Positions 1 through 64,000 of a stretch of DNA of 64,000 nt are shown here, in pieces. The DNA lies in the NCBI RefSeq assembly GCF_022180385.2, contig NZ_BQME02000001.1:62001-126000 (forward strand). The letters are read 5' to 3'. A program made the position numbers and the translations under genes. A model generated the notes under the pieces. It had not been told where the DNA came from. It searched no databases and saw only the letters and a program-made list of their open reading frames with translations. The stretch is from Paenibacillus sp. L3-i20 (GTDB lineage: Bacteria; Bacillota; Bacilli; Paenibacillales; Paenibacillaceae). Position 1 is the stretch's first letter; each line of letters opens with the position of its first letter.

Positions 1-119
<119 letters not shown>

Positions 120-129
120 CAAGATAAAA

Positions 130-176
130 GGACTCAATAAGGAAACTTACGTTCCCCATTGAGTCCTTTCTTTTCT
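130..176. terminator. Bidirectional rho-independent terminator
   Basis: Nine-base arms GGACTCAAT (130-138) and ATTGAGTCC (158-166) flank a 19-base loop. They are followed by a T-rich run on the + strand and preceded by A-rich sequence that gives a U-run on the - strand. It ends mnmA from the left and the convergent CNNM gene from the right, whose stop codon lies inside the stem. Confidence 0.8.
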
Positions 177-1543
177 ACAATTCTCCGTTCAGGTTGTACA
201 ATCTCTCTTCTATATGTGATACGTATTCGCGAAATACGCAAATGCTGCATTTCCTCAATTTGAAATTCAAATCCGTTCTCCATATAAATTGGTTCGTTGT
301 ATTGCGGCGGGAAGTGCATTCGAGCGTACATCCAGCCACCGATAGTGTCATATTCATCCGTCTCAATTGAAGTCCCAAAGAAGCTATTTATCTCTTCAAT
401 TAACATTAGTCCACTAACGGAATATGCTCCATCATCTCGCTTCACAATACTTGTTACATCTGGATCAAATTCATCTTGAATATCGCCTACAATTTCTTCC
501 ATAATATCTTCAAGGGTAACTAAACCAGAAGTTCCTCCATATTCGTCTATCAAAATTGCAATTTGTGTCCTTTTTTTCTGCATAAGCTTGAGCAATGTAC
601 TAATTGAGATCGACTCCGGAACAGTAGTAATTGGCCTCATCAATATGGAAAGATCATCTGCACTCTGCATCGAATGTTTGAGCAAATCTTTTATATGAAC
701 AAAACCAACAATATTGTCTTTATCATTTTCGCAGACGGGATATCTCGTTCTCATATATTGAATGGCAATCGTCTTATTAGCCTGGAGTGAAAGACCTGCA
801 CGGAGACAAATCATTTCTGTACGTGGGATCATTATTTCGCGGGCTGTCGTTTCGGTGAAATCGAATATGTTGTCTACTAGCGTAAGCTCAGTCTGATCAA
901 TATAACCCCTTTGATGACTTTCTTTCAAAAGATTTCTCAAATCTTCTTCCGTATTGGCAGATTCCTGCTCTCTCACCAATCTCATGCCAACCATCTTCAA
1001 CATAAAATTTGTCAATGAATCAACCAAACGTATACAGGGTGAAAGTACAGCGTACATCACATACAGCGGTCTTGCTGTAGTTAATACTGTTCTCTCAGCG
1101 AGAGCACTCGCAATCGCTTTGGGGACAAGTTCACCTATAATGAGATGAAGCATGGTTATGAAGCCGAATACGAGCAAAAAAGCGGTCACTCGAGTTGCGT
1201 CACTGCTCATTATACCTAATGAAATAAACCATGCTTCCAACCATTGTGTGGTTATGCCTGCACCAATCCAGCCTATTCCAAGCGATGCAATCGTAATACC
1301 CAACTGACAAATAGAGAGATACCGATCTACTCTGCTCATAATACCTTTTGTGAGTTCCACTCTGTCATCCACTTCTACCGAAATGAGTGCAATCCGATTC
1401 ATCTTTACTTTTAACATTGCGTATTGCGATGCAACAAAAAAACCATTTACTCCAATCAACAACAGCACGAGCAACACCAATAAACTTAATGGTAACGGTT
1501 CACCCAACGCATCCCTGTCAACCGCGTCTAACAAACAGACCAT
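134..1543 (-). CDS. CNNM/CorC-type (hemolysin family) membrane protein, probable Mg2+ transport
   Basis: About 469 residues. The order is an N-terminal DUF21/CNNM membrane domain (roughly 15-190), a CBS pair (roughly 235-355, with EYGGTSGLVTLEDIMEEIVG) and a C-terminal CorC/HlyC domain (GYxxIGGW-like core). This matches the CNNM family, whose bacterial members are linked to Mg2+ efflux; the substrate here is inferred. I chose the ATG at 1543 because GGGAGG lies upstream of it, although the spacing is long. An in-frame ATG 21 codons earlier (1606) has no ribosome-binding site. It is convergent with mnmA and divergent from copC. B. subtilis has several paralogues (YhdP/MpfA, YrkA), so no symbol is given. 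Confidence 0.88.
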   Translation of the reverse strand: MVCLLDAVDRDALGEPLPLSLLVLLVLLLIGVNGFFVASQYAMLKVKMNRIALISVEVDDRVELTKGIMSRVDRYLSICQLGITIASLGIGWIGAGITTQWLEAWFISLGIMSSDATRVTAFLLVFGFITMLHLIIGELVPKAIASALAERTVLTTARPLYVMYAVLSPCIRLVDSLTNFMLKMVGMRLVREQESANTEEDLRNLLKESHQRGYIDQTELTLVDNIFDFTETTAREIMIPRTEMICLRAGLSLQANKTIAIQYMRTRYPVCENDKDNIVGFVHIKDLLKHSMQSADDLSILMRPITTVPESISISTLLKLMQKKRTQIAILIDEYGGTSGLVTLEDIMEEIVGDIQDEFDPDVTSIVKRDDGAYSVSGLMLIEEINSFFGTSIETDEYDTIGGWMYARMHFPPQYNEPIYMENGFEFQIEEMQHLRISRIRITYRREIVQPERRIVEKKGLNGERKFPY

Positions 1544-1809
1544 ACGACGACAGGAGCACCTCCCTTTGAAAACAAAGCTGGCTAAAAGCTTTGCGTAGTT
1601 AATCATATGTATTCATAGTAGCTTAACCTTTATGCGCAGTATAATATGTTTAGAAGCTTTTTCTCATGATGGCTCCATTCAAGGAATGTTCATAACTCTG
1701 CTACGAAATGCTCACGGTTAAAGAAGCTACAAGTGAACAAGTTTGTTATAATGCAAGAGATGAATAGCGAAATCGAATGTTCGCAACAGATGAAAGGTGG
1801 CATTTTATA

Positions 1810-2370
1810 ATGATGAAACGAATTGTATTTATGCTTTTAACGTTGATTCTTCTTATCCCTGGAGCAGCTATGGCTCATTCCAAGCTAGAATCAGCAGTCC
1901 CAGCCAAAGATTCTACAGTAGAGGTATCTCCAACTACAATTGAGATGAGCTTCGACACAAAAATTGAATCACTCAGCAACTTTAAATTGCTTAATGCTGC
2001 TGGTGATCAGATCAAAACTAGTAAAGCAGAAGTGAACGGCTCTAGTATGAAGGGCTCCCTAACAGACACGCTTGAAAATGGAACGTACACAATTAAATGG
2101 ACAATTATTGGAGCAGATGGTCATTCAGTAGATGGTGATTATTCCTTTACGGTAAATGCACCTGCTACAGCTGAGCCGTCTCCGGATGCAACAACTAGTA
2201 CAGAACCAAGTGCTACTCCATCACCTTCACCAACTGTAGCACCAGAGCCAACAAAGGCACCTGTTGATTCTACGGAAGAGAAGGGTTCAAACTTTAGTTC
2301 AATCCTTATTGTCGCAGGTATCATCTTTGTCGCTGCTGCAATTGTTATGCTGCTACGGAGGCGCAAATAA
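1810..2370 (+). CDS. copC: CopC-domain secreted/anchored protein
   Basis: 186 residues. A signal peptide (about 1-22, ending AMA) is followed directly by His23, then a CopC beta-barrel (about 23-120), a Pro/Ser/Thr/Ala-rich linker and one C-terminal membrane helix with an RRRK tail. In CopC proteins Cu(II) is bound by the N-terminal His plus an Asp-x-His pair. Here the mature protein would start with His and a DGH triplet occurs near the end of the domain, so the copper site looks intact. The start at 1810 has AAAGGTGG nine bases upstream; an earlier in-frame ATG at 1777 lacks one. The stop overlaps the copD start as TAATG, so translation is probably coupled. B. subtilis YcnJ carries both domains as one protein. 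Confidence 0.9.
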   Translation: MMKRIVFMLLTLILLIPGAAMAHSKLESAVPAKDSTVEVSPTTIEMSFDTKIESLSNFKLLNAAGDQIKTSKAEVNGSSMKGSLTDTLENGTYTIKWTIIGADGHSVDGDYSFTVNAPATAEPSPDATTSTEPSATPSPSPTVAPEPTKAPVDSTEEKGSNFSSILIVAGIIFVAAAIVMLLRRRK

Positions 2371-3455
2371 TGATTTACCTCTCTGAAGGATTATTGTACA
2401 TTTGCTTTGCCATTCTAATAGGAGCATTGCTGCTCCGGCTTGTGCCGGAGCATGTGCGGCCCACTGTTCATGTGCCGAATACTTTGCTACTCGCATGTGC
2501 AATTGCAATTCCGATATTATCCTTCGTTCCAATTCACCAGTTAGCTCAACTATTCGCAAAAAACTTTGAACTAGCTTATATTGATATGCTAAAAAGCATA
2601 TTGCTTGACGTTAACTCGGGAAAAGCTTGGATATGGACTTTAGTCGGCTCAAGCGGACTCGTTGTTCTACTTGGTCTCAAATCGTTCCGCAACGACAAGC
2701 ACATGCCGAAGGTAGCTTTATTTGTTACCTTTCTGCTAATTGTATGGTTAGGTTATGCAAGCCATGCTTCTGCGTTAAGCTCACTCAAAGGACTAGTCGT
2801 TCATACGGCACATTTCTTAGCATTCAGCGTATGGATCGGCATATTATTTGTCGTTAGTTGGTTTTCAAAGGATGAACGGAACTGGCCCGCTTTCCTAAAC
2901 TGGTTTTCCCCGGTTGCAATTGGTGCGGTAATTGTTACTTTACTTGCAGGCTTTACTTTAATGACTTTTACAACACCTCAATACGTTAATGCTTGGATGA
3001 TTCCATATGGGCAAATGTTGCTCATTAAACATGTACTCATCTTGCCTTTGCTCTTATTTGCCTATACAAACGGGTTCGGCTATAAGCGAACGGCAAAGCT
3101 GAATAGTGGATTTAATCCTAAGAGATGGCTGAAGGTAGAAAGTGTTATTGCTCTTCTTGTACTGGGTGCGACCGCTATATTAGGGCAACAAGCACCGCCG
3201 CATAAGATTCAGGAAACGCTGCAAACTGTCTCTCCTTCACCACTTTTCACGGCCATATACAAAGGATCATTTAGCCCTGATATGTTATTACAATTTACTT
3301 TGCATATGGAAAGTGTTTTAATGTTTGTCGCTGCACTACTTATGATTGCCGGCGTTATTTGGACCCACAAATCAAATCGACTTATTCCTTCTTTTATAAT
3401 GGGGATGTTATCAGCAGTATTTGTTTATTTCGGCCTCATGTTTTCCATTGCATAA
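2370..3455 (+). CDS. copD: CopD family integral membrane protein
   Basis: 361 residues, mostly hydrophobic, with about eight or nine predicted membrane helices. The central part (about 140-250) has the CopD-type segment HTAHFLAFSVWIG, with conserved His residues in helices. CopD proteins work with CopC in copper uptake or delivery across the membrane. It follows copC with a one-base overlap (TAATG) and is closed by a convergent terminator. Function as a copper transporter is by family; no experimental feature is visible in the sequence. Confidence 0.88.
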   Translation: MIYLSEGLLYICFAILIGALLLRLVPEHVRPTVHVPNTLLLACAIAIPILSFVPIHQLAQLFAKNFELAYIDMLKSILLDVNSGKAWIWTLVGSSGLVVLLGLKSFRNDKHMPKVALFVTFLLIVWLGYASHASALSSLKGLVVHTAHFLAFSVWIGILFVVSWFSKDERNWPAFLNWFSPVAIGAVIVTLLAGFTLMTFTTPQYVNAWMIPYGQMLLIKHVLILPLLLFAYTNGFGYKRTAKLNSGFNPKRWLKVESVIALLVLGATAILGQQAPPHKIQETLQTVSPSPLFTAIYKGSFSPDMLLQFTLHMESVLMFVAALLMIAGVIWTHKSNRLIPSFIMGMLSAVFVYFGLMFSIA

Positions 3456-3491
3456 GAAGTGATATCAAACTTACAAATGATTGTCGTTTCA

Positions 3492-3537
3492 AAAAACCCA
3501 TCCTCTTCACATATAAATGTGGAGTTGATGGGTTTTT
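3492..3537. terminator. Bidirectional terminator between copD and the DUF1541 gene
   Basis: Arms AAAAACCCATC (3492-3502) and GATGGGTTTTT (3527-3537) are perfect complements. A second small stem in the loop (TTCACAT with ATGTGGA) extends the hairpin. A- and T-runs make it active on both strands. Confidence 0.85.
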
Positions 3538-3558
3538 GATATTCTATCAGATTATTCT

Positions 3559-4104
3559 TTATTTAGCTGCAAGCTCGCTTTCTGACACCCATTTGTGATT
3601 GGTCACTTTCTCCCCGCCTGTTGTTGGCGTGTAATCAACCATATAGATTGTCGTTTGTTCGGCAGTATCAATAATCGCAACTGCATCTTTCATTCCAGGC
3701 ATATGGTCAGCGTCTATCACAACTTCTGCTCCTGGTTTATACGGCTCATTGCTTCCACTTTTGATTTCTTCGTGGATAATCCACTTATGATTCGTTACAC
3801 GATCCCCGCCTGTAGTAGGTGTATATGAAATAGCATAAACAGTAGTAGCATATGCTCCTACGATCGTCGCTTCTGCCCCATTCATTCCATGCATATGATC
3901 TGATTTTATCGTTGCTTTACTGCCGACTGGGTATAGTGGATTTTTTGCTGCTTCAAGAGTTTCCGGAACTTCACCAGAGCTGGAATGTGATCCGTGATCC
4001 ATTCCACCCATGTTGCCTTCAACTTTTTCTCCATTAGATTCTTTACCGCAACCACTCAATACTAATGCAGCTGCTATACCAAAAATAATTATCTTTTTTT
4101 TCAT
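3559..4104 (-). CDS. YdhK-like lipoprotein with two DUF1541 domains
   Basis: 181 residues. A lipoprotein signal (about 1-19) ends in LSGC, followed by a linker rich in His, Met and Gly. Two homologous repeats follow (about 60-115 and 122-178), each with a DHMxGM motif and a TPTTGG-x-x-VTNHKW ending. The duplicated architecture is that of B. subtilis YdhK. The paired His/Met motifs could bind a soft metal such as copper; that is inference, supported only by the copC-copD neighbours. The start at 4104 (ATG) follows GGAGTGG; a TTG one codon earlier is also open. It lies downstream of the blaI-M56 pair, about 45 bases away, probably in the same transcript. Confidence 0.82.
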   Translation of the reverse strand: MKKKIIIFGIAAALVLSGCGKESNGEKVEGNMGGMDHGSHSSSGEVPETLEAAKNPLYPVGSKATIKSDHMHGMNGAEATIVGAYATTVYAISYTPTTGGDRVTNHKWIIHEEIKSGSNEPYKPGAEVVIDADHMPGMKDAVAIIDTAEQTTIYMVDYTPTTGGEKVTNHKWVSESELAAK

Positions 4105-4150
4105 CAATTATCCACTCCATTTTGTTGTATGTACTTTCTCCGTGCATTTA

Positions 4151-5029
4151 TTATAGAATCGTATGCATCAATACCTCACTGCTCAAACAGCTAATAAACA
4201 AGCCGATATTAAGACTCCATACAATGATAGAAACCGATACCGATCGCGGCTGAAATACCGAAAATCGTATTTCTTCATCAGGCTCAAGTATTTGCTGAAT
4301 GCGGTAATTGTTAGTAGCTTCTGTAAATCCACTAACAAAATAGGAGGATCTCTCTTTTACATTTAGTTTTGCCAATTTTAAAATTGCAAACCCCAAGGGT
4401 TCGCTAGACTTCATCATTTCTATAGCAAATCGATCTGCTAATAACTCCACCTTAGTGTGATAATAAGCCGTCAACCTTTTCATTAACGGTACAAAAAAAA
4501 CAAACTCCCCGAACAAATCAACGATTACCTTCTTCAAAGGATCACGCATATTTACATGATGATATTCATGCAGCAAAATCGACTCAAGTTCTTGCTTAGT
4601 GAAATGCTGGATCACTTGTGAAGAGATGATAATGATCGGGCTAAAAAAACCAATCGTTAATGCGACGAAGCTTGGTTCGTTAATGACGACAACCCTATTT
4701 CCGTACAATGAAAATTGTTTGTTAATAGTCGTTGTTAATACATTATCCCTACATGATAACAGCCGATGTTTGAATTGGATCGTACGATAAACACGTAAAC
4801 TGAATGCTGGTATTACTTTCAGAAGAAGCATAACAAAAGCAACGGTGATGCTTGTCCCGATTATGGATTGCTGGCTTGTCATATTACTCATTGTGAGCCA
4901 AGGCAGAGATAAGTTTGTAAAGTGATGCAAAAAAAAGATAACCATTTGAAAAATAATAAACAGACCGCACATAGAGACAACTGCAAAAGCCGCTATCATT
5001 CCGATAGATGGTTTTATTTTTGTTTTCAT
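4151..5029 (-). CDS. M56 (BlaR1-type) membrane metallopeptidase without sensor domain
   Basis: 292 residues. Two N-terminal helices are followed by a cytoplasmic region with HEYHH (HExxH zinc motif) near residue 155, a downstream Glu in ELLADRFA, and further helices at about 170-185 and 265-285. BlaR1/MecR1 proteins cleave their partner repressor when a C-terminal extracellular penicillin-binding domain senses drug. This protein ends right after the last helix, so no such sensor is present. Its start overlaps the stop of the BlaI-type gene by four bases (ATGA), which fits a protease-repressor pair. The signal it responds to is unknown. Confidence 0.85.
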   Translation of the reverse strand: MKTKIKPSIGMIAAFAVVSMCGLFIIFQMVIFFLHHFTNLSLPWLTMSNMTSQQSIIGTSITVAFVMLLLKVIPAFSLRVYRTIQFKHRLLSCRDNVLTTTINKQFSLYGNRVVVINEPSFVALTIGFFSPIIIISSQVIQHFTKQELESILLHEYHHVNMRDPLKKVIVDLFGEFVFFVPLMKRLTAYYHTKVELLADRFAIEMMKSSEPLGFAILKLAKLNVKERSSYFVSGFTEATNNYRIQQILEPDEEIRFSVFQPRSVSVSIIVWSLNIGLFISCLSSEVLMHTIL

Positions 5030-5439
5030 TTTTGTCTACGTTCCCTCGCTTCATTCAGCTTCTTCTCAAGCTGCTCAAGCAATGATGGTTCGATGTCTTC
5101 GATAGCTTCTACAAATTGTGAAACAGCAATGTTACCAAACTCTTGGATTAACCCAGTAGCAACTGCTTTTGTTTGCTCTTCCAAAAACAGTTCTTTTGTT
5201 TGTATCGGCTCAAACAAGCCATTCCTAGCTTTTACTTCTTTGCGCAAATGACCTTTTTCAACTAAACGGTTCATGACCGTCATAACCGTGTTAAACGCAA
5301 CTGACTTTTCCGGCTCTAATCGCGCTTGCACTTCCTTAATCGTGAGCGGCTTAGAATTCCAAAGAACATTCATAATTTTTGCTTCTAATGCCCCAAAAAA
5401 CTGTGTTAAACCTTCTCCATCAGCCTTGTAATTACTCAT
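5026..5439 (-). CDS. BlaI/MecI/CopY family transcriptional repressor
   Basis: 137 residues with the N-terminal winged helix of the family (about 12-80, including LTIKEVQARL and NTVMTVMNRLVEKGHL) and a C-terminal helical dimerisation part. The C-terminus lacks the paired CxC motifs of the copper-sensing CopY branch, so direct copper sensing is unlikely even though copper-type genes are nearby. The start has GGTGGAGGAG upstream. Its promoter sits in a 43-bp perfect palindrome, indicating autoregulation. It is followed by the M56 protease in an overlapping pair. Confidence 0.9.
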   Translation of the reverse strand: MSNYKADGEGLTQFFGALEAKIMNVLWNSKPLTIKEVQARLEPEKSVAFNTVMTVMNRLVEKGHLRKEVKARNGLFEPIQTKELFLEEQTKAVATGLIQEFGNIAVSQFVEAIEDIEPSLLEQLEKKLNEARERRQK

Positions 5440-5448
5440 TCTTTCTCC

Positions 5449-5491
5449 TCCACCTCCATTTCACTACATATTGTAGTGAAATGGAGGTGGA
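5449..5491. promoter_or_regulatory. 43-bp perfect palindrome, probable BlaI-type operator
   Basis: Twenty-base arms (5449-5468 and 5472-5491) pair without mismatch around a 3-base centre. The core CTACA-TAT-TGTAG matches the TACA/TGTA dyad of BlaI/MecI operators. The outer arms repeat CCACCTCCATTT and AAATGGAGGTGG, so one arm contains part of the ribosome-binding site and the other the promoter spacer. The transcription start implied by the -10 box lies inside the palindrome, so it acts mainly as DNA, not as an RNA hairpin. Confidence 0.85.
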
Positions 5492-5498
5492 ATGTCAA
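5470..5498 (-). promoter_or_regulatory. Sigma-A promoter of the blaI-M56-(ydhK) unit
   Basis: On the - strand TTGACA (5493-5498) and TACAAT (5470-5475) are separated by exactly 17 bases. The -10 box is part of the operator core and the spacer is one palindrome arm, so a bound repressor would block polymerase directly. The implied 5' leader is only about 20-25 bases. Confidence 0.85.
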
Positions 5499-5592
5499 AT
5501 TTAGCTTTTTTCCATTTTTTAATCACAAAAAAAACGCCTTATAAAAAGACGCTGTTTGTTTGATACCACTATTGATCTTCATTACTAATCTA

Positions 5593-6120
5593 TTATTGGC
5601 TAACATGATATAAAACATGCTTATAGAGAGGGCTACCCTTCTCAACTTTAGGATGGTTGAATTCATTTACAAACTTCATACCGATTTTTTGCATCACTTT
5701 TTTGGAGGGAGTATTAATATCAGCTGTGAAGCTATAAATATCTTTAAAACCTAATTCACCAAATCCATACTGCAAACAGGCTGCCGCTCCTTCTGTCGCA
5801 TACCCTTTTCCCCAAGCATCCCGCTTCAATCGCCAAGCAATTTCTATGCAAGGTGTAAAATCAGCCGCAAATATTGCCTTATGAAATCCTATAAACCCGA
5901 TATACTCTTTGTTTTCCTTCACTTCCACCGCATACAACCCAAATCCACTGTCTTTGAACTCCGACATAATGGATTGATAAAATGTTTCAGTTTCCTCGAT
6001 AGACAACGTTTTTGGAAAATAAGTCATAACTTCTTCATCTGCATTTAGTTGACTAAATGGCTCTAAATCTCGTTGTTCCCAGTCACGTAATTGCAATCTC
6101 GCCGTTTCTATATAAATCAT
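5593..6120 (-). CDS. GNAT family N-acetyltransferase (RimJ/RimL-like)
   Basis: 175 residues. It has the typical start ETARLQLRDW, the acetyl-CoA-binding stretch around AWGKGYATEGAAACLQYGF and a late segment with NTPSKKVMQKIGMKFV, the pattern of the Acetyltransf_3 subgroup. Substrate cannot be told from sequence. I use the ATG at 6120 because GGAGG lies six bases upstream; the frame stays open to 6159 without a better site. It lies 35 bases downstream of rarA, so co-transcription is likely. Confidence 0.88.
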   Translation of the reverse strand: MIYIETARLQLRDWEQRDLEPFSQLNADEEVMTYFPKTLSIEETETFYQSIMSEFKDSGFGLYAVEVKENKEYIGFIGFHKAIFAADFTPCIEIAWRLKRDAWGKGYATEGAAACLQYGFGELGFKDIYSFTADINTPSKKVMQKIGMKFVNEFNHPKVEKGSPLYKHVLYHVSQ

Positions 6121-6155
6121 TGCACACCTCCGAATAAAGAATTTGGGAACAAACT

Positions 6156-7460
6156 TCACTTCAAGCGTCGCTGTTGATTTTGTTTTATTTTATCCTCCAT
6201 ACCTTGATCGGAAGCTTTATAAAATACTGCCTTAGCAAGTGGATCAGGCAAATATTGCTGCTTCACATAGTGGTTAGGAAAGTCATGTGGATATTGATAT
6301 CCACCATGTCCAAGCTCTGCTGCACCTTTGTAATGTGTATCGCGAAGATGGAGCGGCACTTCTGCATTTCCGCTTCTTTCGATAGCCGACATGACATTGC
6401 CGATTGCAACGGCTGTTGCGTTGGACTTCGGACTCTCAACTGCAAATAAAATCGCTTGTGCAATGTTGTATTTGGCTTCAGGCCAACCGATTTTATGATA
6501 AGCATCCATCGCTGTCACAGCTTGCACCATTGCTTGTGGATTTGCCAATCCAATATCCTCACTGCAAGCAACGATCAGCCTTCTTAGGAAAGTCATTGGG
6601 TCCATCCCAAGTCTTTCTACTGCATACAAAAACCAATACAACGCCGCATCGCTTGAACCTCTCACACTTTTATGAAATGCTGACAGCACATCATATTGTG
6701 TAGACAGATCGGCCCGAATGGATGGCTTTCGAACAGATTCTTGTGCCACTTCTAATGTAATTCTCACAGAACCATCCGGTTCGGAAGGTGTTGTAACTGC
6801 TGCAAGCTCAAGCGCATTTAAAGAACGCCTAATATCTCCGCCAGACATGGCTGCAATATGTTCAAGCGCTTCTTCCTCCACATGCAGCGTCATAAATCCA
6901 AGGCCGCGCTCACGATCCGCAATTGCTCTATTCATAGCGTCAAGCGAATGCTTCTCTTCTAATGCTTCTAGTTGAAATAAAGTGGAGCGGGACAAGAGAG
7001 CGCCATTCACATGATGGAACGGATTTTCCGTTGTAGCGCCGATAAATATTATAATTCCTTGCTCAACAGCTGGAAGCAATGCATCTTGACGGGAGGTGTT
7101 AAAGCGATGTACTTCATCGAGAAATAAAATCGTCTTTTTCCCGTATAAAGTTTTGTTGCTCCGGGCCCGGTCTATTACTTCCCGAACATCCTTAACCGAA
7201 GCCTCAACCGCATTGAGCTTGACGAAATCCCCTTCCGTCTTCATCGAAATGATATGAGCAAGCGTCGTCTTCCCACAACCTGGAGGACCATATAGCAAAA
7301 TGGACGATACTTGGTCCCCTTCAATCGCCCGTCTAAGCAGCTTGCCTTGACCTACAATATGTTCTTGTCCTATATATTCATCGAGCGTCTGCGGGCGCAT
7401 ACGATCCGCCAGCAGGCGCGCTCGAGGCAATTCCTCTTCCTGATAAGTAAACAGATCCAT
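6156..7460 (-). CDS. rarA: Replication-associated recombination protein A (RarA/MgsA)
   Basis: 434 residues. An AAA+ ATPase with Walker A GPPGCGKTT (near 60), Walker B ILFLDEVH, sensor ATTENPFH, and the MgsA-type C-terminal helical tetramerisation region (about 260-430). RarA acts at stalled replication forks and is related to the clamp-loader/RuvB group. The ATG at 7460 lies 12 bases after AAAAGGA; a TTG at 7472 directly abuts that site and is less likely. A 12-bp palindrome ATGGTATACCAT (7483-7494) lies just upstream. The position near tcdA-aspS-hisS recalls yrvN in B. subtilis, here with extra genes in between. Confidence 0.93.
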   Translation of the reverse strand: MDLFTYQEEELPRARLLADRMRPQTLDEYIGQEHIVGQGKLLRRAIEGDQVSSILLYGPPGCGKTTLAHIISMKTEGDFVKLNAVEASVKDVREVIDRARSNKTLYGKKTILFLDEVHRFNTSRQDALLPAVEQGIIIFIGATTENPFHHVNGALLSRSTLFQLEALEEKHSLDAMNRAIADRERGLGFMTLHVEEEALEHIAAMSGGDIRRSLNALELAAVTTPSEPDGSVRITLEVAQESVRKPSIRADLSTQYDVLSAFHKSVRGSSDAALYWFLYAVERLGMDPMTFLRRLIVACSEDIGLANPQAMVQAVTAMDAYHKIGWPEAKYNIAQAILFAVESPKSNATAVAIGNVMSAIERSGNAEVPLHLRDTHYKGAAELGHGGYQYPHDFPNHYVKQQYLPDPLAKAVFYKASDQGMEDKIKQNQQRRLK

Positions 7461-7596
7461 GCCAGCGCTCAATCCTTTTATGATGGTATACCATGATCAT
7501 AGCATACAAGCACAAATGTTCGCCACATTCATCCGTCTTCAGAGGACATTCGCTTTTCTTCTATCACTTCTATGAATGATGAGTTTCCTTCGTCTC

Positions 7597-8352
7597 CTAT
7601 ACTTCGCCCCAATAGAGTTCAGTCACATATTCGAATGCAACTACACCGCCGCTTTGCGTATCCTTAAATATATTGCTTAACTCAGCAATCATCGGCTCGT
7701 GATCGGGATGGCCTGCTGCTGGAGTATAAGAGGAAGACAACAATCTTCCCTTCAGCGCAGCTTCGTCCAGCTGTTGATCGTATGAGAATTGATTTAGTTT
7801 AAGACTATCATTTGAAAAATAAGGTCTTAACGTCTCGATCGTAATATTTTTGTGGGATACTTTCTCATAATCCGTTCCATAAGTTCTAAGCAGCTGCTCA
7901 TATCGCTCAAGAAACGGTGAACCGGTTAGTTTCCGTGAGTTCCAGATCAAAACGACTTTTCCATTCGGATTAAGAATGCGTTGAAATTCTGTTCTAGCCC
8001 CATCACGATCAAACCAGTGATAGGCTTGTGCGCATACGATGAAATCAACTGATTGAGACGGTAACCCGGTATGTTCACCAGCACCATTCACTTGACGATA
8101 GCGTGCTTCCCCTTTCAACGATGCAGTCGCTGCTTCAGCCATCGCTTTATTGGGCTCGACTCCAATCACTTCACTGCCTCTCTCCAATAGCAGCTTTGAG
8201 AATTTACCTGTACCTGCTCCGAGATCTGCAATTACACTGTCCGCTTTGAAACCAACTTCCTCATACAAAAAATCTAGCGCTTCTTTCGGATAAGTAGGGC
8301 GGTATTTCACATAGTCATCCACTCGGTTAGAAAATATTTCTTTGCTATTCAT
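7597..8352 (-). CDS. Class I SAM-dependent methyltransferase
   Basis: 251 residues. A Methyltransf_11-type Rossmann fold with motif I VIADLGAGTGKFSK (near 40-53), a VEPN acidic residue after strand 2 and VDFIVCAQAYHWFD after strand 4. The AYHWF signature is common in the YcgJ/YjhP-type group of unknown substrate. The start overlaps the stop of the damaged VOC gene as TAATG, so it may rely on coupled translation or on GGGAG about 12 bases upstream. No substrate is assigned. Confidence 0.85.
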   Translation of the reverse strand: MNSKEIFSNRVDDYVKYRPTYPKEALDFLYEEVGFKADSVIADLGAGTGKFSKLLLERGSEVIGVEPNKAMAEAATASLKGEARYRQVNGAGEHTGLPSQSVDFIVCAQAYHWFDRDGARTEFQRILNPNGKVVLIWNSRKLTGSPFLERYEQLLRTYGTDYEKVSHKNITIETLRPYFSNDSLKLNQFSYDQQLDEAALKGRLLSSSYTPAAGHPDHEPMIAELSNIFKDTQSGGVVAFEYVTELYWGEV

Positions 8353-8699
8353 TAGCCTTCAACTCCCTCTATATTCAGTTCAACTAGCTCTAGAAACTCC
8401 ATTCGATTTCCGAACGGATCATTCAAGAAAAATCTATAATACCCTTCTTCTTTTCTATGCTCATCTTCAATGATTGTCATGCCTTGACCGAGTAAATGAT
8501 TTTTTAGCAAATGTAAGTTGCGAACAGCAAATGCAGGATGAGCTTTGCGCGCGGCATGAAAATCTTGCTGAACACCAATATGAACTTCATGGCTTCCACA
8601 AACAAACCAATTTTTGTATATTAGAGAAAGAGTAAGTGCACTTTTGTATGTTAGAGATAAAGCAACTGCATTTTTGTGTGTTAGAGATTGAGCAACCAC
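8352..8699 (-). pseudogene. VOC/glyoxalase-family gene lacking its 5' part, fused to a 30-bp repeat array
   Basis: From about residue 32 on, the frame reads a normal VOC ending: WFVCGSHEVHIGV, then RKAHPAF, and DPFGNRMEFLELVE at the C-terminus. The family normally has about 40 more residues before this, with the first beta-alpha unit and a metal-binding His. Those are absent. In their place is a low-complexity stretch encoded by three 30-bp repeats (VAQSLTHKNA, VALSLTYKSA, LTLSLIYKNW). There is no ATG and no ribosome-binding site; only a GTG opens the frame. I read it as a decapitated gene joined in frame to repeats, probably inactive, though a fusion protein could be made. Its stop overlaps the methyltransferase start. 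Confidence 0.72.
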
Positions 8700-8700
8700 A
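8611..8700. repeat. Three tandem 30-bp repeats
   Basis: Units at 8611-8640, 8641-8670 and 8671-8700 align over 30 bases with a core TTTTGTATGTTAGAG and a variable GCAACTGCA-like end. They differ by several substitutions each, so the array is old or degenerate. Unit length is a multiple of three and keeps the reading frame of the VOC remnant open. Confidence 0.8.
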
Positions 8701-8705
8701 CTTCC

Positions 8706-8730
8706 CTTTGTTTCATTAGATGAAACAAAG
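8706..8730. repeat. Perfect inverted repeat, 11-bp arms
   Basis: CTTTGTTTCAT (8706-8716) and ATGAAACAAAG (8720-8730) surround a TAG loop, five bases from the end of the repeat array. There is no T-run, so it looks more like an operator or a repeat boundary than a terminator. Confidence 0.7.
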
Positions 8731-9163
8731 TTTCATATTTAAGAATATATTACTCCTTTTTCAAATGTAATACAATACCAAATTGTCGTTCGTAAACGTA
8801 CATATGGATCAAAACAAAATAACCCGTGAAATAAGTAGCTCTTGTCAGAGTACTCATCTCGCGGGTTGCGTTTCATTATAGAATCTTAGTTTTCAGTATT
8901 GATTATAATCGACATCCCTCTAACGAATCCAGATGGCGTTATTGATTTGAGACAAACTAGCGTATTTCGAGCTGCTCGCGAACATAAGAGTCTTTTTAAG
9001 CGGAACGTTTTGCAAATGAACTTCCACTCGGACCAATAGAGTATCCATGTTCACGAAGCCCATGTTGAATCGATATGTTCAGATAACGGAAGCTATGTCC
9101 TTTAAAATAAGTCCACAATAAATCAAGTACTGATCATCATATTGATTTTTAAGCATTCTTCAA
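8731..9163. other. Intergenic region with a terminator and no recognised gene
   Basis: About 430 bases. A terminator lies at 8821-8867. Between 8996 and about 9135 the - strand is open for some 45 codons (ending ...GPSGSSFAKRSA) without start codon or ribosome-binding site; I do not recognise it and treat it as chance or a gene remnant. Nothing else is seen. Confidence 0.6.
8821..8867 (-). terminator. Rho-independent terminator downstream of the nucleotidase gene
   Basis: Long imperfect stem starting AACCCG (8821-8826) and closing CGGGTT (8862-8867). It continues inward over about 20 bases with G-U pairs and one bulge. On the - strand it is followed by ATTTTGTTTTG. It lies about 300 bases past the nucleotidase stop. 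Confidence 0.7.
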
Positions 9164-11410
9164 TTATTTCAGCATCTCTACATATTCGCCATACACATAA
9201 GCAACGTTTCCATTATAAGTTACTTTCACCCAGCCGTGTTCAGTTCCTAACACTTCAAAAACAGTGCCTTTCGGAACGGCAGTGTAAATCTTCGCTTTTG
9301 CAGAACCTTCAGCACGAACATTCAAAAAGTATGCTGTTACTTTAGCTTCCTTCTTAACGACCGGTTTTACCGTTGGTTTTGTTTCTGGTTTTGTTTCTGG
9401 TTTAGGTTGTGGCTTAGGCTCTGGCTTCACTTCTGGCTTAGGCTCTGGTTTTGGCTCTTTAGCTGCTTTAATTGCAGCATTAAGCTTTTGATAAAACTCA
9501 CCTTTAGTTTTGATGCCGGCAAATAATTCCTGTTTCACATTTGCTTTTTGTGACAATGCAGTGATTTCTTCCTTCGTTACCTCATCCAAAATGTTAATGG
9601 AAGCTATATTCGTAAATTTGCCATCTTCCGTTTTAGGAACTTCCAATACGCCAGAATTAATTAGCTCGACTACATCTTTACGTGCAGGCGAAGTCGTATT
9701 GACACCTGTAATTTTCCAGTTGTTTTGAATAACAGGCTCGTATACACCCTTTTTCACATCTTTCAAATAAGCAATCGCACGATTACGAATTGTTCCATCC
9801 ATTTCGCCAAATGCGCTAGCATCCTTTGAAGACCAAACTTGCTCGAATTTCCGTCCTTCAAGCGCTCCACCTTTTGCTTTTAGTGCATCCATTCGATAAG
9901 CATTCATACCCAATTTGATTACGTCATCAGATTTGATAGATGTACCATCCATTTTACGCAAGTTTGTAATTCGGCTGCCATTAGGCTTCGTTAGGTCTAT
10001 TTCATATTTGACGCCGCCAAAAAAGTCATTAGTACTATATTTGGAAGCACGACGTGTTTTATCAAAACTAACGGTTACGTCGCCAGGTCTTGTTGAGTTA
10101 AAGTACCCAACCGCCCATTCCATATAATCTTTTAAATCTTTACCTGTTACTTCGTAAACAGTCACTTCACCAAGTGCGAATTGATAGTTGTAAGCAATAT
10201 CCTTTTTCTTAATTGGACCTACATCCAATCTCGCCTTATCATTATCAATCTGGTGAGCCACTACATCTGCTTTACTATAATAGAGCATAACCTCGTGGAA
10301 AAAATCTGATAACGGAGTTTCCTGAATTTGCACCGCAGGAATGCCGTCAATCTCATTTTTAGGTACTAGGTTCGTTTCTTTAAGCTGAGCAACTACGATA
10401 TTGGCATCAGCTCTAGCAAAATCATGATACGGTTGCAACGTAGTTTCCAAAGCCGCATCTGATGTAGCAAACGTTCCATCTTCAGCTTTAACAGGCATTG
10501 CCGCTGCTTTTTTGTCCTTCAGAACAAATTTATCGCCTTGTTTCGTAAATGTGAGGTCAATACGAGAAACGTGCGTTCCGTATTTATCCGGCTCTACGAT
10601 TAAAACCCCGTTTACCGTTTCCCCTTTAATCAGTTTGTGCATATGACCAGCGAATATAGCAGCTAGCTCTGGGTTAGCTTTAGCTATATCAGCTACACCT
10701 GTGCCTGGAATACCATTTTCATTTTCCAGCCCCATATGCATTAGACCTACCATTACGTCTACTTTGCCTTCTAATTCTTTGATCGCTTTTTTCGTTTCTT
10801 CAACTGGATTTTTGAATACGAGACCATCCAAATGGTCAGTGCCCTTTTCAAATTCAGTTGTCATTGGTGTATCCATTCCGATAATACCAACCTTTATTCC
10901 AGCTTTTTCGATAATCGTATAAGCCGGCAAGAAGCGATCTCCATTGTCTTTATAAATGTTGCCCGCAAGCATCTGGCCTTTATATTGGGAAGTCACCTTT
11001 TTGAATACATCAAGTCCAAAATTGAATTCATGATTACCCATAACCCATGCATCATAATTCATTTCATTCATTGCAACCATCATTGGAGACTTCGGCTGAT
11101 CATTAAATAACTCAGCGGAATTCCCTTGAATCATATCTCCTGCATCCAATAAAATCGTATTCGGATTTTCTTTGCGTACATTTTTAACAATCGTAAACAA
11201 TTGCGTTAAGCTTCCGCTTGGATTGGCACCATCCAGTGCATAATCCCATGGCATAAATCGTCCATGAATATCCGACGTACCTAAAATGGAAATCTGGGTG
11301 TCCTCGTTAACGGATTCTGCCGCTTTCACAGATGCAGGGACATAGGTGACAACGCTTCCAAAAAACATTAAAGCTGCAATGACCAAACTTACTGTTTTCT
11401 TAACTTTCAT
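9164..11410 (-). CDS. Secreted bifunctional metallophosphatase/5'-nucleotidase (2',3'-cyclic-nucleotide phosphodiesterase type) with C-terminal SH3 domain
   Basis: 748 residues. Signal peptide about 1-30. The metallophosphatase domain has TSDIHG (45-50), GNHEFNFG and GHMHK. A 5'-nucleotidase C-terminal domain follows to about 560, then a poorly conserved helical stretch, a KPEPKPE-type linker (about 645-690) and a bacterial SH3 domain with LNVRAEGSAKAKIY. It should hydrolyse extracellular nucleotides, including cyclic ones, and be held in the wall by the SH3 domain. Wall binding is inferred. The start at 11410 has GGAGA seven bases upstream; the frame is open to 11485 without one. It stands alone, with a distant terminator. 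Confidence 0.87.
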   Translation of the reverse strand: MKVKKTVSLVIAALMFFGSVVTYVPASVKAAESVNEDTQISILGTSDIHGRFMPWDYALDGANPSGSLTQLFTIVKNVRKENPNTILLDAGDMIQGNSAELFNDQPKSPMMVAMNEMNYDAWVMGNHEFNFGLDVFKKVTSQYKGQMLAGNIYKDNGDRFLPAYTIIEKAGIKVGIIGMDTPMTTEFEKGTDHLDGLVFKNPVEETKKAIKELEGKVDVMVGLMHMGLENENGIPGTGVADIAKANPELAAIFAGHMHKLIKGETVNGVLIVEPDKYGTHVSRIDLTFTKQGDKFVLKDKKAAAMPVKAEDGTFATSDAALETTLQPYHDFARADANIVVAQLKETNLVPKNEIDGIPAVQIQETPLSDFFHEVMLYYSKADVVAHQIDNDKARLDVGPIKKKDIAYNYQFALGEVTVYEVTGKDLKDYMEWAVGYFNSTRPGDVTVSFDKTRRASKYSTNDFFGGVKYEIDLTKPNGSRITNLRKMDGTSIKSDDVIKLGMNAYRMDALKAKGGALEGRKFEQVWSSKDASAFGEMDGTIRNRAIAYLKDVKKGVYEPVIQNNWKITGVNTTSPARKDVVELINSGVLEVPKTEDGKFTNIASINILDEVTKEEITALSQKANVKQELFAGIKTKGEFYQKLNAAIKAAKEPKPEPKPEVKPEPKPQPKPETKPETKPTVKPVVKKEAKVTAYFLNVRAEGSAKAKIYTAVPKGTVFEVLGTEHGWVKVTYNGNVAYVYGEYVEMLK

Positions 11411-11845
11411 GATGACTCTCCTTCGGCGTGTTGGATTACCGTACAAAAAAGCAATTAAGTTTGTCCCGAATAGGTTATCTACCATATTTCCCCTATCACT
11501 GATAACGACTTACTCATTCTATAGTAAAACAACTGTCTTGCACATAGTTATAGTAATAATTATTTTTCATGCTAACAATTATAAAATACTGAATTCATGA
11601 CACCTCTCTCTGTAAGCCTTATCGGATTATTTCTTGTTTTTGCGAACAAGTTTTACACTACTCATTTATGTAATCCCGAACAGAGGCCACACTATAAAGT
11701 TATGATTTAGAAGGATTATTACTAAAGCTGCAGAAGATATTGAGTAATCGGGATGGGATCAGTCATCAGAGCTAGGATTAGTCCATGCCTATAAAGCATT
11801 ATGAATTAAGGTTTGTTCTAAATAAAGTAAGAAGGGTGTGTTCGT
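11411..11845. other. Intergenic region upstream of the nucleotidase gene
   Basis: About 435 AT-rich bases between divergent genes. It must hold the nucleotidase promoter, but I found no -35/-10 pair at good spacing; a TATAGA near 11530 on the - strand lacks a partner. No other gene, repeat or RNA structure was recognised. Confidence 0.5.
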
Positions 11846-12019
11846 TTGAATTCTAATTTTGTTATTAAATTTGTTATAACATTTCTAGTTTTAATCAATG
11901 TAGTACATCTGGTACTTTTCAATGAGCCTAACTTTTCTTATCTGATATTACTAGGCATAGCTATAATTTTGGGCATAGTTCGAGTATTTTTTATGCAAAA
12001 AAAGAAAGCCAATAAATAA
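11846..12019 (+). CDS. Small two-helix membrane protein, 57 residues
   Basis: TTG start with AAGGGTG seven bases upstream and a TAA stop. The product has two hydrophobic segments (about 5-22 and 29-48) joined by a short loop with FNEPNFSY, and a very basic C-terminus (QKKKANK), so both ends would be cytoplasmic. I recognise no family. The ribosome-binding site and the clean helix-loop-helix-basic-tail pattern argue for a real gene; the TTG start and AT-rich setting argue for caution. Confidence 0.55.
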   Translation: MNSNFVIKFVITFLVLINVVHLVLFNEPNFSYLILLGIAIILGIVRVFFMQKKKANK

Positions 12020-12401
12020 TTTTATTAACTCAAGAAAAGTAAATACATTGTAATTATCTTGCTTATGAAGTTCTCGAGATCAACTGGATTACGAGATACA
12101 ATTCATAAATTTACGGGGCACCATTTAGCAATCTCAATCTAGACGAAGTAAAAGATAGTATATATTTAGAACCACTTGTGTCACCAAATAACAAAATATC
12201 TATTGTCATAAATTTTTTCATACTCGTGAAACTGCTCTTAGCCTCTGATTCTTGCTTATGAACTTTCACTTAAAGAGTAATACCTTTCAATTTACAATAT
12301 ATCTCTATATTTAGAGAATACTTCACTAAAACATACTATTTTTAAAACTTGACTAAGTTCAAATATTTTCTTAATAAATCTATCTAACTATTTTCGAACG
12401 T
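12020..12401. other. AT-rich intergenic region without recognised gene
   Basis: About 380 bases. On the + strand 12109-12261 is open for 50 codons (containing NLNLDEVKDSIYLEPL) but has no start and a stop directly before it; it may be a gene remnant. 6S RNA is often encoded near tcdA/rarA in Firmicutes, but I could not fold a convincing 6S-like structure by eye here. Confidence 0.45.
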
Positions 12402-12446
12402 AAAAAAAAGACGCTGCCAGCACATTATCTGCGGCAACGTCTTTTC
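12402..12446. terminator. Terminator downstream of tcdA
   Basis: AAAAGACG (12406-12413) pairs with CGTCTTTT (12438-12445), with an inner TGCC/GGCA stem. The A-run on the left gives a strong U-run on the - strand, ending the hisS-aspS-tcdA transcript. Confidence 0.85.
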
Positions 12447-12455
12447 ACTGTTATT

Positions 12456-13217
12456 CTACCCTTGCGCCTTCGATTCACCAATGACTAGCAGATCCTTCAC
12501 CACTACACTTACCATGATGAGTCCTGCGACTGGTGGAACGAATGCATTACTTGCAGGAGGTTGCTGTGCTTTACGTATCTCAGGTGCATTGTCAGGTACG
12601 ATACGCTGGGTAACGTCCTCACGAGGTTTCATTGGTTCCTCGTCGGAGAATACAACCTTAACGCCCTTCTTAATACCATCCTTGCGCAGCTTAGTTCTTA
12701 CGACGCGAGCGATCGGGTCCGTATGCGTCTTGGAAATATCCGCAACTTTGAATCTCGACGGGTCCATCTTGTTCGCTGCACCCATGCTCGAAATAACAGG
12801 AATGCCCCGCTCCAAACATTGTTTGATGAGATGAATTTTATAGATGATCGTATCCGAAGCATCTACAACATAATCAAGCTCATATTCAAACAGTTGCTCA
12901 TAGGTTTCTTCCGTATAGAACATACGCAATGAAATGACATCACATTCAGGATTGATCAACTTAATACGATCACGCATCAGGTCAGCTTTCGGCTGACCTA
13001 CCGTAGTCGTAAGCGCCATAATTTGACGGTTAATATTCGTAATATCGACAACATCTTTGTCGATTAATATAATGCGGCCGACGCCTGTTCTTGCCAGCGC
13101 CTCCGCTGCGATAGAGCCAACGCCGCCGATGCCGAGCACGGCAACCGTGCTCCTTTTCATCAGCTCAAGTCCCTCAGGGCCTATCGCCAGCTCAGTTCGT
13201 GAAAATTGGTGTAGCAT
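12456..13217 (-). CDS. tcdA: tRNA threonylcarbamoyladenosine dehydratase (TcdA/CsdL)
   Basis: 253 residues. An E1-like (ThiF/MoeB) fold with the ATP/Rossmann signature LGIGGVGSIAAEALARTG (about 30-47), then DKDVVDITNINRQ, and DASDTIIYK. Length and lack of a catalytic transfer Cys region match TcdA, which cyclises t6A37 to ct6A in ANN-decoding tRNAs using ATP. It lies 30 bases after aspS, as yrvM does in B. subtilis, and closes the operon. GGAGA is ten bases before the ATG. Confidence 0.9.
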   Translation of the reverse strand: MLHQFSRTELAIGPEGLELMKRSTVAVLGIGGVGSIAAEALARTGVGRIILIDKDVVDITNINRQIMALTTTVGQPKADLMRDRIKLINPECDVISLRMFYTEETYEQLFEYELDYVVDASDTIIYKIHLIKQCLERGIPVISSMGAANKMDPSRFKVADISKTHTDPIARVVRTKLRKDGIKKGVKVVFSDEEPMKPREDVTQRIVPDNAPEIRKAQQPPASNAFVPPVAGLIMVSVVVKDLLVIGESKAQG

Positions 13218-13247
13218 AGGGCTGCCGTCTCCTTTTTACCTGGAACG

Positions 13248-15068
13248 TTATTTATCAGTGCCTTCAGCTGGAGCAGCAACTGCCGCTGCAGCTACTGGCT
13301 TAGGCTTAAGAACTGTACGAATATGAAGCTGCTCAAGCTGAGAAAGTTCAACTTCAGATGGCGCATCACATAGTAGATCCGTAGCACTCGCTGTTTTAGG
13401 GAATGCAATCGTTTCTCTTAGATTCGTGCGACCAGTCAGCAACATTACCAAGCGGTCAAATCCGAATGCAATACCGCCATGTGGAGGTGTTCCGTATTCA
13501 AATGCATCAAGCAAGAAGCCGAATCTTTCTTGCGCTTCTTCTTTCGAGAAACCAAGTGCTTGGAACATTTGCTCTTGAACTTCACGTTTGTAAATACGCA
13601 TTGAACCGCCGCCAACTTCATATCCGTTCAACACAAGGTCATAAGCTTGTGCACGGATTTTGCCTGGATCAGTATCGAAGTAATGAAGATCTTCTTCGTT
13701 TGGACGTGTGAACGGATGATGTTCTGCAACGTAACGCTTCGCATCTTCATCCCAACCAAGTAGCGGGAAGTCAACAACCCAAGCAAATTTGAATTTGGAA
13801 TTGTCGATTAGTTTAAGGTCACGACCAAGCTTCAGGCGCAAGTTGCCAAGAACATCTGCAACTACTTTTGCTTTGTCAGCCGAGAAAGTAAGCAAGTCGC
13901 CATCTTCAACTTGTAGACGCTCTGTAAGAGCAGCAATTTCTTCCGGCTTAAGGAACTTCACGATTGGACCGCGCCATTCGCCGTCCTTCACTTGAATCCA
14001 AGCAAGACCTTTACCACCGTAGCGAGCTGCAAACGGCTGTAGATCATCTAGTTCCTTACGGCTCCAGCTAGCGCAGCCTTTAGCGTTTAGTGCTTTAACA
14101 ACACCACCGCCAGCTGCAACGCTTGCGAATACTTTCACGTCGCTGCTTGCAACGATATCTGTAATATCTTCAATTTCAAGACCGAAACGAAGATCTGGTT
14201 TATCTGAACCATATTTGTTCATTGCATCTGCATAAGTGATGCGTTGGAATGGAAGCTCTATTTCAACATTAATCGTCTCACGAAGCAATTTAGCAGACAA
14301 CTCTTCCATCATACCAAGCAACTGATCTTGGGAAAGGAAAGATGTTTCAATGTCGACTTGCGTGAACTCAGGTTGACGGTCTGCGCGTAGATCCTCATCG
14401 CGGAAACAACGTGCGATTTGATAATAACGCTCAAGTCCACCTACCATTAGCAACTGCTTGAAAATTTGCGGCGATTGCGGCAAAGCGAAAAACTCGCCTT
14501 CATGCACACGGCTTGGTACCAAATAATCACGAGCGCCTTCTGGAGTACTCTTTGTCAAAATTGGTGTTTCTACTTCGATAAAGTTTTCGCCATCCAAGTA
14601 GTCACGGAATATTTTAGCTGCTTTTGAACGAAGCAACAACGTTTTTTGCATCTCAGGACGACGCAGGTCAAGGTAACGATATTTCAAGCGAAGGGATTCA
14701 TCTACCTCTACTCCATCTTCGATTGGGAACGGAGGTGTTTTGGCTGCATTCAACACTTCGATTTCTGTTACGCGAATTTCGATCTCACCAGTAGCAAGGT
14801 TTGCATTAAATGTTTCCGGGTTACGTTCAACTACTTCACCTTTAACTGCAAGGACAAACTCGTTACGAGCGCGATCTGCAACAGCTAGAGCATCGCCTGA
14901 AAAATCAGGGTTGAATACAACTTGAACAATTCCTGTACGGTCACGCAAGTCAATAAACAATACGCCACCCAAATCGCGGCGACGTTGTACCCATCCGTTC
15001 AAAGTTACTGTTTGTCCTACTTCTGCTTTTGTTAATGTTCCGCAGTTATGCGTTTTTAGCATCGTCAT
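13248..15068 (-). CDS. aspS: Aspartate--tRNA ligase
   Basis: 606 residues. An N-terminal OB anticodon-binding domain (about 1-110, [20 protein letters not shown]), class II catalytic core with the [16 protein letters not shown] motif 2, a bacterial GAD insert (about 300-420), and motif 3 [13 protein letters not shown] near 540. A short Ala/Pro-rich tail after the core looks disordered. The ATG at 15068 has GGAGA seven bases upstream. It sits between hisS and tcdA and is read from the T-box promoter upstream of hisS. Confidence 0.97.
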
Positions 15069-15118
15069 GTATTATTCTCCTCGTCTCATTTTAATTGTAT
15101 AGACTAAATGACTATTGA

Positions 15119-16366
15119 TTAACCTTTAATCTCTTGAGCTATTGCTGTAAAAGCAACCATGCGTTGTTCACCTTTGGACATATCTTTAAGCGCTATTTCT
15201 CCACGAGCAATCTCGTCATCGCCCAAAATCGCTGTAAAACGTGCACCTAGACGATCAGCGGATTTAAGTTGTGCCTTCATCTTACGACCTTGATAATCAC
15301 GTTCCGCTCGAATGCCTTGACGTCTTAGCTGATGCACCAGCTTAGTAGCTTCTCTGTCTGCTGCTTCACCTAATGCAACGATGTAAACATCAATTTCATT
15401 CAAATTAGGAAGCTCCGTTTGTTGGTGCTCCAGCAGCAATACTGCTCGCTCTAAGCCAAGCCCTAAACCGACGCCCGGCTGTTCTGGACCGCCAATGTCG
15501 GAAACTAAGCCATTGTATCTACCGCCGCCGCCAATCGTATCAATAGCGCCAATGCCTTCGGCTTTGTACTCAAATGCTGTGTGTGTATAGTAGTCCAATC
15601 CACGAACTAGACGGTGATTGATCGTGAACGGAATTTCCATATCAGTCAAGCTTTGCTTCACTTTCTCGAAGTGAATGCTGCACTCTTCATCCAAACTATC
15701 CAGAATGGACGGCGCATCAGTGAAGTGTTGCTGATCCACTTTGCAATCCAGCACACGAAGCGGGTTACGGTCAATACGAGATTGACAATCTTTGCAAAGA
15801 ATCTCTCGCTTCGGCTCCAAAAATGCCAATAGCTTCTCCCTGAATGCCGCTCTCACAGCAGGCGTTCCAACCGAGTTGATTTCTACTCCTACTCCCTTAA
15901 GACCAATCTCAGTAAAAAACGTGTAGCCAAGAGCAATCACTTCTGCATCCAAAGCTGGCTCAACAGAACCAATCGCTTCTATGCCGAACTGGTGGAATTG
16001 ACGATAACGTCCTGCTTGAGCACGTTCATAACGAAACATAGGTCCGACATAAAACAACTTACTTACTTCAGGATCGCCAAACAACTTGTTCTCCACATAG
16101 GAGCGTACAACACCCGCTGTTCCTTCAGGACGAAGCGTTAGACTGCGATCGCCGCGATCGATGAACGTATACATCTCTTTTTCGACAATATCCGTTGTTT
16201 CACCAACACCTCTGCGAAACAGGTCTGTCGACTCAAAGATTGGCGTACGAATTTCACGGAAGTTGAACCGTCTGCAAATGTCACGAGCTTTATCCTCGAT
16301 GAATTGCCATTTCTCAACTGAACCTGGCAAAATATCCTGTGTTCCAGGTGATTTTTGAAATTTCAT
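15119..16366 (-). CDS. hisS: Histidine--tRNA ligase
   Basis: 415 residues. Starts with the class II HisRS pattern PGTQDILPG. It has TLRPEGTAG, the motif 2 stretch FRYERAQAGRYRQFHQFG, HisA motif RGLDYYTHTAFE, GGGGRYNGL, and a C-terminal anticodon-binding domain (about 320-410). GGAGG lies seven bases before the ATG. It is the first gene of hisS-aspS-tcdA behind a T-box leader. Confidence 0.97.
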   Translation of the reverse strand: MKFQKSPGTQDILPGSVEKWQFIEDKARDICRRFNFREIRTPIFESTDLFRRGVGETTDIVEKEMYTFIDRGDRSLTLRPEGTAGVVRSYVENKLFGDPEVSKLFYVGPMFRYERAQAGRYRQFHQFGIEAIGSVEPALDAEVIALGYTFFTEIGLKGVGVEINSVGTPAVRAAFREKLLAFLEPKREILCKDCQSRIDRNPLRVLDCKVDQQHFTDAPSILDSLDEECSIHFEKVKQSLTDMEIPFTINHRLVRGLDYYTHTAFEYKAEGIGAIDTIGGGGRYNGLVSDIGGPEQPGVGLGLGLERAVLLLEHQQTELPNLNEIDVYIVALGEAADREATKLVHQLRRQGIRAERDYQGRKMKAQLKSADRLGARFTAILGDDEIARGEIALKDMSKGEQRMVAFTAIAQEIKG

Positions 16367-16423
16367 AACAATACCTCCTCACTTATTCCTTCACAAATGA
16401 TTCCTATACCTATTTTTGAAAAC

Positions 16424-16730
16424 AAAAAACTCCCGCTCCTAACGGCATCGCCGTAGGGACGAGAGTATATCTCCCGTGGTACCACCCACATTCCGAGTGG
16501 TTCAATCAAACTAGAACACTCGCTTCAAAACGGGTAACGTCCGTTATACGCAGTACAGCTAGTGAGGAGGTTCGTCGCATAAAGCGTCGTTCTGCCGTTC
16601 GCCGTCTGTTCTCAGGGAGGTCTTTCATTCTACCGGTATAAGGATGCTTGCAGCCAATTGGCATCCCTCTCTGTGTATCACGTGTAAAATTACTTCTTCC
16701 CGTCAATGAATCTCTATTTAATTATTCTGA
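16424..16730 (-). ncRNA. T-box riboswitch, probable Asp specifier, leader of hisS-aspS-tcdA
   Basis: The - strand leader holds the T-box core GGGTGGTACCACG (about 16473-16488). It is followed by a strong terminator stem (16430-16465, with CTCCCGCTCCTA against TAGGGACGAGAG) and a U-run at 16424-16429. Stem I is visible near 16610-16700, with an AGUA-type internal loop, an AGAG bulge and a distal GGATGC/GCATCC helix. In the specifier loop the codon-like triplet is GAC (16622-16620), which is Asp. The T-box bulge reads UGGU, which can face the G discriminator of tRNA-Asp by wobble but not the C of tRNA-His. So charging of tRNA-Asp, not tRNA-His, seems to be sensed. Confidence 0.88.
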
Positions 16731-16736
16731 TTGTTA

Positions 16737-16765
16737 ATTTTACTCGGCGATTGGAGGAAAGTCAA
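16737..16765 (-). promoter_or_regulatory. Sigma-A promoter of the hisS T-box operon
   Basis: TTGACT (16760-16765) and TAAAAT (16737-16742) on the - strand with a 17-base spacer. The implied start, near 16730, is just upstream of T-box stem I. Confidence 0.85.
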
Positions 16766-16814
16766 GAATTGAAATGTCGAAAGGTGCGGATTCCACTAAT
16801 AACCTCCTAAAGAC

Positions 16815-16843
16815 AGAAAAAAACCTGCAAACTCGTTGCAGGT
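16815..16843 (-). terminator. Terminator upstream of the hisS promoter
   Basis: ACCTGCAA (16823-16830) and TTGCAGGT (16836-16843) form a perfect 8-bp stem with a 5-base loop. On the - strand a run of seven U follows. It separates the rel-dtd transcript from hisS. A second perfect stem, GTCAGGGCT/AGCCCTGAC (16977-16997), lies just after the small gene's stop without a U-run. The rest of 16844-17006 shows nothing recognisable. Confidence 0.75.
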
Positions 16844-17006
16844 CCAAAATAAATTATATTTTTAAAAAGGGGGTCGAGTTTTATTATAGGCTAGCCATGT
16901 TAATAGAACGTTATAGAATGATTACAAAAAGATTACAAATTAGAAAGCGTTTTAATAATTTGTTCGATAAAGTAGGGTCAGGGCTTATAGCCCTGACAAT
17001 AATGAT

Positions 17007-17174
17007 CTACTCTCCAAAACCTGCACGACGAGAAGGCTCACGCTTTCCTTCCCATTCCTCAGCCGCTTCCATGTTTGTATCGATCTCAGCAATTATTCGA
17101 GCTTCTCTGCGATCGGGATTAAGCAAAATGTTTGAAGAACGTTCAAGCCCTTGCTCTTTCCTAGATTGATGCAT
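17007..17174 (-). CDS. Small charged protein of unknown function, 55 residues
   Basis: The ATG at 17174 has GGAGG about ten bases upstream. The frame also opens at 17204 without such a site. The product is hydrophilic and rich in Glu and Arg (RREARIIAEID, EEWEGKREPSRR), with no signal or membrane segment. It lies about 90 bases downstream of dtd and is followed by two hairpins, so it looks like the last gene of the rel-dtd transcript. I do not recognise a family. Confidence 0.55.
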   Translation of the reverse strand: MHQSRKEQGLERSSNILLNPDRREARIIAEIDTNMEAAEEWEGKREPSRRAGFGE

Positions 17175-17265
17175 CGCTGGCATTCCTCCAACAAGAGTTT
17201 CCACATGAAAGACACTAAGTCATTTCCCATGTGGCTTATTCTTATTGTTTCCAGCAACGATAATC

Positions 17266-17709
17266 CTAAGCGCCGCTTTCCAAAATGATCGTTACTGGAC
17301 CCCAATTGGTCAGTTGCACGTCCATCATTGCACCGAATATTCCTGTCTCAACCTGTAATCCAAGCTGACTGAGAGCATTATTAAATGCGTCATACAATTC
17401 TTTCGCCTGCTCTGGCTTTGCAGCTGCCATAAAGTTAGGTCTTCTCCCTTTACGGCAATCAGCGTACAAAGTGAATTGAGATATGGACAAAATTGATCCG
17501 CCAACATCCTGAACTGAGAAATTCATTTTTTCGGATTCATCCTCAAAAATTCTAAGACCTGCAATTTTGTCAGCCATCCAACGTACATCCGACATCGTAT
17601 CTTCATGCGTAATGCCAACGAGCAAAACTAAGCCACTCTGGATCTCGCCAGTCACAATGCCATCGACAGTAACTTTTGCGCCTTTGCTTCTCTGCACAAC
17701 AACCTTCAA
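17266..17709 (-). CDS. dtd: D-aminoacyl-tRNA deacylase
   Basis: 147 residues, the usual DTD length. It starts [13 protein letters not shown], has the active-site motif SQFTLYAD (about 77-84) with GRRPNF after it, and the second signature NWGPVTI near the C-terminus. It removes D-amino acids and glycine mischarged on tRNA. It lies 14 bases after rel, the same pair as in B. subtilis. Confidence 0.96.
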
Positions 17710-17723
17710 TGAATAACTCTCCT

Positions 17724-19901
17724 CTATTGCATGATGCGCTGGACGGAATAAACATCCTGTACACGTTTAATCTTCTCTACAACCGCTGACAAATGTTCAA
17801 TATTACGAATCAGAACGGTCATATGGATGAGAGCCATCTTCGTTTTTACAGAACGACCAGTCACAGCCGAAATGTTCGTTTTGCTCTCCGATACGGCCTG
17901 CAGCACCTCGTTTAAGAGGCCTCTCCGATCATGGCCGGTAATTTCGATATCAACGCTGTAGTTGGCCTCAATAGATTCTTCCCACTCCACCTCGATAACA
18001 CGTTCTGCTTCTTCATCATCCGTTCCGAATGGAATGTTTAAACAATCCATTCTATGAACGGAAACACCGCGACCTCGAGTAATATAACCGACAATGGAAT
18101 CACCTGGAACCGGATTACAGCAACGGGCAAATCGAACAAGGAGATTATCAACACCTCTAACCGTTACACCATGATTCGGCCTGTTTTTACGATTAGAAGC
18201 CTTAATTTCTTTCTTTTCACCGTTAAGCTCGATAAGATTCGCTTCTTCTGCTTCCCTGCGCATCTTTTCTGTTAATTTGGTACAGATCTGAGCAGCTGTA
18301 ATGCCGCCGAAGCCGATTGCAGACATCATATCTTCCGTATCGTTAAAGGCGAACTTCCCAGCAGCTTCCTGAAGTTTATCTTCTGACAAAAATGCTGACG
18401 GCTCAAGTCCCAACCGTTTAAGCTCTCGCTCTAACAGATCACGGCCTTTCGCAACATTCTCATCTCGCTTCTCTTTCTTAAACCATTGTCTAATCTTACT
18501 CCGAGCATGGGAGGACTGAGCAATTTTCACCCAATCCTGACTCGGTCCGTAAGAATGTTTTGATGTCAAAATTTCTACGATATCACCGGTTTTGAGCTTA
18601 TGATCTAACGGTACAATTCGGCCATTCGCCTTCGCGCCTATTGTACGGTTCCCGACTTCGGTATGAATTCGATAAGCAAAGTCAAGCGGAACAGAACCAG
18701 CCGGAAGCTCGATAACTTCGCCGCTTGGAGTAAATACGAATACAAGATCAGCGAAGAAGTCCATTTTGAGTGATTCCATAAATTCGGAAGCATCACGTGC
18801 TTCGTGCTGCAGCTCCAAAATTTCTCTAAACCATGACATCTTATCTTCAAAGTTGCCATCAGGTACGATCATGCCTTCTTTATACGCCCAATGCGCGGCA
18901 ATCCCGTATTCCGAAGTGCGATGCATCTCCCATGTACGAATCTGAACTTCCGTCGGTTCGCCCTTTGGTCCAATAACTGTCGTATGCAACGACTGATACA
19001 TATTAGCCTTCGGCATTGCAATATAATCTTTAAACCTGCCAGGCATCGGTTTCCATAGAGTATGGATAATACCGAGTGTTGCATAACAATCCTTTATATT
19101 ATCAACAATGATCCGAATAGCAAGCAAATCATAGATTTCGTTAAATTGCTTGTTGCGGGCCGTCATTTTTTTGTAAATGCTATACAAATGTTTCGGCCTT
19201 CCAGAAATATCACCTTCGATACCCATTTCATCAAGTTTTTCCCGAATCCTTAAAATAACGTCATCGATAAACTGCTCGCGCTCCGCTCGTTTTTTCTTCA
19301 TCAGATTGGCAATGCGGTAATACTGCTGCGGATTAAGGTAACGAAGTGCAATATCCTCCATCTCCCACTTGATAGCCGATATACCAAGTCGATGAGCGAT
19401 AGGACAGAAGATTTCCAACGTCTCATATGCAATTCTCCGCTGAGACTCCTCTGATTGATATTTCAATGTACGCATATTGTGCAAACGGTCAGCAAGTTTG
19501 ATAAGTATTACTCGAATATCTTGTGCCATTGCTACAAACATTTTGCGGTAATTTTCGTTTTGTTGCTCTTCCTTAGATTGAAACCTTATTTTCTCAAGCT
19601 TGGTCAGTCCGTCAACAAGCATGGCACAAGTTTCGCCAAATTTCGCGCGGACGGTCCCCAAATCAACCGTCGTATCTTCAACAACATCATGAAGAAGCGC
19701 TGCGATTATCGACAGCACGTCCATACCCATATCCACCAATATGTCTGCAACCGTCACAGGATGCAAAATATAAGGTTCTCCCGATTTCCGCACTTGTCCG
19801 TGATGGGCTTGCTCTGCGAAATCATAGGCTTCCTTGATGCGTATGAGGTCCTGCTCTTTCATATAGACGGATGCCTTCTCAAGTAACTGCTCTATGCCCA
19901 T
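17724..19901 (-). CDS. rel: Bifunctional (p)ppGpp synthetase/hydrolase (Rel)
   Basis: 725 residues, the length of Firmicute Rel. An HD hydrolase domain (about 25-200) with HPVTVADIL and LLHDVVEDT, a synthetase domain (about 230-350) with [25 protein letters not shown] (about 390-455), a Cys-containing zinc-finger-type region with [12 protein letters not shown], and a C-terminal ACT domain. HD-site residues are intact, so both making and breaking of (p)ppGpp are expected. The ATG follows AAAGGGACG. The upstream gene apt is cut off by a terminator at 20075-20123, so rel probably has its own promoter in 19902-20070, which I could not define. Confidence 0.96.
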
Positions 19902-20074
19902 GAAACGTCCCTTTCCAAGCGTAAACGGTTAACGCCATCTTTTTCTCTTCCAAATGTAACCGCTTATACCTAATGCTTGCACATCGGTTAGCGGATTTCC
20001 GTTCAGACATTTTCCGAGTTTTCTAATATTATGCCTTTAACTAAGCCGCCCCGTCAACTTCCATAATAAAAAAT

Positions 20075-20123
20075 GAGCCGCCAGCTTCATCCCGTCACTA
20101 GACGCGATAACAAATGGCGGCTC
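20075..20123. terminator. Terminator downstream of apt
   Basis: GAGCCGCCA (20075-20083) pairs with TGGCGGCTC (20115-20123) around a 31-base loop. Flanking A and T runs allow action on both strands; it ends the recJ-apt transcript. Confidence 0.75.
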
Positions 20124-20152
20124 TTATTTAATGACTTAAAGAGCGGTTATCT

Positions 20153-20683
20153 TTATTCATATGTCATAAGTGAGAACAATTCGATGCCATCTAATTTCTC
20201 ACGGCCATTCAAATATAAAAGCTCAATTAGGAATGCTGCGCCTACCACTTCTCCACCAAGCTGGCGAATAAGGTTCATCGAAGTAGCAATTGTTCCACCT
20301 GTAGCAAGTAGATCATCAGCGATCAAGACACGCTGGCCTGGGCTGATTGCATCTTTATGCATAGCAAGCTGATCATTACCATATTCCAAGTCATAACTTG
20401 CTGAAATTGTCTCACCAGGAAGTTTGCCACTCTTACGAATTGGAGCAAAACCAACGCCTAATGCAAGCGCAAGCGGAGCGCCAACAACGAAGCCACGAGC
20501 CTCTGGACCTGCAATAACATCAATTTGAAGATGTTCTACAGCAGCTCTCATCTCTTCAATAACAGCACGATATGCCGGACCATCCTTTAACAAGGTCGTA
20601 ATATCTTTAAAGCGAATACCTGGCTGTGGGAAATCCGGTATAACGCGAATGTAATCTTTGAAATTGTAAGTGACTTTGGACAC
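20153..20683 (-). CDS. apt: Adenine phosphoribosyltransferase
   Basis: 176 residues. It has [18 protein letters not shown] near the start and the PRPP loop [13 protein letters not shown] (about 122-134) with the typical GPEARGF before it. It makes AMP from adenine and PRPP in purine salvage. The start codon is GTG at 20683, with AAGGG ten bases upstream. It lies 41 bases after recJ, a pairing conserved in Bacilli, next to rel. Confidence 0.96.
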
Positions 20684-20724
20684 GATGGGTCAACCCTTTC
20701 TTTACGTACAAAATAATCTGTTCT

Positions 20725-22740
20725 TTAAATTGGTACATGAGAACGATCAGAACGTTCCTTAGCAGCGCAGTAACACTGCGAAGATGTTAATTCACGCTTC
20801 TCAGGTGAAGAGACAGCATTGAAGCTACCATCCTTTATTTCGATAAACTTCAACTCTTCGAATACGTCAAGCATAAGCCGTACTGCATCTGCCGTCAAGC
20901 CGATTTGCTCTGCCAGTTTTTCTGTCAATCCATATAGTGGTGCTTGACCTATTCTTCGCAGCTGCTGATATACGATTCCAAACTGTTCACGATTTGGAAA
21001 TTCAGGTAGCGGAGCTGGCTCATAGTGAAGATCATGTAATTGCAATTGAGGCTTTTTTTGCCCATTCCATTCATTAATGGAAAGCTCACCGATAATATCA
21101 ATAGCACAACCTTTATGAAGTCTAACCGCCATATCACCCTTGCCAAAGGCAATCACATCAAGAAGCTTCCTACCACTTCCAATAGCAAGCTTCAAATGTT
21201 TGGCTTCCTTACCGATTGCTCGTTTATCTGCCAGCTCTGCTCCTTCGAACAGCAGCCTTGGAGCTCGGTTGCCTATTCCGAATGGCTCTAGAAGAGCAAG
21301 CTGTGTAATCGTCTCAATGCTGGCATCTTCCAATGTGCATTGAATATCAATAGCAGTTCTAGGAATCCAGTCCTCTTCACTTAGCCAATCGATCGCTAAT
21401 TGAGACATGCGAGCTTCCAATTGCTCCAAATGATCACGGTGCAAAGTCATACCTGCCGCCGCCTGATGACCACCGTAATGATCCAGCAAAGATTCGCACT
21501 CCGTCAATGCAGCATGTAGGTCAAAGCCTGCAATCGAACGAGCCGACCCTTTGCACATCCCTGTTTTTTCATCAATTCCAAAGATGACAACCGGTTTATA
21601 ATGACGTTCCAGCAGTTTCGAAGCAACAATACCGATAACTCCGACATTCCAGCCCTCTGCCCCCAATATAATAACTGCCGGCTCTGCATCACCAGTAGCA
21701 ACTAGCGCTTCCCGCTTTGACTGCCACTTATCTTCGGCTTCCTTCACTATCGTTTCAACAATTCTCTGGCGTTCTTTGTTGAGATTATCTAAACCAATGG
21801 CCTGAAGAATGGCAACATCATAATCGGGTGTGGTCAGCATCTCCACAGCTCGCTTGGCATGATCCAACCTGCCCGCGGCATTCACACGAGGTGCCATACC
21901 GAATGCAATGCTGGTAGATGTTAACGCATCTAACTCTAGTCCTGTAACTTCTGCTAATGCGCGGAATCCAATGCTCGGATCGTTTCGCATTTTCTCTAGT
22001 CCGTAACGAACCAAAATTCGATTTTCATCAACTAGCGGCATCAAATCTGCTACTGTACCTAGACTGACAATGTCCGTAAGATCTAAAGGTGGACGATTAA
22101 GCAAGGCTGTAGCGAGCTTGAAGGCAACACCAACACCTGCTAATCCTTTAAACGGGTAAGTACAATGCTCTTGTTTAGGATTTATAATGGCAAAAGCATT
22201 TGGAAGCACTTCAGGCGGCTCATGATGATCAGTCACGACGACATCTATTCCTAATTGCCTTGCGTATTCGATTTGATCATACGCACTTATACCAGTGTCA
22301 ACGGTTACAATTAACTTAACACCAGCATCCGCTGCTTGTTTAATTGCATTGATGTTGAGCCCATAACCTTCGATAGCGCGATGTGGAATATAATAGTCGA
22401 AATTCAACTTCATTTCGCGAAACACATGAACAAGCAATGATGTACTCGATACTCCATCAGCATCATAATCGCCATAAATGCGTATTTTTTCACCATTGTC
22501 GTTAGCCGTTTGAATACGATCAACAGCTGACTTCATCCCATGTAATAAGTAGGGATCATGAAGCAACTCTTCACCGCCATAAAGAAATTGACGAGCGCTG
22601 AGTTGCTCTCTAAAGCCCCTTTGAACGAGCAAACGGGTTACTAAAAGCGGTAACCCCAGTTCCTTGCACAGTTGTTGAGAAGCTTGCTCTTCGGCGTCCC
22701 CCCAAGTTGCAACATCCCACCGGGTTGTTCTATGGATCAT
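20725..22740 (-). CDS. recJ: Single-stranded-DNA-specific exonuclease RecJ
   Basis: 671 residues. DHH phosphoesterase motifs are complete: DYDADGVSSTSLL (near 84), DTGIS, VTDHHEPP (near 155) and DHA1 motif YGGHQAAAGM (near 415), followed by an OB-like domain. After residue 570 only about 100 residues remain, with a winged-helix-like stretch. B. subtilis RecJ is about 786 residues, so the C-terminal extension is shorter here. It degrades 5' ends in repair and fork processing. GGGAG lies before the ATG; apt follows. Confidence 0.94.
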   Translation of the reverse strand: MIHRTTRWDVATWGDAEEQASQQLCKELGLPLLVTRLLVQRGFREQLSARQFLYGGEELLHDPYLLHGMKSAVDRIQTANDNGEKIRIYGDYDADGVSSTSLLVHVFREMKLNFDYYIPHRAIEGYGLNINAIKQAADAGVKLIVTVDTGISAYDQIEYARQLGIDVVVTDHHEPPEVLPNAFAIINPKQEHCTYPFKGLAGVGVAFKLATALLNRPPLDLTDIVSLGTVADLMPLVDENRILVRYGLEKMRNDPSIGFRALAEVTGLELDALTSTSIAFGMAPRVNAAGRLDHAKRAVEMLTTPDYDVAILQAIGLDNLNKERQRIVETIVKEAEDKWQSKREALVATGDAEPAVIILGAEGWNVGVIGIVASKLLERHYKPVVIFGIDEKTGMCKGSARSIAGFDLHAALTECESLLDHYGGHQAAAGMTLHRDHLEQLEARMSQLAIDWLSEEDWIPRTAIDIQCTLEDASIETITQLALLEPFGIGNRAPRLLFEGAELADKRAIGKEAKHLKLAIGSGRKLLDVIAFGKGDMAVRLHKGCAIDIIGELSINEWNGQKKPQLQLHDLHYEPAPLPEFPNREQFGIVYQQLRRIGQAPLYGLTEKLAEQIGLTADAVRLMLDVFEELKFIEIKDGSFNAVSSPEKRELTSSQCYCAAKERSDRSHVPI

Positions 22741-22771
22741 CAGGTCAACTCCCTTTCTGCTGTCGTACTTT

Positions 22772-23188
22772 TTATTGCAGCAGTGTCGGCATCTGCTCCT
22801 GATTTAGTTCATGATTAGATTTATACGGATATCCCGGGTCATAAGGTTCGACATAAATCGAAACATCAGAAAGATGCAAGAAGCGATGCATCAATAACAA
22901 CTTGACCTTCTTTGCAATTTCTTGTCCTTCTAAAACTGATATACGCGGATTCACACTAATAACAACTTCCGCAATTACATAATGTCCATGCTCCTTAGCA
23001 CGGAGTGATTGTACAGTAACGACGCCTTCTACACGTTGAATAACCTGCATCAGTTCATCTGCAGATTCTTCAATAACCGTTTCCTTGCGTCTTCTACGAA
23101 CACTCCGAAGCAGATCGTCCAACACGTTTTCCCATAAGCGTTTCCTGCTTGCAGGATACTTCTTCACGTCTCGCTGTCTGGTTGACAT
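22772..23188 (-). CDS. Stand-alone cation-efflux (CDF) cytoplasmic dimerisation domain protein
   Basis: 138 residues, all soluble. Residues about 38-115 match the C-terminal ZT-dimer domain of CDF transporters: ADELMQVIQRVEGVV, LRAKEHGHYVIAEVVISV and VSIYVEP. A full CDF transporter has about 300 residues with six membrane helices, none of which is present. The N-terminus is instead basic (RSVRRRRK). It has its own good start (GGAGG, then ATG), so it is translated rather than a mere relic. It could be a remnant, or a regulator that pairs with a full transporter elsewhere. It lies between the secF repeat array and recJ. Confidence 0.78.
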   Translation of the reverse strand: MSTRQRDVKKYPASRKRLWENVLDDLLRSVRRRRKETVIEESADELMQVIQRVEGVVTVQSLRAKEHGHYVIAEVVISVNPRISVLEGQEIAKKVKLLLMHRFLHLSDVSIYVEPYDPGYPYKSNHELNQEQMPTLLQ

Positions 23189-23201
23189 TTGTACCTCCTA
23201 C

Positions 23202-23320
23202 AAGGTTTTGCGCAGCAAAACCTACTTCGTAAGCATTATCCTAAGGTTTTGCGCAGCAAAACCTACTTCGTAAGCATTATCCTAAGGTTTTGCACAGCAA
23301 AACCTACTTCGTAAGCATTA
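23202..23320. repeat. Three tandem 41-bp repeats, each with a perfect hairpin
   Basis: Units begin at 23202, 23243 and 23284 with a strict 41-base period. Each contains AGGTTTTGC-GCA-GCAAAACCT (9-bp arms) followed by CTACTTCGTAAGCATTA. Units 1 and 2 are identical where they can be compared; unit 3 has one base changed in the loop (CACA for CGCA). The near identity means recent expansion. The array fills the gap between secF and the CDF-domain gene. Confidence 0.92.
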
Positions 23321-23345
23321 ACGCTACTCCATTATGGAGTAGCGT
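23321..23345. terminator. Perfect hairpin overlapping the secF stop codon
   Basis: ACGCTACTCC (23321-23330) and GGAGTAGCGT (23336-23345) are perfect arms around ATTAT; the loop contains the secF TAA. It directly abuts the 41-bp repeat array. There is no U-run on the - strand, so termination would be weak; it may instead protect the secDF mRNA end. Confidence 0.55.
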
Positions 23346-24261
23346 TTGTAGCAACTTTTGGCTTCGGCTTATGATTACGTTTCAACAAGTACCACAATGG
23401 ACTTGCAATAAAGATCGTGGAGTAAGCTCCACTAAACAAACCGATAAGAAGTGCTAGACAGAACATTTTGATAGATGGACTTCCAAGAAGGAATATACAT
23501 AGCGTTACAATAACAACCGTCAAAACGGTATATAAGTTCCTTGCCATTGTCTGCCAAATACTCGCATTAACCAATTCTGCTAATTGGCTGTGACTTTTAA
23601 TTGACGCAAACCGCTGATTCTCACGAATTCGGTCAAAAATAACGATCTTATCATTGATAGAATATCCAAGTGTTGTTAGCACTGCAGCAATAAAAGGAAG
23701 ATCAACTTCAAAGCGGAAGATCGAGAATACCGCAACTACAACGAAGCTATCATACAAAATAGAAATATTAGCTGCTAATGCAAAACGCCATTCAAAACGA
23801 ACCATCACATAAAGCATAATTCCGAAGCTCGCAACCAATATTGCCCAGATGGTTTTAATGCCTAATTCGCGGGCAATATCAGGTGAAACTACATTTACCT
23901 CTGCAGAAATATCATTTCCAAACTTAGACTTCAATACGTCTAACACTTTATTAGATTGATCTTGATTCAGGACATCGTCAAAACGAATAGATATCCGATC
24001 GTTATCCGTTCCTCCTACAGTATGGGCAGCATTGCCATGACCTGCAGACGTCAACGCTTCAGTTACTTCAGCCTGAGTAATTGATTTACCTACGGATACA
24101 TCCATATTGGAACCCGCTTTAAAATCGACTCCCAAATTCAATTGAAATAACAATAGCGATAAAATACCAGCGATCGTTAGAACGATAGAGAAAGTGAAAA
24201 ATTTGTTGCGATTTCCTACTACATCATATCGAATCTTTGTATTATAGTTCACGAATTTCAC
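23332..24261 (-). CDS. secF: Protein translocase subunit SecF
   Basis: 309 residues. One N-terminal helix, a periplasmic-type domain with GVDFKAGSNMDV, and a C-terminal five-helix bundle with TLGYSINDKIVIFDRIREN. With SecD it uses the proton gradient to drive late export steps through SecYEG. It overlaps the end of secD by 20 bases. B. subtilis has a fused SecDF; here the two are separate. Confidence 0.96.
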   Translation of the reverse strand: MKFVNYNTKIRYDVVGNRNKFFTFSIVLTIAGILSLLLFQLNLGVDFKAGSNMDVSVGKSITQAEVTEALTSAGHGNAAHTVGGTDNDRISIRFDDVLNQDQSNKVLDVLKSKFGNDISAEVNVVSPDIARELGIKTIWAILVASFGIMLYVMVRFEWRFALAANISILYDSFVVVAVFSIFRFEVDLPFIAAVLTTLGYSINDKIVIFDRIRENQRFASIKSHSQLAELVNASIWQTMARNLYTVLTVVIVTLCIFLLGSPSIKMFCLALLIGLFSGAYSTIFIASPLWYLLKRNHKPKPKVATNATP

Positions 24262-25480
24262 TCTCCTTCACACCATAGTAGCTCGGTTTCATAAACTTAT
24301 TGCTCCGAACAAGCAGTGTCATCAAGAAGCGAGCGAAGAATATGTTCGTTAAGATACTAACAAGAATACTGAAAATCATCGTAAGAGCAAAACCTTTAAT
24401 AGCACCATCACCGATAACATAAAGTACTCCGCTGGCAATAATACTCGTAATATTCGCATCCATTATTGTACGGAACGAGTTTTTGGAACCTGCTTTTAGA
24501 GAAGAGAACATACTTTTACCACTGCGAATCTCTTCTTTAATGCGCTCTGCAGTAATAATGTTGGCATCAACCGCCATACCTACACCAAGAACAAATGCCG
24601 CAATACCTGGCAATGTCAACGTTGCATTCATCAAATTTTGTACAAGGATTAGCAACCATGCATAAGTGATAATTGTAATAGATGCCACAGCACCTGGAAC
24701 TCGGAAAATAACAACCATAAACACAAGAACGATAAGCGAGCCGATTATACCAGCTGTAACGGTATCTTTTAACGATTCCATACCTAGCTTAGCGCCAACG
24801 CTTTGGGTATATTTTTCCTCTAGCTTAAGTGGAAGTGAACCCATATTGATGAGATCGCGCAATTCCTTAGCTTCATCCAACGTACCATCTGGACCAAGTC
24901 CGATTTGAGCAGTTTCACTACGAATTTCCTGCTCAACTCTAGGGCTGGAAATTTCCTCTTCATCCAAATAGATAGCTAAATATTGACCAATCAAACCTTT
25001 TGTAATATCGCCAAATTTATTGGCATCCTTTAACTGGATCGTGACGATAGGTTCATTCAATGGACCCGTTACAACGGCTGCACCATTTTCTTTAAAATCT
25101 GTACCGGTCAGCATAATTTTACCGTCTGGTGCACGGAAAGTTAAATTAATTGGTTTCGATAACAATTCACGAACTGCATTTTCATCCTCTACTCCCGGAA
25201 GCTTAACGCGAATTCGATTTTTTCCCTCTGTCGTAATTTCAGGCTCTACCAGTCCTGATGCATCAATCCGCTTCTGTAAACTTTGAGCAGTCTGCTTCAA
25301 TGATTCTGGCGTTACAGCTTGACCTCCCTCATACGGCGAGGCTTCAAACAACACCTCAAATCCGCCCTTCAGGTCTAGGCCTAACTTAACATCTTTCAGT
25401 ATTGCTGGGCTTGTCCCAACGATTACGGCGAACACGACAACCACGACCGCAAGGAAGGCAACTATTCTCTTCCCGAACAT
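24242..25480 (-). CDS. secD: Protein translocase subunit SecD
   Basis: 412 residues. It has LGLDLKGGFEVLFEA near the start, a first extracytoplasmic domain (about 40-235) and a helical bundle with GVGMAVDANIITAERIKEE, the SecD signature with the proton-path Asp. At 412 residues it is of the short Gram-positive type. It is first in the secD-secF pair and lies downstream of the comN terminator. Confidence 0.96.
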   Translation of the reverse strand: MFGKRIVAFLAVVVVVFAVIVGTSPAILKDVKLGLDLKGGFEVLFEASPYEGGQAVTPESLKQTAQSLQKRIDASGLVEPEITTEGKNRIRVKLPGVEDENAVRELLSKPINLTFRAPDGKIMLTGTDFKENGAAVVTGPLNEPIVTIQLKDANKFGDITKGLIGQYLAIYLDEEEISSPRVEQEIRSETAQIGLGPDGTLDEAKELRDLINMGSLPLKLEEKYTQSVGAKLGMESLKDTVTAGIIGSLIVLVFMVVIFRVPGAVASITIITYAWLLILVQNLMNATLTLPGIAAFVLGVGMAVDANIITAERIKEEIRSGKSMFSSLKAGSKNSFRTIMDANITSIIASGVLYVIGDGAIKGFALTMIFSILVSILTNIFFARFLMTLLVRSNKFMKPSYYGVKESEIREL

Positions 25481-25550
25481 ACGTATTAATCCCCCTTATG
25501 ATCTCAATATGCCTATTATACAGATGCAGTAAAAACGAGTCAAAAAGAAA

Positions 25551-25576
25551 GAACCCAATTCATTTAGAATGGGTTC
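25551..25576 (-). terminator. Hairpin at the end of comN
   Basis: GAACCCA (25551-25557) pairs with TGGGTTC (25570-25576), extended by TTC/GAA after a one-base bulge. On the - strand TTTCTTTTTGAC follows, a usable U-run. The stem overlaps the last codons of comN. Confidence 0.7.
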
Positions 25577-25803
25577 CCTTTATATGCGCTCATCGTCATA
25601 AAATTCATGAATTGAGTTACCTTGAGTGAGAGGATGTCGTTAACTAATTGATGTAGTTCTGGCTGTCCTGTCTTCACATATTTGGCATTTACGCACTCCC
25701 ATACTTCCTTACCAGTAACGTGCTCATAACCGATTAATCTAAATTCCTCGGCTTTGCTCTGACATAACTCCTCAATCGTTGCAGCTAATTCTTCGTCCGA
25801 CAT
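25564..25803 (-). CDS. comN: Post-transcriptional regulator ComN-like
   Basis: 79 residues from the ATG at 25803, which has GGAGG six bases upstream. The frame is open further to 25824 without such a site. The sequence matches the small helical ComN/YrzD family: CQSKAEEFRLIGYEHVTGKEVWECV and a late LSLKVTQFMNFM. In B. subtilis ComN acts on the comE mRNA and lies beside secDF and spoVB, as here. Function is by family and position. Confidence 0.82.
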   Translation of the reverse strand: MSDEELAATIEELCQSKAEEFRLIGYEHVTGKEVWECVNAKYVKTGQPELHQLVNDILSLKVTQFMNFMTMSAYKGNPF

Positions 25804-25918
25804 GCCACACCTCCTCGTTTGCAATGCTGTTCCATACGTATTCGATACCTAGTATTCATTCTCCTGCACTATAAAAATCCTTGAGCAAAAATGACAGACA
25901 TGGAAAGGGACATGCTGA

Positions 25919-25945
25919 GCATAAAGTGATAATAAGGCATGTACA
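25919..25945 (+). promoter_or_regulatory. Possible sigma-E-type promoter of spoVB
   Basis: GCATAAA (from 25919) and CATGTACA (25938-25945) resemble the sigma-E -35 and -10 elements at plausible spacing, about 45 bases before the chosen start. spoVB is a sigma-E gene in B. subtilis. The -10 match is imperfect. Confidence 0.35.
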
Positions 25946-25990
25946 GATGAAGTCGCCCGGTCTATCTAAAAGGAGATGAGGTCGTCAATT

Positions 25991-27550
25991 ATGACGAAGC
26001 AAACATTTATTAAAGGAGCTATGATTCTGCTCGCCGCTGGCATCATCAATCGCCTACTCGGCTTTGTGCCTCGAATAGCACTTCCTCGAATTATTGGAGC
26101 GGAAGGCGTTGGACTTTATCAGCTTGCCTATCCCTTCCTTATTGTTATGTTAACGATCATTACGGGAGGAATTCCTCTTGCTATCGCCAAGTGGATCGCT
26201 GAGGCTGAATCACAAGGTAATTCAAGGCAAGTAAAACATATTTTCCGTACTGCAATGATTTTGACAATCACTATTGCTACTGTATTAACTATTGTTATGT
26301 TATTATTTGCACCATTTATTATTAGGCATGTGCTGCCAGATGCACGTGTTTACCGCGCATTTTTAATGATGACTCCACTATTGCTTATTATCGGGGTTTC
26401 TTCTGTGTATCGGGGTTATTTTCAAGGTAAACAAAATATGATTCCTAGCGCTGTATCACAAATTACTGAAACTGTTATTCGAATCATCGGTTCGCTTTTC
26501 TTAGCTTACTTCATGTTGCCGTACGGATTAGAGTGGGCAGCGGCAGGCGCTATGCTCGGCGTAGTTGCAGGCGAGGTTGGAGGATTAGCTGTTATGCTGT
26601 GGAAATATAAACGTGAAAAAAAACCGATCCATTTCGAAGTTGATTCAGGGACACAAGGGGCTGCTGTAACATCAAAGCCTATTTTAAAACGATTGCTTGG
26701 ATTGTCTATCCCTGTCACAGCCAGTAAGATGGTTGGCTCAATTTCATACTTATTGGAATCTATCTTCACCGCCCGCAGCTTAGCTGCTGCTGGAATTGTA
26801 ACGAGTGTCGCTACTTCGCAATACGGTGCATTGCAAGGAATGATCATTCCATTGCTTTTACTTCCTACTGCACTCACATCTTCATTAGCCGTATCACTCA
26901 TTCCATCCCTTTCGGAGGCTGCTGCAAGAGGAGATAAAGCGCTCATACACAAAAGACTACATCAATCTATGCGGCTTGCTTTAGTATCTGGAGCACCATT
27001 TGTTGTCGTCATGACATTGTTCGCTGAACCATTATGCCGAATGATTTACGCACATACAGAGATCGCTCCTATGTTGCAGTGGATGGCTCCGATCGGTATA
27101 TTTATTTACTTGCAGGCACCGCTTCAAGCAGCTTTACAAGCTTTGAATAAACCAGGCACGGCTCTTATGAACACATTCATAGGCGCAGCAGTTAAATTAA
27201 TATTAATCGTCCAATTAGCATCTGATCCCGATTTAGGCATTTATGGTGCTTTAATCGCCATTAATGTTAATGTAGTGCTAGTTACAATTCTACATGGCAT
27301 CAGCGTAATGCGATTCATCGGTTTCCGCATGAATATACTTGATTTCTTGAAAGTGGGGGCAGCTATGATCATTATGGGAGCAGCAGCGTCTTGGATAATG
27401 AATCAGATGCCCCTACCAAAAGAATGGATCAATCTCCTGTTAGCTTGTGCTGTCGGCACAATTGTGTATCTTCTTCTTATGGTCTTAATGCGAATTATCG
27501 ATCGTTATGACATGGCGCGTATTCCATGGCTTGGAACCTTGTTTAAGTAA
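25991..27550 (+). CDS. spoVB: Stage V sporulation protein B, MurJ-like lipid flippase family
   Basis: 519 residues with about 14 predicted helices, starting TKQTFIKGAMILLAAGIINRL and with PRIIGAEGVGLYQLAYP, the polysaccharide-export/MATE-fold signature of SpoVB. In spores it is needed for cortex peptidoglycan, probably as a lipid-linked precursor flippase. GATGAGG precedes the ATG at 25991 by nine bases; the ATG at 25976 abuts GGAG with no spacing. It diverges from comN and converges on the DUF421 gene, overlapping its stop by eight bases. Order comN-spoVB-DUF421-yrzE is as in B. subtilis. Confidence 0.92.
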   Translation: MTKQTFIKGAMILLAAGIINRLLGFVPRIALPRIIGAEGVGLYQLAYPFLIVMLTIITGGIPLAIAKWIAEAESQGNSRQVKHIFRTAMILTITIATVLTIVMLLFAPFIIRHVLPDARVYRAFLMMTPLLLIIGVSSVYRGYFQGKQNMIPSAVSQITETVIRIIGSLFLAYFMLPYGLEWAAAGAMLGVVAGEVGGLAVMLWKYKREKKPIHFEVDSGTQGAAVTSKPILKRLLGLSIPVTASKMVGSISYLLESIFTARSLAAAGIVTSVATSQYGALQGMIIPLLLLPTALTSSLAVSLIPSLSEAAARGDKALIHKRLHQSMRLALVSGAPFVVVMTLFAEPLCRMIYAHTEIAPMLQWMAPIGIFIYLQAPLQAALQALNKPGTALMNTFIGAAVKLILIVQLASDPDLGIYGALIAINVNVVLVTILHGISVMRFIGFRMNILDFLKVGAAMIIMGAAASWIMNQMPLPKEWINLLLACAVGTIVYLLLMVLMRIIDRYDMARIPWLGTLFK

Positions 27551-28358
27551 GTCTCCTTTGATTGACATCTACAAACAATCTCCCTTTGTGATCAATCGTG
27601 CAAAGAAATACTTCTTTAAAGTCGGTAACTTTCTGTTCTTGAAGTACATTTTTTAACCAAAATCTGGTTTTTTCAATCTTTTCCAAATTTTCATCTTGTA
27701 CTTTACCGTCCATAATAAGGGGAATCGGCAATATTTCATAGCGGTAGCCTATCGGTATAATCTTCTCGCGTGCGGAAGTAGATGCAGCTTGGGTTGCGAC
27801 TCCTCCGGTTTCCTCCGCTTTTTCTCGTGGAATGACAGACAGCTTGCCGCTTGTTTCCAAAATCGCGAATTCAACATCAGCTACTGACGTAATTTTGTTC
27901 TCCCTAAGCTGTAACATTAAATCGTCAAGATTATAACGTTGCTTACGCATAACATCCCTATTTATTTTCCCTTTGGCAATAATGACACTGGGTTTTCCAT
28001 CAAATAGCAATCGGAGCTTACGATTATTCATGGAAATCATGGCGGTACTTATTTGGATGAGCAACAAAACAACCATTGGAACTATTCCATCCCACATCGG
28101 TCGATCTGTATCTTCAATAACAATAACCGCTATTTCCGCAACCATAACCGAAATGACGAGATCGAGCACAGAAAGCTTGCCGATCTCCCGCTTTCCCATA
28201 AACCGCATGATCAAAAATACAACGATGTATATAACCGTCGTTCGGATCAACAGGCTCCACGTTTCCAAGTGGTAAGCGCCTCCTCGAAAGTAGCAAATTG
28301 ACTGGTCAGCCAGCCTTAAACTTGTAAAGGTATTCTGACCTCCTACAGTGTTCATCAT
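27543..28358 (-). CDS. DUF421 (YetF/YrbG-like) membrane protein
   Basis: 271 residues as drawn. Three N-terminal helices (about 35-55, 63-80, 88-107) are followed by the DUF421 soluble part with KLRLLFDGKPSVIIAKGKI and MRKQRYNLDDLMLQLRE, plus an insert rich in Thr, Ala and Ser. A TTG at 28268 with GGAGG ten bases upstream is a credible true start and would remove 30 residues that look atypical. In B. subtilis yrbG holds this position. Function is unknown; some relatives are linked to spore or membrane properties. Confidence 0.82.
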   Translation of the reverse strand: MMNTVGGQNTFTSLRLADQSICYFRGGAYHLETWSLLIRTTVIYIVVFLIMRFMGKREIGKLSVLDLVISVMVAEIAVIVIEDTDRPMWDGIVPMVVLLLIQISTAMISMNNRKLRLLFDGKPSVIIAKGKINRDVMRKQRYNLDDLMLQLRENKITSVADVEFAILETSGKLSVIPREKAEETGGVATQAASTSAREKIIPIGYRYEILPIPLIMDGKVQDENLEKIEKTRFWLKNVLQEQKVTDFKEVFLCTIDHKGRLFVDVNQRRLT

Positions 28359-28508
28359 ACGAAATCAAAGGCGTGAATTTATGGCAATTCCTAATTGATG
28401 ACAGACACTATTTCACATATAACCTGTACTATTCCATTAAGCTTGACCATATGGTTAAGTAATACATTCAATTTGATAGACCAACAAAATAGTGTTAGGA
28501 GGAATAGG

Positions 28509-28901
28509 ATGAGCTCCATCAAGCAAGCCCCTAAACTGCCAATTATTGGTTCACCATTATTGGCGGGAGTTGTTTTTTCGTTAATATGGCTGGCCATTGG
28601 TGCGCTGCTGCTTTCATTCATGTTACATCTTACAAATATGAAGGAAAGTGAATTAGGTACATATGCTCTATTTGTACATGCCTTTTCAGCTCTAGCAGGA
28701 GGTTTCACCTCAGGCAAACGCTCCGAACGCAAGGGATGGTACAATGGCGGCGTTCTCGGTTTACTTTATGGCATCATTGTAATCATCGTTAGCTTCTTAG
28801 CTGCTGATGCTACCTTCTCTTGGGACAGTGTCACAATGCTTGGGTCTGCACTGCTATCTGGTGCGCTTGGCGGCATGGTAGGAGTTAATTTAAAACGATG
28901 A
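28509..28901 (+). CDS. TIGR04086 (YrzE-like) membrane protein
   Basis: 131 residues with four predicted helices. It has GSPLLAGVVFSLIWLAIGALLLS at the N-terminus and the Gly-rich stretch FSALAGGFTSGKRSERKGWYNGG before helix 3, as in the TIGR04086 family (B. subtilis YrzE). The ATG at 28509 has AGGAGG six bases upstream; the frame is open to 28395. It reads away from the DUF421 gene. An imperfect hairpin at about 28911-28945 (TTCAACC with GGTTGAA) follows the stop. Function unknown. Confidence 0.8.
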   Translation: MSSIKQAPKLPIIGSPLLAGVVFSLIWLAIGALLLSFMLHLTNMKESELGTYALFVHAFSALAGGFTSGKRSERKGWYNGGVLGLLYGIIVIIVSFLAADATFSWDSVTMLGSALLSGALGGMVGVNLKR

Positions 28902-28971
28902 ACAAATTCTTTCAACCAGGGCAATAGTGTATTGCCTAGGTTGAATCATCAGTAGTTATTATGCAGCAAAA

Positions 28972-29001
28972 AAAGGCCGGCAGAATAATCTGCCGGCCTT
29001 T
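28972..29001. terminator. Strong bidirectional terminator between yrzE-like gene and yajC
   Basis: AAAGGCCGGCAGA (28972-28984) and TCTGCCGGCCTTT (28989-29001) form a perfect 13-bp stem with a four-base loop, with A and T runs on the two sides. Confidence 0.92.
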
Positions 29002-29013
29002 CTCTATGTACCA

Positions 29014-29331
29014 TTATTCAGTTGCCGCTGGTGCAGATGCGGAGATCGCATTGACCGCGCTGCGCTCAAACGTCATTTTTGTTGTATCGTTTACACGAAT
29101 AACAACTGTATCATCAGCAAGTTCCACGACAGTGCCATGCAAACCGCCAATTGTCGTAATTTTGTCGCCTTTTTTAATCTGATTTAGCATTGCAGTACGC
29201 TGCTTTTGTTTCTTCTGTTGTGGACGAATAAGCAAGAAGTAAAATACTGCGAACATAAGAATGAACGGCCAAATCATGTTAAAAATACCGGCTGCGCCAG
29301 TAGCAGGCTCAGCTGCTTGTAGTATCGACAT
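29014..29331 (-). CDS. yajC: Preprotein translocase subunit YajC
   Basis: 105 residues. One helix (about 18-37, IWPFILMFAVFYFLLIRP) is followed by the basic RPQQKKQKQR and a small soluble domain with KKGDKITTIGGLHGTVV. It partners SecDF. The ATG at 29331 has GGGGTG six bases upstream; the frame extends to 29349. It comes 14 bases after tgt and ends the ruv-queA-tgt-yajC run. Confidence 0.93.
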   Translation of the reverse strand: MSILQAAEPATGAAGIFNMIWPFILMFAVFYFLLIRPQQKKQKQRTAMLNQIKKGDKITTIGGLHGTVVELADDTVVIRVNDTTKMTFERSAVNAISASAPAATE

Positions 29332-29345
29332 CGATTTCACCCCTT

Positions 29346-30482
<1,137 letters not shown>

Positions 30483-30503
30483 TCACGCTTCCATTCTACT
30501 TAG

Positions 30504-31550
30504 TTAGTATATAAACATTGCATCCCCAAAACTAAAGAAACGATATTCCCGTTCTATTGCTTCATGGTAGGCCTTCATAACTTCATCTCTGCCAGCAAGC
30601 GCACTTACAAGCATAACCAACGTCGACTTTGGCAAATGGAAGTTAGTCAACAACGCGTTTACCAGTTTAAAAGTATAACCCGGGAAAATAAATATAGAAG
30701 TCCAGCCGCTGCAAGCTTCAATTGCTCCATTTTCGAATCTTGAAGCTACTGTTTCTAGTGTCCGTGCAGAAGTAGTTCCAACTGCAACGATACGAGCACC
30801 ATTTCTTTTTGCTTCATTAAGAATGTTAGCTGTACTTTTATCCAGTTCATAATATTCGGCGTGCATTTCATGCTCCTCAACCGTATCTACGGACATTGGA
30901 CGGAAAGTCCCTAGACCTACATGCAGCGTCACATAGGCTAGCTTTACCCCTTTTTTCTCTAACCTATCAAGGAAAGCTTCTGTGAAGTGCAGTCCTGCTG
31001 TGGGAGCAGCTGCTGAACCTTCATGACGGGAATATACCGTCTGATAGCGCTCCCTTTCATCTAGCCGTTCCTTAATATATGGCGGAAGGGGCATCTCTCC
31101 TAGACGATCAAGAAGCTCTTGGAATATGCCTTCATAGCGGAAGCGGATAATTCGTGAGCCCATCTCACCAAGCGATTCAATTTCTGCCGTCATAAGAGGC
31201 TCGCCGTTACCATTATCGCCAAATGCGATGATCGTCCCTATCTTTAGACGTTTAGCTGGCTTAGCCAGCGTCTCCCACCGATCGTCTCCAAGCTGCTTTA
31301 AGAGTAGCAGCTCCGCTTTTGCTCCAGTGTCGCTTTTCATCCCTACAAGTCTAGCCGGTATAACTCTTGTATTGTTTAATACAAGCACATCTCCAGCATG
31401 TAGCCCTGCTTCCAAATCTGTAAATACACCATGTTCGATATCTCCGCTATTTTTATTCAACATAAGCAGCTTAGATGCTGTTCTCTCTTGCAGCGGAGTT
31501 TGTGCAATCAGTTCTTCCGGTAAGTCGAAATTAAACCATTCTACATTCAT
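30504..31550 (-). CDS. queA: S-adenosylmethionine:tRNA ribosyltransferase-isomerase
   Basis: 348 residues. It has the QueA start [22 protein letters not shown] and later [17 protein letters not shown] and [20 protein letters not shown]. It moves the ribosyl group of SAM onto preQ1 in tRNA to make epoxyqueuosine. It lies between the SpoIID-domain gene and tgt in one direction. Confidence 0.97.
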
Positions 31551-31560
31551 ATCGTCGCAA

Positions 31561-33681
31561 TCATTCCTTAGCTATGGTTATCCCGTTATAATAGTATTTC
31601 AAAATATATTGATAGTCATACCCTTGTTGAGCAAGAGAGAGCGCACCGTACTGGGATAAACCAACCCCATGTCCGTAGCCAGTCCCTTTAAATTGAAAAG
31701 CAGCTTCCTTTGTAGCAACTCTCACATTTTTATTGCCGTCAAGCACATACAAATGCTCATCGCTCCATGCAGCAGATTTCCCACTTACACCCATTACATA
31801 AAGCTTACGTGTGTTATCCACTCTCGTGCTTTTTGCTTCTTCTGCTCCTTGCATTACGATTTTAGCTGTTTCTTCAATATTAAACAATGTACTTGGTAAT
31901 GATCCACCATGTCCCAAAATAGATCGAATACTATCTGGGGATGATATTTTCAAAATTTGACCATTTACCTTTAATTCAATTGCTCTGCCCGAAATACCTC
32001 TGCCACTAACTTCAATGGATGTAATAGGAGCAGTCAGCTTAGGATTAACACGTGCATTTATTGTAGTCAAAAGCTCATTATGTGTAAATGGACCTCTCAC
32101 CCAGTTCATTGGGTTAGATTCGATTATTTTCTCTAACGCAATCACTTTTGAGCCCTTTTGCAACTGAGCTACGACTGGCACAGTATCCTGAATAACAGGA
32201 TGTCTACGTATGTTCGTTCCGTCAGTCGTTATTTCTAGAATAGCACTGCCTGCTTCCGTTTTGTTTCCAGTATCCTTCACAAGATCTTCACGGATATAAC
32301 CAAGCAGACCGTTCGGCAGCACTATCCGATACCAGTTAAGCAATCCCGCTTGTGCTGAATCATCAGTACTTGTTACAGATTTTAAATAGGGAATTTCATT
32401 CCTCCAAACATCAACAGCATCAGCCGTTTTCCCCCCACCATTTGACGAAAAAACAGCTTCGATTACTTTGCCATTGTAGAGTGCAACTTCTCCGTTCGTT
32501 GCGTCTACTGCAGCAGTGGAAGTAGGTTTCTCCACTCCTGAGCCATAATAGGCCTGACTTAACGTTGTGTCTACTACATGGGCAATTTGGAACCCAAAAC
32601 CTTTGTTGAGTGCATATGAACGGGCGGCGACGGCTTGCGCCTTAAGCGCTTCTATCGGCCAGCTTGGATACATCTCTATCGCTACAACGGAATATAAATA
32701 CTGTTCGAACGGAAGTTCGTTAACGACTGCTAGCTTACCATTTAGAACACTAAGCTCAAAATTACCACGATATGTACGTTTACTTCTTTCGAGCAAACCA
32801 ATTGTTTCGGTTCCAGCAGGAGATATCCATAACTTCATATCGTTCGCAGGGAACAAATAAAGATCATTTGAGCTATTTCCCTTTGCACTTAGCGAATGAT
32901 CATTCCGTAGCAGCATATGTCTAGAGTCTTTAGCAACCGCCTTAAGTGCTCCTCCATTTGGAAGACTTGCGGCAGCTGTCTTAATCTTGGCTAACTCATC
33001 CTCTGTAATTGCTGAACCAACCATAACAGAGTATGCTGCTCCTCCCTTTGCATTCGCTCTTAATGCAATGTATGCATCAAGCCCCACACCGCCAAATGCG
33101 TCGACAGTTGCTTGCGCAGCTGCTTTGTTCTCTAGCTGGGGAGTTTCCAAATGCAAGGGACCTCGTAGTGTTGGCTTGTAACCTGCAACTAGTGCTGCAA
33201 GCTTTGTATCTGTACTCCAACGACTGATAGCTGCATTACCTTCTGCAACAGACATATACGCTCCCTCAGAAACTTGAAACTGAAGGACGCCACTTTTTAT
33301 AGATGAGGTTAAATAAGCCGATCCTTTGAGTGCAACGATATGTCGATACACTGTAAGAGCAACGTTAAAATCGCTTGATTCTAACACATTTACCTTATAA
33401 TCATCTACAGCAAAACGAACTTGTTGTGAAGCTGGAACTGTAAACCAGCTCTGTACGCCAGCTGGCTCACGAGCGCCAATACTCATCCCACCTGGAGAGT
33501 GGAGAGTAGCTGCTGGTGTATTTGAAGTATACTTGCCCGGTATCTGCATAAACAATCCTACTCTAATGGTGTCCAAGACTGGAACAGCAGCGCGCGAGGG
33601 CTGTACCGACCAGATCGACACAAGCATCATCAGTACAATAGATGTTAACGTCAGTCGTTTAATTGACCCTTTGTAATACAT
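31561..33681 (-). CDS. SpoIID/LytB-domain exported protein
   Basis: 706 residues. Signal peptide or anchor about 1-31 (ending SRA). The N-terminal 290 residues are poorly characterised, with a SPOR-like stretch. A SpoIID domain core starts about 305 with [23 protein letters not shown], then [13 protein letters not shown] and [16 protein letters not shown]. An SH3-like insert precedes the domain end [15 protein letters not shown]. SpoIID-type proteins are lytic transglycosylases acting on denuded glycan. GGAGTT is seven bases before the ATG. It is inserted between ruvB and queA, which are adjacent in B. subtilis. Whether it is sporulation-specific cannot be told. Confidence 0.85.
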
Positions 33682-33722
33682 TATTGAACTCCTTCCTATT
33701 CTGGTTATTCATGATGTATGGG

Positions 33723-34727
33723 TTACTGTCGTTTCGGAAGTGGCAATCCCAAATGGTTATAAGCACTATCTGTTGCTATTCTGCCTCTTGGAGTACGCTG
33801 TAGAAATCCGATCTGCATTAAATATGGCTCATACACATCTTCAATCGTTTGACTTTCTTCCCCAATCGTCGCTGCAATTGTATCAAGTCCCACAGGTCTT
33901 CCAGAAAATGTCGTCATCATGGCATGGAGCATCTTATGATCGATATGATCAAGACCCATTGGATCTACTTGAAGCAATTCGAGCGCCGAACGAGCAATTT
34001 CATGCGTAATAACTCCGTCTCCCCGCACCTGAGCAAAGTCGCGAACACGCTTAAGTAAACGATTCGCTATTCTAGGCGTTCCCCGAGAGCGCATAGCAAT
34101 CTCTAAAGCAGCTTCTCCTACAGTGGCAACGTTCAAGATTTCGGAAGCTCGCGATACGATGAATGCCAGTTCATCAATTGTATAAAACTCAAGACGGCTT
34201 ACAACACCAAATCGATCACGCAGCGGAGCAGACAGCTGTCCCGCTCTCGTTGTTGCGCCGATTAGTGTAAATGGTGCTAGATCAAGACGAACTGATCGTG
34301 CACTTGGTCCTTTTCCGATCATAATATCAAGAGCAAAGTCTTCCATAGCAGGATATAAAACTTCCTCTACTGTACGATGAAGTCGATGAATTTCGTCAAT
34401 AAAAAGGACATCGCCTTCTTGAAGATTCGTTAAAAGTGCAGCAAGATCTCCAGGTCTTTCAATGGCTGGACCTGATGTTGTCCTTAAGTTAACACCAAGC
34501 TCATTGGCAATAATGTTGGACAATGTTGTTTTCCCAAGTCCCGGAGGGCCATATAACAAAACATGATCCAGTGCTTCTTTCCGCATCTTAGCGGCTTCAA
34601 TATAGATCGTTAAATTTTCTTTGGCTTTCGTCTGTCCGATATATTCTGCCAAATAACGCGGCCGCAAACTAAGCTCAACCGCTTGTTCATCCATCATAAG
34701 GTTCGCGGAAATGATTCGATCGTCCAT
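33723..34727 (-). CDS. ruvB: Holliday junction branch migration ATPase RuvB
   Basis: 334 residues. Walker [10 protein letters not shown] (near 60), Walker [10 protein letters not shown], sensor ATTRAGQLS, and a C-terminal winged-helix domain ending with [14 protein letters not shown]. It forms the motor of RuvAB. It follows ruvA by about 20 bases. Confidence 0.98.
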
Positions 34728-34747
34728 AACAATAAGTCTCCTTTCCG

Positions 34748-35383
34748 TTACCCTTTAAACAACTGCTGTAATGCTCGCTTCATAAGCGAGTCTACCGTTT
34801 CATCAGCTGTGACGCTTTCTTTCAAGCTATTCCAAGCTTTGTCCAGCTCAGCTGCTGTGTATCCCAAAGCAGAAAGTCCATCACGCGCCTCTTGCCACGC
34901 AGTTCCCGCTCCTTCACCTTTGCCGCTGCTTCCTGGCAGTTCGATAGGAATTCCAGCAGCCGATAATAATCCTCCATCCAAGCCTGCACCGATAAGCTTA
35001 TCTTTTAGATCTAAAATCATTCGTTGCGCTGTTTTCTTACCTATCCCAGGAAGTTTCGTTAAGAACGCAATGTTCTCTTGCTGAATAGCAGCAATAATCG
35101 TCTCAGGTTTGCCGGCAGACAAAATGCCTATAGCAACACGCGGACCTATGCCAGAAACTTCTAGCAACTTGCGGAATAACGTCTGTTGCTCTCTAGATTC
35201 AAATCCATACAATAAAATAGCATCTTCTCGTACATGATGATGAATATATACAGTAACTGCCCCATCCTTGCCAGCAAATGCATAAGGACTTGGAGTAAAC
35301 ACGCGATAACCAATATCTCTAACATCCAAAACAATAAATTCGGATTCCATATGTACAACAGGACCTCGCAAAAAATCGATCAT
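34748..35383 (-). CDS. ruvA: Holliday junction branch migration protein RuvA
   Basis: 211 residues. N-terminal OB domain ([10 protein letters not shown]), tandem helix-hairpin-helix motifs with [15 protein letters not shown] and [20 protein letters not shown], and a C-terminal UBA-like RuvB-binding domain ([16 protein letters not shown]). Its start overlaps the ruvC stop by four bases. Confidence 0.97.
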
Positions 35384-35883
35384 GAACGGGTCACCTCATC
35401 TATTTTTTGTTTCATAACGGCTGAATGAGCATGACAAATGGCAACAGCAAGAGCATCTGCTACATCATCAGGCTTCGGAATGGCGGATAGCCTAAGAAAT
35501 ACCTTTACCATCTCCTGTACTTGCCGTTTCTCAGCTTTGCCGTAGCCGACTACTGATTGTTTCACTTGTAATGGTGTATATTCTGCAACGATCAAACCCC
35601 GCTGGGCAGCCGCCAAAATAATAACTCCTCGCGCTTGTCCTACAGCAAAAGCAGTAGATACGTTCCGATTAAAAAACAGCTTCTCGACAGCAACCGCTTC
35701 TGGCTTATAACGATCCATCAATGCGCCTGCTGACTCGTAAATTTGTACAAGACGCTCCTCCGGCGGTGTGTGGGCCTCCGTCTGAATCGCACCATATTGT
35801 ACCGGGGTGAGCTTATGCCCAACTTTGTCGATAAAACCAAAGCCAGCAATAGCTATGCCGGGGTCAATTCCTAGAATACGCAA
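35380..35883 (-). CDS. ruvC: Crossover junction endodeoxyribonuclease RuvC
   Basis: 167 residues from a TTG at 35883 that has GGAGTT eight bases upstream and starts LRILGIDPG. The open frame reaches back to 36042, but those codons are not RuvC-like and overlap the promoter. Catalytic acids are visible: Asp in GIDPG, Glu in VEKLFFNRN, and the Asp pair in [13 protein letters not shown]. It resolves Holliday junctions. B. subtilis lacks ruvC and relies on RecU, so this is a lineage difference. Confidence 0.95.
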
Positions 35884-35967
35884 AACGCCAACTCCTAACT
35901 TCACATCAAGCAAATACCTACAGAAATGATCAAATGAATAGGGTAATATTATGAATGCCTGTCCTCC

Positions 35968-36006
35968 ATTATAACAAAAGTTACCGAGAATGAGAACGGA
36001 CGTTTG
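35968..36006 (-). promoter_or_regulatory. ruvCAB promoter with overlapping LexA-type box
   Basis: On the - strand TATAAT (35968-35973) is 17 bases from TTCTCA (35991-35996). The sequence AGAAC-GGAC-GTTTG (35993-36006, + strand) fits the B. subtilis LexA consensus CGAAC-N4-GTTCG at eight of ten fixed positions and covers the -35. SOS control of ruvCAB is the natural reading. Confidence 0.7.
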
Positions 36007-36028
36007 ATAGTAATGTGAACGAAAGCAG

Positions 36029-36060
36029 AAAGAGCCGCCCATGGAATGAACGACTCTTTA
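36029..36060. terminator. Weak terminator between bofC and ruvC
   Basis: AAAGAG (36029-36034) pairs with CTCTTT (36054-36059), plus an inner CG/CG pair, around a 19-base remainder. The U-run on the - strand is poor. Confidence 0.45.
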
Positions 36061-36090
36061 TCATTTAATCTATTTAATGACCTATTGCTT

Positions 36091-36792
36091 CTAATAGGCT
36101 TGTTTCATCGTCTTCTCGCTTTGCTGGAGTGCGTAGTCGCTAAATGTCGATAACACACTATTATATTCATCAATATCACTTACTCGGATGCCTTGAGTCA
36201 ACTGGTCTAATTGATCATGCGGCAAACTGCTTTCCATAAAGTGAATATCTAACTGAAAAAATGTACGCATCACTTTCTCTTCCTTTGGTATTCCGTCGAA
36301 TAACGAGAAGTTTCCACTTTTATCAACTCCGAAATACGCATGGCTCTTACAGTGATTCGACAAATCGTAAATCCTTTGCTCTAGCATTACCGTTTTCCCA
36401 TCCTCTTGTAGAGTAGCACTCCACTCAGGATGCTCCTGCAACATACCCATAACATCTTCAGATGCCATTTCACCAAGCGGTTCTGTTTCTTCTCCACAGA
36501 CGAAAATACGTTGCAGTACGACGAAAACAGCGGCCCTATTATCCTGTAGCTTCTGACTAACAGATGGCTGATCTGCATCATTGCTTGTTGTTGTCTTAAT
36601 GAGCTTAAATGAGTTTCCTGTCATGCTGTCCTTACGTAGATCCCCGTTTGCATGTGCAATTCCCGACATAAATAAAGTCACAGCACCGATGCTCGCTAAC
36701 AAAAAGAGCGATATTCCACCAAGTTTCCAAAGTGAGCGGCGTTGCCGGCGAATTCGTCGTTTCAATTGCTTCCACAGGCTGAATATCATCAT
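36091..36792 (-). CDS. bofC: BofC-like forespore regulator
   Basis: 233 residues from the ATG at 36792, which has GGGG eight bases upstream. The N-terminus is basic (KRRIRRQRRS) before a helix at about 25-43, then an exported part with two BofC domains. The C-terminal one has AYFGVDKSGNFSLFDGIPKEEKVMRTFFQLD, the family signature. In B. subtilis BofC restrains SpoIVB and so the timing of pro-sigma-K processing; the target SpoIVFA/FB pair is also in this window. It has a sigma-G-type promoter and lies next to ruv genes as in B. subtilis. Confidence 0.88.
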   Translation of the reverse strand: MMIFSLWKQLKRRIRRQRRSLWKLGGISLFLLASIGAVTLFMSGIAHANGDLRKDSMTGNSFKLIKTTTSNDADQPSVSQKLQDNRAAVFVVLQRIFVCGEETEPLGEMASEDVMGMLQEHPEWSATLQEDGKTVMLEQRIYDLSNHCKSHAYFGVDKSGNFSLFDGIPKEEKVMRTFFQLDIHFMESSLPHDQLDQLTQGIRVSDIDEYNSVLSTFSDYALQQSEKTMKQAY

Positions 36793-36821
36793 GAGGAAGA
36801 CCCCTTCATTGCGTTTTATGA

Positions 36822-36851
36822 TAGTGTGCTCCAACTTTACATAATTATTCA
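36822..36851 (-). promoter_or_regulatory. Sigma-G/sigma-F-type promoter of bofC
   Basis: On the - strand TGAATA (36846-36851) and CACACTA (36822-36828) are 17 bases apart. This fits the forespore consensus TGAATA-N17/18-CATACTA with one mismatch. It lies about 30 bases before the bofC start, whose B. subtilis homologue is sigma-G dependent. Confidence 0.68.
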
Positions 36852-37050
36852 AGGCATAATTGTGACGTTGGATGATAATGGAGGGCTTTGAGGAATTGTA
36901 TTCTCCCACACTTTTCATTTTACTTTAGAAATTTGTACAAGCAGTTACGAAAAATCAAGATCACAAAAATGATGTAATCATATATGTACCGTTTTTTCTA
37001 ATAAGGATATTCCTTAGAATCTATATTGATCTTAAAGAATATCTCTACAA

Positions 37051-37088
37051 TGTAAACGCCCCAACTGGTTGCCGTTGGGGCGTTTACA
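37051..37088. terminator. Perfect 15-bp hairpin downstream of the coat gene
   Basis: TGTAAACGCCCCAAC (37051-37065) and GTTGGGGCGTTTACA (37074-37088) with an eight-base loop. There is no strong U-run on either strand, but stem strength and position 32 bases past the stop favour termination. The remainder of 36852-37050 holds only an imperfect dyad (GGATATTCCTTA with TAAAGAATATCT) and no gene. Confidence 0.7.
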
Positions 37089-37119
37089 CAACATTATCAT
37101 TTTATTGCTTCATTTAAAT

Positions 37120-39387
37120 TTATCGATTCAGCCACGGACGACTGCTAGTCGTCGTCTTTTTCTTAGGACGTGGGGCGATCGTGCGAACCACTGCCTTTTT
37201 ACCTTTTTTCTTTGGTTTAGCTGACGTTCCTTTCGAAATTAACGAATTGGTTAGCTCTCCACCAATGATGTCGTCTTCTCTTTTGCCGCCACAACCGCAA
37301 TCCCCTTTACCTGCTTTTGTATCATAGACTGGCGCTGAATTATTTCCCCATGTCGGATATGTCGTATATGGTGAATATCCAGGAGGATAACCCGGCGGAT
37401 AACCTTGATTATATGAATCGTATCCTTGTGTGGGATACATCGCAGAGTGTGTAGACATGTTAGCATTCGGCTCATATGAATACGGAGATATAATCCCAGG
37501 ATTCGATGCGTTCGACAGCGGTGATACTATTCCTGCATTCGATGCGTTCGACAGCGGTGATACTATTCCTGCATTCGATGCGTTCGACATCGGTGATACT
37601 ATTCCTGCATTCGATGCGTTCGATAGTGGTGATACTATTCCTGCATTCGATGCGTTCGATAGTGGTGATACTATTCCTGCATTCGATGCGTTCGACAACG
37701 GCGATACTATTCCTGCATTCGATGCGTTCGATAACGGTGATACTATTCCTGCATTCGATGCGTTCGACAATGGTGATACTATTCCTGCATTCGATGCGTT
37801 CGATAGTGGTTCTATCGGCATATTTCCGCCTAGCCCTTGATACATCACATTACCGTAACCCCAATCAGGGGCTCCACCATATGGCATTAAAGCAGGCGAT
37901 GGATAACCCATCATATAGCTGTTTGGGCTAGCCTCGTATGGATTTAAATGTGGCATGTTACTGTACGGAGCCAAATTTGACTCTGCATTCATACCATAAG
38001 GCATCGCTTGATTTGGTGCGGAATAATAAGGATCCATCATATTCGAGTAATTGGCATCTGGATAATTTGGAAGATCGTAAAGTGACATAATCTCTGATGA
38101 CGGTGTGCCATATTGCTGGAACAAATCAACACTTTGCATGTATTCCGACTGAATTGCTTTAAGCTTCTTTTCTACCGGCTTTTCAATCGGCAGAGCTTTT
38201 TTCCCACTAGGTGACACTTTTGCTGCTGGAGAAGTATTAGCCAATGGGCCAACGTTACTGTTAGGTGCTACATTTGATGAGTAAGGTGCTACATTGTTAG
38301 ATGAAAGTGGAGCTACGTTAGACGAATATGGCGCTACATTTGATGAGTAAGGAGCTAAGTTAGACGAGTATGGTGCTACATTATTAGATGAAAGTGGAGC
38401 CACATTAGACGAGTATGGCGCTACATTATTGGACGAAAGAGGAGCTACGTTAGACGAATATGGTGCTACATTATTAGACGAAAGAGGAGCTAGGTTAGAC
38501 GTGTATGGTGCTACATTATTGGACGAAAGAGGAGCTACGTTAGACGAGTATGGCGCAGCATTAGATGAAAGTGGCAATGTTTTTCCACCTGCTTGCGGCA
38601 TAATTTTCCCGCCATAAGGTTCTACGTTAGATGCAAGAGGCTCTACTTTCTTGGCAAGGGGTTCAACCTTCTTGGCAATAGGATCTACTTTGGTAGCTAG
38701 TGGCTCCACTTTTTTCTCAGCAAGAGGCTCTACTTTCTTAGCAATTGGTTCTACCTTCTCAGCAATTGGTTCCACCTTTTTCTCCGCTTCTTTTTTTGCT
38801 GGCTCAACAACAGCCTTTGGTTTTGGTTCTGGCGCAGGTGGTACTGGTGTTACAATAGGTGCTATAGGTTTGTTCTCTTGAATTGGTGCAGTATTCTTTT
38901 TCTCCGTCACATATCCTGTAAGTGTCTTCCCAATAATTGGTGCAGTCGACAACTTACCAACAAAGCCTTGAACACCTTGCATAAATGATCCTGTTTGTGA
39001 ACCCGGATTAGAGTGTCCCTGTTGAGTTACTGAGTTAGGTATCGCCACGTCAGCTTTCGGAATGTTAACAACTTCACCTGTTAGGAGCACATTTGGATTT
39101 TTTAGATGCGGATTCACATGCACCATTGTAGCAAGCGGAACTCCCCAAGCTTTAGATAGCTTCCAAAGTGTATCACCTTGCTTCACGACATGTTGATGCA
39201 TAATCATCATCCCATTTACCCCATTCTGTGCGGTATGACTTGAAGGAATTTTGAGCTTCATACCAACATCAAGTACATCCGGATTCGTAATTCCGGGATT
39301 CAGCTGCAAAATTTCTTCAAGGGAAACATTGTACTTCTGGCTGATGAAGTATAACGAGTCGCCCTTTTTTACAATATGGATTTTCAC
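37120..39387 (-). CDS. LysM spore-coat-type protein, SafA-like, highly repetitive
   Basis: 755 residues from a GTG at 39387 with GGAGG ten bases upstream. Two N-terminal LysM domains (about 2-46 and 62-108; IVKKGDSLYFISQKYNVSLEEI and VVKQGDTLWKLSKAWGV) should bind spore peptidoglycan. Then come a Lys/Glu-Pro array (KVEPLA/KVEPIA, about 200-265), an array of about 14 VAPYSSN/VAPLSSN units, a Tyr/Met/Pro-rich stretch, nine 12-residue units PLSNASNAGIVS, a PPGYPPGY stretch, a CGCGG cluster and a very basic tail. The start and LysM1 resemble SafA, and the location between the phe/thr genes and bofC is where safA lies in B. subtilis. The symbol is withheld because only LysM1 is alignable. Confidence 0.75.
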   Translation of the reverse strand: MKIHIVKKGDSLYFISQKYNVSLEEILQLNPGITNPDVLDVGMKLKIPSSHTAQNGVNGMMIMHQHVVKQGDTLWKLSKAWGVPLATMVHVNPHLKNPNVLLTGEVVNIPKADVAIPNSVTQQGHSNPGSQTGSFMQGVQGFVGKLSTAPIIGKTLTGYVTEKKNTAPIQENKPIAPIVTPVPPAPEPKPKAVVEPAKKEAEKKVEPIAEKVEPIAKKVEPLAEKKVEPLATKVDPIAKKVEPLAKKVEPLASNVEPYGGKIMPQAGGKTLPLSSNAAPYSSNVAPLSSNNVAPYTSNLAPLSSNNVAPYSSNVAPLSSNNVAPYSSNVAPLSSNNVAPYSSNLAPYSSNVAPYSSNVAPLSSNNVAPYSSNVAPNSNVGPLANTSPAAKVSPSGKKALPIEKPVEKKLKAIQSEYMQSVDLFQQYGTPSSEIMSLYDLPNYPDANYSNMMDPYYSAPNQAMPYGMNAESNLAPYSNMPHLNPYEASPNSYMMGYPSPALMPYGGAPDWGYGNVMYQGLGGNMPIEPLSNASNAGIVSPLSNASNAGIVSPLSNASNAGIVSPLSNASNAGIVSPLSNASNAGIVSPLSNASNAGIVSPMSNASNAGIVSPLSNASNAGIVSPLSNASNPGIISPYSYEPNANMSTHSAMYPTQGYDSYNQGYPPGYPPGYSPYTTYPTWGNNSAPVYDTKAGKGDCGCGGKREDDIIGGELTNSLISKGTSAKPKKKGKKAVVRTIAPRPKKKTTTSSRPWLNR
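37489..37824. repeat. Nine tandem 36-bp repeats within the coat gene
   Basis: Units begin at 37501 and recur every 36 bases to 37789, sharing ATTCGATGCGTTCGA and GGTGATACTATTCCTGC. They differ by a few synonymous changes and encode PLSNASNAGIVS. Long + strand open frames here are only the repeat read backwards. Confidence 0.92.
38240..38580. repeat. Array of about fourteen 21-24-bp repeats within the coat gene
   Basis: Units encode VAPYSSN, VAPLSSN(N), LAPYSSN and close variants; length varies by one Asn codon. Codons vary between units more than in the 36-bp array, so this one is older or under stronger protein-level constraint. Confidence 0.85.
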
Positions 39388-39534
39388 CCGCTGATAACCT
39401 CCTGTCACGTTCTGAATAACTCGGCAAATCTTATGCCTGTTATCGATCTTTACATCCTATGCAGAATATGGGCAGGTGTCTCCACTTTCTCAAAAAAATA
39501 CCTATAGAGTTCACATAATTACTCTTTTTCAGGA

Positions 39535-39602
39535 AACAAAAACAGCCCCTCCATCGAGAATGCAGCAATTTTCATCGCGCTGATCTCATTGGAAGGGGCT
39601 TT
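39535..39602 (-). terminator. Terminator downstream of ilvE
   Basis: AGCCCCT (39544-39550) pairs with AGGGGCT (39594-39600), with an imperfect inner stem (GAGAATGCAGC against GCGCTGATCTC). On the - strand GTTTTTGTTT follows. Confidence 0.75.
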
Positions 39603-39663
39603 ATAAGCTAGTGGTTTACACAAATATGGGTAATGATCTACAAAAAACAGTGGTTTTAAGCTG

Positions 39664-39746
39664 TAACGAACTCAAGATTCGCTATTCCAACAAAACCAGC
39701 TCAGTTTCCGCTAAATAAGATGAAATAACGCCACTGGAGTTCGTTA
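39664..39746. repeat. Intergenic inverted-repeat element
   Basis: TAACGAACTC (39664-39673) and GAGTTCGTTA (39737-39746) are perfect 10-bp ends around 63 bases, followed by an A-run and GCGGTTTTC. It looks like a short non-coding mobile or palindromic element rather than a terminator. Confidence 0.6.
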
Positions 39747-39866
39747 GAACAAAAAAAAAGCGGTTTTCTCCATAATAAGCATCGTACAGTTCTTTGGTCA
39801 GAAGATGGGCATTAAACAATGAGTTAGTTACTCAGCCCGTATCCTTTGCTCCGTATCCCTTATTCG

Positions 39867-40748
39867 CTAGTCGAAAACTTTCACACCGTCAACTGTTACG
39901 ATGCTGCGGAACTCTTGCAGAAGATGTGTCGTAATTGGACCTGCTTGTCCTGAACCAATTGTACGGCCATCAACTTCACGAACCGCGATAACCTCAGCTG
40001 CTGTTCCAGTAAAGAACACTTCGTCCGCGACATATACATCATGTAAAGTAAAAGGCTCTTCTTTAAGTTTGTAACCATGTTTTTCACAAAGCTCCATAAT
40101 AGCTGCACGTGTGATACCTTCAAGTGCTCCGACATAACATGGAGGTGTATATACGGTACCATTTTTGATAATAAAGATGTTATCACTGGAGCCCTCTGCT
40201 ACATAACCTTGTGAGTTAAGCATGATTGCTTCCCCAACACCAGCCAAATTCGCTTGAATTTTTACCAAAATGTTGTTCAGATAGTTAAGCGACTTAATCT
40301 TTGGATTAAGTGCATCCGGGATATTGCGGCGCTGCGATACGGAAACCGACACAAGTCCGTTTATGTACGCTTCCTCTGGATAGATTGCAAGCTGCTCCAC
40401 AATAATGATTACCCATGCTGAAGGGCAACGTTTCGGATCAAGGCCAAGATTACCAGGTCCACGTGATACGATTAGACGAATATAACCATCACGCATCTCA
40501 TTGCGGCGAATCGTTTCAACTAGCGCGTCTTGCATTTCATCAATCGACAGAGGGATATCAAGCATAATCGATTTTGCTGAATCATAAAGCCTGTCCAAAT
40601 GCTCTTTACATTTAAAAATGTTGCCATCATAAATGCGAATTCCTTCAAAAATGCCATCACCGTAAAGGAAACCATGGTCGTATACTGAAATTTTTGCATC
40701 CTCTTTTGATACATACTCACCATTTAAATAAATATACTGTTGTGCCAT
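39867..40748 (-). CDS. ilvE: Branched-chain amino acid aminotransferase (class IV)
   Basis: 293 residues. Class IV PLP fold: starts QQYIYLNGEYVSKEDAKISVYDHGFLYGDGIFEGIR, with the PLP Lys in NPKIKSLNYLNN (near 157) and EGSSDNIFII and EGITRAAIMELC after it. It swaps amino groups of Leu, Ile and Val; D-amino-acid transferases share the fold, but the pattern fits IlvE. It is the last gene after pheA, about 35 bases away, so part of the amino-acid operon. Confidence 0.92.
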   Translation of the reverse strand: MAQQYIYLNGEYVSKEDAKISVYDHGFLYGDGIFEGIRIYDGNIFKCKEHLDRLYDSAKSIMLDIPLSIDEMQDALVETIRRNEMRDGYIRLIVSRGPGNLGLDPKRCPSAWVIIIVEQLAIYPEEAYINGLVSVSVSQRRNIPDALNPKIKSLNYLNNILVKIQANLAGVGEAIMLNSQGYVAEGSSDNIFIIKNGTVYTPPCYVGALEGITRAAIMELCEKHGYKLKEEPFTLHDVYVADEVFFTGTAAEVIAVREVDGRTIGSGQAGPITTHLLQEFRSIVTVDGVKVFD

Positions 40749-40783
40749 AACCTAACTTACACCTCCGCTATTTTGTATGACTA

Positions 40784-41659
40784 TTACAATAATTGCTCGT
40801 ATGAAAAGCTCGGATAACATCCTAATATACGTATATGGCAGCCAATTGCTTCAATTTCCTGAAACGCTGCCGGCAATAAAACAGTATCCATCGACATCTC
40901 GATCTCGATATAAAAATAATAGCTGCCGAGTTTCTTCTTTGTCGGACGCGACTCGATCCGCGACAAGTTGATACGCCGCCAAGCAAATGCAGACAATACT
41001 TGATGTAGTGCTCCAGGGTAATCTTCGGGAAGGTTAATTAAGATACTTGTCTTAATTCTTTCCGACTTACGAGCCGTATACGGCTCTGAGCCTACTAACA
41101 TAAAACGGGTATAATTATTGTCATGGTCAGTCACTTCACTGGCAAGTAAGTCAAGTTCGTTGTTAGCTGCAGCAATTCGAGTACCGATAGCAGCAATGCC
41201 TTGACCAGGGTTGTCACGTACGATACGAACAGCCTCCGCTGTACTACTCACATGTTCAGTCTCGGCATGAGGAATATGTTTCCTTAGAAACTGCAGACAT
41301 TGCGCCATCGCAACGGGATGGCTTATCACTTTTGTGATCCGTGAAAAATCCAGCTCTCCCGACTCAAGTTCAAGCTCTGATCGTCTTCCGATCAAATTTT
41401 GAATGGAGGGGTAAACCCACTCCGCCTGGAAAGGCAAATCCACTTCGTGGACTAGCCAATCCATATGGAGACTAACAGAACCTTCAATCGTATTTTCAAT
41501 CGGAATGATACTATAATCGCTAATTCCGCTTACGGTAGATTGAAACACATCTGCAATAAGCCGGTGATGCTTCCATACAACCATATCCTCTAAAGAAAAC
41601 AGCTGCTTAGCTGCTTCGTCAGAAACTGAACCCGCTGGCAATAACGCTATCGTCTTCAT
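40784..41659 (-). CDS. pheA: Prephenate dehydratase
   Basis: 291 residues. A catalytic domain (about 1-185) with IPIENTIEGSV and the TRF motif in NNYTRFMLVG, then a C-terminal ACT domain with the Phe-binding motifs GALHQVL and ESRP. It converts prephenate to phenylpyruvate and is inhibited by Phe. The N-terminus is slightly short of the usual substrate loop: typical enzymes start with a GPxGTFSE-like motif, here LPAGSVSDEAA, so this loop is altered. Its start overlaps the thrB stop by four bases. Confidence 0.92.
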   Translation of the reverse strand: MKTIALLPAGSVSDEAAKQLFSLEDMVVWKHHRLIADVFQSTVSGISDYSIIPIENTIEGSVSLHMDWLVHEVDLPFQAEWVYPSIQNLIGRRSELELESGELDFSRITKVISHPVAMAQCLQFLRKHIPHAETEHVSSTAEAVRIVRDNPGQGIAAIGTRIAAANNELDLLASEVTDHDNNYTRFMLVGSEPYTARKSERIKTSILINLPEDYPGALHQVLSAFAWRRINLSRIESRPTKKKLGSYYFYIEIEMSMDTVLLPAAFQEIEAIGCHIRILGCYPSFSYEQLL

Positions 41660-42657
41660 GCTTTGACTTCTCCTTTAATTCTCTCCAGCAGCGACATACG
41701 CTCCTGTGATAGAGCTTCACTTCCGACAGGAAGCTCCCAAGTCGTCACTTCCGGACCATTCATACAGGGCGCTAGCCACATTGTCTCGGCTGTAATACCT
41801 TCCTTCTGCAGCGTCGCCCGAAGAAAATTCTCAAGCGCAGCTTTATCTGGGCTAGCTGCATCTACAAACGCAATCAGCGTAGGCCCAGCACCGCTGAGTG
41901 CAGCACCGAGTGCGCCAAAGTCTGTGGCGCGCTCCAATATTTCTGTCATGCCGGGAATAAGCGCTGCACGATAAGGCTGGTGCAGCCGATCCTTCATAGC
42001 ATGACGGATCAAACCTAGCTCGCCGCTCGCAAGCGCCGCGACGAGCAGAGAAGTGCGGCCGACATTGAATACCGCGTCGGCCATGGAAATCTGTGAAGGC
42101 AGCGCATGGCGCGCCTTCTCAGTAGAAAGCTCAAACGCTGGAATAGCTACCAGCGCTTCAAGTGAAGGATGCGGCTCGATCCGCACATGCTGCGCTTCCG
42201 CCCCATCCCAAGCCGATACAGCGATGCCTCCGAATAATGAAGCAGCGACATTATCAGGATGCCCCTCAAGCTCTGTTGCGATTTGGAATAACTTATCATC
42301 GCTCAGAGGACTGCCAATTAGCGCATTTGCCGCAACTAGAGCACCGATAATGGCTGATGCACTGCTGCCAAGTCCACGTGTCAACGGAATTTCACTATAC
42401 ATCGCAATATGAAGCTCAGGTACTTCTACACCCGCTTCTTTGAAAACAAGTTGAGCGACTTTATAAACCAAATTCGATTTGTCCGTGGGCAGGCCGTCCA
42501 TCCCGTCTCCATGCAGCTGGAATGTCGTCATCCCTGTATGCGACTGCTCCATCTCGATCCATGCAAATAGAGACAAAGCCATTCCAAGAGAATCAAAGCC
42601 TGGACCTAAATTAGCTGTGCTTGCCGGAATTTTGACGATAACTCGGCGATTTATCAT
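41656..42657 (-). CDS. thrB: Homoserine kinase
   Basis: 333 residues from the ATG at 42657, four bases after the hom stop and nine after AAGG. The GTG at 42684 would overlap hom by 23 bases. GHMP kinase motifs: VKIPASTANLGPGFDSLG near the start, the ATP loop PLTRGLGSSASAIIGAL (about 85-100), and GAALSGAGPTLIAF. It makes O-phosphohomoserine on the way to threonine. Confidence 0.95.
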   Translation of the reverse strand: MINRRVIVKIPASTANLGPGFDSLGMALSLFAWIEMEQSHTGMTTFQLHGDGMDGLPTDKSNLVYKVAQLVFKEAGVEVPELHIAMYSEIPLTRGLGSSASAIIGALVAANALIGSPLSDDKLFQIATELEGHPDNVAASLFGGIAVSAWDGAEAQHVRIEPHPSLEALVAIPAFELSTEKARHALPSQISMADAVFNVGRTSLLVAALASGELGLIRHAMKDRLHQPYRAALIPGMTEILERATDFGALGAALSGAGPTLIAFVDAASPDKAALENFLRATLQKEGITAETMWLAPCMNGPEVTTWELPVGSEALSQERMSLLERIKGEVKA

Positions 42658-42661
42658 GGGA

Positions 42662-43948
42662 CTAACCTTCGACCCTATAAACACTCTTCACTTTATGAAC
42701 AACATCAAGCGTTTCAAAAGTATGAAGTACCTTCGAAATTGCCGCCTTATTGGCATCGTGAGTAATAATAATAATTTCTGCCTCAGGGTTGCTTGCGTTC
42801 GGTTGCTGCAGCACCGATTCTAGGCTAACCTCAAACTCAGCGAATACTTGTGTTATACGTGCGAGAACGCCAGCACGATCAGCTACATGAAGCAACATGA
42901 AATATTTTGACGTTATTTGCTCGTCTGTCTTCAGCTTCTTCTCTTTGTAAGCCATACCGCCGTGTTGACCATTAACACCAAGCTTCAAATTTTTCACAAC
43001 TGCAACCAAGTCAGCTACGATAGAAGTAGCAGTCGGAAGCTCGCCCGCACCTGGACCATAGAACATCGTCTCGCCTACCGCTTCACCATACACATAAACT
43101 GCGTTGAATACACCATTTACAGCTGCAATTGGATGTGAATGTTTTACCATTGTTGGCTGAACACTAATACTGATTGCATCGTCCTGACGCTCAGCAATAC
43201 CTAGCAGCTTCACAACATAACCCAGTCGCTTAGCATACAAGATATCATCTTTTGTTACAGAAGAAATACCTTTTGCAGACACATCATCCAAAGCAACATT
43301 GACACGAAATCCAAGTGTTGATAGAATCGTCATCTTCCGAGCTGCATCAATACCTTCAACATCAGAAGTTGGATCTGACTCCGCATAGCCAAGCTCTTGT
43401 GCTTCTTTCAAAACATCAGCGTATGATGCCCCTTCTTGGCTCATCTTCGTCAATATAAAGTTTGTTGTACCGTTCACGATACCCATAATTTTCGTAATGC
43501 GATCAGAAGAGAATCCTTCCACAAGCGTTCTAATAATTGGAATACCACCAGCTACACTCGCTTCATACATAACGTCGCAGCGATGTTTTTGCGCTTTAGC
43601 CAAAATCTCTGGACCATGCAGTGCCATCAAATCTTTGTTAGCTGTTACAACATGTTTCCCAAGAGATAAAGCTTCCAAAATATATTCCTTCGTGTGCTCA
43701 ATACCGCCCATTACTTCAACGATTACATCAATTTCCGGGTTGCGGATAACATCCCATGGGTCTTCTGTTAGTTTACCTTCAGCTATGGATACATTTCGTA
43801 ATTTACTTATATTTTGTACAAGTATTTTCTCTATAATAATTGGTGAACCTACTTGGCTCTGCAAATCCTCTTGATGCCCCTCAACTATACGAACGACACC
43901 TGTTCCGACTGTTCCAAGCCCCAATAATCCTACCTTAACTGGTTTCAT
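42662..43948 (-). CDS. hom: Homoserine dehydrogenase with ACT domain
   Basis: 428 residues. NAD(P)-binding GLLGLGTVGTGVV at 8-20, the catalytic region with YEASVAGGIPIIRTL and GIVNGTTNFILTKM, and a C-terminal ACT domain (about 350-425), where Thr inhibition is expected. It reduces aspartate semialdehyde to homoserine. It lies 23 bases after pheB and just before thrB. Confidence 0.96.
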   Translation of the reverse strand: MKPVKVGLLGLGTVGTGVVRIVEGHQEDLQSQVGSPIIIEKILVQNISKLRNVSIAEGKLTEDPWDVIRNPEIDVIVEVMGGIEHTKEYILEALSLGKHVVTANKDLMALHGPEILAKAQKHRCDVMYEASVAGGIPIIRTLVEGFSSDRITKIMGIVNGTTNFILTKMSQEGASYADVLKEAQELGYAESDPTSDVEGIDAARKMTILSTLGFRVNVALDDVSAKGISSVTKDDILYAKRLGYVVKLLGIAERQDDAISISVQPTMVKHSHPIAAVNGVFNAVYVYGEAVGETMFYGPGAGELPTATSIVADLVAVVKNLKLGVNGQHGGMAYKEKKLKTDEQITSKYFMLLHVADRAGVLARITQVFAEFEVSLESVLQQPNASNPEAEIIIITHDANKAAISKVLHTFETLDVVHKVKSVYRVEG

Positions 43949-43971
43949 GTATTCCCTCCGTTGCTATAATA

Positions 43972-44409
43972 TTAACCTCGACCAATTACCATTGCTTTTC
44001 GCACACCTGATTGGCTCTTCAGTAATTCCACGAGATGTGATCCATCACCGGTAACTTGCGAAATATCTACAGATAAAACGACATTAGCAAAACCTTGGAG
44101 CGGGATGCTCTGATTCATTGTAAGCACATTTCCCCCTTGGCTTGCTACCAGACCTAAAACACTCGATAAAATACCTGCGCGATGATCCAAGTCCATGGAA
44201 ACTGTCACAATATTCGTTTCTGTCTTCTCATTTAACGCAAAAACGCCATCCTTGTACTTATAAAAAGCACTTCGACTAAGTCCGACACGTTCTACTGCTT
44301 CATGTACAGTAGCCGCTCCGCCAGTGCTCAACATTTCTTTGACATGAATCGTCTTTAGAATTGCTTCCGGCAAAATGTCTTCGCGAACGACATAATAGCG
44401 ATCAGCCAC
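43972..44409 (-). CDS. pheB: ACT-domain protein PheB (UPF0735)
   Basis: 145 residues from a GTG at 44409 with GGAGG six bases upstream, starting ADRYYVVREDILPEAILKT. The frame stays open to 44658, but those 83 codons overlap the terminator and promoter and are not family-like. An N-terminal helix-turn-helix-like stretch (VHEAVERVGLSRSAFYKYKDGVF) is followed by an ACT domain (about 70-145). The family is paired with pheA in Bacilli; here hom and thrB lie between. Its role is probably amino-acid-responsive regulation, not proven. Confidence 0.9.
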   Translation of the reverse strand: MADRYYVVREDILPEAILKTIHVKEMLSTGGAATVHEAVERVGLSRSAFYKYKDGVFALNEKTETNIVTVSMDLDHRAGILSSVLGLVASQGGNVLTMNQSIPLQGFANVVLSVDISQVTGDGSHLVELLKSQSGVRKAMVIGRG

Positions 44410-44451
44410 TTCAGTCCTCCTCAAAAAGACAATTGTATTCCTATAGTGGAC

Positions 44452-44480
44452 ATTATATCGGAATAAGCTATCATCGGCAA
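44452..44480 (-). promoter_or_regulatory. Promoter of the pheB-hom-thrB-pheA-ilvE operon
   Basis: On the - strand TATAAT (44452-44457) is 17 bases from TTGCCG (44475-44480). It lies between the obg terminator and the GTG start of pheB, about 40 bases upstream of it. Confidence 0.72.
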
Positions 44481-44538
44481 TAGGCAGCATAGAAAAAAGA
44501 CGAATCACGTCATCTTCATCTTTTGTAAAAGTGTCTAA

Positions 44539-44578
44539 ACAAAAAGAAACCCTGCGTTGTAAAAACGTGGGTTTCTCG
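44539..44578 (-). terminator. Terminator downstream of obg
   Basis: AGAAACCC (44545-44552) and GGGTTTCT (44569-44576) form a perfect 8-bp stem with a smaller ACG/CGT pairing inside. TTTTTGTTTAG follows on the - strand. It separates spo0B-obg from the amino-acid operon. Confidence 0.85.
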
Positions 44579-44611
44579 TCAGTCTGAAAACGACTTCCAT
44601 CGTCACTCAGT

Positions 44612-45937
44612 TTAATCGTATGGGTTATAGTCACTGCCCTCAAAAAACTCAAATGCATAGTCTACGACTCTTACCATATCGCCGTCTCTAGCACCCTGCT
44701 TACGCAATGCTTCATCAATGCCAAGCTTTCTCATTATACGTGCAAATCGCATAACTGCATCGTAAGAATTTAAATTCATACGTTTCATCATACGTGCAAT
44801 GCCATCGCTTTCCACGACGAACACTTCATCTTCACGATGTATAGTGAAAGTAATGTCTTCCTTCTTCTCAAACGCATAAACTTTGCGTTCATCGTTAGCT
44901 TTTACTTCTTCAACTTCCGTATGGACAGCAATCGTATCCAATACATCTGCCGCTTTATATAATAGCTCCTGAACACCTTGCTTCGTAAGTGAAGAAATTG
45001 GAACAATCTGGTATTGACCGTCGCCGCTTACTTCAGCAAGCTTCTGCTTAAACAACTCAAGTTGCTCTTCAGCCTCAGGCATGTCCATCTTGTTTGCTGC
45101 AATAATTTGTGGACGATCGATAAGCTTCTCGTTATACAGGGACAGCTCAGCGTTAATCTTCAGCCAATCATCGAAAGGATCGCGTCCTTCTGATGCAGCC
45201 ATATCAACCACATGAATAATAACTCGGGTCCGCTCTACATGTCGCAAAAACTCATGTCCTAAGCCTACGCCTTCATGTGCACCTTCGATTAGTCCAGGCA
45301 AATCTGCCATAACAAAACTACGACTGTCGCCTACATCGACAACACCTAGATTAGGGGTGATTGTTGTGAAATGATAAGCACCAATCTTAGGAGTCGCTCC
45401 AGAAACAACGGAAAGTAAAGTAGACTTGCCTACGCTCGGGAAACCGACCAAGCCAATATCTGCCATGACCTTCATCTCAAGCACGACCCAGCGTTCTTGA
45501 CCTTCTTCACCATTTTCAGAAATATAAGGGGCAGGGTTCGTAGCAGTAGCAAAACGAATATTTCCTCGTCCGCCTCGTCCGCCCTTCGCAATAACAATTT
45601 GTTGACCGTTTCTAGTTAAGTCAGCAATGACCTCACCTGTATCGTCATCAACAATAATAGTACCTGGCGGGATACGAACAGTCATATCTTCAGCACCAGC
45701 ACCATGCATACCCTTTACCTTACCGCGCTCGCCACGCTGCGCTTTAAAGTGTTTCTGATAACGGAAGTCCATCAGTGTGCGCAAACCTTCGTCTACTCGG
45801 AATATGAGATCTCCGCCACGCCCGCCGTCGCCTCCAGCTGGTCCACCATTTTCAACATATTTTTCACGACGGAACGAAATGATTCCATCTCCACCGTCGC
45901 CGCCTTTTACAAATATTTTCGCCTTATCGACAAACAT
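44612..45937 (-). CDS. obg: GTPase Obg (CgtA)
   Basis: 441 residues. A Gly-rich Obg fold (about 1-158, [25 protein letters not shown]), G domain with [11 protein letters not shown] (G1, near 166) and [12 protein letters not shown] (G3), and a C-terminal OCT domain (about 350-430). It binds the 50S subunit and is essential; in B. subtilis it also affects entry into sporulation. It lies 13 bases after spo0B. Confidence 0.97.
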
Positions 45938-45950
45938 GTATTGCCTCCGT

Positions 45951-46688
45951 TCAAGCGCACATTTCCGCTCTTAGCAGCAATTTGGAAAAGGACTGCACGG
46001 AGTCCACTTTCGTAAGTGGTGCGCCTTCCAACTGCTGTTTAATTTTTTGGTTTAATTGCTGCTCATTCATAAGCTCGCCCTCATAATAAAATGCCGCATA
46101 AAGCCCATCCTCATCCGCTCCTAGCTCCAACCTAAGAACTGACAATTCACCATTTCCCGATTTCACGGAGAAACGGTAAGCATTTATTATATGTATAAGC
46201 GTCTCTGCAATGCTCTCCGCATCAGGTGACAGCTCACTCAAATTAAGATCACCCTTTATATCGAGTTCAAGGGAAAGTGAGTTTGTTACCGTTCGGAAAG
46301 ATTGAATGAAGCTGATCAAAGATGGCACGCCAAGCTTCGCTACTGCGGTCTCCACAGCCATTCTTGCTATTATTTTTTCCACATATTGAATCGTCTTATC
46401 CGGCTTTCCCAATCTTGCATAACCAAAAAGTACTTGCAGATCGTTCATCCAGTCATGACGGTGGTGATTTAATGTTCTTATACTTGACGTTTGCATAGCT
46501 TGAATCGTTCTGGTCATTCGCTCTTGGTTGTCCTTGCGCTCTGCCCGAGTCCAAAATATTGCCGCAGTAATAATCCATAGAATCAAAATAACTATAAGCG
46601 GGCGATTGTCTGGCCATATTAGCGCTGTGCAGCTTGGGAGCACGCAAGATGCTGCTACATAATGCTTCGCTGTTGTAAAGCGTCCCAT
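45951..46688 (-). CDS. spo0B: Spo0B-like sporulation phosphotransferase with membrane anchor
   Basis: 245 residues. Residues about 8-46 hold two hydrophobic segments, unlike soluble B. subtilis Spo0B. Then comes the four-helix dimer motif [20 protein letters not shown], whose His takes the phosphoryl group from Spo0F for Spo0A, and a degenerate ATPase-like C-terminal domain (about 130-245). The His-Asp-Trp-x-Asn core also occurs in CitA/DcuS-type kinases, but the lack of ATP-binding N and G boxes and the position before obg identify Spo0B. A short GGTAGG precedes the ATG. Confidence 0.85.
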
Positions 46689-46770
46689 TCCAAGAACCTA
46701 CCTTCTTCGATATTCCTAGCTTATCTAGTATATCATGCTTCATATTTCCGGTCATCTTCATAAATATAAC

Positions 46771-46807
46771 GAAAGCCCCGTGCCAAGCAATGCCGGCCGG
46801 GGCTTTT
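46771..46807. terminator. Terminator downstream of rpmA
   Basis: AAAGCCCC (46772-46779) pairs with GGGGCTTT (46799-46806), with further GC pairing toward the loop (CGGCC). It lies between rpmA and spo0B. Confidence 0.8.
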
Positions 46808-46813
46808 GTTTAT

Positions 46814-47125
46814 TTATGCTTCTACAGCTGCAGCTACTGGAGCTTGAACAACAGGGTATACGCTCACTTTTTTGCGATCGCGACCCCAACGTTCGAATTT
46901 AACTACTCCGTCTACTTTAGCGTAAAGTGTATCGTCTTTGCCGATACCAACGTTAGTTCCTGGGTGGATCTTCGTTCCGCGTTGACGGAACAAGATGCTT
47001 CCGCCAGAAACGGTTTGACCATCAGCACGTTTAGCGCCTAGACGCTTCGAATGTGAGTCACGACCGTTCTTTGTGGAACCTACACCTTTCTTGGATGCGA
47101 AAAGCTGAAGATTCAGTTTCAACAT
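46814..47125 (-). CDS. rpmA: 50S ribosomal protein L27, with cleavable N-terminal extension
   Basis: 103 residues. It starts [10 protein letters not shown], the Firmicute pre-sequence removed by Prp before SKKGVGS to expose the peptidyl-transferase tail. The core has [22 protein letters not shown] and [13 protein letters not shown]. The C-terminus has a short Ala/Val-rich tail. prp lies directly upstream, giving the usual rplU-prp-rpmA trio. Confidence 0.97.
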
Positions 47126-47171
47126 GGTGTATCACTCCTTCCCTTAAATGTTACGTTGTACAAGGACAGCT

Positions 47172-47507
47172 TCAGCGAAGCTGCTCATGTACAACGACAT
47201 GCTTGCCGTATGATTTAGCGATAGTTTCGAGCATAACCGCCATCGACTCCAGAAGCAGTTGCATCCGTCCGTCTGCATCAGCATCCGGCAGAATAGGTAT
47301 ATCCGAAGATAACCAACCGTTCTTCATCGTGACCGGCAGCTCTACACCCGCCAACGTTTCTATTGCATTAACCGTGCCGATAGATACTGTCGACACGCCG
47401 GCACAGACGATATCTTTACCGGGCTTCGCATATTTAGCATGTCCTATGACCGCGAATGATACGATGCGCTTGTCACTGCCATTCCTAACAAATGTAACTG
47501 AGATCAT
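47172..47507 (-). CDS. prp: Ribosomal-processing cysteine protease Prp
   Basis: 111 residues. The catalytic pair is visible: His in VIGHAKYAKPG (near 23) and Cys in DIVCAGVSTV (near 35). It trims the N-terminus of L27. It sits between rplU and rpmA, 12 bases after rplU. Confidence 0.95.
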   Translation of the reverse strand: MISVTFVRNGSDKRIVSFAVIGHAKYAKPGKDIVCAGVSTVSIGTVNAIETLAGVELPVTMKNGWLSSDIPILPDADADGRMQLLLESMAVMLETIAKSYGKHVVVHEQLR

Positions 47508-47519
47508 AATAAAATCCTC

Positions 47520-47831
47520 TTACGCTTGGATTTTTTCGATTGTTACTTTCGTGTAAGGCTGACGATGACCTTGCTTGCGGCGATAGTTCTTTTTAGCTTT
47601 GTATTTGTAGACGATGATTTTTTGGCCTTTGCCGTGTTTCTCGACTTTGCCTGTAACTGTAGCGCCAGATACTAATGGAGCTCCTGTTACCAATCCGTCT
47701 TTGCCGGATACTGCCAATACGCGGTCGAAAGTTACGTTTTCACCTTCGCCTCCATCCAGTTTCTCGATGTAGATAACATCGCCTTGCTGAACTTTGTATT
47801 GCTTTCCGCCAGTTTCAATAATTGCGAACAT
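47520..47831 (-). CDS. rplU: 50S ribosomal protein L21
   Basis: 103 residues. Starts [15 protein letters not shown] and ends with [26 protein letters not shown], the typical basic RNA-binding tail. First gene of rplU-prp-rpmA, preceded by a leader of about 130 bases and a clear promoter. GGAGGTG stands before the ATG. Confidence 0.98.
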
Positions 47832-47961
47832 AGTTGGTGCACCTCCTTGTTTTCGAAGACTCGCCTAATTTAGGTGGCATTCAGCAATCGCCGATGCGCT
47901 TGTATACCTGATCGGAGCGGTACCTGCATGTCTGTATCAAAAGGCAATACGAAACACACAC
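47832..47961 (-). ncRNA. L21 leader (ribosomal protein autoregulatory 5' UTR)
   Basis: The - strand between promoter and rplU contains CAGACATGCAGGTACCGC, TACAAGCGCATCGGCG and GCCACCTAAATTAGGCGAG. This order of elements recalls the Rfam L21 leader of Bacilli, where L21 is thought to bind its own mRNA. Several short stems are visible (CCTAA/TTAGG). No terminator is seen, so control would be at translation or processing. Confidence 0.7.
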
Positions 47962-47967
47962 CCAATC

Positions 47968-47996
47968 AGTTTATCATATTAATAGGCGCTGTTCAA
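47968..47996 (-). promoter_or_regulatory. Sigma-A promoter of rplU-prp-rpmA
   Basis: On the - strand TTGAAC (47991-47996) and TAAACT (47968-47973) with a 17-base spacer, at the head of the L21 leader. Confidence 0.72.
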
Positions 47997-48067
47997 CCTT
48001 TTTATCATGATGTGTCCTATTTATTATACTTTATGTATCCTAATGGATAGCAAGATAAGTTCAAGCA

Positions 48068-49315
48068 CTATTTAGTAAAGCTCGACTGTTTGCCCGTACC
48101 GCTGCATACTTTACAATTTTCTTTCATCTGGTGAATAGCGTTTTCTCTCGCCTTTTTCCTTGTTAGTTCCATTAAACCAAGCTTCGTCCAGCCAACAATT
48201 GTGCATTTGGTTCCATCCAGCTTCGCTTCATCTGTCATACATAACAATATTTTTTGTCTGCTCTCTTCACGTTGCATATCAATAAAATCAATAATGATAA
48301 TTCCGCCGACATCCCTCACACGAAGCAGTCTTGAGATCAACTGTGCTGCTTCCATATTCGTTTGGAATACAGTGTCCTCTAAATTATCACTACCAACATA
48401 TTTTCCAGTGTTAACATCAATTACAGTTAGTGCCTCAGTATCTTCCCAAATAAGATATCCGCCGCTCCCCATTGGAATTCGCCTAGAGAAAGCCGTCGTA
48501 ACTTGTTCTGAAACTTTAAATTGTTGAAACATACTGCTTTTACCACGTTGCTCAAATAATTTAAGTTTCTCCTTAAGTGTAGGAGTCATATCTTGCAACA
48601 GCTTAGATGCTTCTTGAAACTTAGCAAAATTGTCAATCCACACTTCGTCCATGTCACGAGTTAACGTGTCGCGAAACGCTCTATGTAGTAAACCTGCTTC
48701 AGAGTGTAGTAGCTGTGGAGCAATCGCTTTAGAAATTGACCCTTGAATCGTGATCCAACGTTCTCTTAACTTCGTAACATCAGCACCGAGTGCTTCTTCA
48801 TCTTCACCTAATGCCGCTGTGCGCATAATGATGCCTTCTTCGCCAGTACGCAACTTCTCGCCAAGTAGACGAAGACGCTCCCGCTCCCCCTCGTTCCCGA
48901 TCTTTTTGGAAATACCTACGTAATCAGCACAAGGCATAAAAACAAGCCAGCGACCAGCCAAGTTGTAATGCGTTGTTACCCGAGCACCCTTGCCGCCAAG
49001 CGGATCTTTTATTACTTGTACAATGATTTCTTGTCCCACTACAGCAAGTTCACTAATTTCCGGTTTATTATGAGATTGCTTGTCCGCATGAGGATGAAGC
49101 ATATCATCGATATAAAGAAAAGCATTTCTCCCAAGTCCAATATCTACAAAAGCGGCTCCCATACCCGGAAGGACATTTACTATTCTTCCTTTGTAAACAT
49201 TGCCAACTAGGCTGACTCCGCCAGAACGCTCCATAAAAAATTCAACGAGCTTACCGTCATGCAGAACTGCTGTTTGCAGCATTTCCCCATCTACATGCAT
49301 CAGCATTTGCTTCAT
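48068..49315 (-). CDS. rng: Ribonuclease G/E family endoribonuclease
   Basis: 415 residues. An N-terminal S1-type RNA-binding domain (about 35-120, GNVYKGRIVNVLPGMGAAFVDIG), the catalytic region with VIDVNTGKYVG and IIIDFIDM holding the metal-binding Asp residues, and the zinc link CKVCSGTG at the C-terminus. It is the short RNase G form without the RNase E scaffold tail. It cuts single-stranded RNA. B. subtilis has no RNase E/G and uses RNase Y; this gene sits between spoIVFB and rplU. Confidence 0.93.
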   Translation of the reverse strand: MKQMLMHVDGEMLQTAVLHDGKLVEFFMERSGGVSLVGNVYKGRIVNVLPGMGAAFVDIGLGRNAFLYIDDMLHPHADKQSHNKPEISELAVVGQEIIVQVIKDPLGGKGARVTTHYNLAGRWLVFMPCADYVGISKKIGNEGERERLRLLGEKLRTGEEGIIMRTAALGEDEEALGADVTKLRERWITIQGSISKAIAPQLLHSEAGLLHRAFRDTLTRDMDEVWIDNFAKFQEASKLLQDMTPTLKEKLKLFEQRGKSSMFQQFKVSEQVTTAFSRRIPMGSGGYLIWEDTEALTVIDVNTGKYVGSDNLEDTVFQTNMEAAQLISRLLRVRDVGGIIIIDFIDMQREESRQKILLCMTDEAKLDGTKCTIVGWTKLGLMELTRKKARENAIHQMKENCKVCSGTGKQSSFTK

Positions 49316-49353
49316 GATCAGATAGTCACCCCCATCATTACTTTTCTTATAGT

Positions 49354-50235
49354 TTAACTGAAAAGTTCCTTTACTGCACGATGGGGATTAAGGCCAGACA
49401 AACAACCCTCGACAATTCGTTGCTCTGTCAACACTTGCAATTCTACTGCGGCAGGCTGGATCACATAAACGATATGATATCTTTCTCTTCTAAATAACCG
49501 AGTAACTGACAAAATAGACTGTTGCCCGCTAACGATTATAGGGCTTACCGGCTTTCCCCTATGTTGCGCGAAGTCTGATGCTGCCTCACGATGTGTTAAG
49601 AAGCGATAAAAAAGAAACGGAATATTTCGATTATAAGTCCAATTCGTTACAAGTAGAAATATGCCGACAACAAGTAAATTAGCTTGTATTCCTCTACCTT
49701 CCATTAACAATGGCAGAAAGGCTCCTGCAATCATTAATGCACTGAACAACAAGCTAATTCGGGCGGTCCACCGCAATGTACGATAATAATTCAGACAATA
49801 GCAAAGCAATGCATGCAACAGCTTGCCTCCGTCTAACGGTTGGATAGGTAACAAATTGAACAAAGCGATCATTAGATTAGCTTGTGCTACATATTGTCCC
49901 CACTGGTTATCCCAAAGACCTAATGCACCTAGTCCCCATGCAAGCAACCCCATCCACACATTTTGCAATGGTCCAGCAATCGCTACTAATGCCTCTTCCT
50001 TCGCTGATAGTCCTCCTGCATCTTCAACTTCTGCAACTCCGCCAAAGGGTAGCAATTTCACTTCTTTTATCTTCCACCCAAAGCTTCTTGCAACTACAAC
50101 ATGACCTAGCTCATGTACCACAACGATTACGAACAACGTAAGCAGTTCTACAAAATATCCCGTCATTGCCGATGCAAGCATAACCATTACAAACAGAGGG
50201 TGTACCGACCAAATGATGCCTCGCCATTTAATCAA
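49354..50235 (-). CDS. spoIVFB: SpoIVFB-like intramembrane metalloprotease (M50)
   Basis: 293 residues with about five or six helices. HELGHVVVARSFGW (near 42) is the HExxH zinc site and NLLPIQPLDGGKLL (near 132) supplies the third ligand Asp. The C-terminal part (about 215-290) resembles a CBS-like regulatory domain. In B. subtilis SpoIVFB cleaves pro-sigma-K in the mother cell. It overlaps the end of spoIVFA by eight bases. Confidence 0.92.
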   Translation of the reverse strand: MIKWRGIIWSVHPLFVMVMLASAMTGYFVELLTLFVIVVVHELGHVVVARSFGWKIKEVKLLPFGGVAEVEDAGGLSAKEEALVAIAGPLQNVWMGLLAWGLGALGLWDNQWGQYVAQANLMIALFNLLPIQPLDGGKLLHALLCYCLNYYRTLRWTARISLLFSALMIAGAFLPLLMEGRGIQANLLVVGIFLLVTNWTYNRNIPFLFYRFLTHREAASDFAQHRGKPVSPIIVSGQQSILSVTRLFRRERYHIVYVIQPAAVELQVLTEQRIVEGCLSGLNPHRAVKELFS

Positions 50236-51214
50236 TCGGTATCACGTCCACCGGGTCCAAGTATCGATCATTTTGCTTAATAGCAAAGTACAGTAGGCTA
50301 TGTTCACCTGCCTTTGATTTGGGCAAATGACCTATTGTGTCACCTGCTTCCACCCAATCATTGACCGCAACATTCGTTGAGGCTAACTTCCCATAAATCG
50401 TTATCCGACTGTTTGCATGTTGAATAAGAACGCGGTCTTGTTCCGCTGTAACTTGAATAACTCTACCTGTTTCTACTGCTGCAACTTCCGCTTGTGAAGC
50501 ACCTGCGAGCTCCACTCCACTTAGAAGATCTGCAAAACTTCTAATAATCGAAGCATCTGCAAGCGGAGAGATAACCGAAGACTTGATTGTCCCATCTACG
50601 AGGGTAGCATCTCCGGACTCTTCGCCAAATATCGGAATAAATGATGGCGCTCCATCAAAAACTTCCCTATACCACAACGCCGCTGAAGCAAAATCAATTT
50701 CATCAGTCAACGCCTGTTTCACAAAAGTTTGACCTTTGGCAGTCCATTCATGATTATATTGAAACATAGCCCACACCCCGCCAAAGAGAAGCGCAGATAT
50801 GACGAGCTTCCAAGTCATTTCCTTTTGAAATCTTCCCCGGCCATTTTTAGGCGGATCACTTCGCTCATTATACAGCGGAGCAGACTTCACAAAGCTTCGG
50901 GGTGAGTTCGTATGAGCTTTCTCCTCGTCCCAGGCTGCCCAAGGATTCGGATTCCTCTTCCATGAAAGTTCTGGGTCAAGGCCATCCACAGCGCTGAAGG
51001 AAGGTGGCGGCAACGGTATTTTTTCTAAATCAATTATTGAATGATACGGAAATTCATCTTCGAATGTAAGACTTGTTTTCTTTTTTGAATGGAAATCATC
51101 CTCATTACTTTGCTTCTTTATTGCTTCACTTTCGGGTGATAAGTTATTGTATTCATCAAGCAAGCTCCTTATCTTCTGATGCCTGCGCTGTCTCACATCA
51201 TCAATTAGTCCCAT
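50228..51214 (-). CDS. spoIVFA: SpoIVFA-like M23-domain protein
   Basis: 328 residues. A long charged cytoplasmic part (about 1-145), a single helix (about 148-166, VISALLFGGVWAMFQY), an extracytoplasmic linker and a LytM/M23-like domain (about 235-325, with GRVIQVTAEQDRVLIQH and HSLLYFAIK). The zinc-site residues of active M23 enzymes are not complete, as expected for SpoIVFA, which anchors and inhibits SpoIVFB. Directly upstream of spoIVFB. Confidence 0.9.
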   Translation of the reverse strand: MGLIDDVRQRRHQKIRSLLDEYNNLSPESEAIKKQSNEDDFHSKKKTSLTFEDEFPYHSIIDLEKIPLPPPSFSAVDGLDPELSWKRNPNPWAAWDEEKAHTNSPRSFVKSAPLYNERSDPPKNGRGRFQKEMTWKLVISALLFGGVWAMFQYNHEWTAKGQTFVKQALTDEIDFASAALWYREVFDGAPSFIPIFGEESGDATLVDGTIKSSVISPLADASIIRSFADLLSGVELAGASQAEVAAVETGRVIQVTAEQDRVLIQHANSRITIYGKLASTNVAVNDWVEAGDTIGHLPKSKAGEHSLLYFAIKQNDRYLDPVDVIPID

Positions 51215-51320
51215 TTAAATTCCACCCCGCCTCTTCCATTAAGCTCTATTTGAGAGCTTGTTCTCATACTACATAGTTATGAGTTCAAATAGACAAGTAT
51301 GCGGGGGAGACAAATAAAAG

Positions 51321-51362
51321 AAGCATTACCCGACTAGGAGAAACTCCTAGCAAGTAATGCTA
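51321..51362. terminator. Terminator between rodA and spoIVFA
   Basis: AGCATTAC (51322-51329) and GTAATGCT (51354-51361) enclose a second stem CTAGGAG/CTCCTAG (51334-51340, 51344-51350). The A-rich left side gives CTTTTATTTG on the - strand. It ends the mre-min-rodA transcript. Confidence 0.82.
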
Positions 51363-51374
51363 ATGAATGGGCTC

Positions 51375-52526
51375 TTATTCAGCAAGCTCGTATACTTCCT
51401 GATGTGCTTTTATACTGAATACAAGGCCGATAGACGCCATATTCAGTAATAACGAAGTACCGCCATAACTAATGAAAGGAAGCGTAATACCAGTAATCGG
51501 CATCAAACCAATCATCATTCCAATGTTCTGGAATACTTGGAACACAAACATGGACACGATTCCTATAATGATATAAGAGGCTCGCCTGTCGAAGCATTTA
51601 AATGCAATCATAATCATCCGATAAATAAGAAAGAAATAAAGCATTAGTAATATCGCTGATCCTTGGAAACCAAATTCTTCTCCGATAACAACGAAAATCG
51701 AATCTGAATATGGGTATGGAACGAATCCACCGTTTTTCATATCGCCTTCCATAAATCCATCTCCGCTAAGTCCACCAGAGCCGATAGCTATTTGAGCATT
51801 TTTCGACTGATGTAAAGCGCTAGTGCTTGCTTCGCCTGGATTGACAAAAGTGTTGATTCGCTCATACCAATGGTACCTATTCTTTTCAATCATATAGTCT
51901 TTAATTTCTTCATTAAACGTATTGAACAGAAACATAAACAACATAATGCCTGCCACAACGATTCCGAGACCCATTGCGACATGAGAATATTTCACATTAC
52001 CAATCCACAACATGCCTAATACAATGACTAGGAAAATGATCGCATTCCCCAAGTCCGGCTGAATCATGACAAGTAAAAACGGCAGGAATGCAAATGCCCC
52101 AATCGTGAGCAAATCATTAGTAAAGTTTAGCTTATCGCCCTGTCGTCGACCCAATAAGTAAGCTATCCCAATGATCAAAATAATTTTCATCAGCTCTGCT
52201 GGCTGAAATGAAAAACTACCAAACCTAAACCAACCCTTGGCGCTGTTAACTTCTGCACCGAAGAAATAAACAAGGATTAACAACGTAACACCAATTCCGT
52301 ACAGTACATGCCACAACTTCAATATGATTCGATAATCAAATAGAACAGATGCGATAGCTACAACAAATCCCACACCAAAATAAATGAGATGTAACTTTTC
52401 TTTGCCGTGATAGGTTGGATTGGGATCATTGGCAGTAGCACTGTATATAGCAACCGTGCTAATCAGCATAAGACAAACTAGAATGAACAGAATACCCCAA
52501 TCTAGCTTTTTCAATTTGTTGAGCAC
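51375..52526 (-). CDS. rodA: Rod-shape SEDS protein (RodA/FtsW family)
   Basis: 383 residues with about ten helices. SEDS signatures: FGSFSFQPAELMKI near 105, MIQPDLGNAIIFL near 160, and SIFVVIGEEFGFQGS in the large loop near 285, followed by ITGITLPFISYGGTSLLLNM. SEDS proteins are peptidoglycan glycosyltransferases; RodA works in cell elongation. Placement directly after minD, in the mre-min run, supports RodA rather than FtsW or SpoVE. Confidence 0.9.
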   Translation of the reverse strand: MLNKLKKLDWGILFILVCLMLISTVAIYSATANDPNPTYHGKEKLHLIYFGVGFVVAIASVLFDYRIILKLWHVLYGIGVTLLILVYFFGAEVNSAKGWFRFGSFSFQPAELMKIILIIGIAYLLGRRQGDKLNFTNDLLTIGAFAFLPFLLVMIQPDLGNAIIFLVIVLGMLWIGNVKYSHVAMGLGIVVAGIMLFMFLFNTFNEEIKDYMIEKNRYHWYERINTFVNPGEASTSALHQSKNAQIAIGSGGLSGDGFMEGDMKNGGFVPYPYSDSIFVVIGEEFGFQGSAILLMLYFFLIYRMIMIAFKCFDRRASYIIIGIVSMFVFQVFQNIGMMIGLMPITGITLPFISYGGTSLLLNMASIGLVFSIKAHQEVYELAE

Positions 52527-52533
52527 TAGGCGA

Positions 52534-53325
52534 TCATCCTATTCCAAGAAACTTACGGAAGCGTTTGAATGCCCCCGCTTTCTCGTCAAGCAGCATAAGC
52601 GGAACCATATCCCCTAGTATGCGACGGGCGATATTCCGATATGCGATAGCTGCTCGTGAAGCAGGGTTCATAACGGTAGGCTCACCGCTGTTAGATGCAG
52701 AAATTACTTTTTCATCATCAGGTACAATTCCAACTAAATCAATAGCAAGAACTTGACAAATTTCATCAATATCCAGCATTTCTCCATTCTTCACCATCGC
52801 ATGGCGAATACGGTTAATGACAAGTTTGGATGGTATTTTCTCCCCTTCAAGCAAGCCAATTACACGATCTGCATCACGCACTGCTGCATTCTCAGGGGTA
52901 GTAACTACGATTGCACGATCCGCCCCAGCTATTGCATTACGGAAACCTTGCTCAATTCCAGCCGGACAATCAATAATTACATAATCATGCGACTGTTTTA
53001 ATTCAAGCACAATCTCTCGTATTTGTTCAGGAGTAACGGAATCTTTATCTTTTGTTTGTGCTGCTGGCAACATATATAGCTCGTCGAAACGTTTATCTTT
53101 TACAAGAGCTTGATTAAGACGGCATCGACCTTCAGCTACGTCAACTAGATCATATATTATTCTATTTTCCAAACCCATTACGACGTCAAGGTTGCGAAGG
53201 CCAATATCAGTATCTACCAAACATACTTTTTTCCCAAGTAGTGCCAAGGCAGTACCGACATTCGCCGAGGTAGTCGTTTTACCAACCCCACCTTTACCCG
53301 AAGTTACAACAATCGCTTCTCCCAT
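52534..53325 (-). CDS. minD: Septum site-determining protein MinD
   Basis: 263 residues. Deviant Walker A SGKGGVGKTTTSAN at 9-22, switch motifs DTDIGLRNLDVVMG and IIDCPAGIEQGF, and a C-terminal amphipathic membrane-targeting helix (GAFKRFRKFLGI). It recruits MinC to the membrane. It follows minC by three bases. Confidence 0.98.
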   Translation of the reverse strand: MGEAIVVTSGKGGVGKTTTSANVGTALALLGKKVCLVDTDIGLRNLDVVMGLENRIIYDLVDVAEGRCRLNQALVKDKRFDELYMLPAAQTKDKDSVTPEQIREIVLELKQSHDYVIIDCPAGIEQGFRNAIAGADRAIVVTTPENAAVRDADRVIGLLEGEKIPSKLVINRIRHAMVKNGEMLDIDEICQVLAIDLVGIVPDDEKVISASNSGEPTVMNPASRAAIAYRNIARRILGDMVPLMLLDEKAGAFKRFRKFLGIG

Positions 53326-53328
53326 GCT

Positions 53329-53994
53329 CTACACTCCTTTAAACATTATAGGGTTATGCCTTATGCGGAATAATTGCGAAAGTTTATCAATCTGCATTTG
53401 TCCTTCAATGAGATAAGCGAATTCCATAGCAGCATCGCCGGTAAGCCATTCTTCCGGTGGTCTACTAACGACACCCGCTATCCGCAATTGAGTTGGACGC
53501 ATTAATGACGTCGCGATAATAACATCTTGACGTCCCCCTATTCCGGCATGTGCCATTCCCTTTAGTGCACCCATCACATATATATCACCTGTACACAACA
53601 AAGTGCCACCTGGGTTTACGTCACCAATCAACAACAGATCTCCGTCATGCTCTAAAGTTTGACCGGAACGAACAATTGAAGTTACTACGTGCGGTTGTAC
53701 TTTTAATGCAGCCTCATTGGGAGCCGATGTTGCCTCCGATTCTATGGAGCCGATCATTAGGTTTCCTTGAGCGCGAATAATAGCAGCAAGCTGTTCCTTT
53801 TGTTCATCCGTTATTTCTCTTGTGCCAAGCTTAACATGGATATGTACAAGCGGACCAGTCAAAAGCTGTTGGTGGGTTTTTTCCAATTTATATTGCAATT
53901 CGGCTAGCAATGTTTCGAATGCACATTGATCGTCGAGAAGGAACAGAAGACCTTCCTTGACACCTTTAATCATTATATGTTGCTTCTCGGTCAC
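53329..53994 (-). CDS. minC: Septum site-determining protein MinC
   Basis: 221 residues from a GTG at 53994 with GGGAGG seven bases upstream; the frame is open to 54048 without a site. A variable N-terminal FtsZ-binding domain (about 1-95) and a conserved right-handed beta-helix C-terminal domain (SGQTLEHDGDLLLIGDVNPGG and RIAGVVSRPPE). It blocks FtsZ assembly away from mid-cell. Confidence 0.95.
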   Translation of the reverse strand: MTEKQHIMIKGVKEGLLFLLDDQCAFETLLAELQYKLEKTHQQLLTGPLVHIHVKLGTREITDEQKEQLAAIIRAQGNLMIGSIESEATSAPNEAALKVQPHVVTSIVRSGQTLEHDGDLLLIGDVNPGGTLLCTGDIYVMGALKGMAHAGIGGRQDVIIATSLMRPTQLRIAGVVSRPPEEWLTGDAAMEFAYLIEGQMQIDKLSQLFRIRHNPIMFKGV

Positions 53995-54059
53995 AATCGT
54001 CCCTCCCCAACCTATTGAATTCTTGCTAACTGACCAGTTTTCCTGCATTAACTACCCAT

Positions 54060-54584
54060 TTATTCCTCATCTTTCTCTGAGCTAGAAGCAACCCTCGACT
54101 CAAACATCCGTCTAACTGGCACATAACAAAGCAAAGCAAACGCCAGCTGTAGAAATAGACTAGGTAAAATATGATTAAGCAACGCCCATGCATAGTCAAC
54201 ATTTGAAATTCTGAACACTTTGTAAATAAAAAATAAGGTCGTGTCGTACAGAATGCAAGCAAATCCTACTACAGTTAACGCCATCATTATCGTTACCCGC
54301 TTACGTTCAAGCAGCATCCCAGTAAAATAGCCTATTAATCCCATAATAAAGAAATGCGCACCAAGCAAATGACCGTAATAAACAATATCTTGCAACAATC
54401 CAAAACCTGCTCCTAACAAAAGAGCTTGGTGTCGGCTGCCGTACAGGGCAGAAAATAATACGATCACAAAAACAAAATGCGGTATGATGCGGTCGCCGAA
54501 CCCATCCGGAATGAACCAAGGAATGAGCGTACCTTCTATAACAAACAGAAGCAAGATAAGGCAAACGATCCGGTTCATACTCAT
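54060..54584 (-). CDS. mreD: Rod shape-determining protein MreD
   Basis: 174 residues with five or six hydrophobic segments, including LYGSRHQALLLGAGFGLLQDIVYYG, the MreD-typical loop. It overlaps mreC by four bases. Identity rests on hydrophobic pattern and the mreB-mreC-mreD order. Confidence 0.9.
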   Translation of the reverse strand: MSMNRIVCLILLLFVIEGTLIPWFIPDGFGDRIIPHFVFVIVLFSALYGSRHQALLLGAGFGLLQDIVYYGHLLGAHFFIMGLIGYFTGMLLERKRVTIMMALTVVGFACILYDTTLFFIYKVFRISNVDYAWALLNHILPSLFLQLAFALLCYVPVRRMFESRVASSSEKDEE

Positions 54585-55465
54585 TGATCTTGCCCCTCTA
54601 CTTCGGGAACTTGAACAACAAATACTTCCGTTAAATGATCAAAACTTGTCGCAAGCTTGATCGTTGCTGTATAGGTAAGACCAAAATCACCAACCTGCTT
54701 CGTTTCAATCGTTCCGATACGAATTCCCCTAGGATACACATTACCAAGCCCTGAAGTTATAGCCGTATCACCAATTTCCATTTTGTCATTTTCTGCAATC
54801 TTTGTCATAACAAGTCTTTTTGTTTCCTTGTCATAACTGCTCAGAATACCAAATGATTCATTTTCTCTGCCCTCAATTGTAGCGGCAATGGAATTAAAGG
54901 TTGGTGATGTTTCATTCAGCTCCGTAATAGGTGTAATTGTTGCAGTGAATGGTGTAACGGAACTAACTAGTCCAACAAGACCATCTACTGTTGTAACTGC
55001 CATATTCGGTTTAATGCCATTTTTTGAACCTACATTAATATTCATCGTACGATTGTTCGCATCATTACTTACCGAAATAACTTGTGCAATTATATAATTG
55101 TAATCGTATAACTGCTTTTGCTGCTCGGTAAATTTAAGTTCTTCTTTCAGACGCTCATTCTCATCTTCGATAAAATTGTATGCCATTTTGTCTCGTGCGT
55201 AGGCAGCAGCAGTAAGTCGAAGCTGCTCATTTTCCTCGTAAAGCTCATCCAAATTTCTTATATCCTCAAAGAAGCCCGCTATATAGCCAGCGGGCTTGTA
55301 AAACCACTGCTGCACATAACCAGAGGCATCTTTAATAAATTTCTCTGGCCATGTCAGCTCTTTGCGATCACTCAGCGAGAAGCCGATGATCGCAATGAAC
55401 AATATCAACCCGATCATAAGCATTATGACTCGCTTATTCCTCATTAGATTAAACAGCCCGACCAC
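54581..55465 (-). CDS. mreC: Cell shape-determining protein MreC
   Basis: 294 residues. One N-terminal helix (about 12-30), a coiled coil (about 68-115) and a beta-rich domain with VGSKNGIKPNMAVTTVDGLVGLV and GDTAITSGLGNVYPRGIRIGTI. It scaffolds the elongation complex outside the membrane. It follows mreB by 37 bases. Confidence 0.95.
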   Translation of the reverse strand: MVGLFNLMRNKRVIMLMIGLILFIAIIGFSLSDRKELTWPEKFIKDASGYVQQWFYKPAGYIAGFFEDIRNLDELYEENEQLRLTAAAYARDKMAYNFIEDENERLKEELKFTEQQKQLYDYNYIIAQVISVSNDANNRTMNINVGSKNGIKPNMAVTTVDGLVGLVSSVTPFTATITPITELNETSPTFNSIAATIEGRENESFGILSSYDKETKRLVMTKIAENDKMEIGDTAITSGLGNVYPRGIRIGTIETKQVGDFGLTYTATIKLATSFDHLTEVFVVQVPEVEGQDQ

Positions 55466-55502
55466 CTGCCCATCTCATATCCGTTCGTTTGTCCGTTACA
55501 TA

Positions 55503-56531
55503 TTAACGCTTGGAACGTCCAGTTCCTCTACTTTTAAATAAGTGAATATGATCCAATGAACGACCTGTACCTATCGCGACGCAATCTAGTGGATTGTCAG
55601 CGACAATTACTGGCATTCCTGTCTCACGTTGCAATAGCTTGTCTAGATTACGAAGCAATGCTCCGCCGCCAGTTAAGACGATACCACGGTCCATAATATC
55701 AGAGGAAAGCTCTGGTGGACATTTCTCTAGCGTTACTTTTACAGCTTCAACAATAGAATTGATTGTATCTGTCAACGCATCTGTAATTTCATCAGAAGTA
55801 ATAGCCAATGTTTTCGGAAGACCCGTAACGAGATCACGTCCACGAATTTCCATCGTTTCCGGCTTATCCATTTGCAATGCAGAACCAATCTCCATCTTAA
55901 GCTGCTCTGACGTTCTTTCACCGATCAGGAGATTGTACAGTCTCTTGATGTATTGCATAATAGCTTCGTCCATCTCGTCACCTGCAACACGAATCGAACG
56001 GCTAGTTACGATGCCTCCCAGTGAAATGACAGCAACTTCAGTTGTTCCACCGCCAATATCAACAACCATACTTCCCGTCGGTTCCCAAACAGGCAAGTCC
56101 GCACCGATTGCAGCTGCAAATGGTTCTTCAATAATGTAGGCTTCACGTGCTCCCGCTTGTTTAGCAGCGTCTTCAACAGCTCTTTGCTCTACCGCTGTAA
56201 TGCCTGATGGTACACAAACCATTACATTTGGATGACGTGGAAATAGTGAACGTTGCTTTTGTGCAGCGCGAATAAAATATTTGATCATCGTTGCTGTCGT
56301 TTCGAAGTCAGCAATTACGCCGTCCTTCATCGGTCTAACAGCGCGGATATTTCCAGGTGTTCTACCGATCATTTTTTTTGCTTGCTCACCGACTGCTTCG
56401 ATCGTTTTTGTATCTGTACGAAGAGCGACCACGGATGGTTCTCTTACAACAATTCCTTTACCCTTAACGAAAACAAGTGTATTTGCTGTACCTAAATCAA
56501 TTCCCAAATCTTTCGAAAAACTCCCAAACAT
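55503..56531 (-). CDS. mreB: Rod shape-determining protein MreB
   Basis: 342 residues from the ATG at 56531, which has AAGGGAGC six bases upstream; the frame opens nine codons earlier without one. Actin fold: [13 protein letters not shown] (phosphate 1), [17 protein letters not shown] (phosphate 2), and [18 protein letters not shown] (adenosine). It forms membrane filaments directing lateral wall growth. Confidence 0.97.
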
Positions 56532-56572
56532 GTTGTTGCTCCCTTCTAATTGCGACAATCCCTTTTATTATA

Positions 56573-57262
56573 TTACAAATGACCCTGCTCCTTCAAACTG
56601 ACAAATCGTCCATCACCAATCACCAGATGATCCAGTACCTCAATTCCAACAAGCTGTCCCGCTTCTGCTAGTCTCTTCGTAAGAGAAATATCTTCCGGAC
56701 TTGGCGTCGGATCACCACTTGGATGATTGTGTGCACAAATAATAGACGCACTGCTACATTTGATTGCAGCTCGGAACACTTCTCTAGGATGAACCAATGA
56801 AGCATTCAATGTTCCCATCGACAATGTTTCCCGGGCAATAATATGATTTTTTGTGTTAAGAAACAGACATACAAAATGTTCTTTTTTCAAATACCGAAGA
56901 TCTTCCATCACATAATCAGCCGCATCCTTTGGCCTGCGAACAGTGACCAAATCACCTAACTTGCTTTTCGTTATTCTTCTACCAAGCTCTATTCCAGCAC
57001 GCAATTGCAGCGCTTTGGCGGGTCCAATCCCACGTATAGCTGTAAGTTCATCCATACTCATATCCATTAGATTACGCAAATTGCCACATTGCTTCAATAT
57101 TGCTCCTGCCAAATGTACAGCGGACTGCCGCTGTGTTCCCGTTCGCAACAAAATAGCTAGTAGTTCCGCGTGACTAAGTGACTCTGCCCCATATCGCATC
57201 ATGCGCTCTCTTGGACGTTCTTCATGGGGGACATCTCGCATATTCGATGATTGCGGACTCAT
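56573..57262 (-). CDS. radC: RadC family JAB-domain protein
   Basis: 229 residues. A helix-hairpin-helix (IRGIGPAKALQLRAG, near 68) and a JAB/MPN metal site HNHPSGDPTPSPED (near 178-191). Despite the name, a repair role for RadC has not been confirmed; B. subtilis YsxA is at the same place. It lies between maf and mreB. Confidence 0.94.
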   Translation of the reverse strand: MSPQSSNMRDVPHEERPRERMMRYGAESLSHAELLAILLRTGTQRQSAVHLAGAILKQCGNLRNLMDMSMDELTAIRGIGPAKALQLRAGIELGRRITKSKLGDLVTVRRPKDAADYVMEDLRYLKKEHFVCLFLNTKNHIIARETLSMGTLNASLVHPREVFRAAIKCSSASIICAHNHPSGDPTPSPEDISLTKRLAEAGQLVGIEVLDHLVIGDGRFVSLKEQGHL

Positions 57263-57317
57263 GTCCCATTCCCGCCTTCTGTTAAGAGTGATTATCGATT
57301 ACTATTCAATTATCAGA

Positions 57318-57956
57318 TTAAATAACATAAATATTGTAAGTTTTAAGTATGTCCGATAGAAGTGATAAAGGTAGTCCAACTACATTGGAATGACAACCTT
57401 CTATTTCGTCTACGAGCGTTGAACCGAGTCCTTGTATAGCATATGAACCTGCTTTGTCTCTTGGCTCTCCGGTATTGACATATCGCTTAATTTCATCAGC
57501 TCTTAATGGCTTCATGCGTACTTTCGTTCTTCGATGCGCAACTGTCAGCTTACCTGACCGAGCGGCAATACATGCAATCCCTGTGTAGACATCATGTTGT
57601 CTGCCCTGCAGTCTTGTAAGCATACCGAACGCTTCATCATCATCTTGCGGCTTGCCCAAAATTTCACCATCCAAGGCAACAATCGTATCAGCAGCAATAA
57701 TTAGATCAGAAAAGCTGTTGCCAGCGTGAACATGATCCTTCAGAAGCGCCTGTGCTGTTTGAGCTTTAAGAATACTCAGTTTCTCCACAACATCTATCGG
57801 TGACCAGCCAGCTTGTACCGTCTCATCCGCATCGGTAGACAAAATATAAACCGGCAAGGAAAGGTCGAAAGATGCGACCAGTTCCTTCCGGCGCGGCGAC
57901 GATGAAGCCAATACAATTCGGCTTATCGGTTCATGTTCATTTGATTGATATTCCAT
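57318..57956 (-). CDS. maf: Maf-like nucleotide pyrophosphatase
   Basis: 212 residues from the ATG at 57956 with AAGGAG upstream, at a long spacing. An earlier start at 58037 would overlap the DUF4321 gene. Signature LASSSPRRKEL near residue 16, then LIIAADTIVALDGEILGKPQDDDEAFGML and DKAGSYAIQGLGSTLV. Maf hydrolyses non-standard nucleoside triphosphates (dTTP/UTP type) and affects septation when overproduced. Confidence 0.95.
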   Translation of the reverse strand: MEYQSNEHEPISRIVLASSSPRRKELVASFDLSLPVYILSTDADETVQAGWSPIDVVEKLSILKAQTAQALLKDHVHAGNSFSDLIIAADTIVALDGEILGKPQDDDEAFGMLTRLQGRQHDVYTGIACIAARSGKLTVAHRRTKVRMKPLRADEIKRYVNTGEPRDKAGSYAIQGLGSTLVDEIEGCHSNVVGLPLSLLSDILKTYNIYVI

Positions 57957-58008
57957 TTCGAACTTCGACTCCTTACGTATACCTATTGTGACTGTATTTG
58001 ATAGCAAG

Positions 58009-58251
58009 CTACATTTTGCGATAAAGCCAAACGGCAATAACAGCTCCTATAATGCTGAACATACTGATTTGAAGCTGTAACGTCATATTAAAGCTAAGCA
58101 CATACAGATCAACAGCAGGTGACCAAGTCGTTACTATCGGTTTTGTTAAAAAAGAAATGCCTGGAACTTTTTCGAGCCAACGAGCTAACAGCGCACCAGC
58201 CACTAGTCCAAGTACGATAAATAAGAAAAGGATCCACCCATTTTTCTTCAT
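58009..58251 (-). CDS. DUF4321 small membrane protein
   Basis: 80 residues with two helices (about 6-24 and 57-77) and the loop GALLARWLEKVPGISFLTKP, the DUF4321 pattern. It is part of the spoIIB-DUF4321-maf-radC-mre run. Function unknown. Confidence 0.85.
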   Translation of the reverse strand: MKKNGWILFLFIVLGLVAGALLARWLEKVPGISFLTKPIVTTWSPAVDLYVLSFNMTLQLQISMFSIIGAVIAVWLYRKM

Positions 58252-58312
58252 CGTTCAATCCCTTTCGCCACGAGATGACACCTATGTCTATTATACGCAG
58301 GTTATCCTATGT

Positions 58313-59671
58313 TTACAATGCGCTCATGGACTCAAACCATTCTTTTTGCGAAAGTACTGCGTTCATCAGCTCTGATTGGGCCGACCATAGATAGGTTATT
58401 TTCGGTTGTTTATCGTAATCTAGCATTAGAGCTGCCGTTTTTTCAATCGCTTGATTCAAACGATTTAAAAATACTTTTCCTTTTTCATTTTCCATGCCTT
58501 CTTTCATTGCAAGAGAACTTTCCTTCCACAGCTTAAATTTCTCCTGCCATGCAGTTGATGCCGCTTTTTCTAAAGCAGACAATGACGGCTGCTCCATCTG
58601 AGTAACAATAAGACTAGTCCATGATGATAGAAGCTCATTTGTTCTCTCGAAATATCGACTAGCCTCTTCCTTGCTTCCATTAAAAACAAGCTTGTCCGGT
58701 ATTTGGACTATAACTTCCTTTTTGTAAACTTCAAGCCCCGGAAGTAATTTTACCAATGCCCCTGTTTGTACAGTATCCGTTGCTATACCTGCATAAACCG
58801 GGAACTTCACACCAGTCTGAGTAGAAGCTGACGCAAGCTCCTTAGCCTCAAGCTGCTTAATTGCTTCGTCTCGTCCCGCTGAATGGCTGAAGACGCCATA
58901 TTGGAGTAACGTATATGAGTACCTTTCCCCACCCAAACTTATTGAAGATACTGCAGTCGATTCAACTGATCTCTCTGGGTTTACTAATTGACCCGATTTT
59001 TCACCCGACTCACTCGACAAAGGCAGTGCAACAATTTCGTCCACACTTACATTCTGATCTTTGCTTCCTGTCACTGAAGTACTTACATCAGTTTTGTTAC
59101 TAAACAGCCACATGTCTCCACCAACAAACAATGATAGGATTAAGTACCCAAACAGCGCACCTGTTGCCAACGCCCCTGCCACCGACAAAAAAACATTAAA
59201 CCACGAAGGACCATTCGACTTTCTAACAATAATTTCTTCATCATCAAATAATTGCTGCCTTGGCAAATCTCTGCTTGTGAAAGCTTTTGAATGATTTACA
59301 TATTGAGATTCCTCTACCCAGCTTTCATTACTTACATCCCTATGCTCTTTCTTTGACGCAGTTTTTTTATCTGCATCTGTATTTTTTAGTTTACGTTCAT
59401 TTGAAACAGAGCTATCGATATACTCCGCATTACGCTGTCCAGACTCTCTTATAAGCTGCTCAAGAGCACCTAACTCTTCTTGAAGAGAATTGTCCCATGG
59501 ATGGATTTCATTTATAACATTCGTAGAGTTTACTGAATATAAGGGGACAACATTATTTATTGGTGCTTGTCTACTCAATTTTTCAGGAATAACTTTCACT
59601 ATTTCCGCGTTTTTTTCCACTTGCTTGCCTTTTTGGTCGAATCGATACGTGATCCGATTGTTTGGATTCAT
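58313..59671 (-). CDS. SPOR-domain membrane protein, SpoIIB-like
   Basis: 452 residues from the ATG at 59671, eight bases after GGAG. A charged cytoplasmic part (about 1-160; starts NPNNRITYRFDQKG), one helix (about 163-185, LSVAGALATGALFGYLILSLF), then an extracytoplasmic SPOR domain (about 250-325, YSYTLLQYGVFSHSAGRDEAIKQLEAK). SpoIIB of B. subtilis has this layout, sits in the same interval between maf and folC, and helps start engulfment at the septum. The SPOR domain would bind denuded peptidoglycan. The C-terminal 120 residues are helical and unassigned. Confidence 0.8.
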   Translation of the reverse strand: MNPNNRITYRFDQKGKQVEKNAEIVKVIPEKLSRQAPINNVVPLYSVNSTNVINEIHPWDNSLQEELGALEQLIRESGQRNAEYIDSSVSNERKLKNTDADKKTASKKEHRDVSNESWVEESQYVNHSKAFTSRDLPRQQLFDDEEIIVRKSNGPSWFNVFLSVAGALATGALFGYLILSLFVGGDMWLFSNKTDVSTSVTGSKDQNVSVDEIVALPLSSESGEKSGQLVNPERSVESTAVSSISLGGERYSYTLLQYGVFSHSAGRDEAIKQLEAKELASASTQTGVKFPVYAGIATDTVQTGALVKLLPGLEVYKKEVIVQIPDKLVFNGSKEEASRYFERTNELLSSWTSLIVTQMEQPSLSALEKAASTAWQEKFKLWKESSLAMKEGMENEKGKVFLNRLNQAIEKTAALMLDYDKQPKITYLWSAQSELMNAVLSQKEWFESMSAL

Positions 59672-59764
59672 GCCCATCTCTCCTCGTCCTAGTATCTACT
59701 ACTAGTCTATGAAATTGCCAAGAGAGTTATGACGAGATTTGAGAGAAAGAAAATGAGCATAAAG

Positions 59765-59796
59765 AAGCGAGGCCACTCCAGGGAGCAGCCTCGCTA
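59765..59796 (-). terminator. Terminator downstream of murC
   Basis: AGCGAGGC (59766-59773) and GCCTCGCT (59788-59795) with a 14-base loop; TCTTTATGCTCATTTTC follows on the - strand. Confidence 0.8.
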
Positions 59797-59819
59797 CATT
59801 CATTTATAAGCTATATTGT

Positions 59820-61247
59820 TTATTGTTCCGGTTGCAACGATTTTGCTAGTGCATCCGCAACTTTCCAAATATCCCCTGCACCCATCGTAATGACGAGATC
59901 ACCAGGAACAACGCGCGTTTTTAGTACTTCTAGAACTTCTTCCTTCGTCGGAATATATTCCGCATTTGCATTGCTGTTGTTTCGAATCAATTCAACTAAC
60001 TTGCTTGAGTTGACACCTTCAATTTGCTTTTCGCCAGCTGGTGAGTAGATGTCGGTTATTATAACCTGATCTGCTTCAGGGAAAGCTCTGCTAAATTGTT
60101 CAAATAAGAAAAAGGTTCGCGTATATCGCTGAGGTTGGAATACGGCAATAATCCGTTTCCCTGTTGCCTTCGCTGCGCTAATCGTTGCTTGAATTTCAGT
60201 TGGATGGTGAGCATAGTCATCGATAACAAGAATATCGTTAACTTCACCTAGCACCTGGAACCGACGTTTTGCACCGCGGAACAGCTTAATAGCTCCCTTT
60301 ATTTTATCGAAAGACAGACCCGATTCCAAACAAGTAATGACTGCTGCCATTGCATTGTAGATGTTATACAACCCTGGAACAGAAAGTTCAATCGATCCTA
60401 ATAAAACTTTGTTATGAAGCAAATCGAAGGAAACTTTACGATCTCCCAAAACGATATTTTCCGCTTTGAAGTGGGCATTATCGTGAATACCGTAAGTGAC
60501 AAGCTGAGATGCTTCTATTTGTGAATCATCCGAATAAATTCTAGGAAGCAATTCCTGAACCGTCTTGTCATCAGCGCATACAATTGCTTTGCCGCCTTCT
60601 TTCACTTGGCGAAGAAATTGAACGTATGCGGATTTCAGCTTTTCGAAATCACCGTCATAGTTTTCTAAATGATCTGGTTCGATATTTGTAACAATCGCAA
60701 TCGTTGGATGATATTGAAGGAATGAACCGTCGCTTTCATCTGCTTCTGCTACTACATATTCTCCCTTACCAGCTTTGGCGTTTGTACCGACATTAACGAT
60801 TTCGCCGCCAATGATGTAAGTAGGATCTGCTCCGCAGGTTTCCATAACAAGAGCAACCATCGATGATGTCGTTGTTTTGCCATGTGCTCCAGCAACTGCG
60901 ACACCTTTGCCTGCATTCATTAATCGTGCCAACATCTGAGACCGATGCAGAACTGGAATGTTAAGCTCTTCAGCAGCCCTTCGTTCCACATTATCACTTG
61001 TAAGTGCTGTGGAATAAACGACGAGATCCGCACCTCTCACATGTTCAGGCTGATGACCGATAAAGATGCTAGCCCCTTTTGCAGCAAGCTTTTCTGTTAA
61101 CTCTTGTTTTGCGACATCGGAGCCTGTTACTTTATAGCCCATCTCCAGCATTACGCGGGCAATGGCACTCATTCCGTAACCGCCGATTCCGATGAAATGA
61201 ACGTGTTCTGCCGTGTTCAAAGACGGTTCACCAACCTTTTTCAGCAT
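59820..61247 (-). CDS. murC: UDP-N-acetylmuramate--L-alanine ligase
   Basis: 475 residues. Mur ligase motifs: [21 protein letters not shown] at the N-terminus, ATP loop [15 protein letters not shown] (near 115), EPDHLENY, and [12 protein letters not shown] in the last domain. It adds the first residue of the stem peptide. The ATG at 61247 has no clear ribosome-binding site and overlaps folC by 20 bases; a TTG nine codons later follows GGTTGGTG at good spacing and may be the true start. Confidence 0.95.
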
Positions 61248-62622
61248 CCGAGTTGTATAATATTCGGGAACGCACGTCTGCTATTAAATATAGCGTACCT
61301 GTTACGACCCCAAGTTCTCCATCCCCGGTTAACTGTTGTAATTTGTTTAAAGCTTGTTTCCAATCCCTCTCTACAATAAGTTCGAAAGGTTTGGCGTTTG
61401 GTATATCTTGACGCATCTTCTGAACAATCTCAGCTAAGTTCTGCGCTTCTTTCTTCATCCGATAATCAGGCTCAGTTAATATAAGCGTATCCACTATTGG
61501 TAGTATATGCTTAAATGTATCTTCATGATTCTTATTCTCGAGCATCCCTATCATAAGATGTAGACGATCATAGCTGTATGTATGTCTTAGGGCATCAGCC
61601 AGCATCTCTGCACCTTCTGGATTATGGGCGCCATCGATCAGAATACGAGGTTCATTCATAACCATTTCAAGTCTTCCAGGCCAAGATGTTGCTAACAAAC
61701 CAGCTTGCAACACTTCATCCTCTACGACTAGCGCATTGTACTGTCTTAACACTTCAAGTGCCATAACAGCTACAGCAGCATTGGTTCTTTGATGTGCGCC
61801 ATTCAACCGAATAGTAAGAGGTTCGATTGCTCGGAATAACCCATCAAAGCGGAACGTTTGCTGGTCTTCTTCTATTGATATTGGCAATTCGTTGAATTGT
61901 TCTCCGATCAAATACAATGAGCTTTTTCTCTCACTCGCCGTACGCTTCAACACTTCGATTACCTCAGGCTGCGTTGCTGCGCTAACTACTGGGATGCCAG
62001 GCTTAATAATACCAGCTTTCTCCCCAGCGATCTCTTCAAGTGTATTGCCAAGACGATCCATATGATCATGCCCAATGTTAGTAATAACGGATAACACAGG
62101 ATGGACTATATTCGTTACATCCATACGCCCGCCAAGGCCAGTTTCCCATACGACATAATCTGGATATACTACTCTGGCGAAATAAAGAATGGCTAGTGCA
62201 GTCGATACTTCAAACATCGTCGGAGAACCAAGCTCAGTATCCGCAATAGCCTCTACATGGGGCTTCAGTTCATTGGCAAGAACACGAAGCGTTTCTTCTT
62301 CGATGTCTTGGCCATTATATTGAAAACGATTCGTGAATTTAGTAATATATGGCGATGTAAATGTACCTACATCGTAACCGCTTTTCACTAGCACACTAGT
62401 CAAATAAGCGCAAGTTGAACCTTTGCCATTTGTCCCAGCAACATGAATGAACTTAAGACGTCTATGAGGATTATTAAGTCGTTCCATCAAAGATGCTATT
62501 CTATCGAGACCTGGACGAATGCCAAATGGTATAAGTCCAGTTATCCAATCTACAGCAGACTGATAGGAGGGAAGCGTATTTGCTTCCCCAAGTCCTTGTC
62601 TATTTATATCTTCTATCATCAA
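61228..62622 (-). CDS. folC: Bifunctional folylpolyglutamate synthase/dihydrofolate synthase
   Basis: 464 residues. Mur-ligase fold with [14 protein letters not shown] (P-loop, near 60), [14 protein letters not shown], and [23 protein letters not shown]. It adds glutamate to dihydropteroate and folates. It lies 26 bases after valS, as in B. subtilis, and overlaps murC. Confidence 0.96.
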
Positions 62623-62648
62623 TAGTTACCTTCTTCCGTTAGAAGCTA

Positions 62649-64000
62649 TTAACCACGTAATTCAGCAATTCTTGCCAACACTTTATCGCGCTTCTCCGCG
62701 TAATCATTCATCTTAGCGCGTTCCTCGTCAATGACCTTTGCAGGAGCTTTAGCTACAAATCCTTCGTTGCTAAGCTTCTTCTCAACACGCTCAACTTCAG
62801 CCGTCAATGTCTGATGTTCCTTCTCAAGGCGCACGATCTCTTGCGAGATATCAATCAAGCCAGCCAGTGGCAAGTATAGCTCCGCCCCTGTAATGATAGA
62901 AGACATTGCTTTATCAGGAGCGCTAATATGTGTTCCTGTTTCTAACATGGAAGTTCCGCAGAACCGTTTAATAAACTCTTCATTGCGAGTCAAAATAGCA
63001 GCTTCTGCTTCTCCAGCTGGCTTAATCAATAGCTCAACTTTTTTGCTCATTGGCACGTTTACTTCAGCACGGATATTGCGCACGGAACGAATCATTTCCA
63101 TAAGCAGTTCCATTTCTTTCACTGCTTCAGGAGCTTCAAGCTGCGCTTCAAATACAGGCCATGATGCAAGTGTAATTGTCTCGCCTTCATGAGGAAGATG
63201 CTGCCATATTTCTTCACTGATAAATGGCATGAATGGATGAATAAGACGCTGCGTACGATCTAGCACGTATGCAATCACCGATTGTGTTGCACGTTTTGCC
63301 GCCTCGTCCGTTCCATTCAAGCTAAGTTTCGAGAACTCGATATACCAGTCGCAAAGATCGTCCCAAATAAAGTTATAAAGGACACGACCTGTTTCACCGA
63401 ACTCGTATCCATCAATAAGACGGGTAACGTCACGAACAGTCTCATTTAAGCGATGAAGAATCCAACGATCTGCTGTTCCGAGCTTCACGTCTATATTAAT
63501 ATCTTCCGCACGGAAACCTTCCAAGTTCATAAGCGCAAAACGGGAAGCATTCCATATTTTGTTCGCAAAGTTGCGAGCCTGTTCTACTTTCTCCAAGCGG
63601 AAACGCAAGTCTTGACCTGGCGTACTGCTCGTCGAGATCATGAAACGCATCGCATCTGCACCGTATTGCTCGATAATGTCAAGCGGATCAATACCATTTC
63701 CAAGTGACTTCGACATCTTCTGTCCGTCTTTGTCACGAACGAGACCATGTATAAGAACATCCTTAAACGGCATTTCATCCGTAAACTCAAGAGCAGTAAA
63801 GATCATACGTGCAACCCAGAAATAAATGATATCGTAGCCCGTAACGAGCACATCTGTTGGGTAAAAACGTTTTAAATCATTTGTTTCATCAGGCCAGCCA
63901 AGCGTCGAGAACGGCCAAAGAGCTGAACTGAACCATGTATCCAAAACATCATTGTCTTGGCGAAGATGGTCGCCTGCCATATCGTCACGAGAAACGTGCA
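62649..64000 (-). CDS. valS: Valine--tRNA ligase, C-terminal part (runs off the right edge)
   Basis: About 450 residues are in the window; the start lies beyond base 64000. Class I motif [28 protein letters not shown], an anticodon-binding domain with [13 protein letters not shown]-like sequence ([16 protein letters not shown]), and the C-terminal coiled coil ([29 protein letters not shown]). It is the first visible gene of valS-folC-murC. Confidence 0.97.

Follow-up and report, generated by a model that had tools for sequence, protein, structure and literature searches.

Operator symmetry is usually explained by dimer-driven selection of both half-sites, and the BlaI/MecI operators of the bla and mec promoters are TACA-N2-TGTA dyads. 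Why, then, does the promoter of a blaI-type gene in Paenibacillus sp. L3-i20 overlap a perfect palindrome of 43 bp, whose symmetric part exceeds what a dimer would be expected to read, and how does pairing in such palindromes stay exact while the letters turn over? We addressed this question in a stretch of 64,000 nt (64 kb; the window) and in related promoters.

The palindrome and the genes behind it

The features of the locus are as follows.

3559..4107, minus strand: gene for a DUF1541 protein (Pfam)
4151..5029, minus strand: gene for an M56 membrane peptidase, 292 aa, with HEYHH (Pfam and sequence)
5026..5439, minus strand: gene for a BlaI/MecI-type repressor (Penicillinase_R), 137 aa, no cysteine (Pfam, NCBIfam and sequence)
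5447..5451, minus strand: best-spaced Shine-Dalgarno (SD) sequence GGAGG, 7 nt from the ATG, three of its five bases in the arm (read from sequence)
5449..5461, minus strand: right outer arm, 5' leader carrying GGAGG at 5457-5453 (sequence and comparison with the relative)
5449..5491, minus strand: perfect 43-bp palindrome, 20-nt arms, minus-strand centre ATA (repeat scan, fold and chance estimate)
5462..5478, minus strand: likely operator core CACTACA-ATA-TGTAGTG, 17 bp, the part common to relatives (upstream regions of relatives)
5470..5475, minus strand: -10 box TACAAT, within the core (promoter scan)
5479..5491, minus strand: left outer arm, in the promoter spacer, mirroring the leader (comparison with the relative)
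5493..5498, minus strand: -35 box TTGACA (promoter scan)
5533..5553, minus strand: terminator-like hairpin upstream of the promoter, past a co-directional GNAT-type gene (ORF 5593-6159) (hairpin scan)

The arms (5449-5468 and 5472-5491) are 20 nt each and 100% complementary with 3 nt between them, as an earlier note on this DNA had described, and among perfect inverted repeats with loops of 0-12 nt this palindrome is the longest in the 64 kb, the runner-up having 15-nt arms. Folded as single-stranded DNA it reaches -22.2 kcal/mol (z = -10.7). Chance or an assembly artefact is a practically negligible explanation, since arms of at least 20 nt are expected about 8e-7 times in random equal-base sequence and the same palindrome, with one compensated pair, recurs in a second, separately deposited genome.

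The minus-strand promoter TTGACA-17-TACAAT (5498-5470) matches the consensus at 11/12 positions with a spacer of 17 nt. The palindrome begins one base past the -35 box, runs across almost all of the spacer together with the -10 box, and has its other end in the leader, where the best-spaced GGAGG (5451-5447) straddles the arm edge and a second GGAGG (5457-5453) lies entirely within the arm; the promoter overlap and the inclusion of part of the SD sequence reported earlier were both confirmed. Judging from the usual distance to a -10 box, the 5' end of the mRNA should fall within the right arm, so that the native mRNA would lack the left arm. The dyad centre is TACA-N3-TGTA, with both halves present at a spacing of 3, a base more than in TACA-N2-TGTA as published; with this difference, the BlaI-type operator that had been proposed over the -10 box is borne out. 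No U-tract of the kind that marks an intrinsic terminator follows the palindrome, and the one hairpin called within 5300-5700 is the separate structure at 5553-5533. The palindrome shares with REP/REPIN-type mobile palindromes that it is perfect and intergenic. Whereas such REP-like repeats come in many copies, a genome-wide search allowing up to 3 mismatches matched the inner 27 bp once, which speaks against this candidate. The second contig of the same genome has another site, CTACATATTGTAG, whose core is plain (L003, 1501-1513); a repressor gene that is a paralogue (49% identical) lies to one side of it and other ORFs to the other, and by eye a -35/-10 pair can be read on its minus strand.

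The blaI-type assignment of the gene likewise stands: its product scores 83.2 bits against PF03965 (curated cut-off 22.6, E 2.3e-23), and BlaI and MecI are among the solved-structure chains that it matches (six sequences, E 1.6e-5 to 0.008). The M56 protein encoded next to it scores 51.7 bits against PF05569 (cut-off 31) and carries HEYHH at residue 154, which completes the pairing of a Penicillinase_R repressor with an HExxH protease. Pfam returned only M56/M48 matches and no penicillin-binding sensor domain in its 292 aa, and its score against blaR1_generic (35.9 bits, cut-off 400) gives no indication of a beta-lactam-sensing BlaR1/MecR1. The locus thus resembles the BlaI/MecI systems in having a TACA/TGTA dyad over the promoter of a Penicillinase_R gene whose partner encodes an M56 protease, and departs from them in its N3 centre, in a dyad that stays perfect to 43 bp, and in a protease partner in which no beta-lactam sensor domain was found. 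The DUF1541 gene probably belongs to the repressor-protease operon, to judge from spacing and direction.

CopC and CopD genes and the Met/His-rich DUF1541 protein lie near the repressor in the window, and from this neighbourhood copper as the inducing signal is a guess only. The cop operator of CopY/CopR is given as RNYKACANNTGTMRNY (PMC7253601); the window site shares its ACA/TGT halves, as the window shares nearby CopC and CopD genes, but differs in its N3 spacing. The repressor itself is not CopY, because it contains no cysteine and hence none of the C-terminal CxC metal-binding motifs; it also scores 35.3 where the NCBIfam equivalog CopY_TcrY has a cut-off of 121.95.

A shared core with rare extensions

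Upstream regions of the window's repressor gene and of 80 named relatives, found by protein similarity, were compared (81 regions). Scored with the N3 spacing alone, which fitted the relatives, 79/81 contain a best site that agrees with at least 11 of the 14 positions of CACTACA-N3-TGTAGTG; in four of the 79 this site lies more than 100 nt upstream (L066, L073, L077 and L085), and the two regions below the threshold score 10 (L070) and 9 (L082). The central 17 bp is therefore likely the operator, to which the repressor would bind, as its family, the motif and its position suggest. Among the 81 regions, contiguous 20-nt arms and the outer letters are found in the window and in its nearest relative alone, which disposes of an extended operator conserved across the family. 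It also divides the earlier proposal that the operator arose by inverted duplication of the gene's own leader: inverted copying of the leader accounts well for the left outer arm, but such an origin is not supported for the operator itself, its 17-bp core being common to most of the 80 relatives without these arms.

That nearest relative is L038, Paenibacillus sp. GSMTC-2017 (counted with G009 as one genome; 91% protein identity), which keeps the full palindrome. The earlier note would have counted it against its own reading if the outer arms were absent or unconserved in all close relatives; L038 retains them. Beyond L038, the closest relatives that were found have no more than 56% protein identity and are without these letters. 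Between the window and L038, 29/47 fourfold sites of the repressor gene have changed (62%), whereas from the -35 box through the end of the palindrome one base pair differs, A-T in the window and G-C in L038. It joins position 5482 in the left outer arm to 5458 in the right, both arms having changed together. The left arm is identical at 11/12 positions despite this divergence. Fourfold differences reach 40% or more in 140 promoter pairs, which are not mutually independent; two of these keep at least 11/12 left-arm positions, window/L038 and L063/L104, and in the latter the left arm is kept although it is not palindromic; left-arm conservation in the window's lineage supports constraint as a sign, not as proof. 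This lineage is represented by two genomes and no pre-extension state was found in it, so that here a copying event can only be inferred.

To what extent are such extensions unusual? In a set of 220 non-redundant core sites, taken from 176 loci and the window, 9 have eight or more extra pairs, where swapping left and right arms between sites predicts 0.77, the set being less evenly sampled and including the window and G009 as two of the nine. From the window's order 296 genomes were drawn evenly, its own genome included by design; requiring TTG at the -35 position and a 15-bp core without mismatch gave 55 sites, 54 of them distinct. Of these promoters 51 have 0-2 extra pairs; the other three carry 8, 11 and, in the window, 14, with no intermediates; cross-pairing of arms predicts 0.019 promoters with at least eight. 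Extension is thus all-or-none and rare in the window's order. It is not a growth common to any dyad operator, to judge from one control motif: none of 31 Fur-type boxes (30 loci, among the matches listed) has three or more extra pairs, against 2.07 expected from cross-pairing.

Extended cases in other lineages differ in their letters. L031 has 19-nt arms, the paired centre included; L112 (Priestia abyssalis) has 16-nt arms around a 5-nt centre; L092 (P. alba) has 14-nt arms; and L210 (G871) reads AAAACGCCC...GGGCGTTTT and is terminator-like as well. This last core palindrome, at about 2756-2817, resembles a two-way terminator upstream of a CIACHG haem-type ORF (by eye), and is possibly an operator inside a terminator. 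In L174 (G656), a 15-nt-arm palindrome with the same core (1531-1563) stands at the start of a response-regulator-like ORF, and an ORF resembling BlaI lies in the vicinity (each judged by eye). A scan of 877 kb (176 loci and the window) for perfect inverted repeats with arms of at least 12 nt yielded 49 distinct ones, a count that gives no background rate because the loci were chosen around such operators. Seven were flagged as having a TACA-N2/3-TGTA core, and two more (L112 and L065) carry a slightly imperfect one; 11/49 are terminator-like by a crude rule and the remainder are unclassified. No description of overlong BlaI-type operators was found in the open-access literature searched.

The variation of the outer letters bears on the suggestion, made earlier, that a second repressor dimer sits on the outer arms, which would then form an additional sequence-specific site. 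Four-protomer sites have indeed been proposed for two Clostridium thermocellum BlaI proteins (PMC8457756). Nevertheless, a second dimer on the outer arms is very improbable, because their letters vary between lineages and no second N3-type site occurs near the window promoter at up to 3 mismatches; CopY, moreover, binds a 19-bp operator nearly as well as longer repeats (Kd 37 nM versus 25-55 nM; PMC7253601, Table 1).

Exact pairing at orthologous promoters of another order

In the order of G696, another order of Bacilli, 14/59 genomes (16 matches) have a gene whose product is beta-propeller-like (in L150, PQQ_2 with 41.7 bits, cut-off 27.6), and at the three loci looked at (L150, L151 and L211) it follows a repressor gene and an M56 gene. 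At its promoter, 11/14 genomes have a palindrome with 15-26-nt arms on a BlaI-type core, with a single A-C mismatch in the core of L221 and an unpaired offset 2 in L215 and L219. For G795 and G607 the fetched sequence showed no operator site. In G751 (L225, near 1183) an ordinary U-tailed terminator hairpin with GTGTAG in its loop stands in place of the operator palindrome; one of the two has possibly turned into the other.

The 11 promoters (10 distinct sequences) could be aligned without gaps over 15 pairs. The six outermost pairs changed on both sides in 22 cases and on one side in none, with no mismatch and no wobble, and the nine inner pairs have one G-U beside the centre and two mismatches. 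The covariation score is 0.450 compared with 0.118 in shuffles (0/500 reach the observed value) and at most 0.072 with slid partners; less extreme are the number of pairs with a two-sided change (6 versus 3.7 in shuffles, 14/500 reaching it) and of further pair types (14 versus 9.5, 4/500). At offsets 9-16, 88/88 positions are paired, where shuffles average 57.1 with a maximum of 84 and 0/20,000 reach 88; the 11 promoters are orthologous and related, and L221 and L222 have their arms in common. Pairing is kept in the outer arms, and sequence is not, which points to arm-to-arm copying of DNA by template switching, perhaps together with selection for DNA structure.

A selected RNA stem should tolerate G-U pairs. 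With any G-T just beyond an arm left uncounted (some of the 11 have one, for example at offset 17), 151 of the 152 outer pairs at offsets of 8 or more are Watson-Crick, one is A-C and none is G-T, whereas 96 terminator-like stems of the fetched loci, walked by the same rule, have G-U at 48/565 pairs (8.5%) beyond the inner seven and at 123/1237 overall. Within these limits the comparison favours maintenance at the DNA level, although avoidance of G-U would also be expected of a stem that functions in RNA from either strand. The other extended palindromes (87 outer pairs, no G-T) were partly picked by the perfect-repeat scan and are kept outside the wobble argument.

The absence of wobble weighs against an explanation at the RNA level, by which read-through transcripts would fold and hide the SD region while the native mRNA, starting in the right arm, stays open. 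The folds agree with it, the read-through strand reaching -36.5 kcal/mol and the stretch from near the expected 5' end -1.7 kcal/mol, as does the co-directional GNAT-type gene upstream in the window. The adjoining upstream ORF is divergent in the nearest relative, however, and a terminator-like hairpin already lies upstream of the promoter. Read from the sequences, the SD is within the arm in L224, in L112 and partly in the window, but beyond the arms in L214, L215 and L218, so that hiding it is not the common denominator; together with the lack of wobble pairs, this weakens SD sequestration as a general reason, and insulation of this kind is improbable.

A further possibility, in keeping with the cruciform formation that the earlier note also suggested, is that the palindrome is selected as a DNA structure: a supercoil-driven cruciform would take the -10 box out of duplex DNA, and binding of repressor or polymerase would compete with extrusion, so that pairing matters and letters do not. 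Exact pairing without wobble while letters change is what this predicts, and the 3-nt centre, the stability of the single-stranded fold, the persistence of the palindrome at one orthologous promoter in 11/14 genomes and the arms kept in L038 despite 62% fourfold differences all agree with it. Yet 51/54 operators of the class manage without a long palindrome, and left-arm identity of 11/12 at such divergence, though rare, is matched by a pair that is not palindromic. We consider it unlikely, if less so than the RNA-level one.

Proposed copying between arms

The reading we prefer, which we believe about as much as we doubt it, combines a core operator with arms that were added by inverted copying, are kept matched by template switching and recur on this class of operator. 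The 17-bp core would be an autoregulatory operator at which a bound repressor dimer lies over the -10 box and so switches off the repressor-protease operon, and the outer arms would not be read letter by letter. In the window's lineage the leader may have been copied, inverted, into the promoter spacer, adding outer arms to a pre-existing dyad, most likely by replication template switching primed by that dyad; the same copying, with or without selection for pairing, could keep the arms matched. Repressor binding to the core, the inverted-copy origin and ongoing arm-to-arm correction are all inferred from sequence comparison. In principle the DNA of the long palindrome could also fold into a hairpin or cruciform that places the -10 box close to the tip.

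A single template-switching event can give rise to a perfect stem, and both creating and mending of stems are described by Monttinen and Loytynoja 2022 (PMC8794818), who call the maintenance role less clear than the creation role. The palindromes resemble the stems described there in being perfect and in changing on both sides together, and differ in that those belong to RNA genes and the window's case is a DNA operator in a promoter. Joint changes of the arms without wobble intermediates, as template switching predicts, were found both in the G696 order (22 two-sided and no one-sided change among 10 sequences) and in the compensated pair of the window's lineage. An ancestor with one arm overwritten in a single event could be looked for in two places, the window's lineage, which offers two genomes, and the pair P. 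alba (L092) and P. ferrarius (L081), which differ in both arms: by eye there are five outer-arm differences, three left and two right, and all five positions are paired in P. alba. A single copy event would leave differences in one arm, unlike what is observed, and this comparison, whose direction is not established, may count against an origin in one event. Arm-to-arm copying accommodates the data better than a second dimer or selection of an RNA stem, both of which fit less well.

In the G696-order clade the repressor gene's own promoter is unextended in 4/4 loci (L216, L218, L224 and L228, identified by eye from first codons), while the palindrome at the beta-propeller-like gene is kept in 11/14 genomes. 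Selection may therefore be needed, mutation alone not being obviously site-specific, and this suggests that selection for structure takes part in that order. A fuller version, in which a short dyad seeds template switching and the resulting long, letter-free and exactly paired palindrome is retained for the structure it gives to promoter DNA, is put forward tentatively, as less likely than not.

Recurrent overlong palindromes hint that DNA copying may itself build and keep operator symmetry, and they provide a natural, countable system for testing two ideas: that promoters are shaped by copying from arm to arm, and that so large a palindrome within a promoter can act as a regulatory DNA structure.

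Elsewhere in the window, three direct repeats with a period of 41 bp (23202-23346, with TACTTCGTAAGCATTA at 23223, 23264 and 23305) lie directly 3' of a secF-like ORF (by eye), and a perfect 27-bp palindrome, AACGCTACTCCATTATGGAGTAGCGTT, adjoins them and overlaps the end of that ORF.
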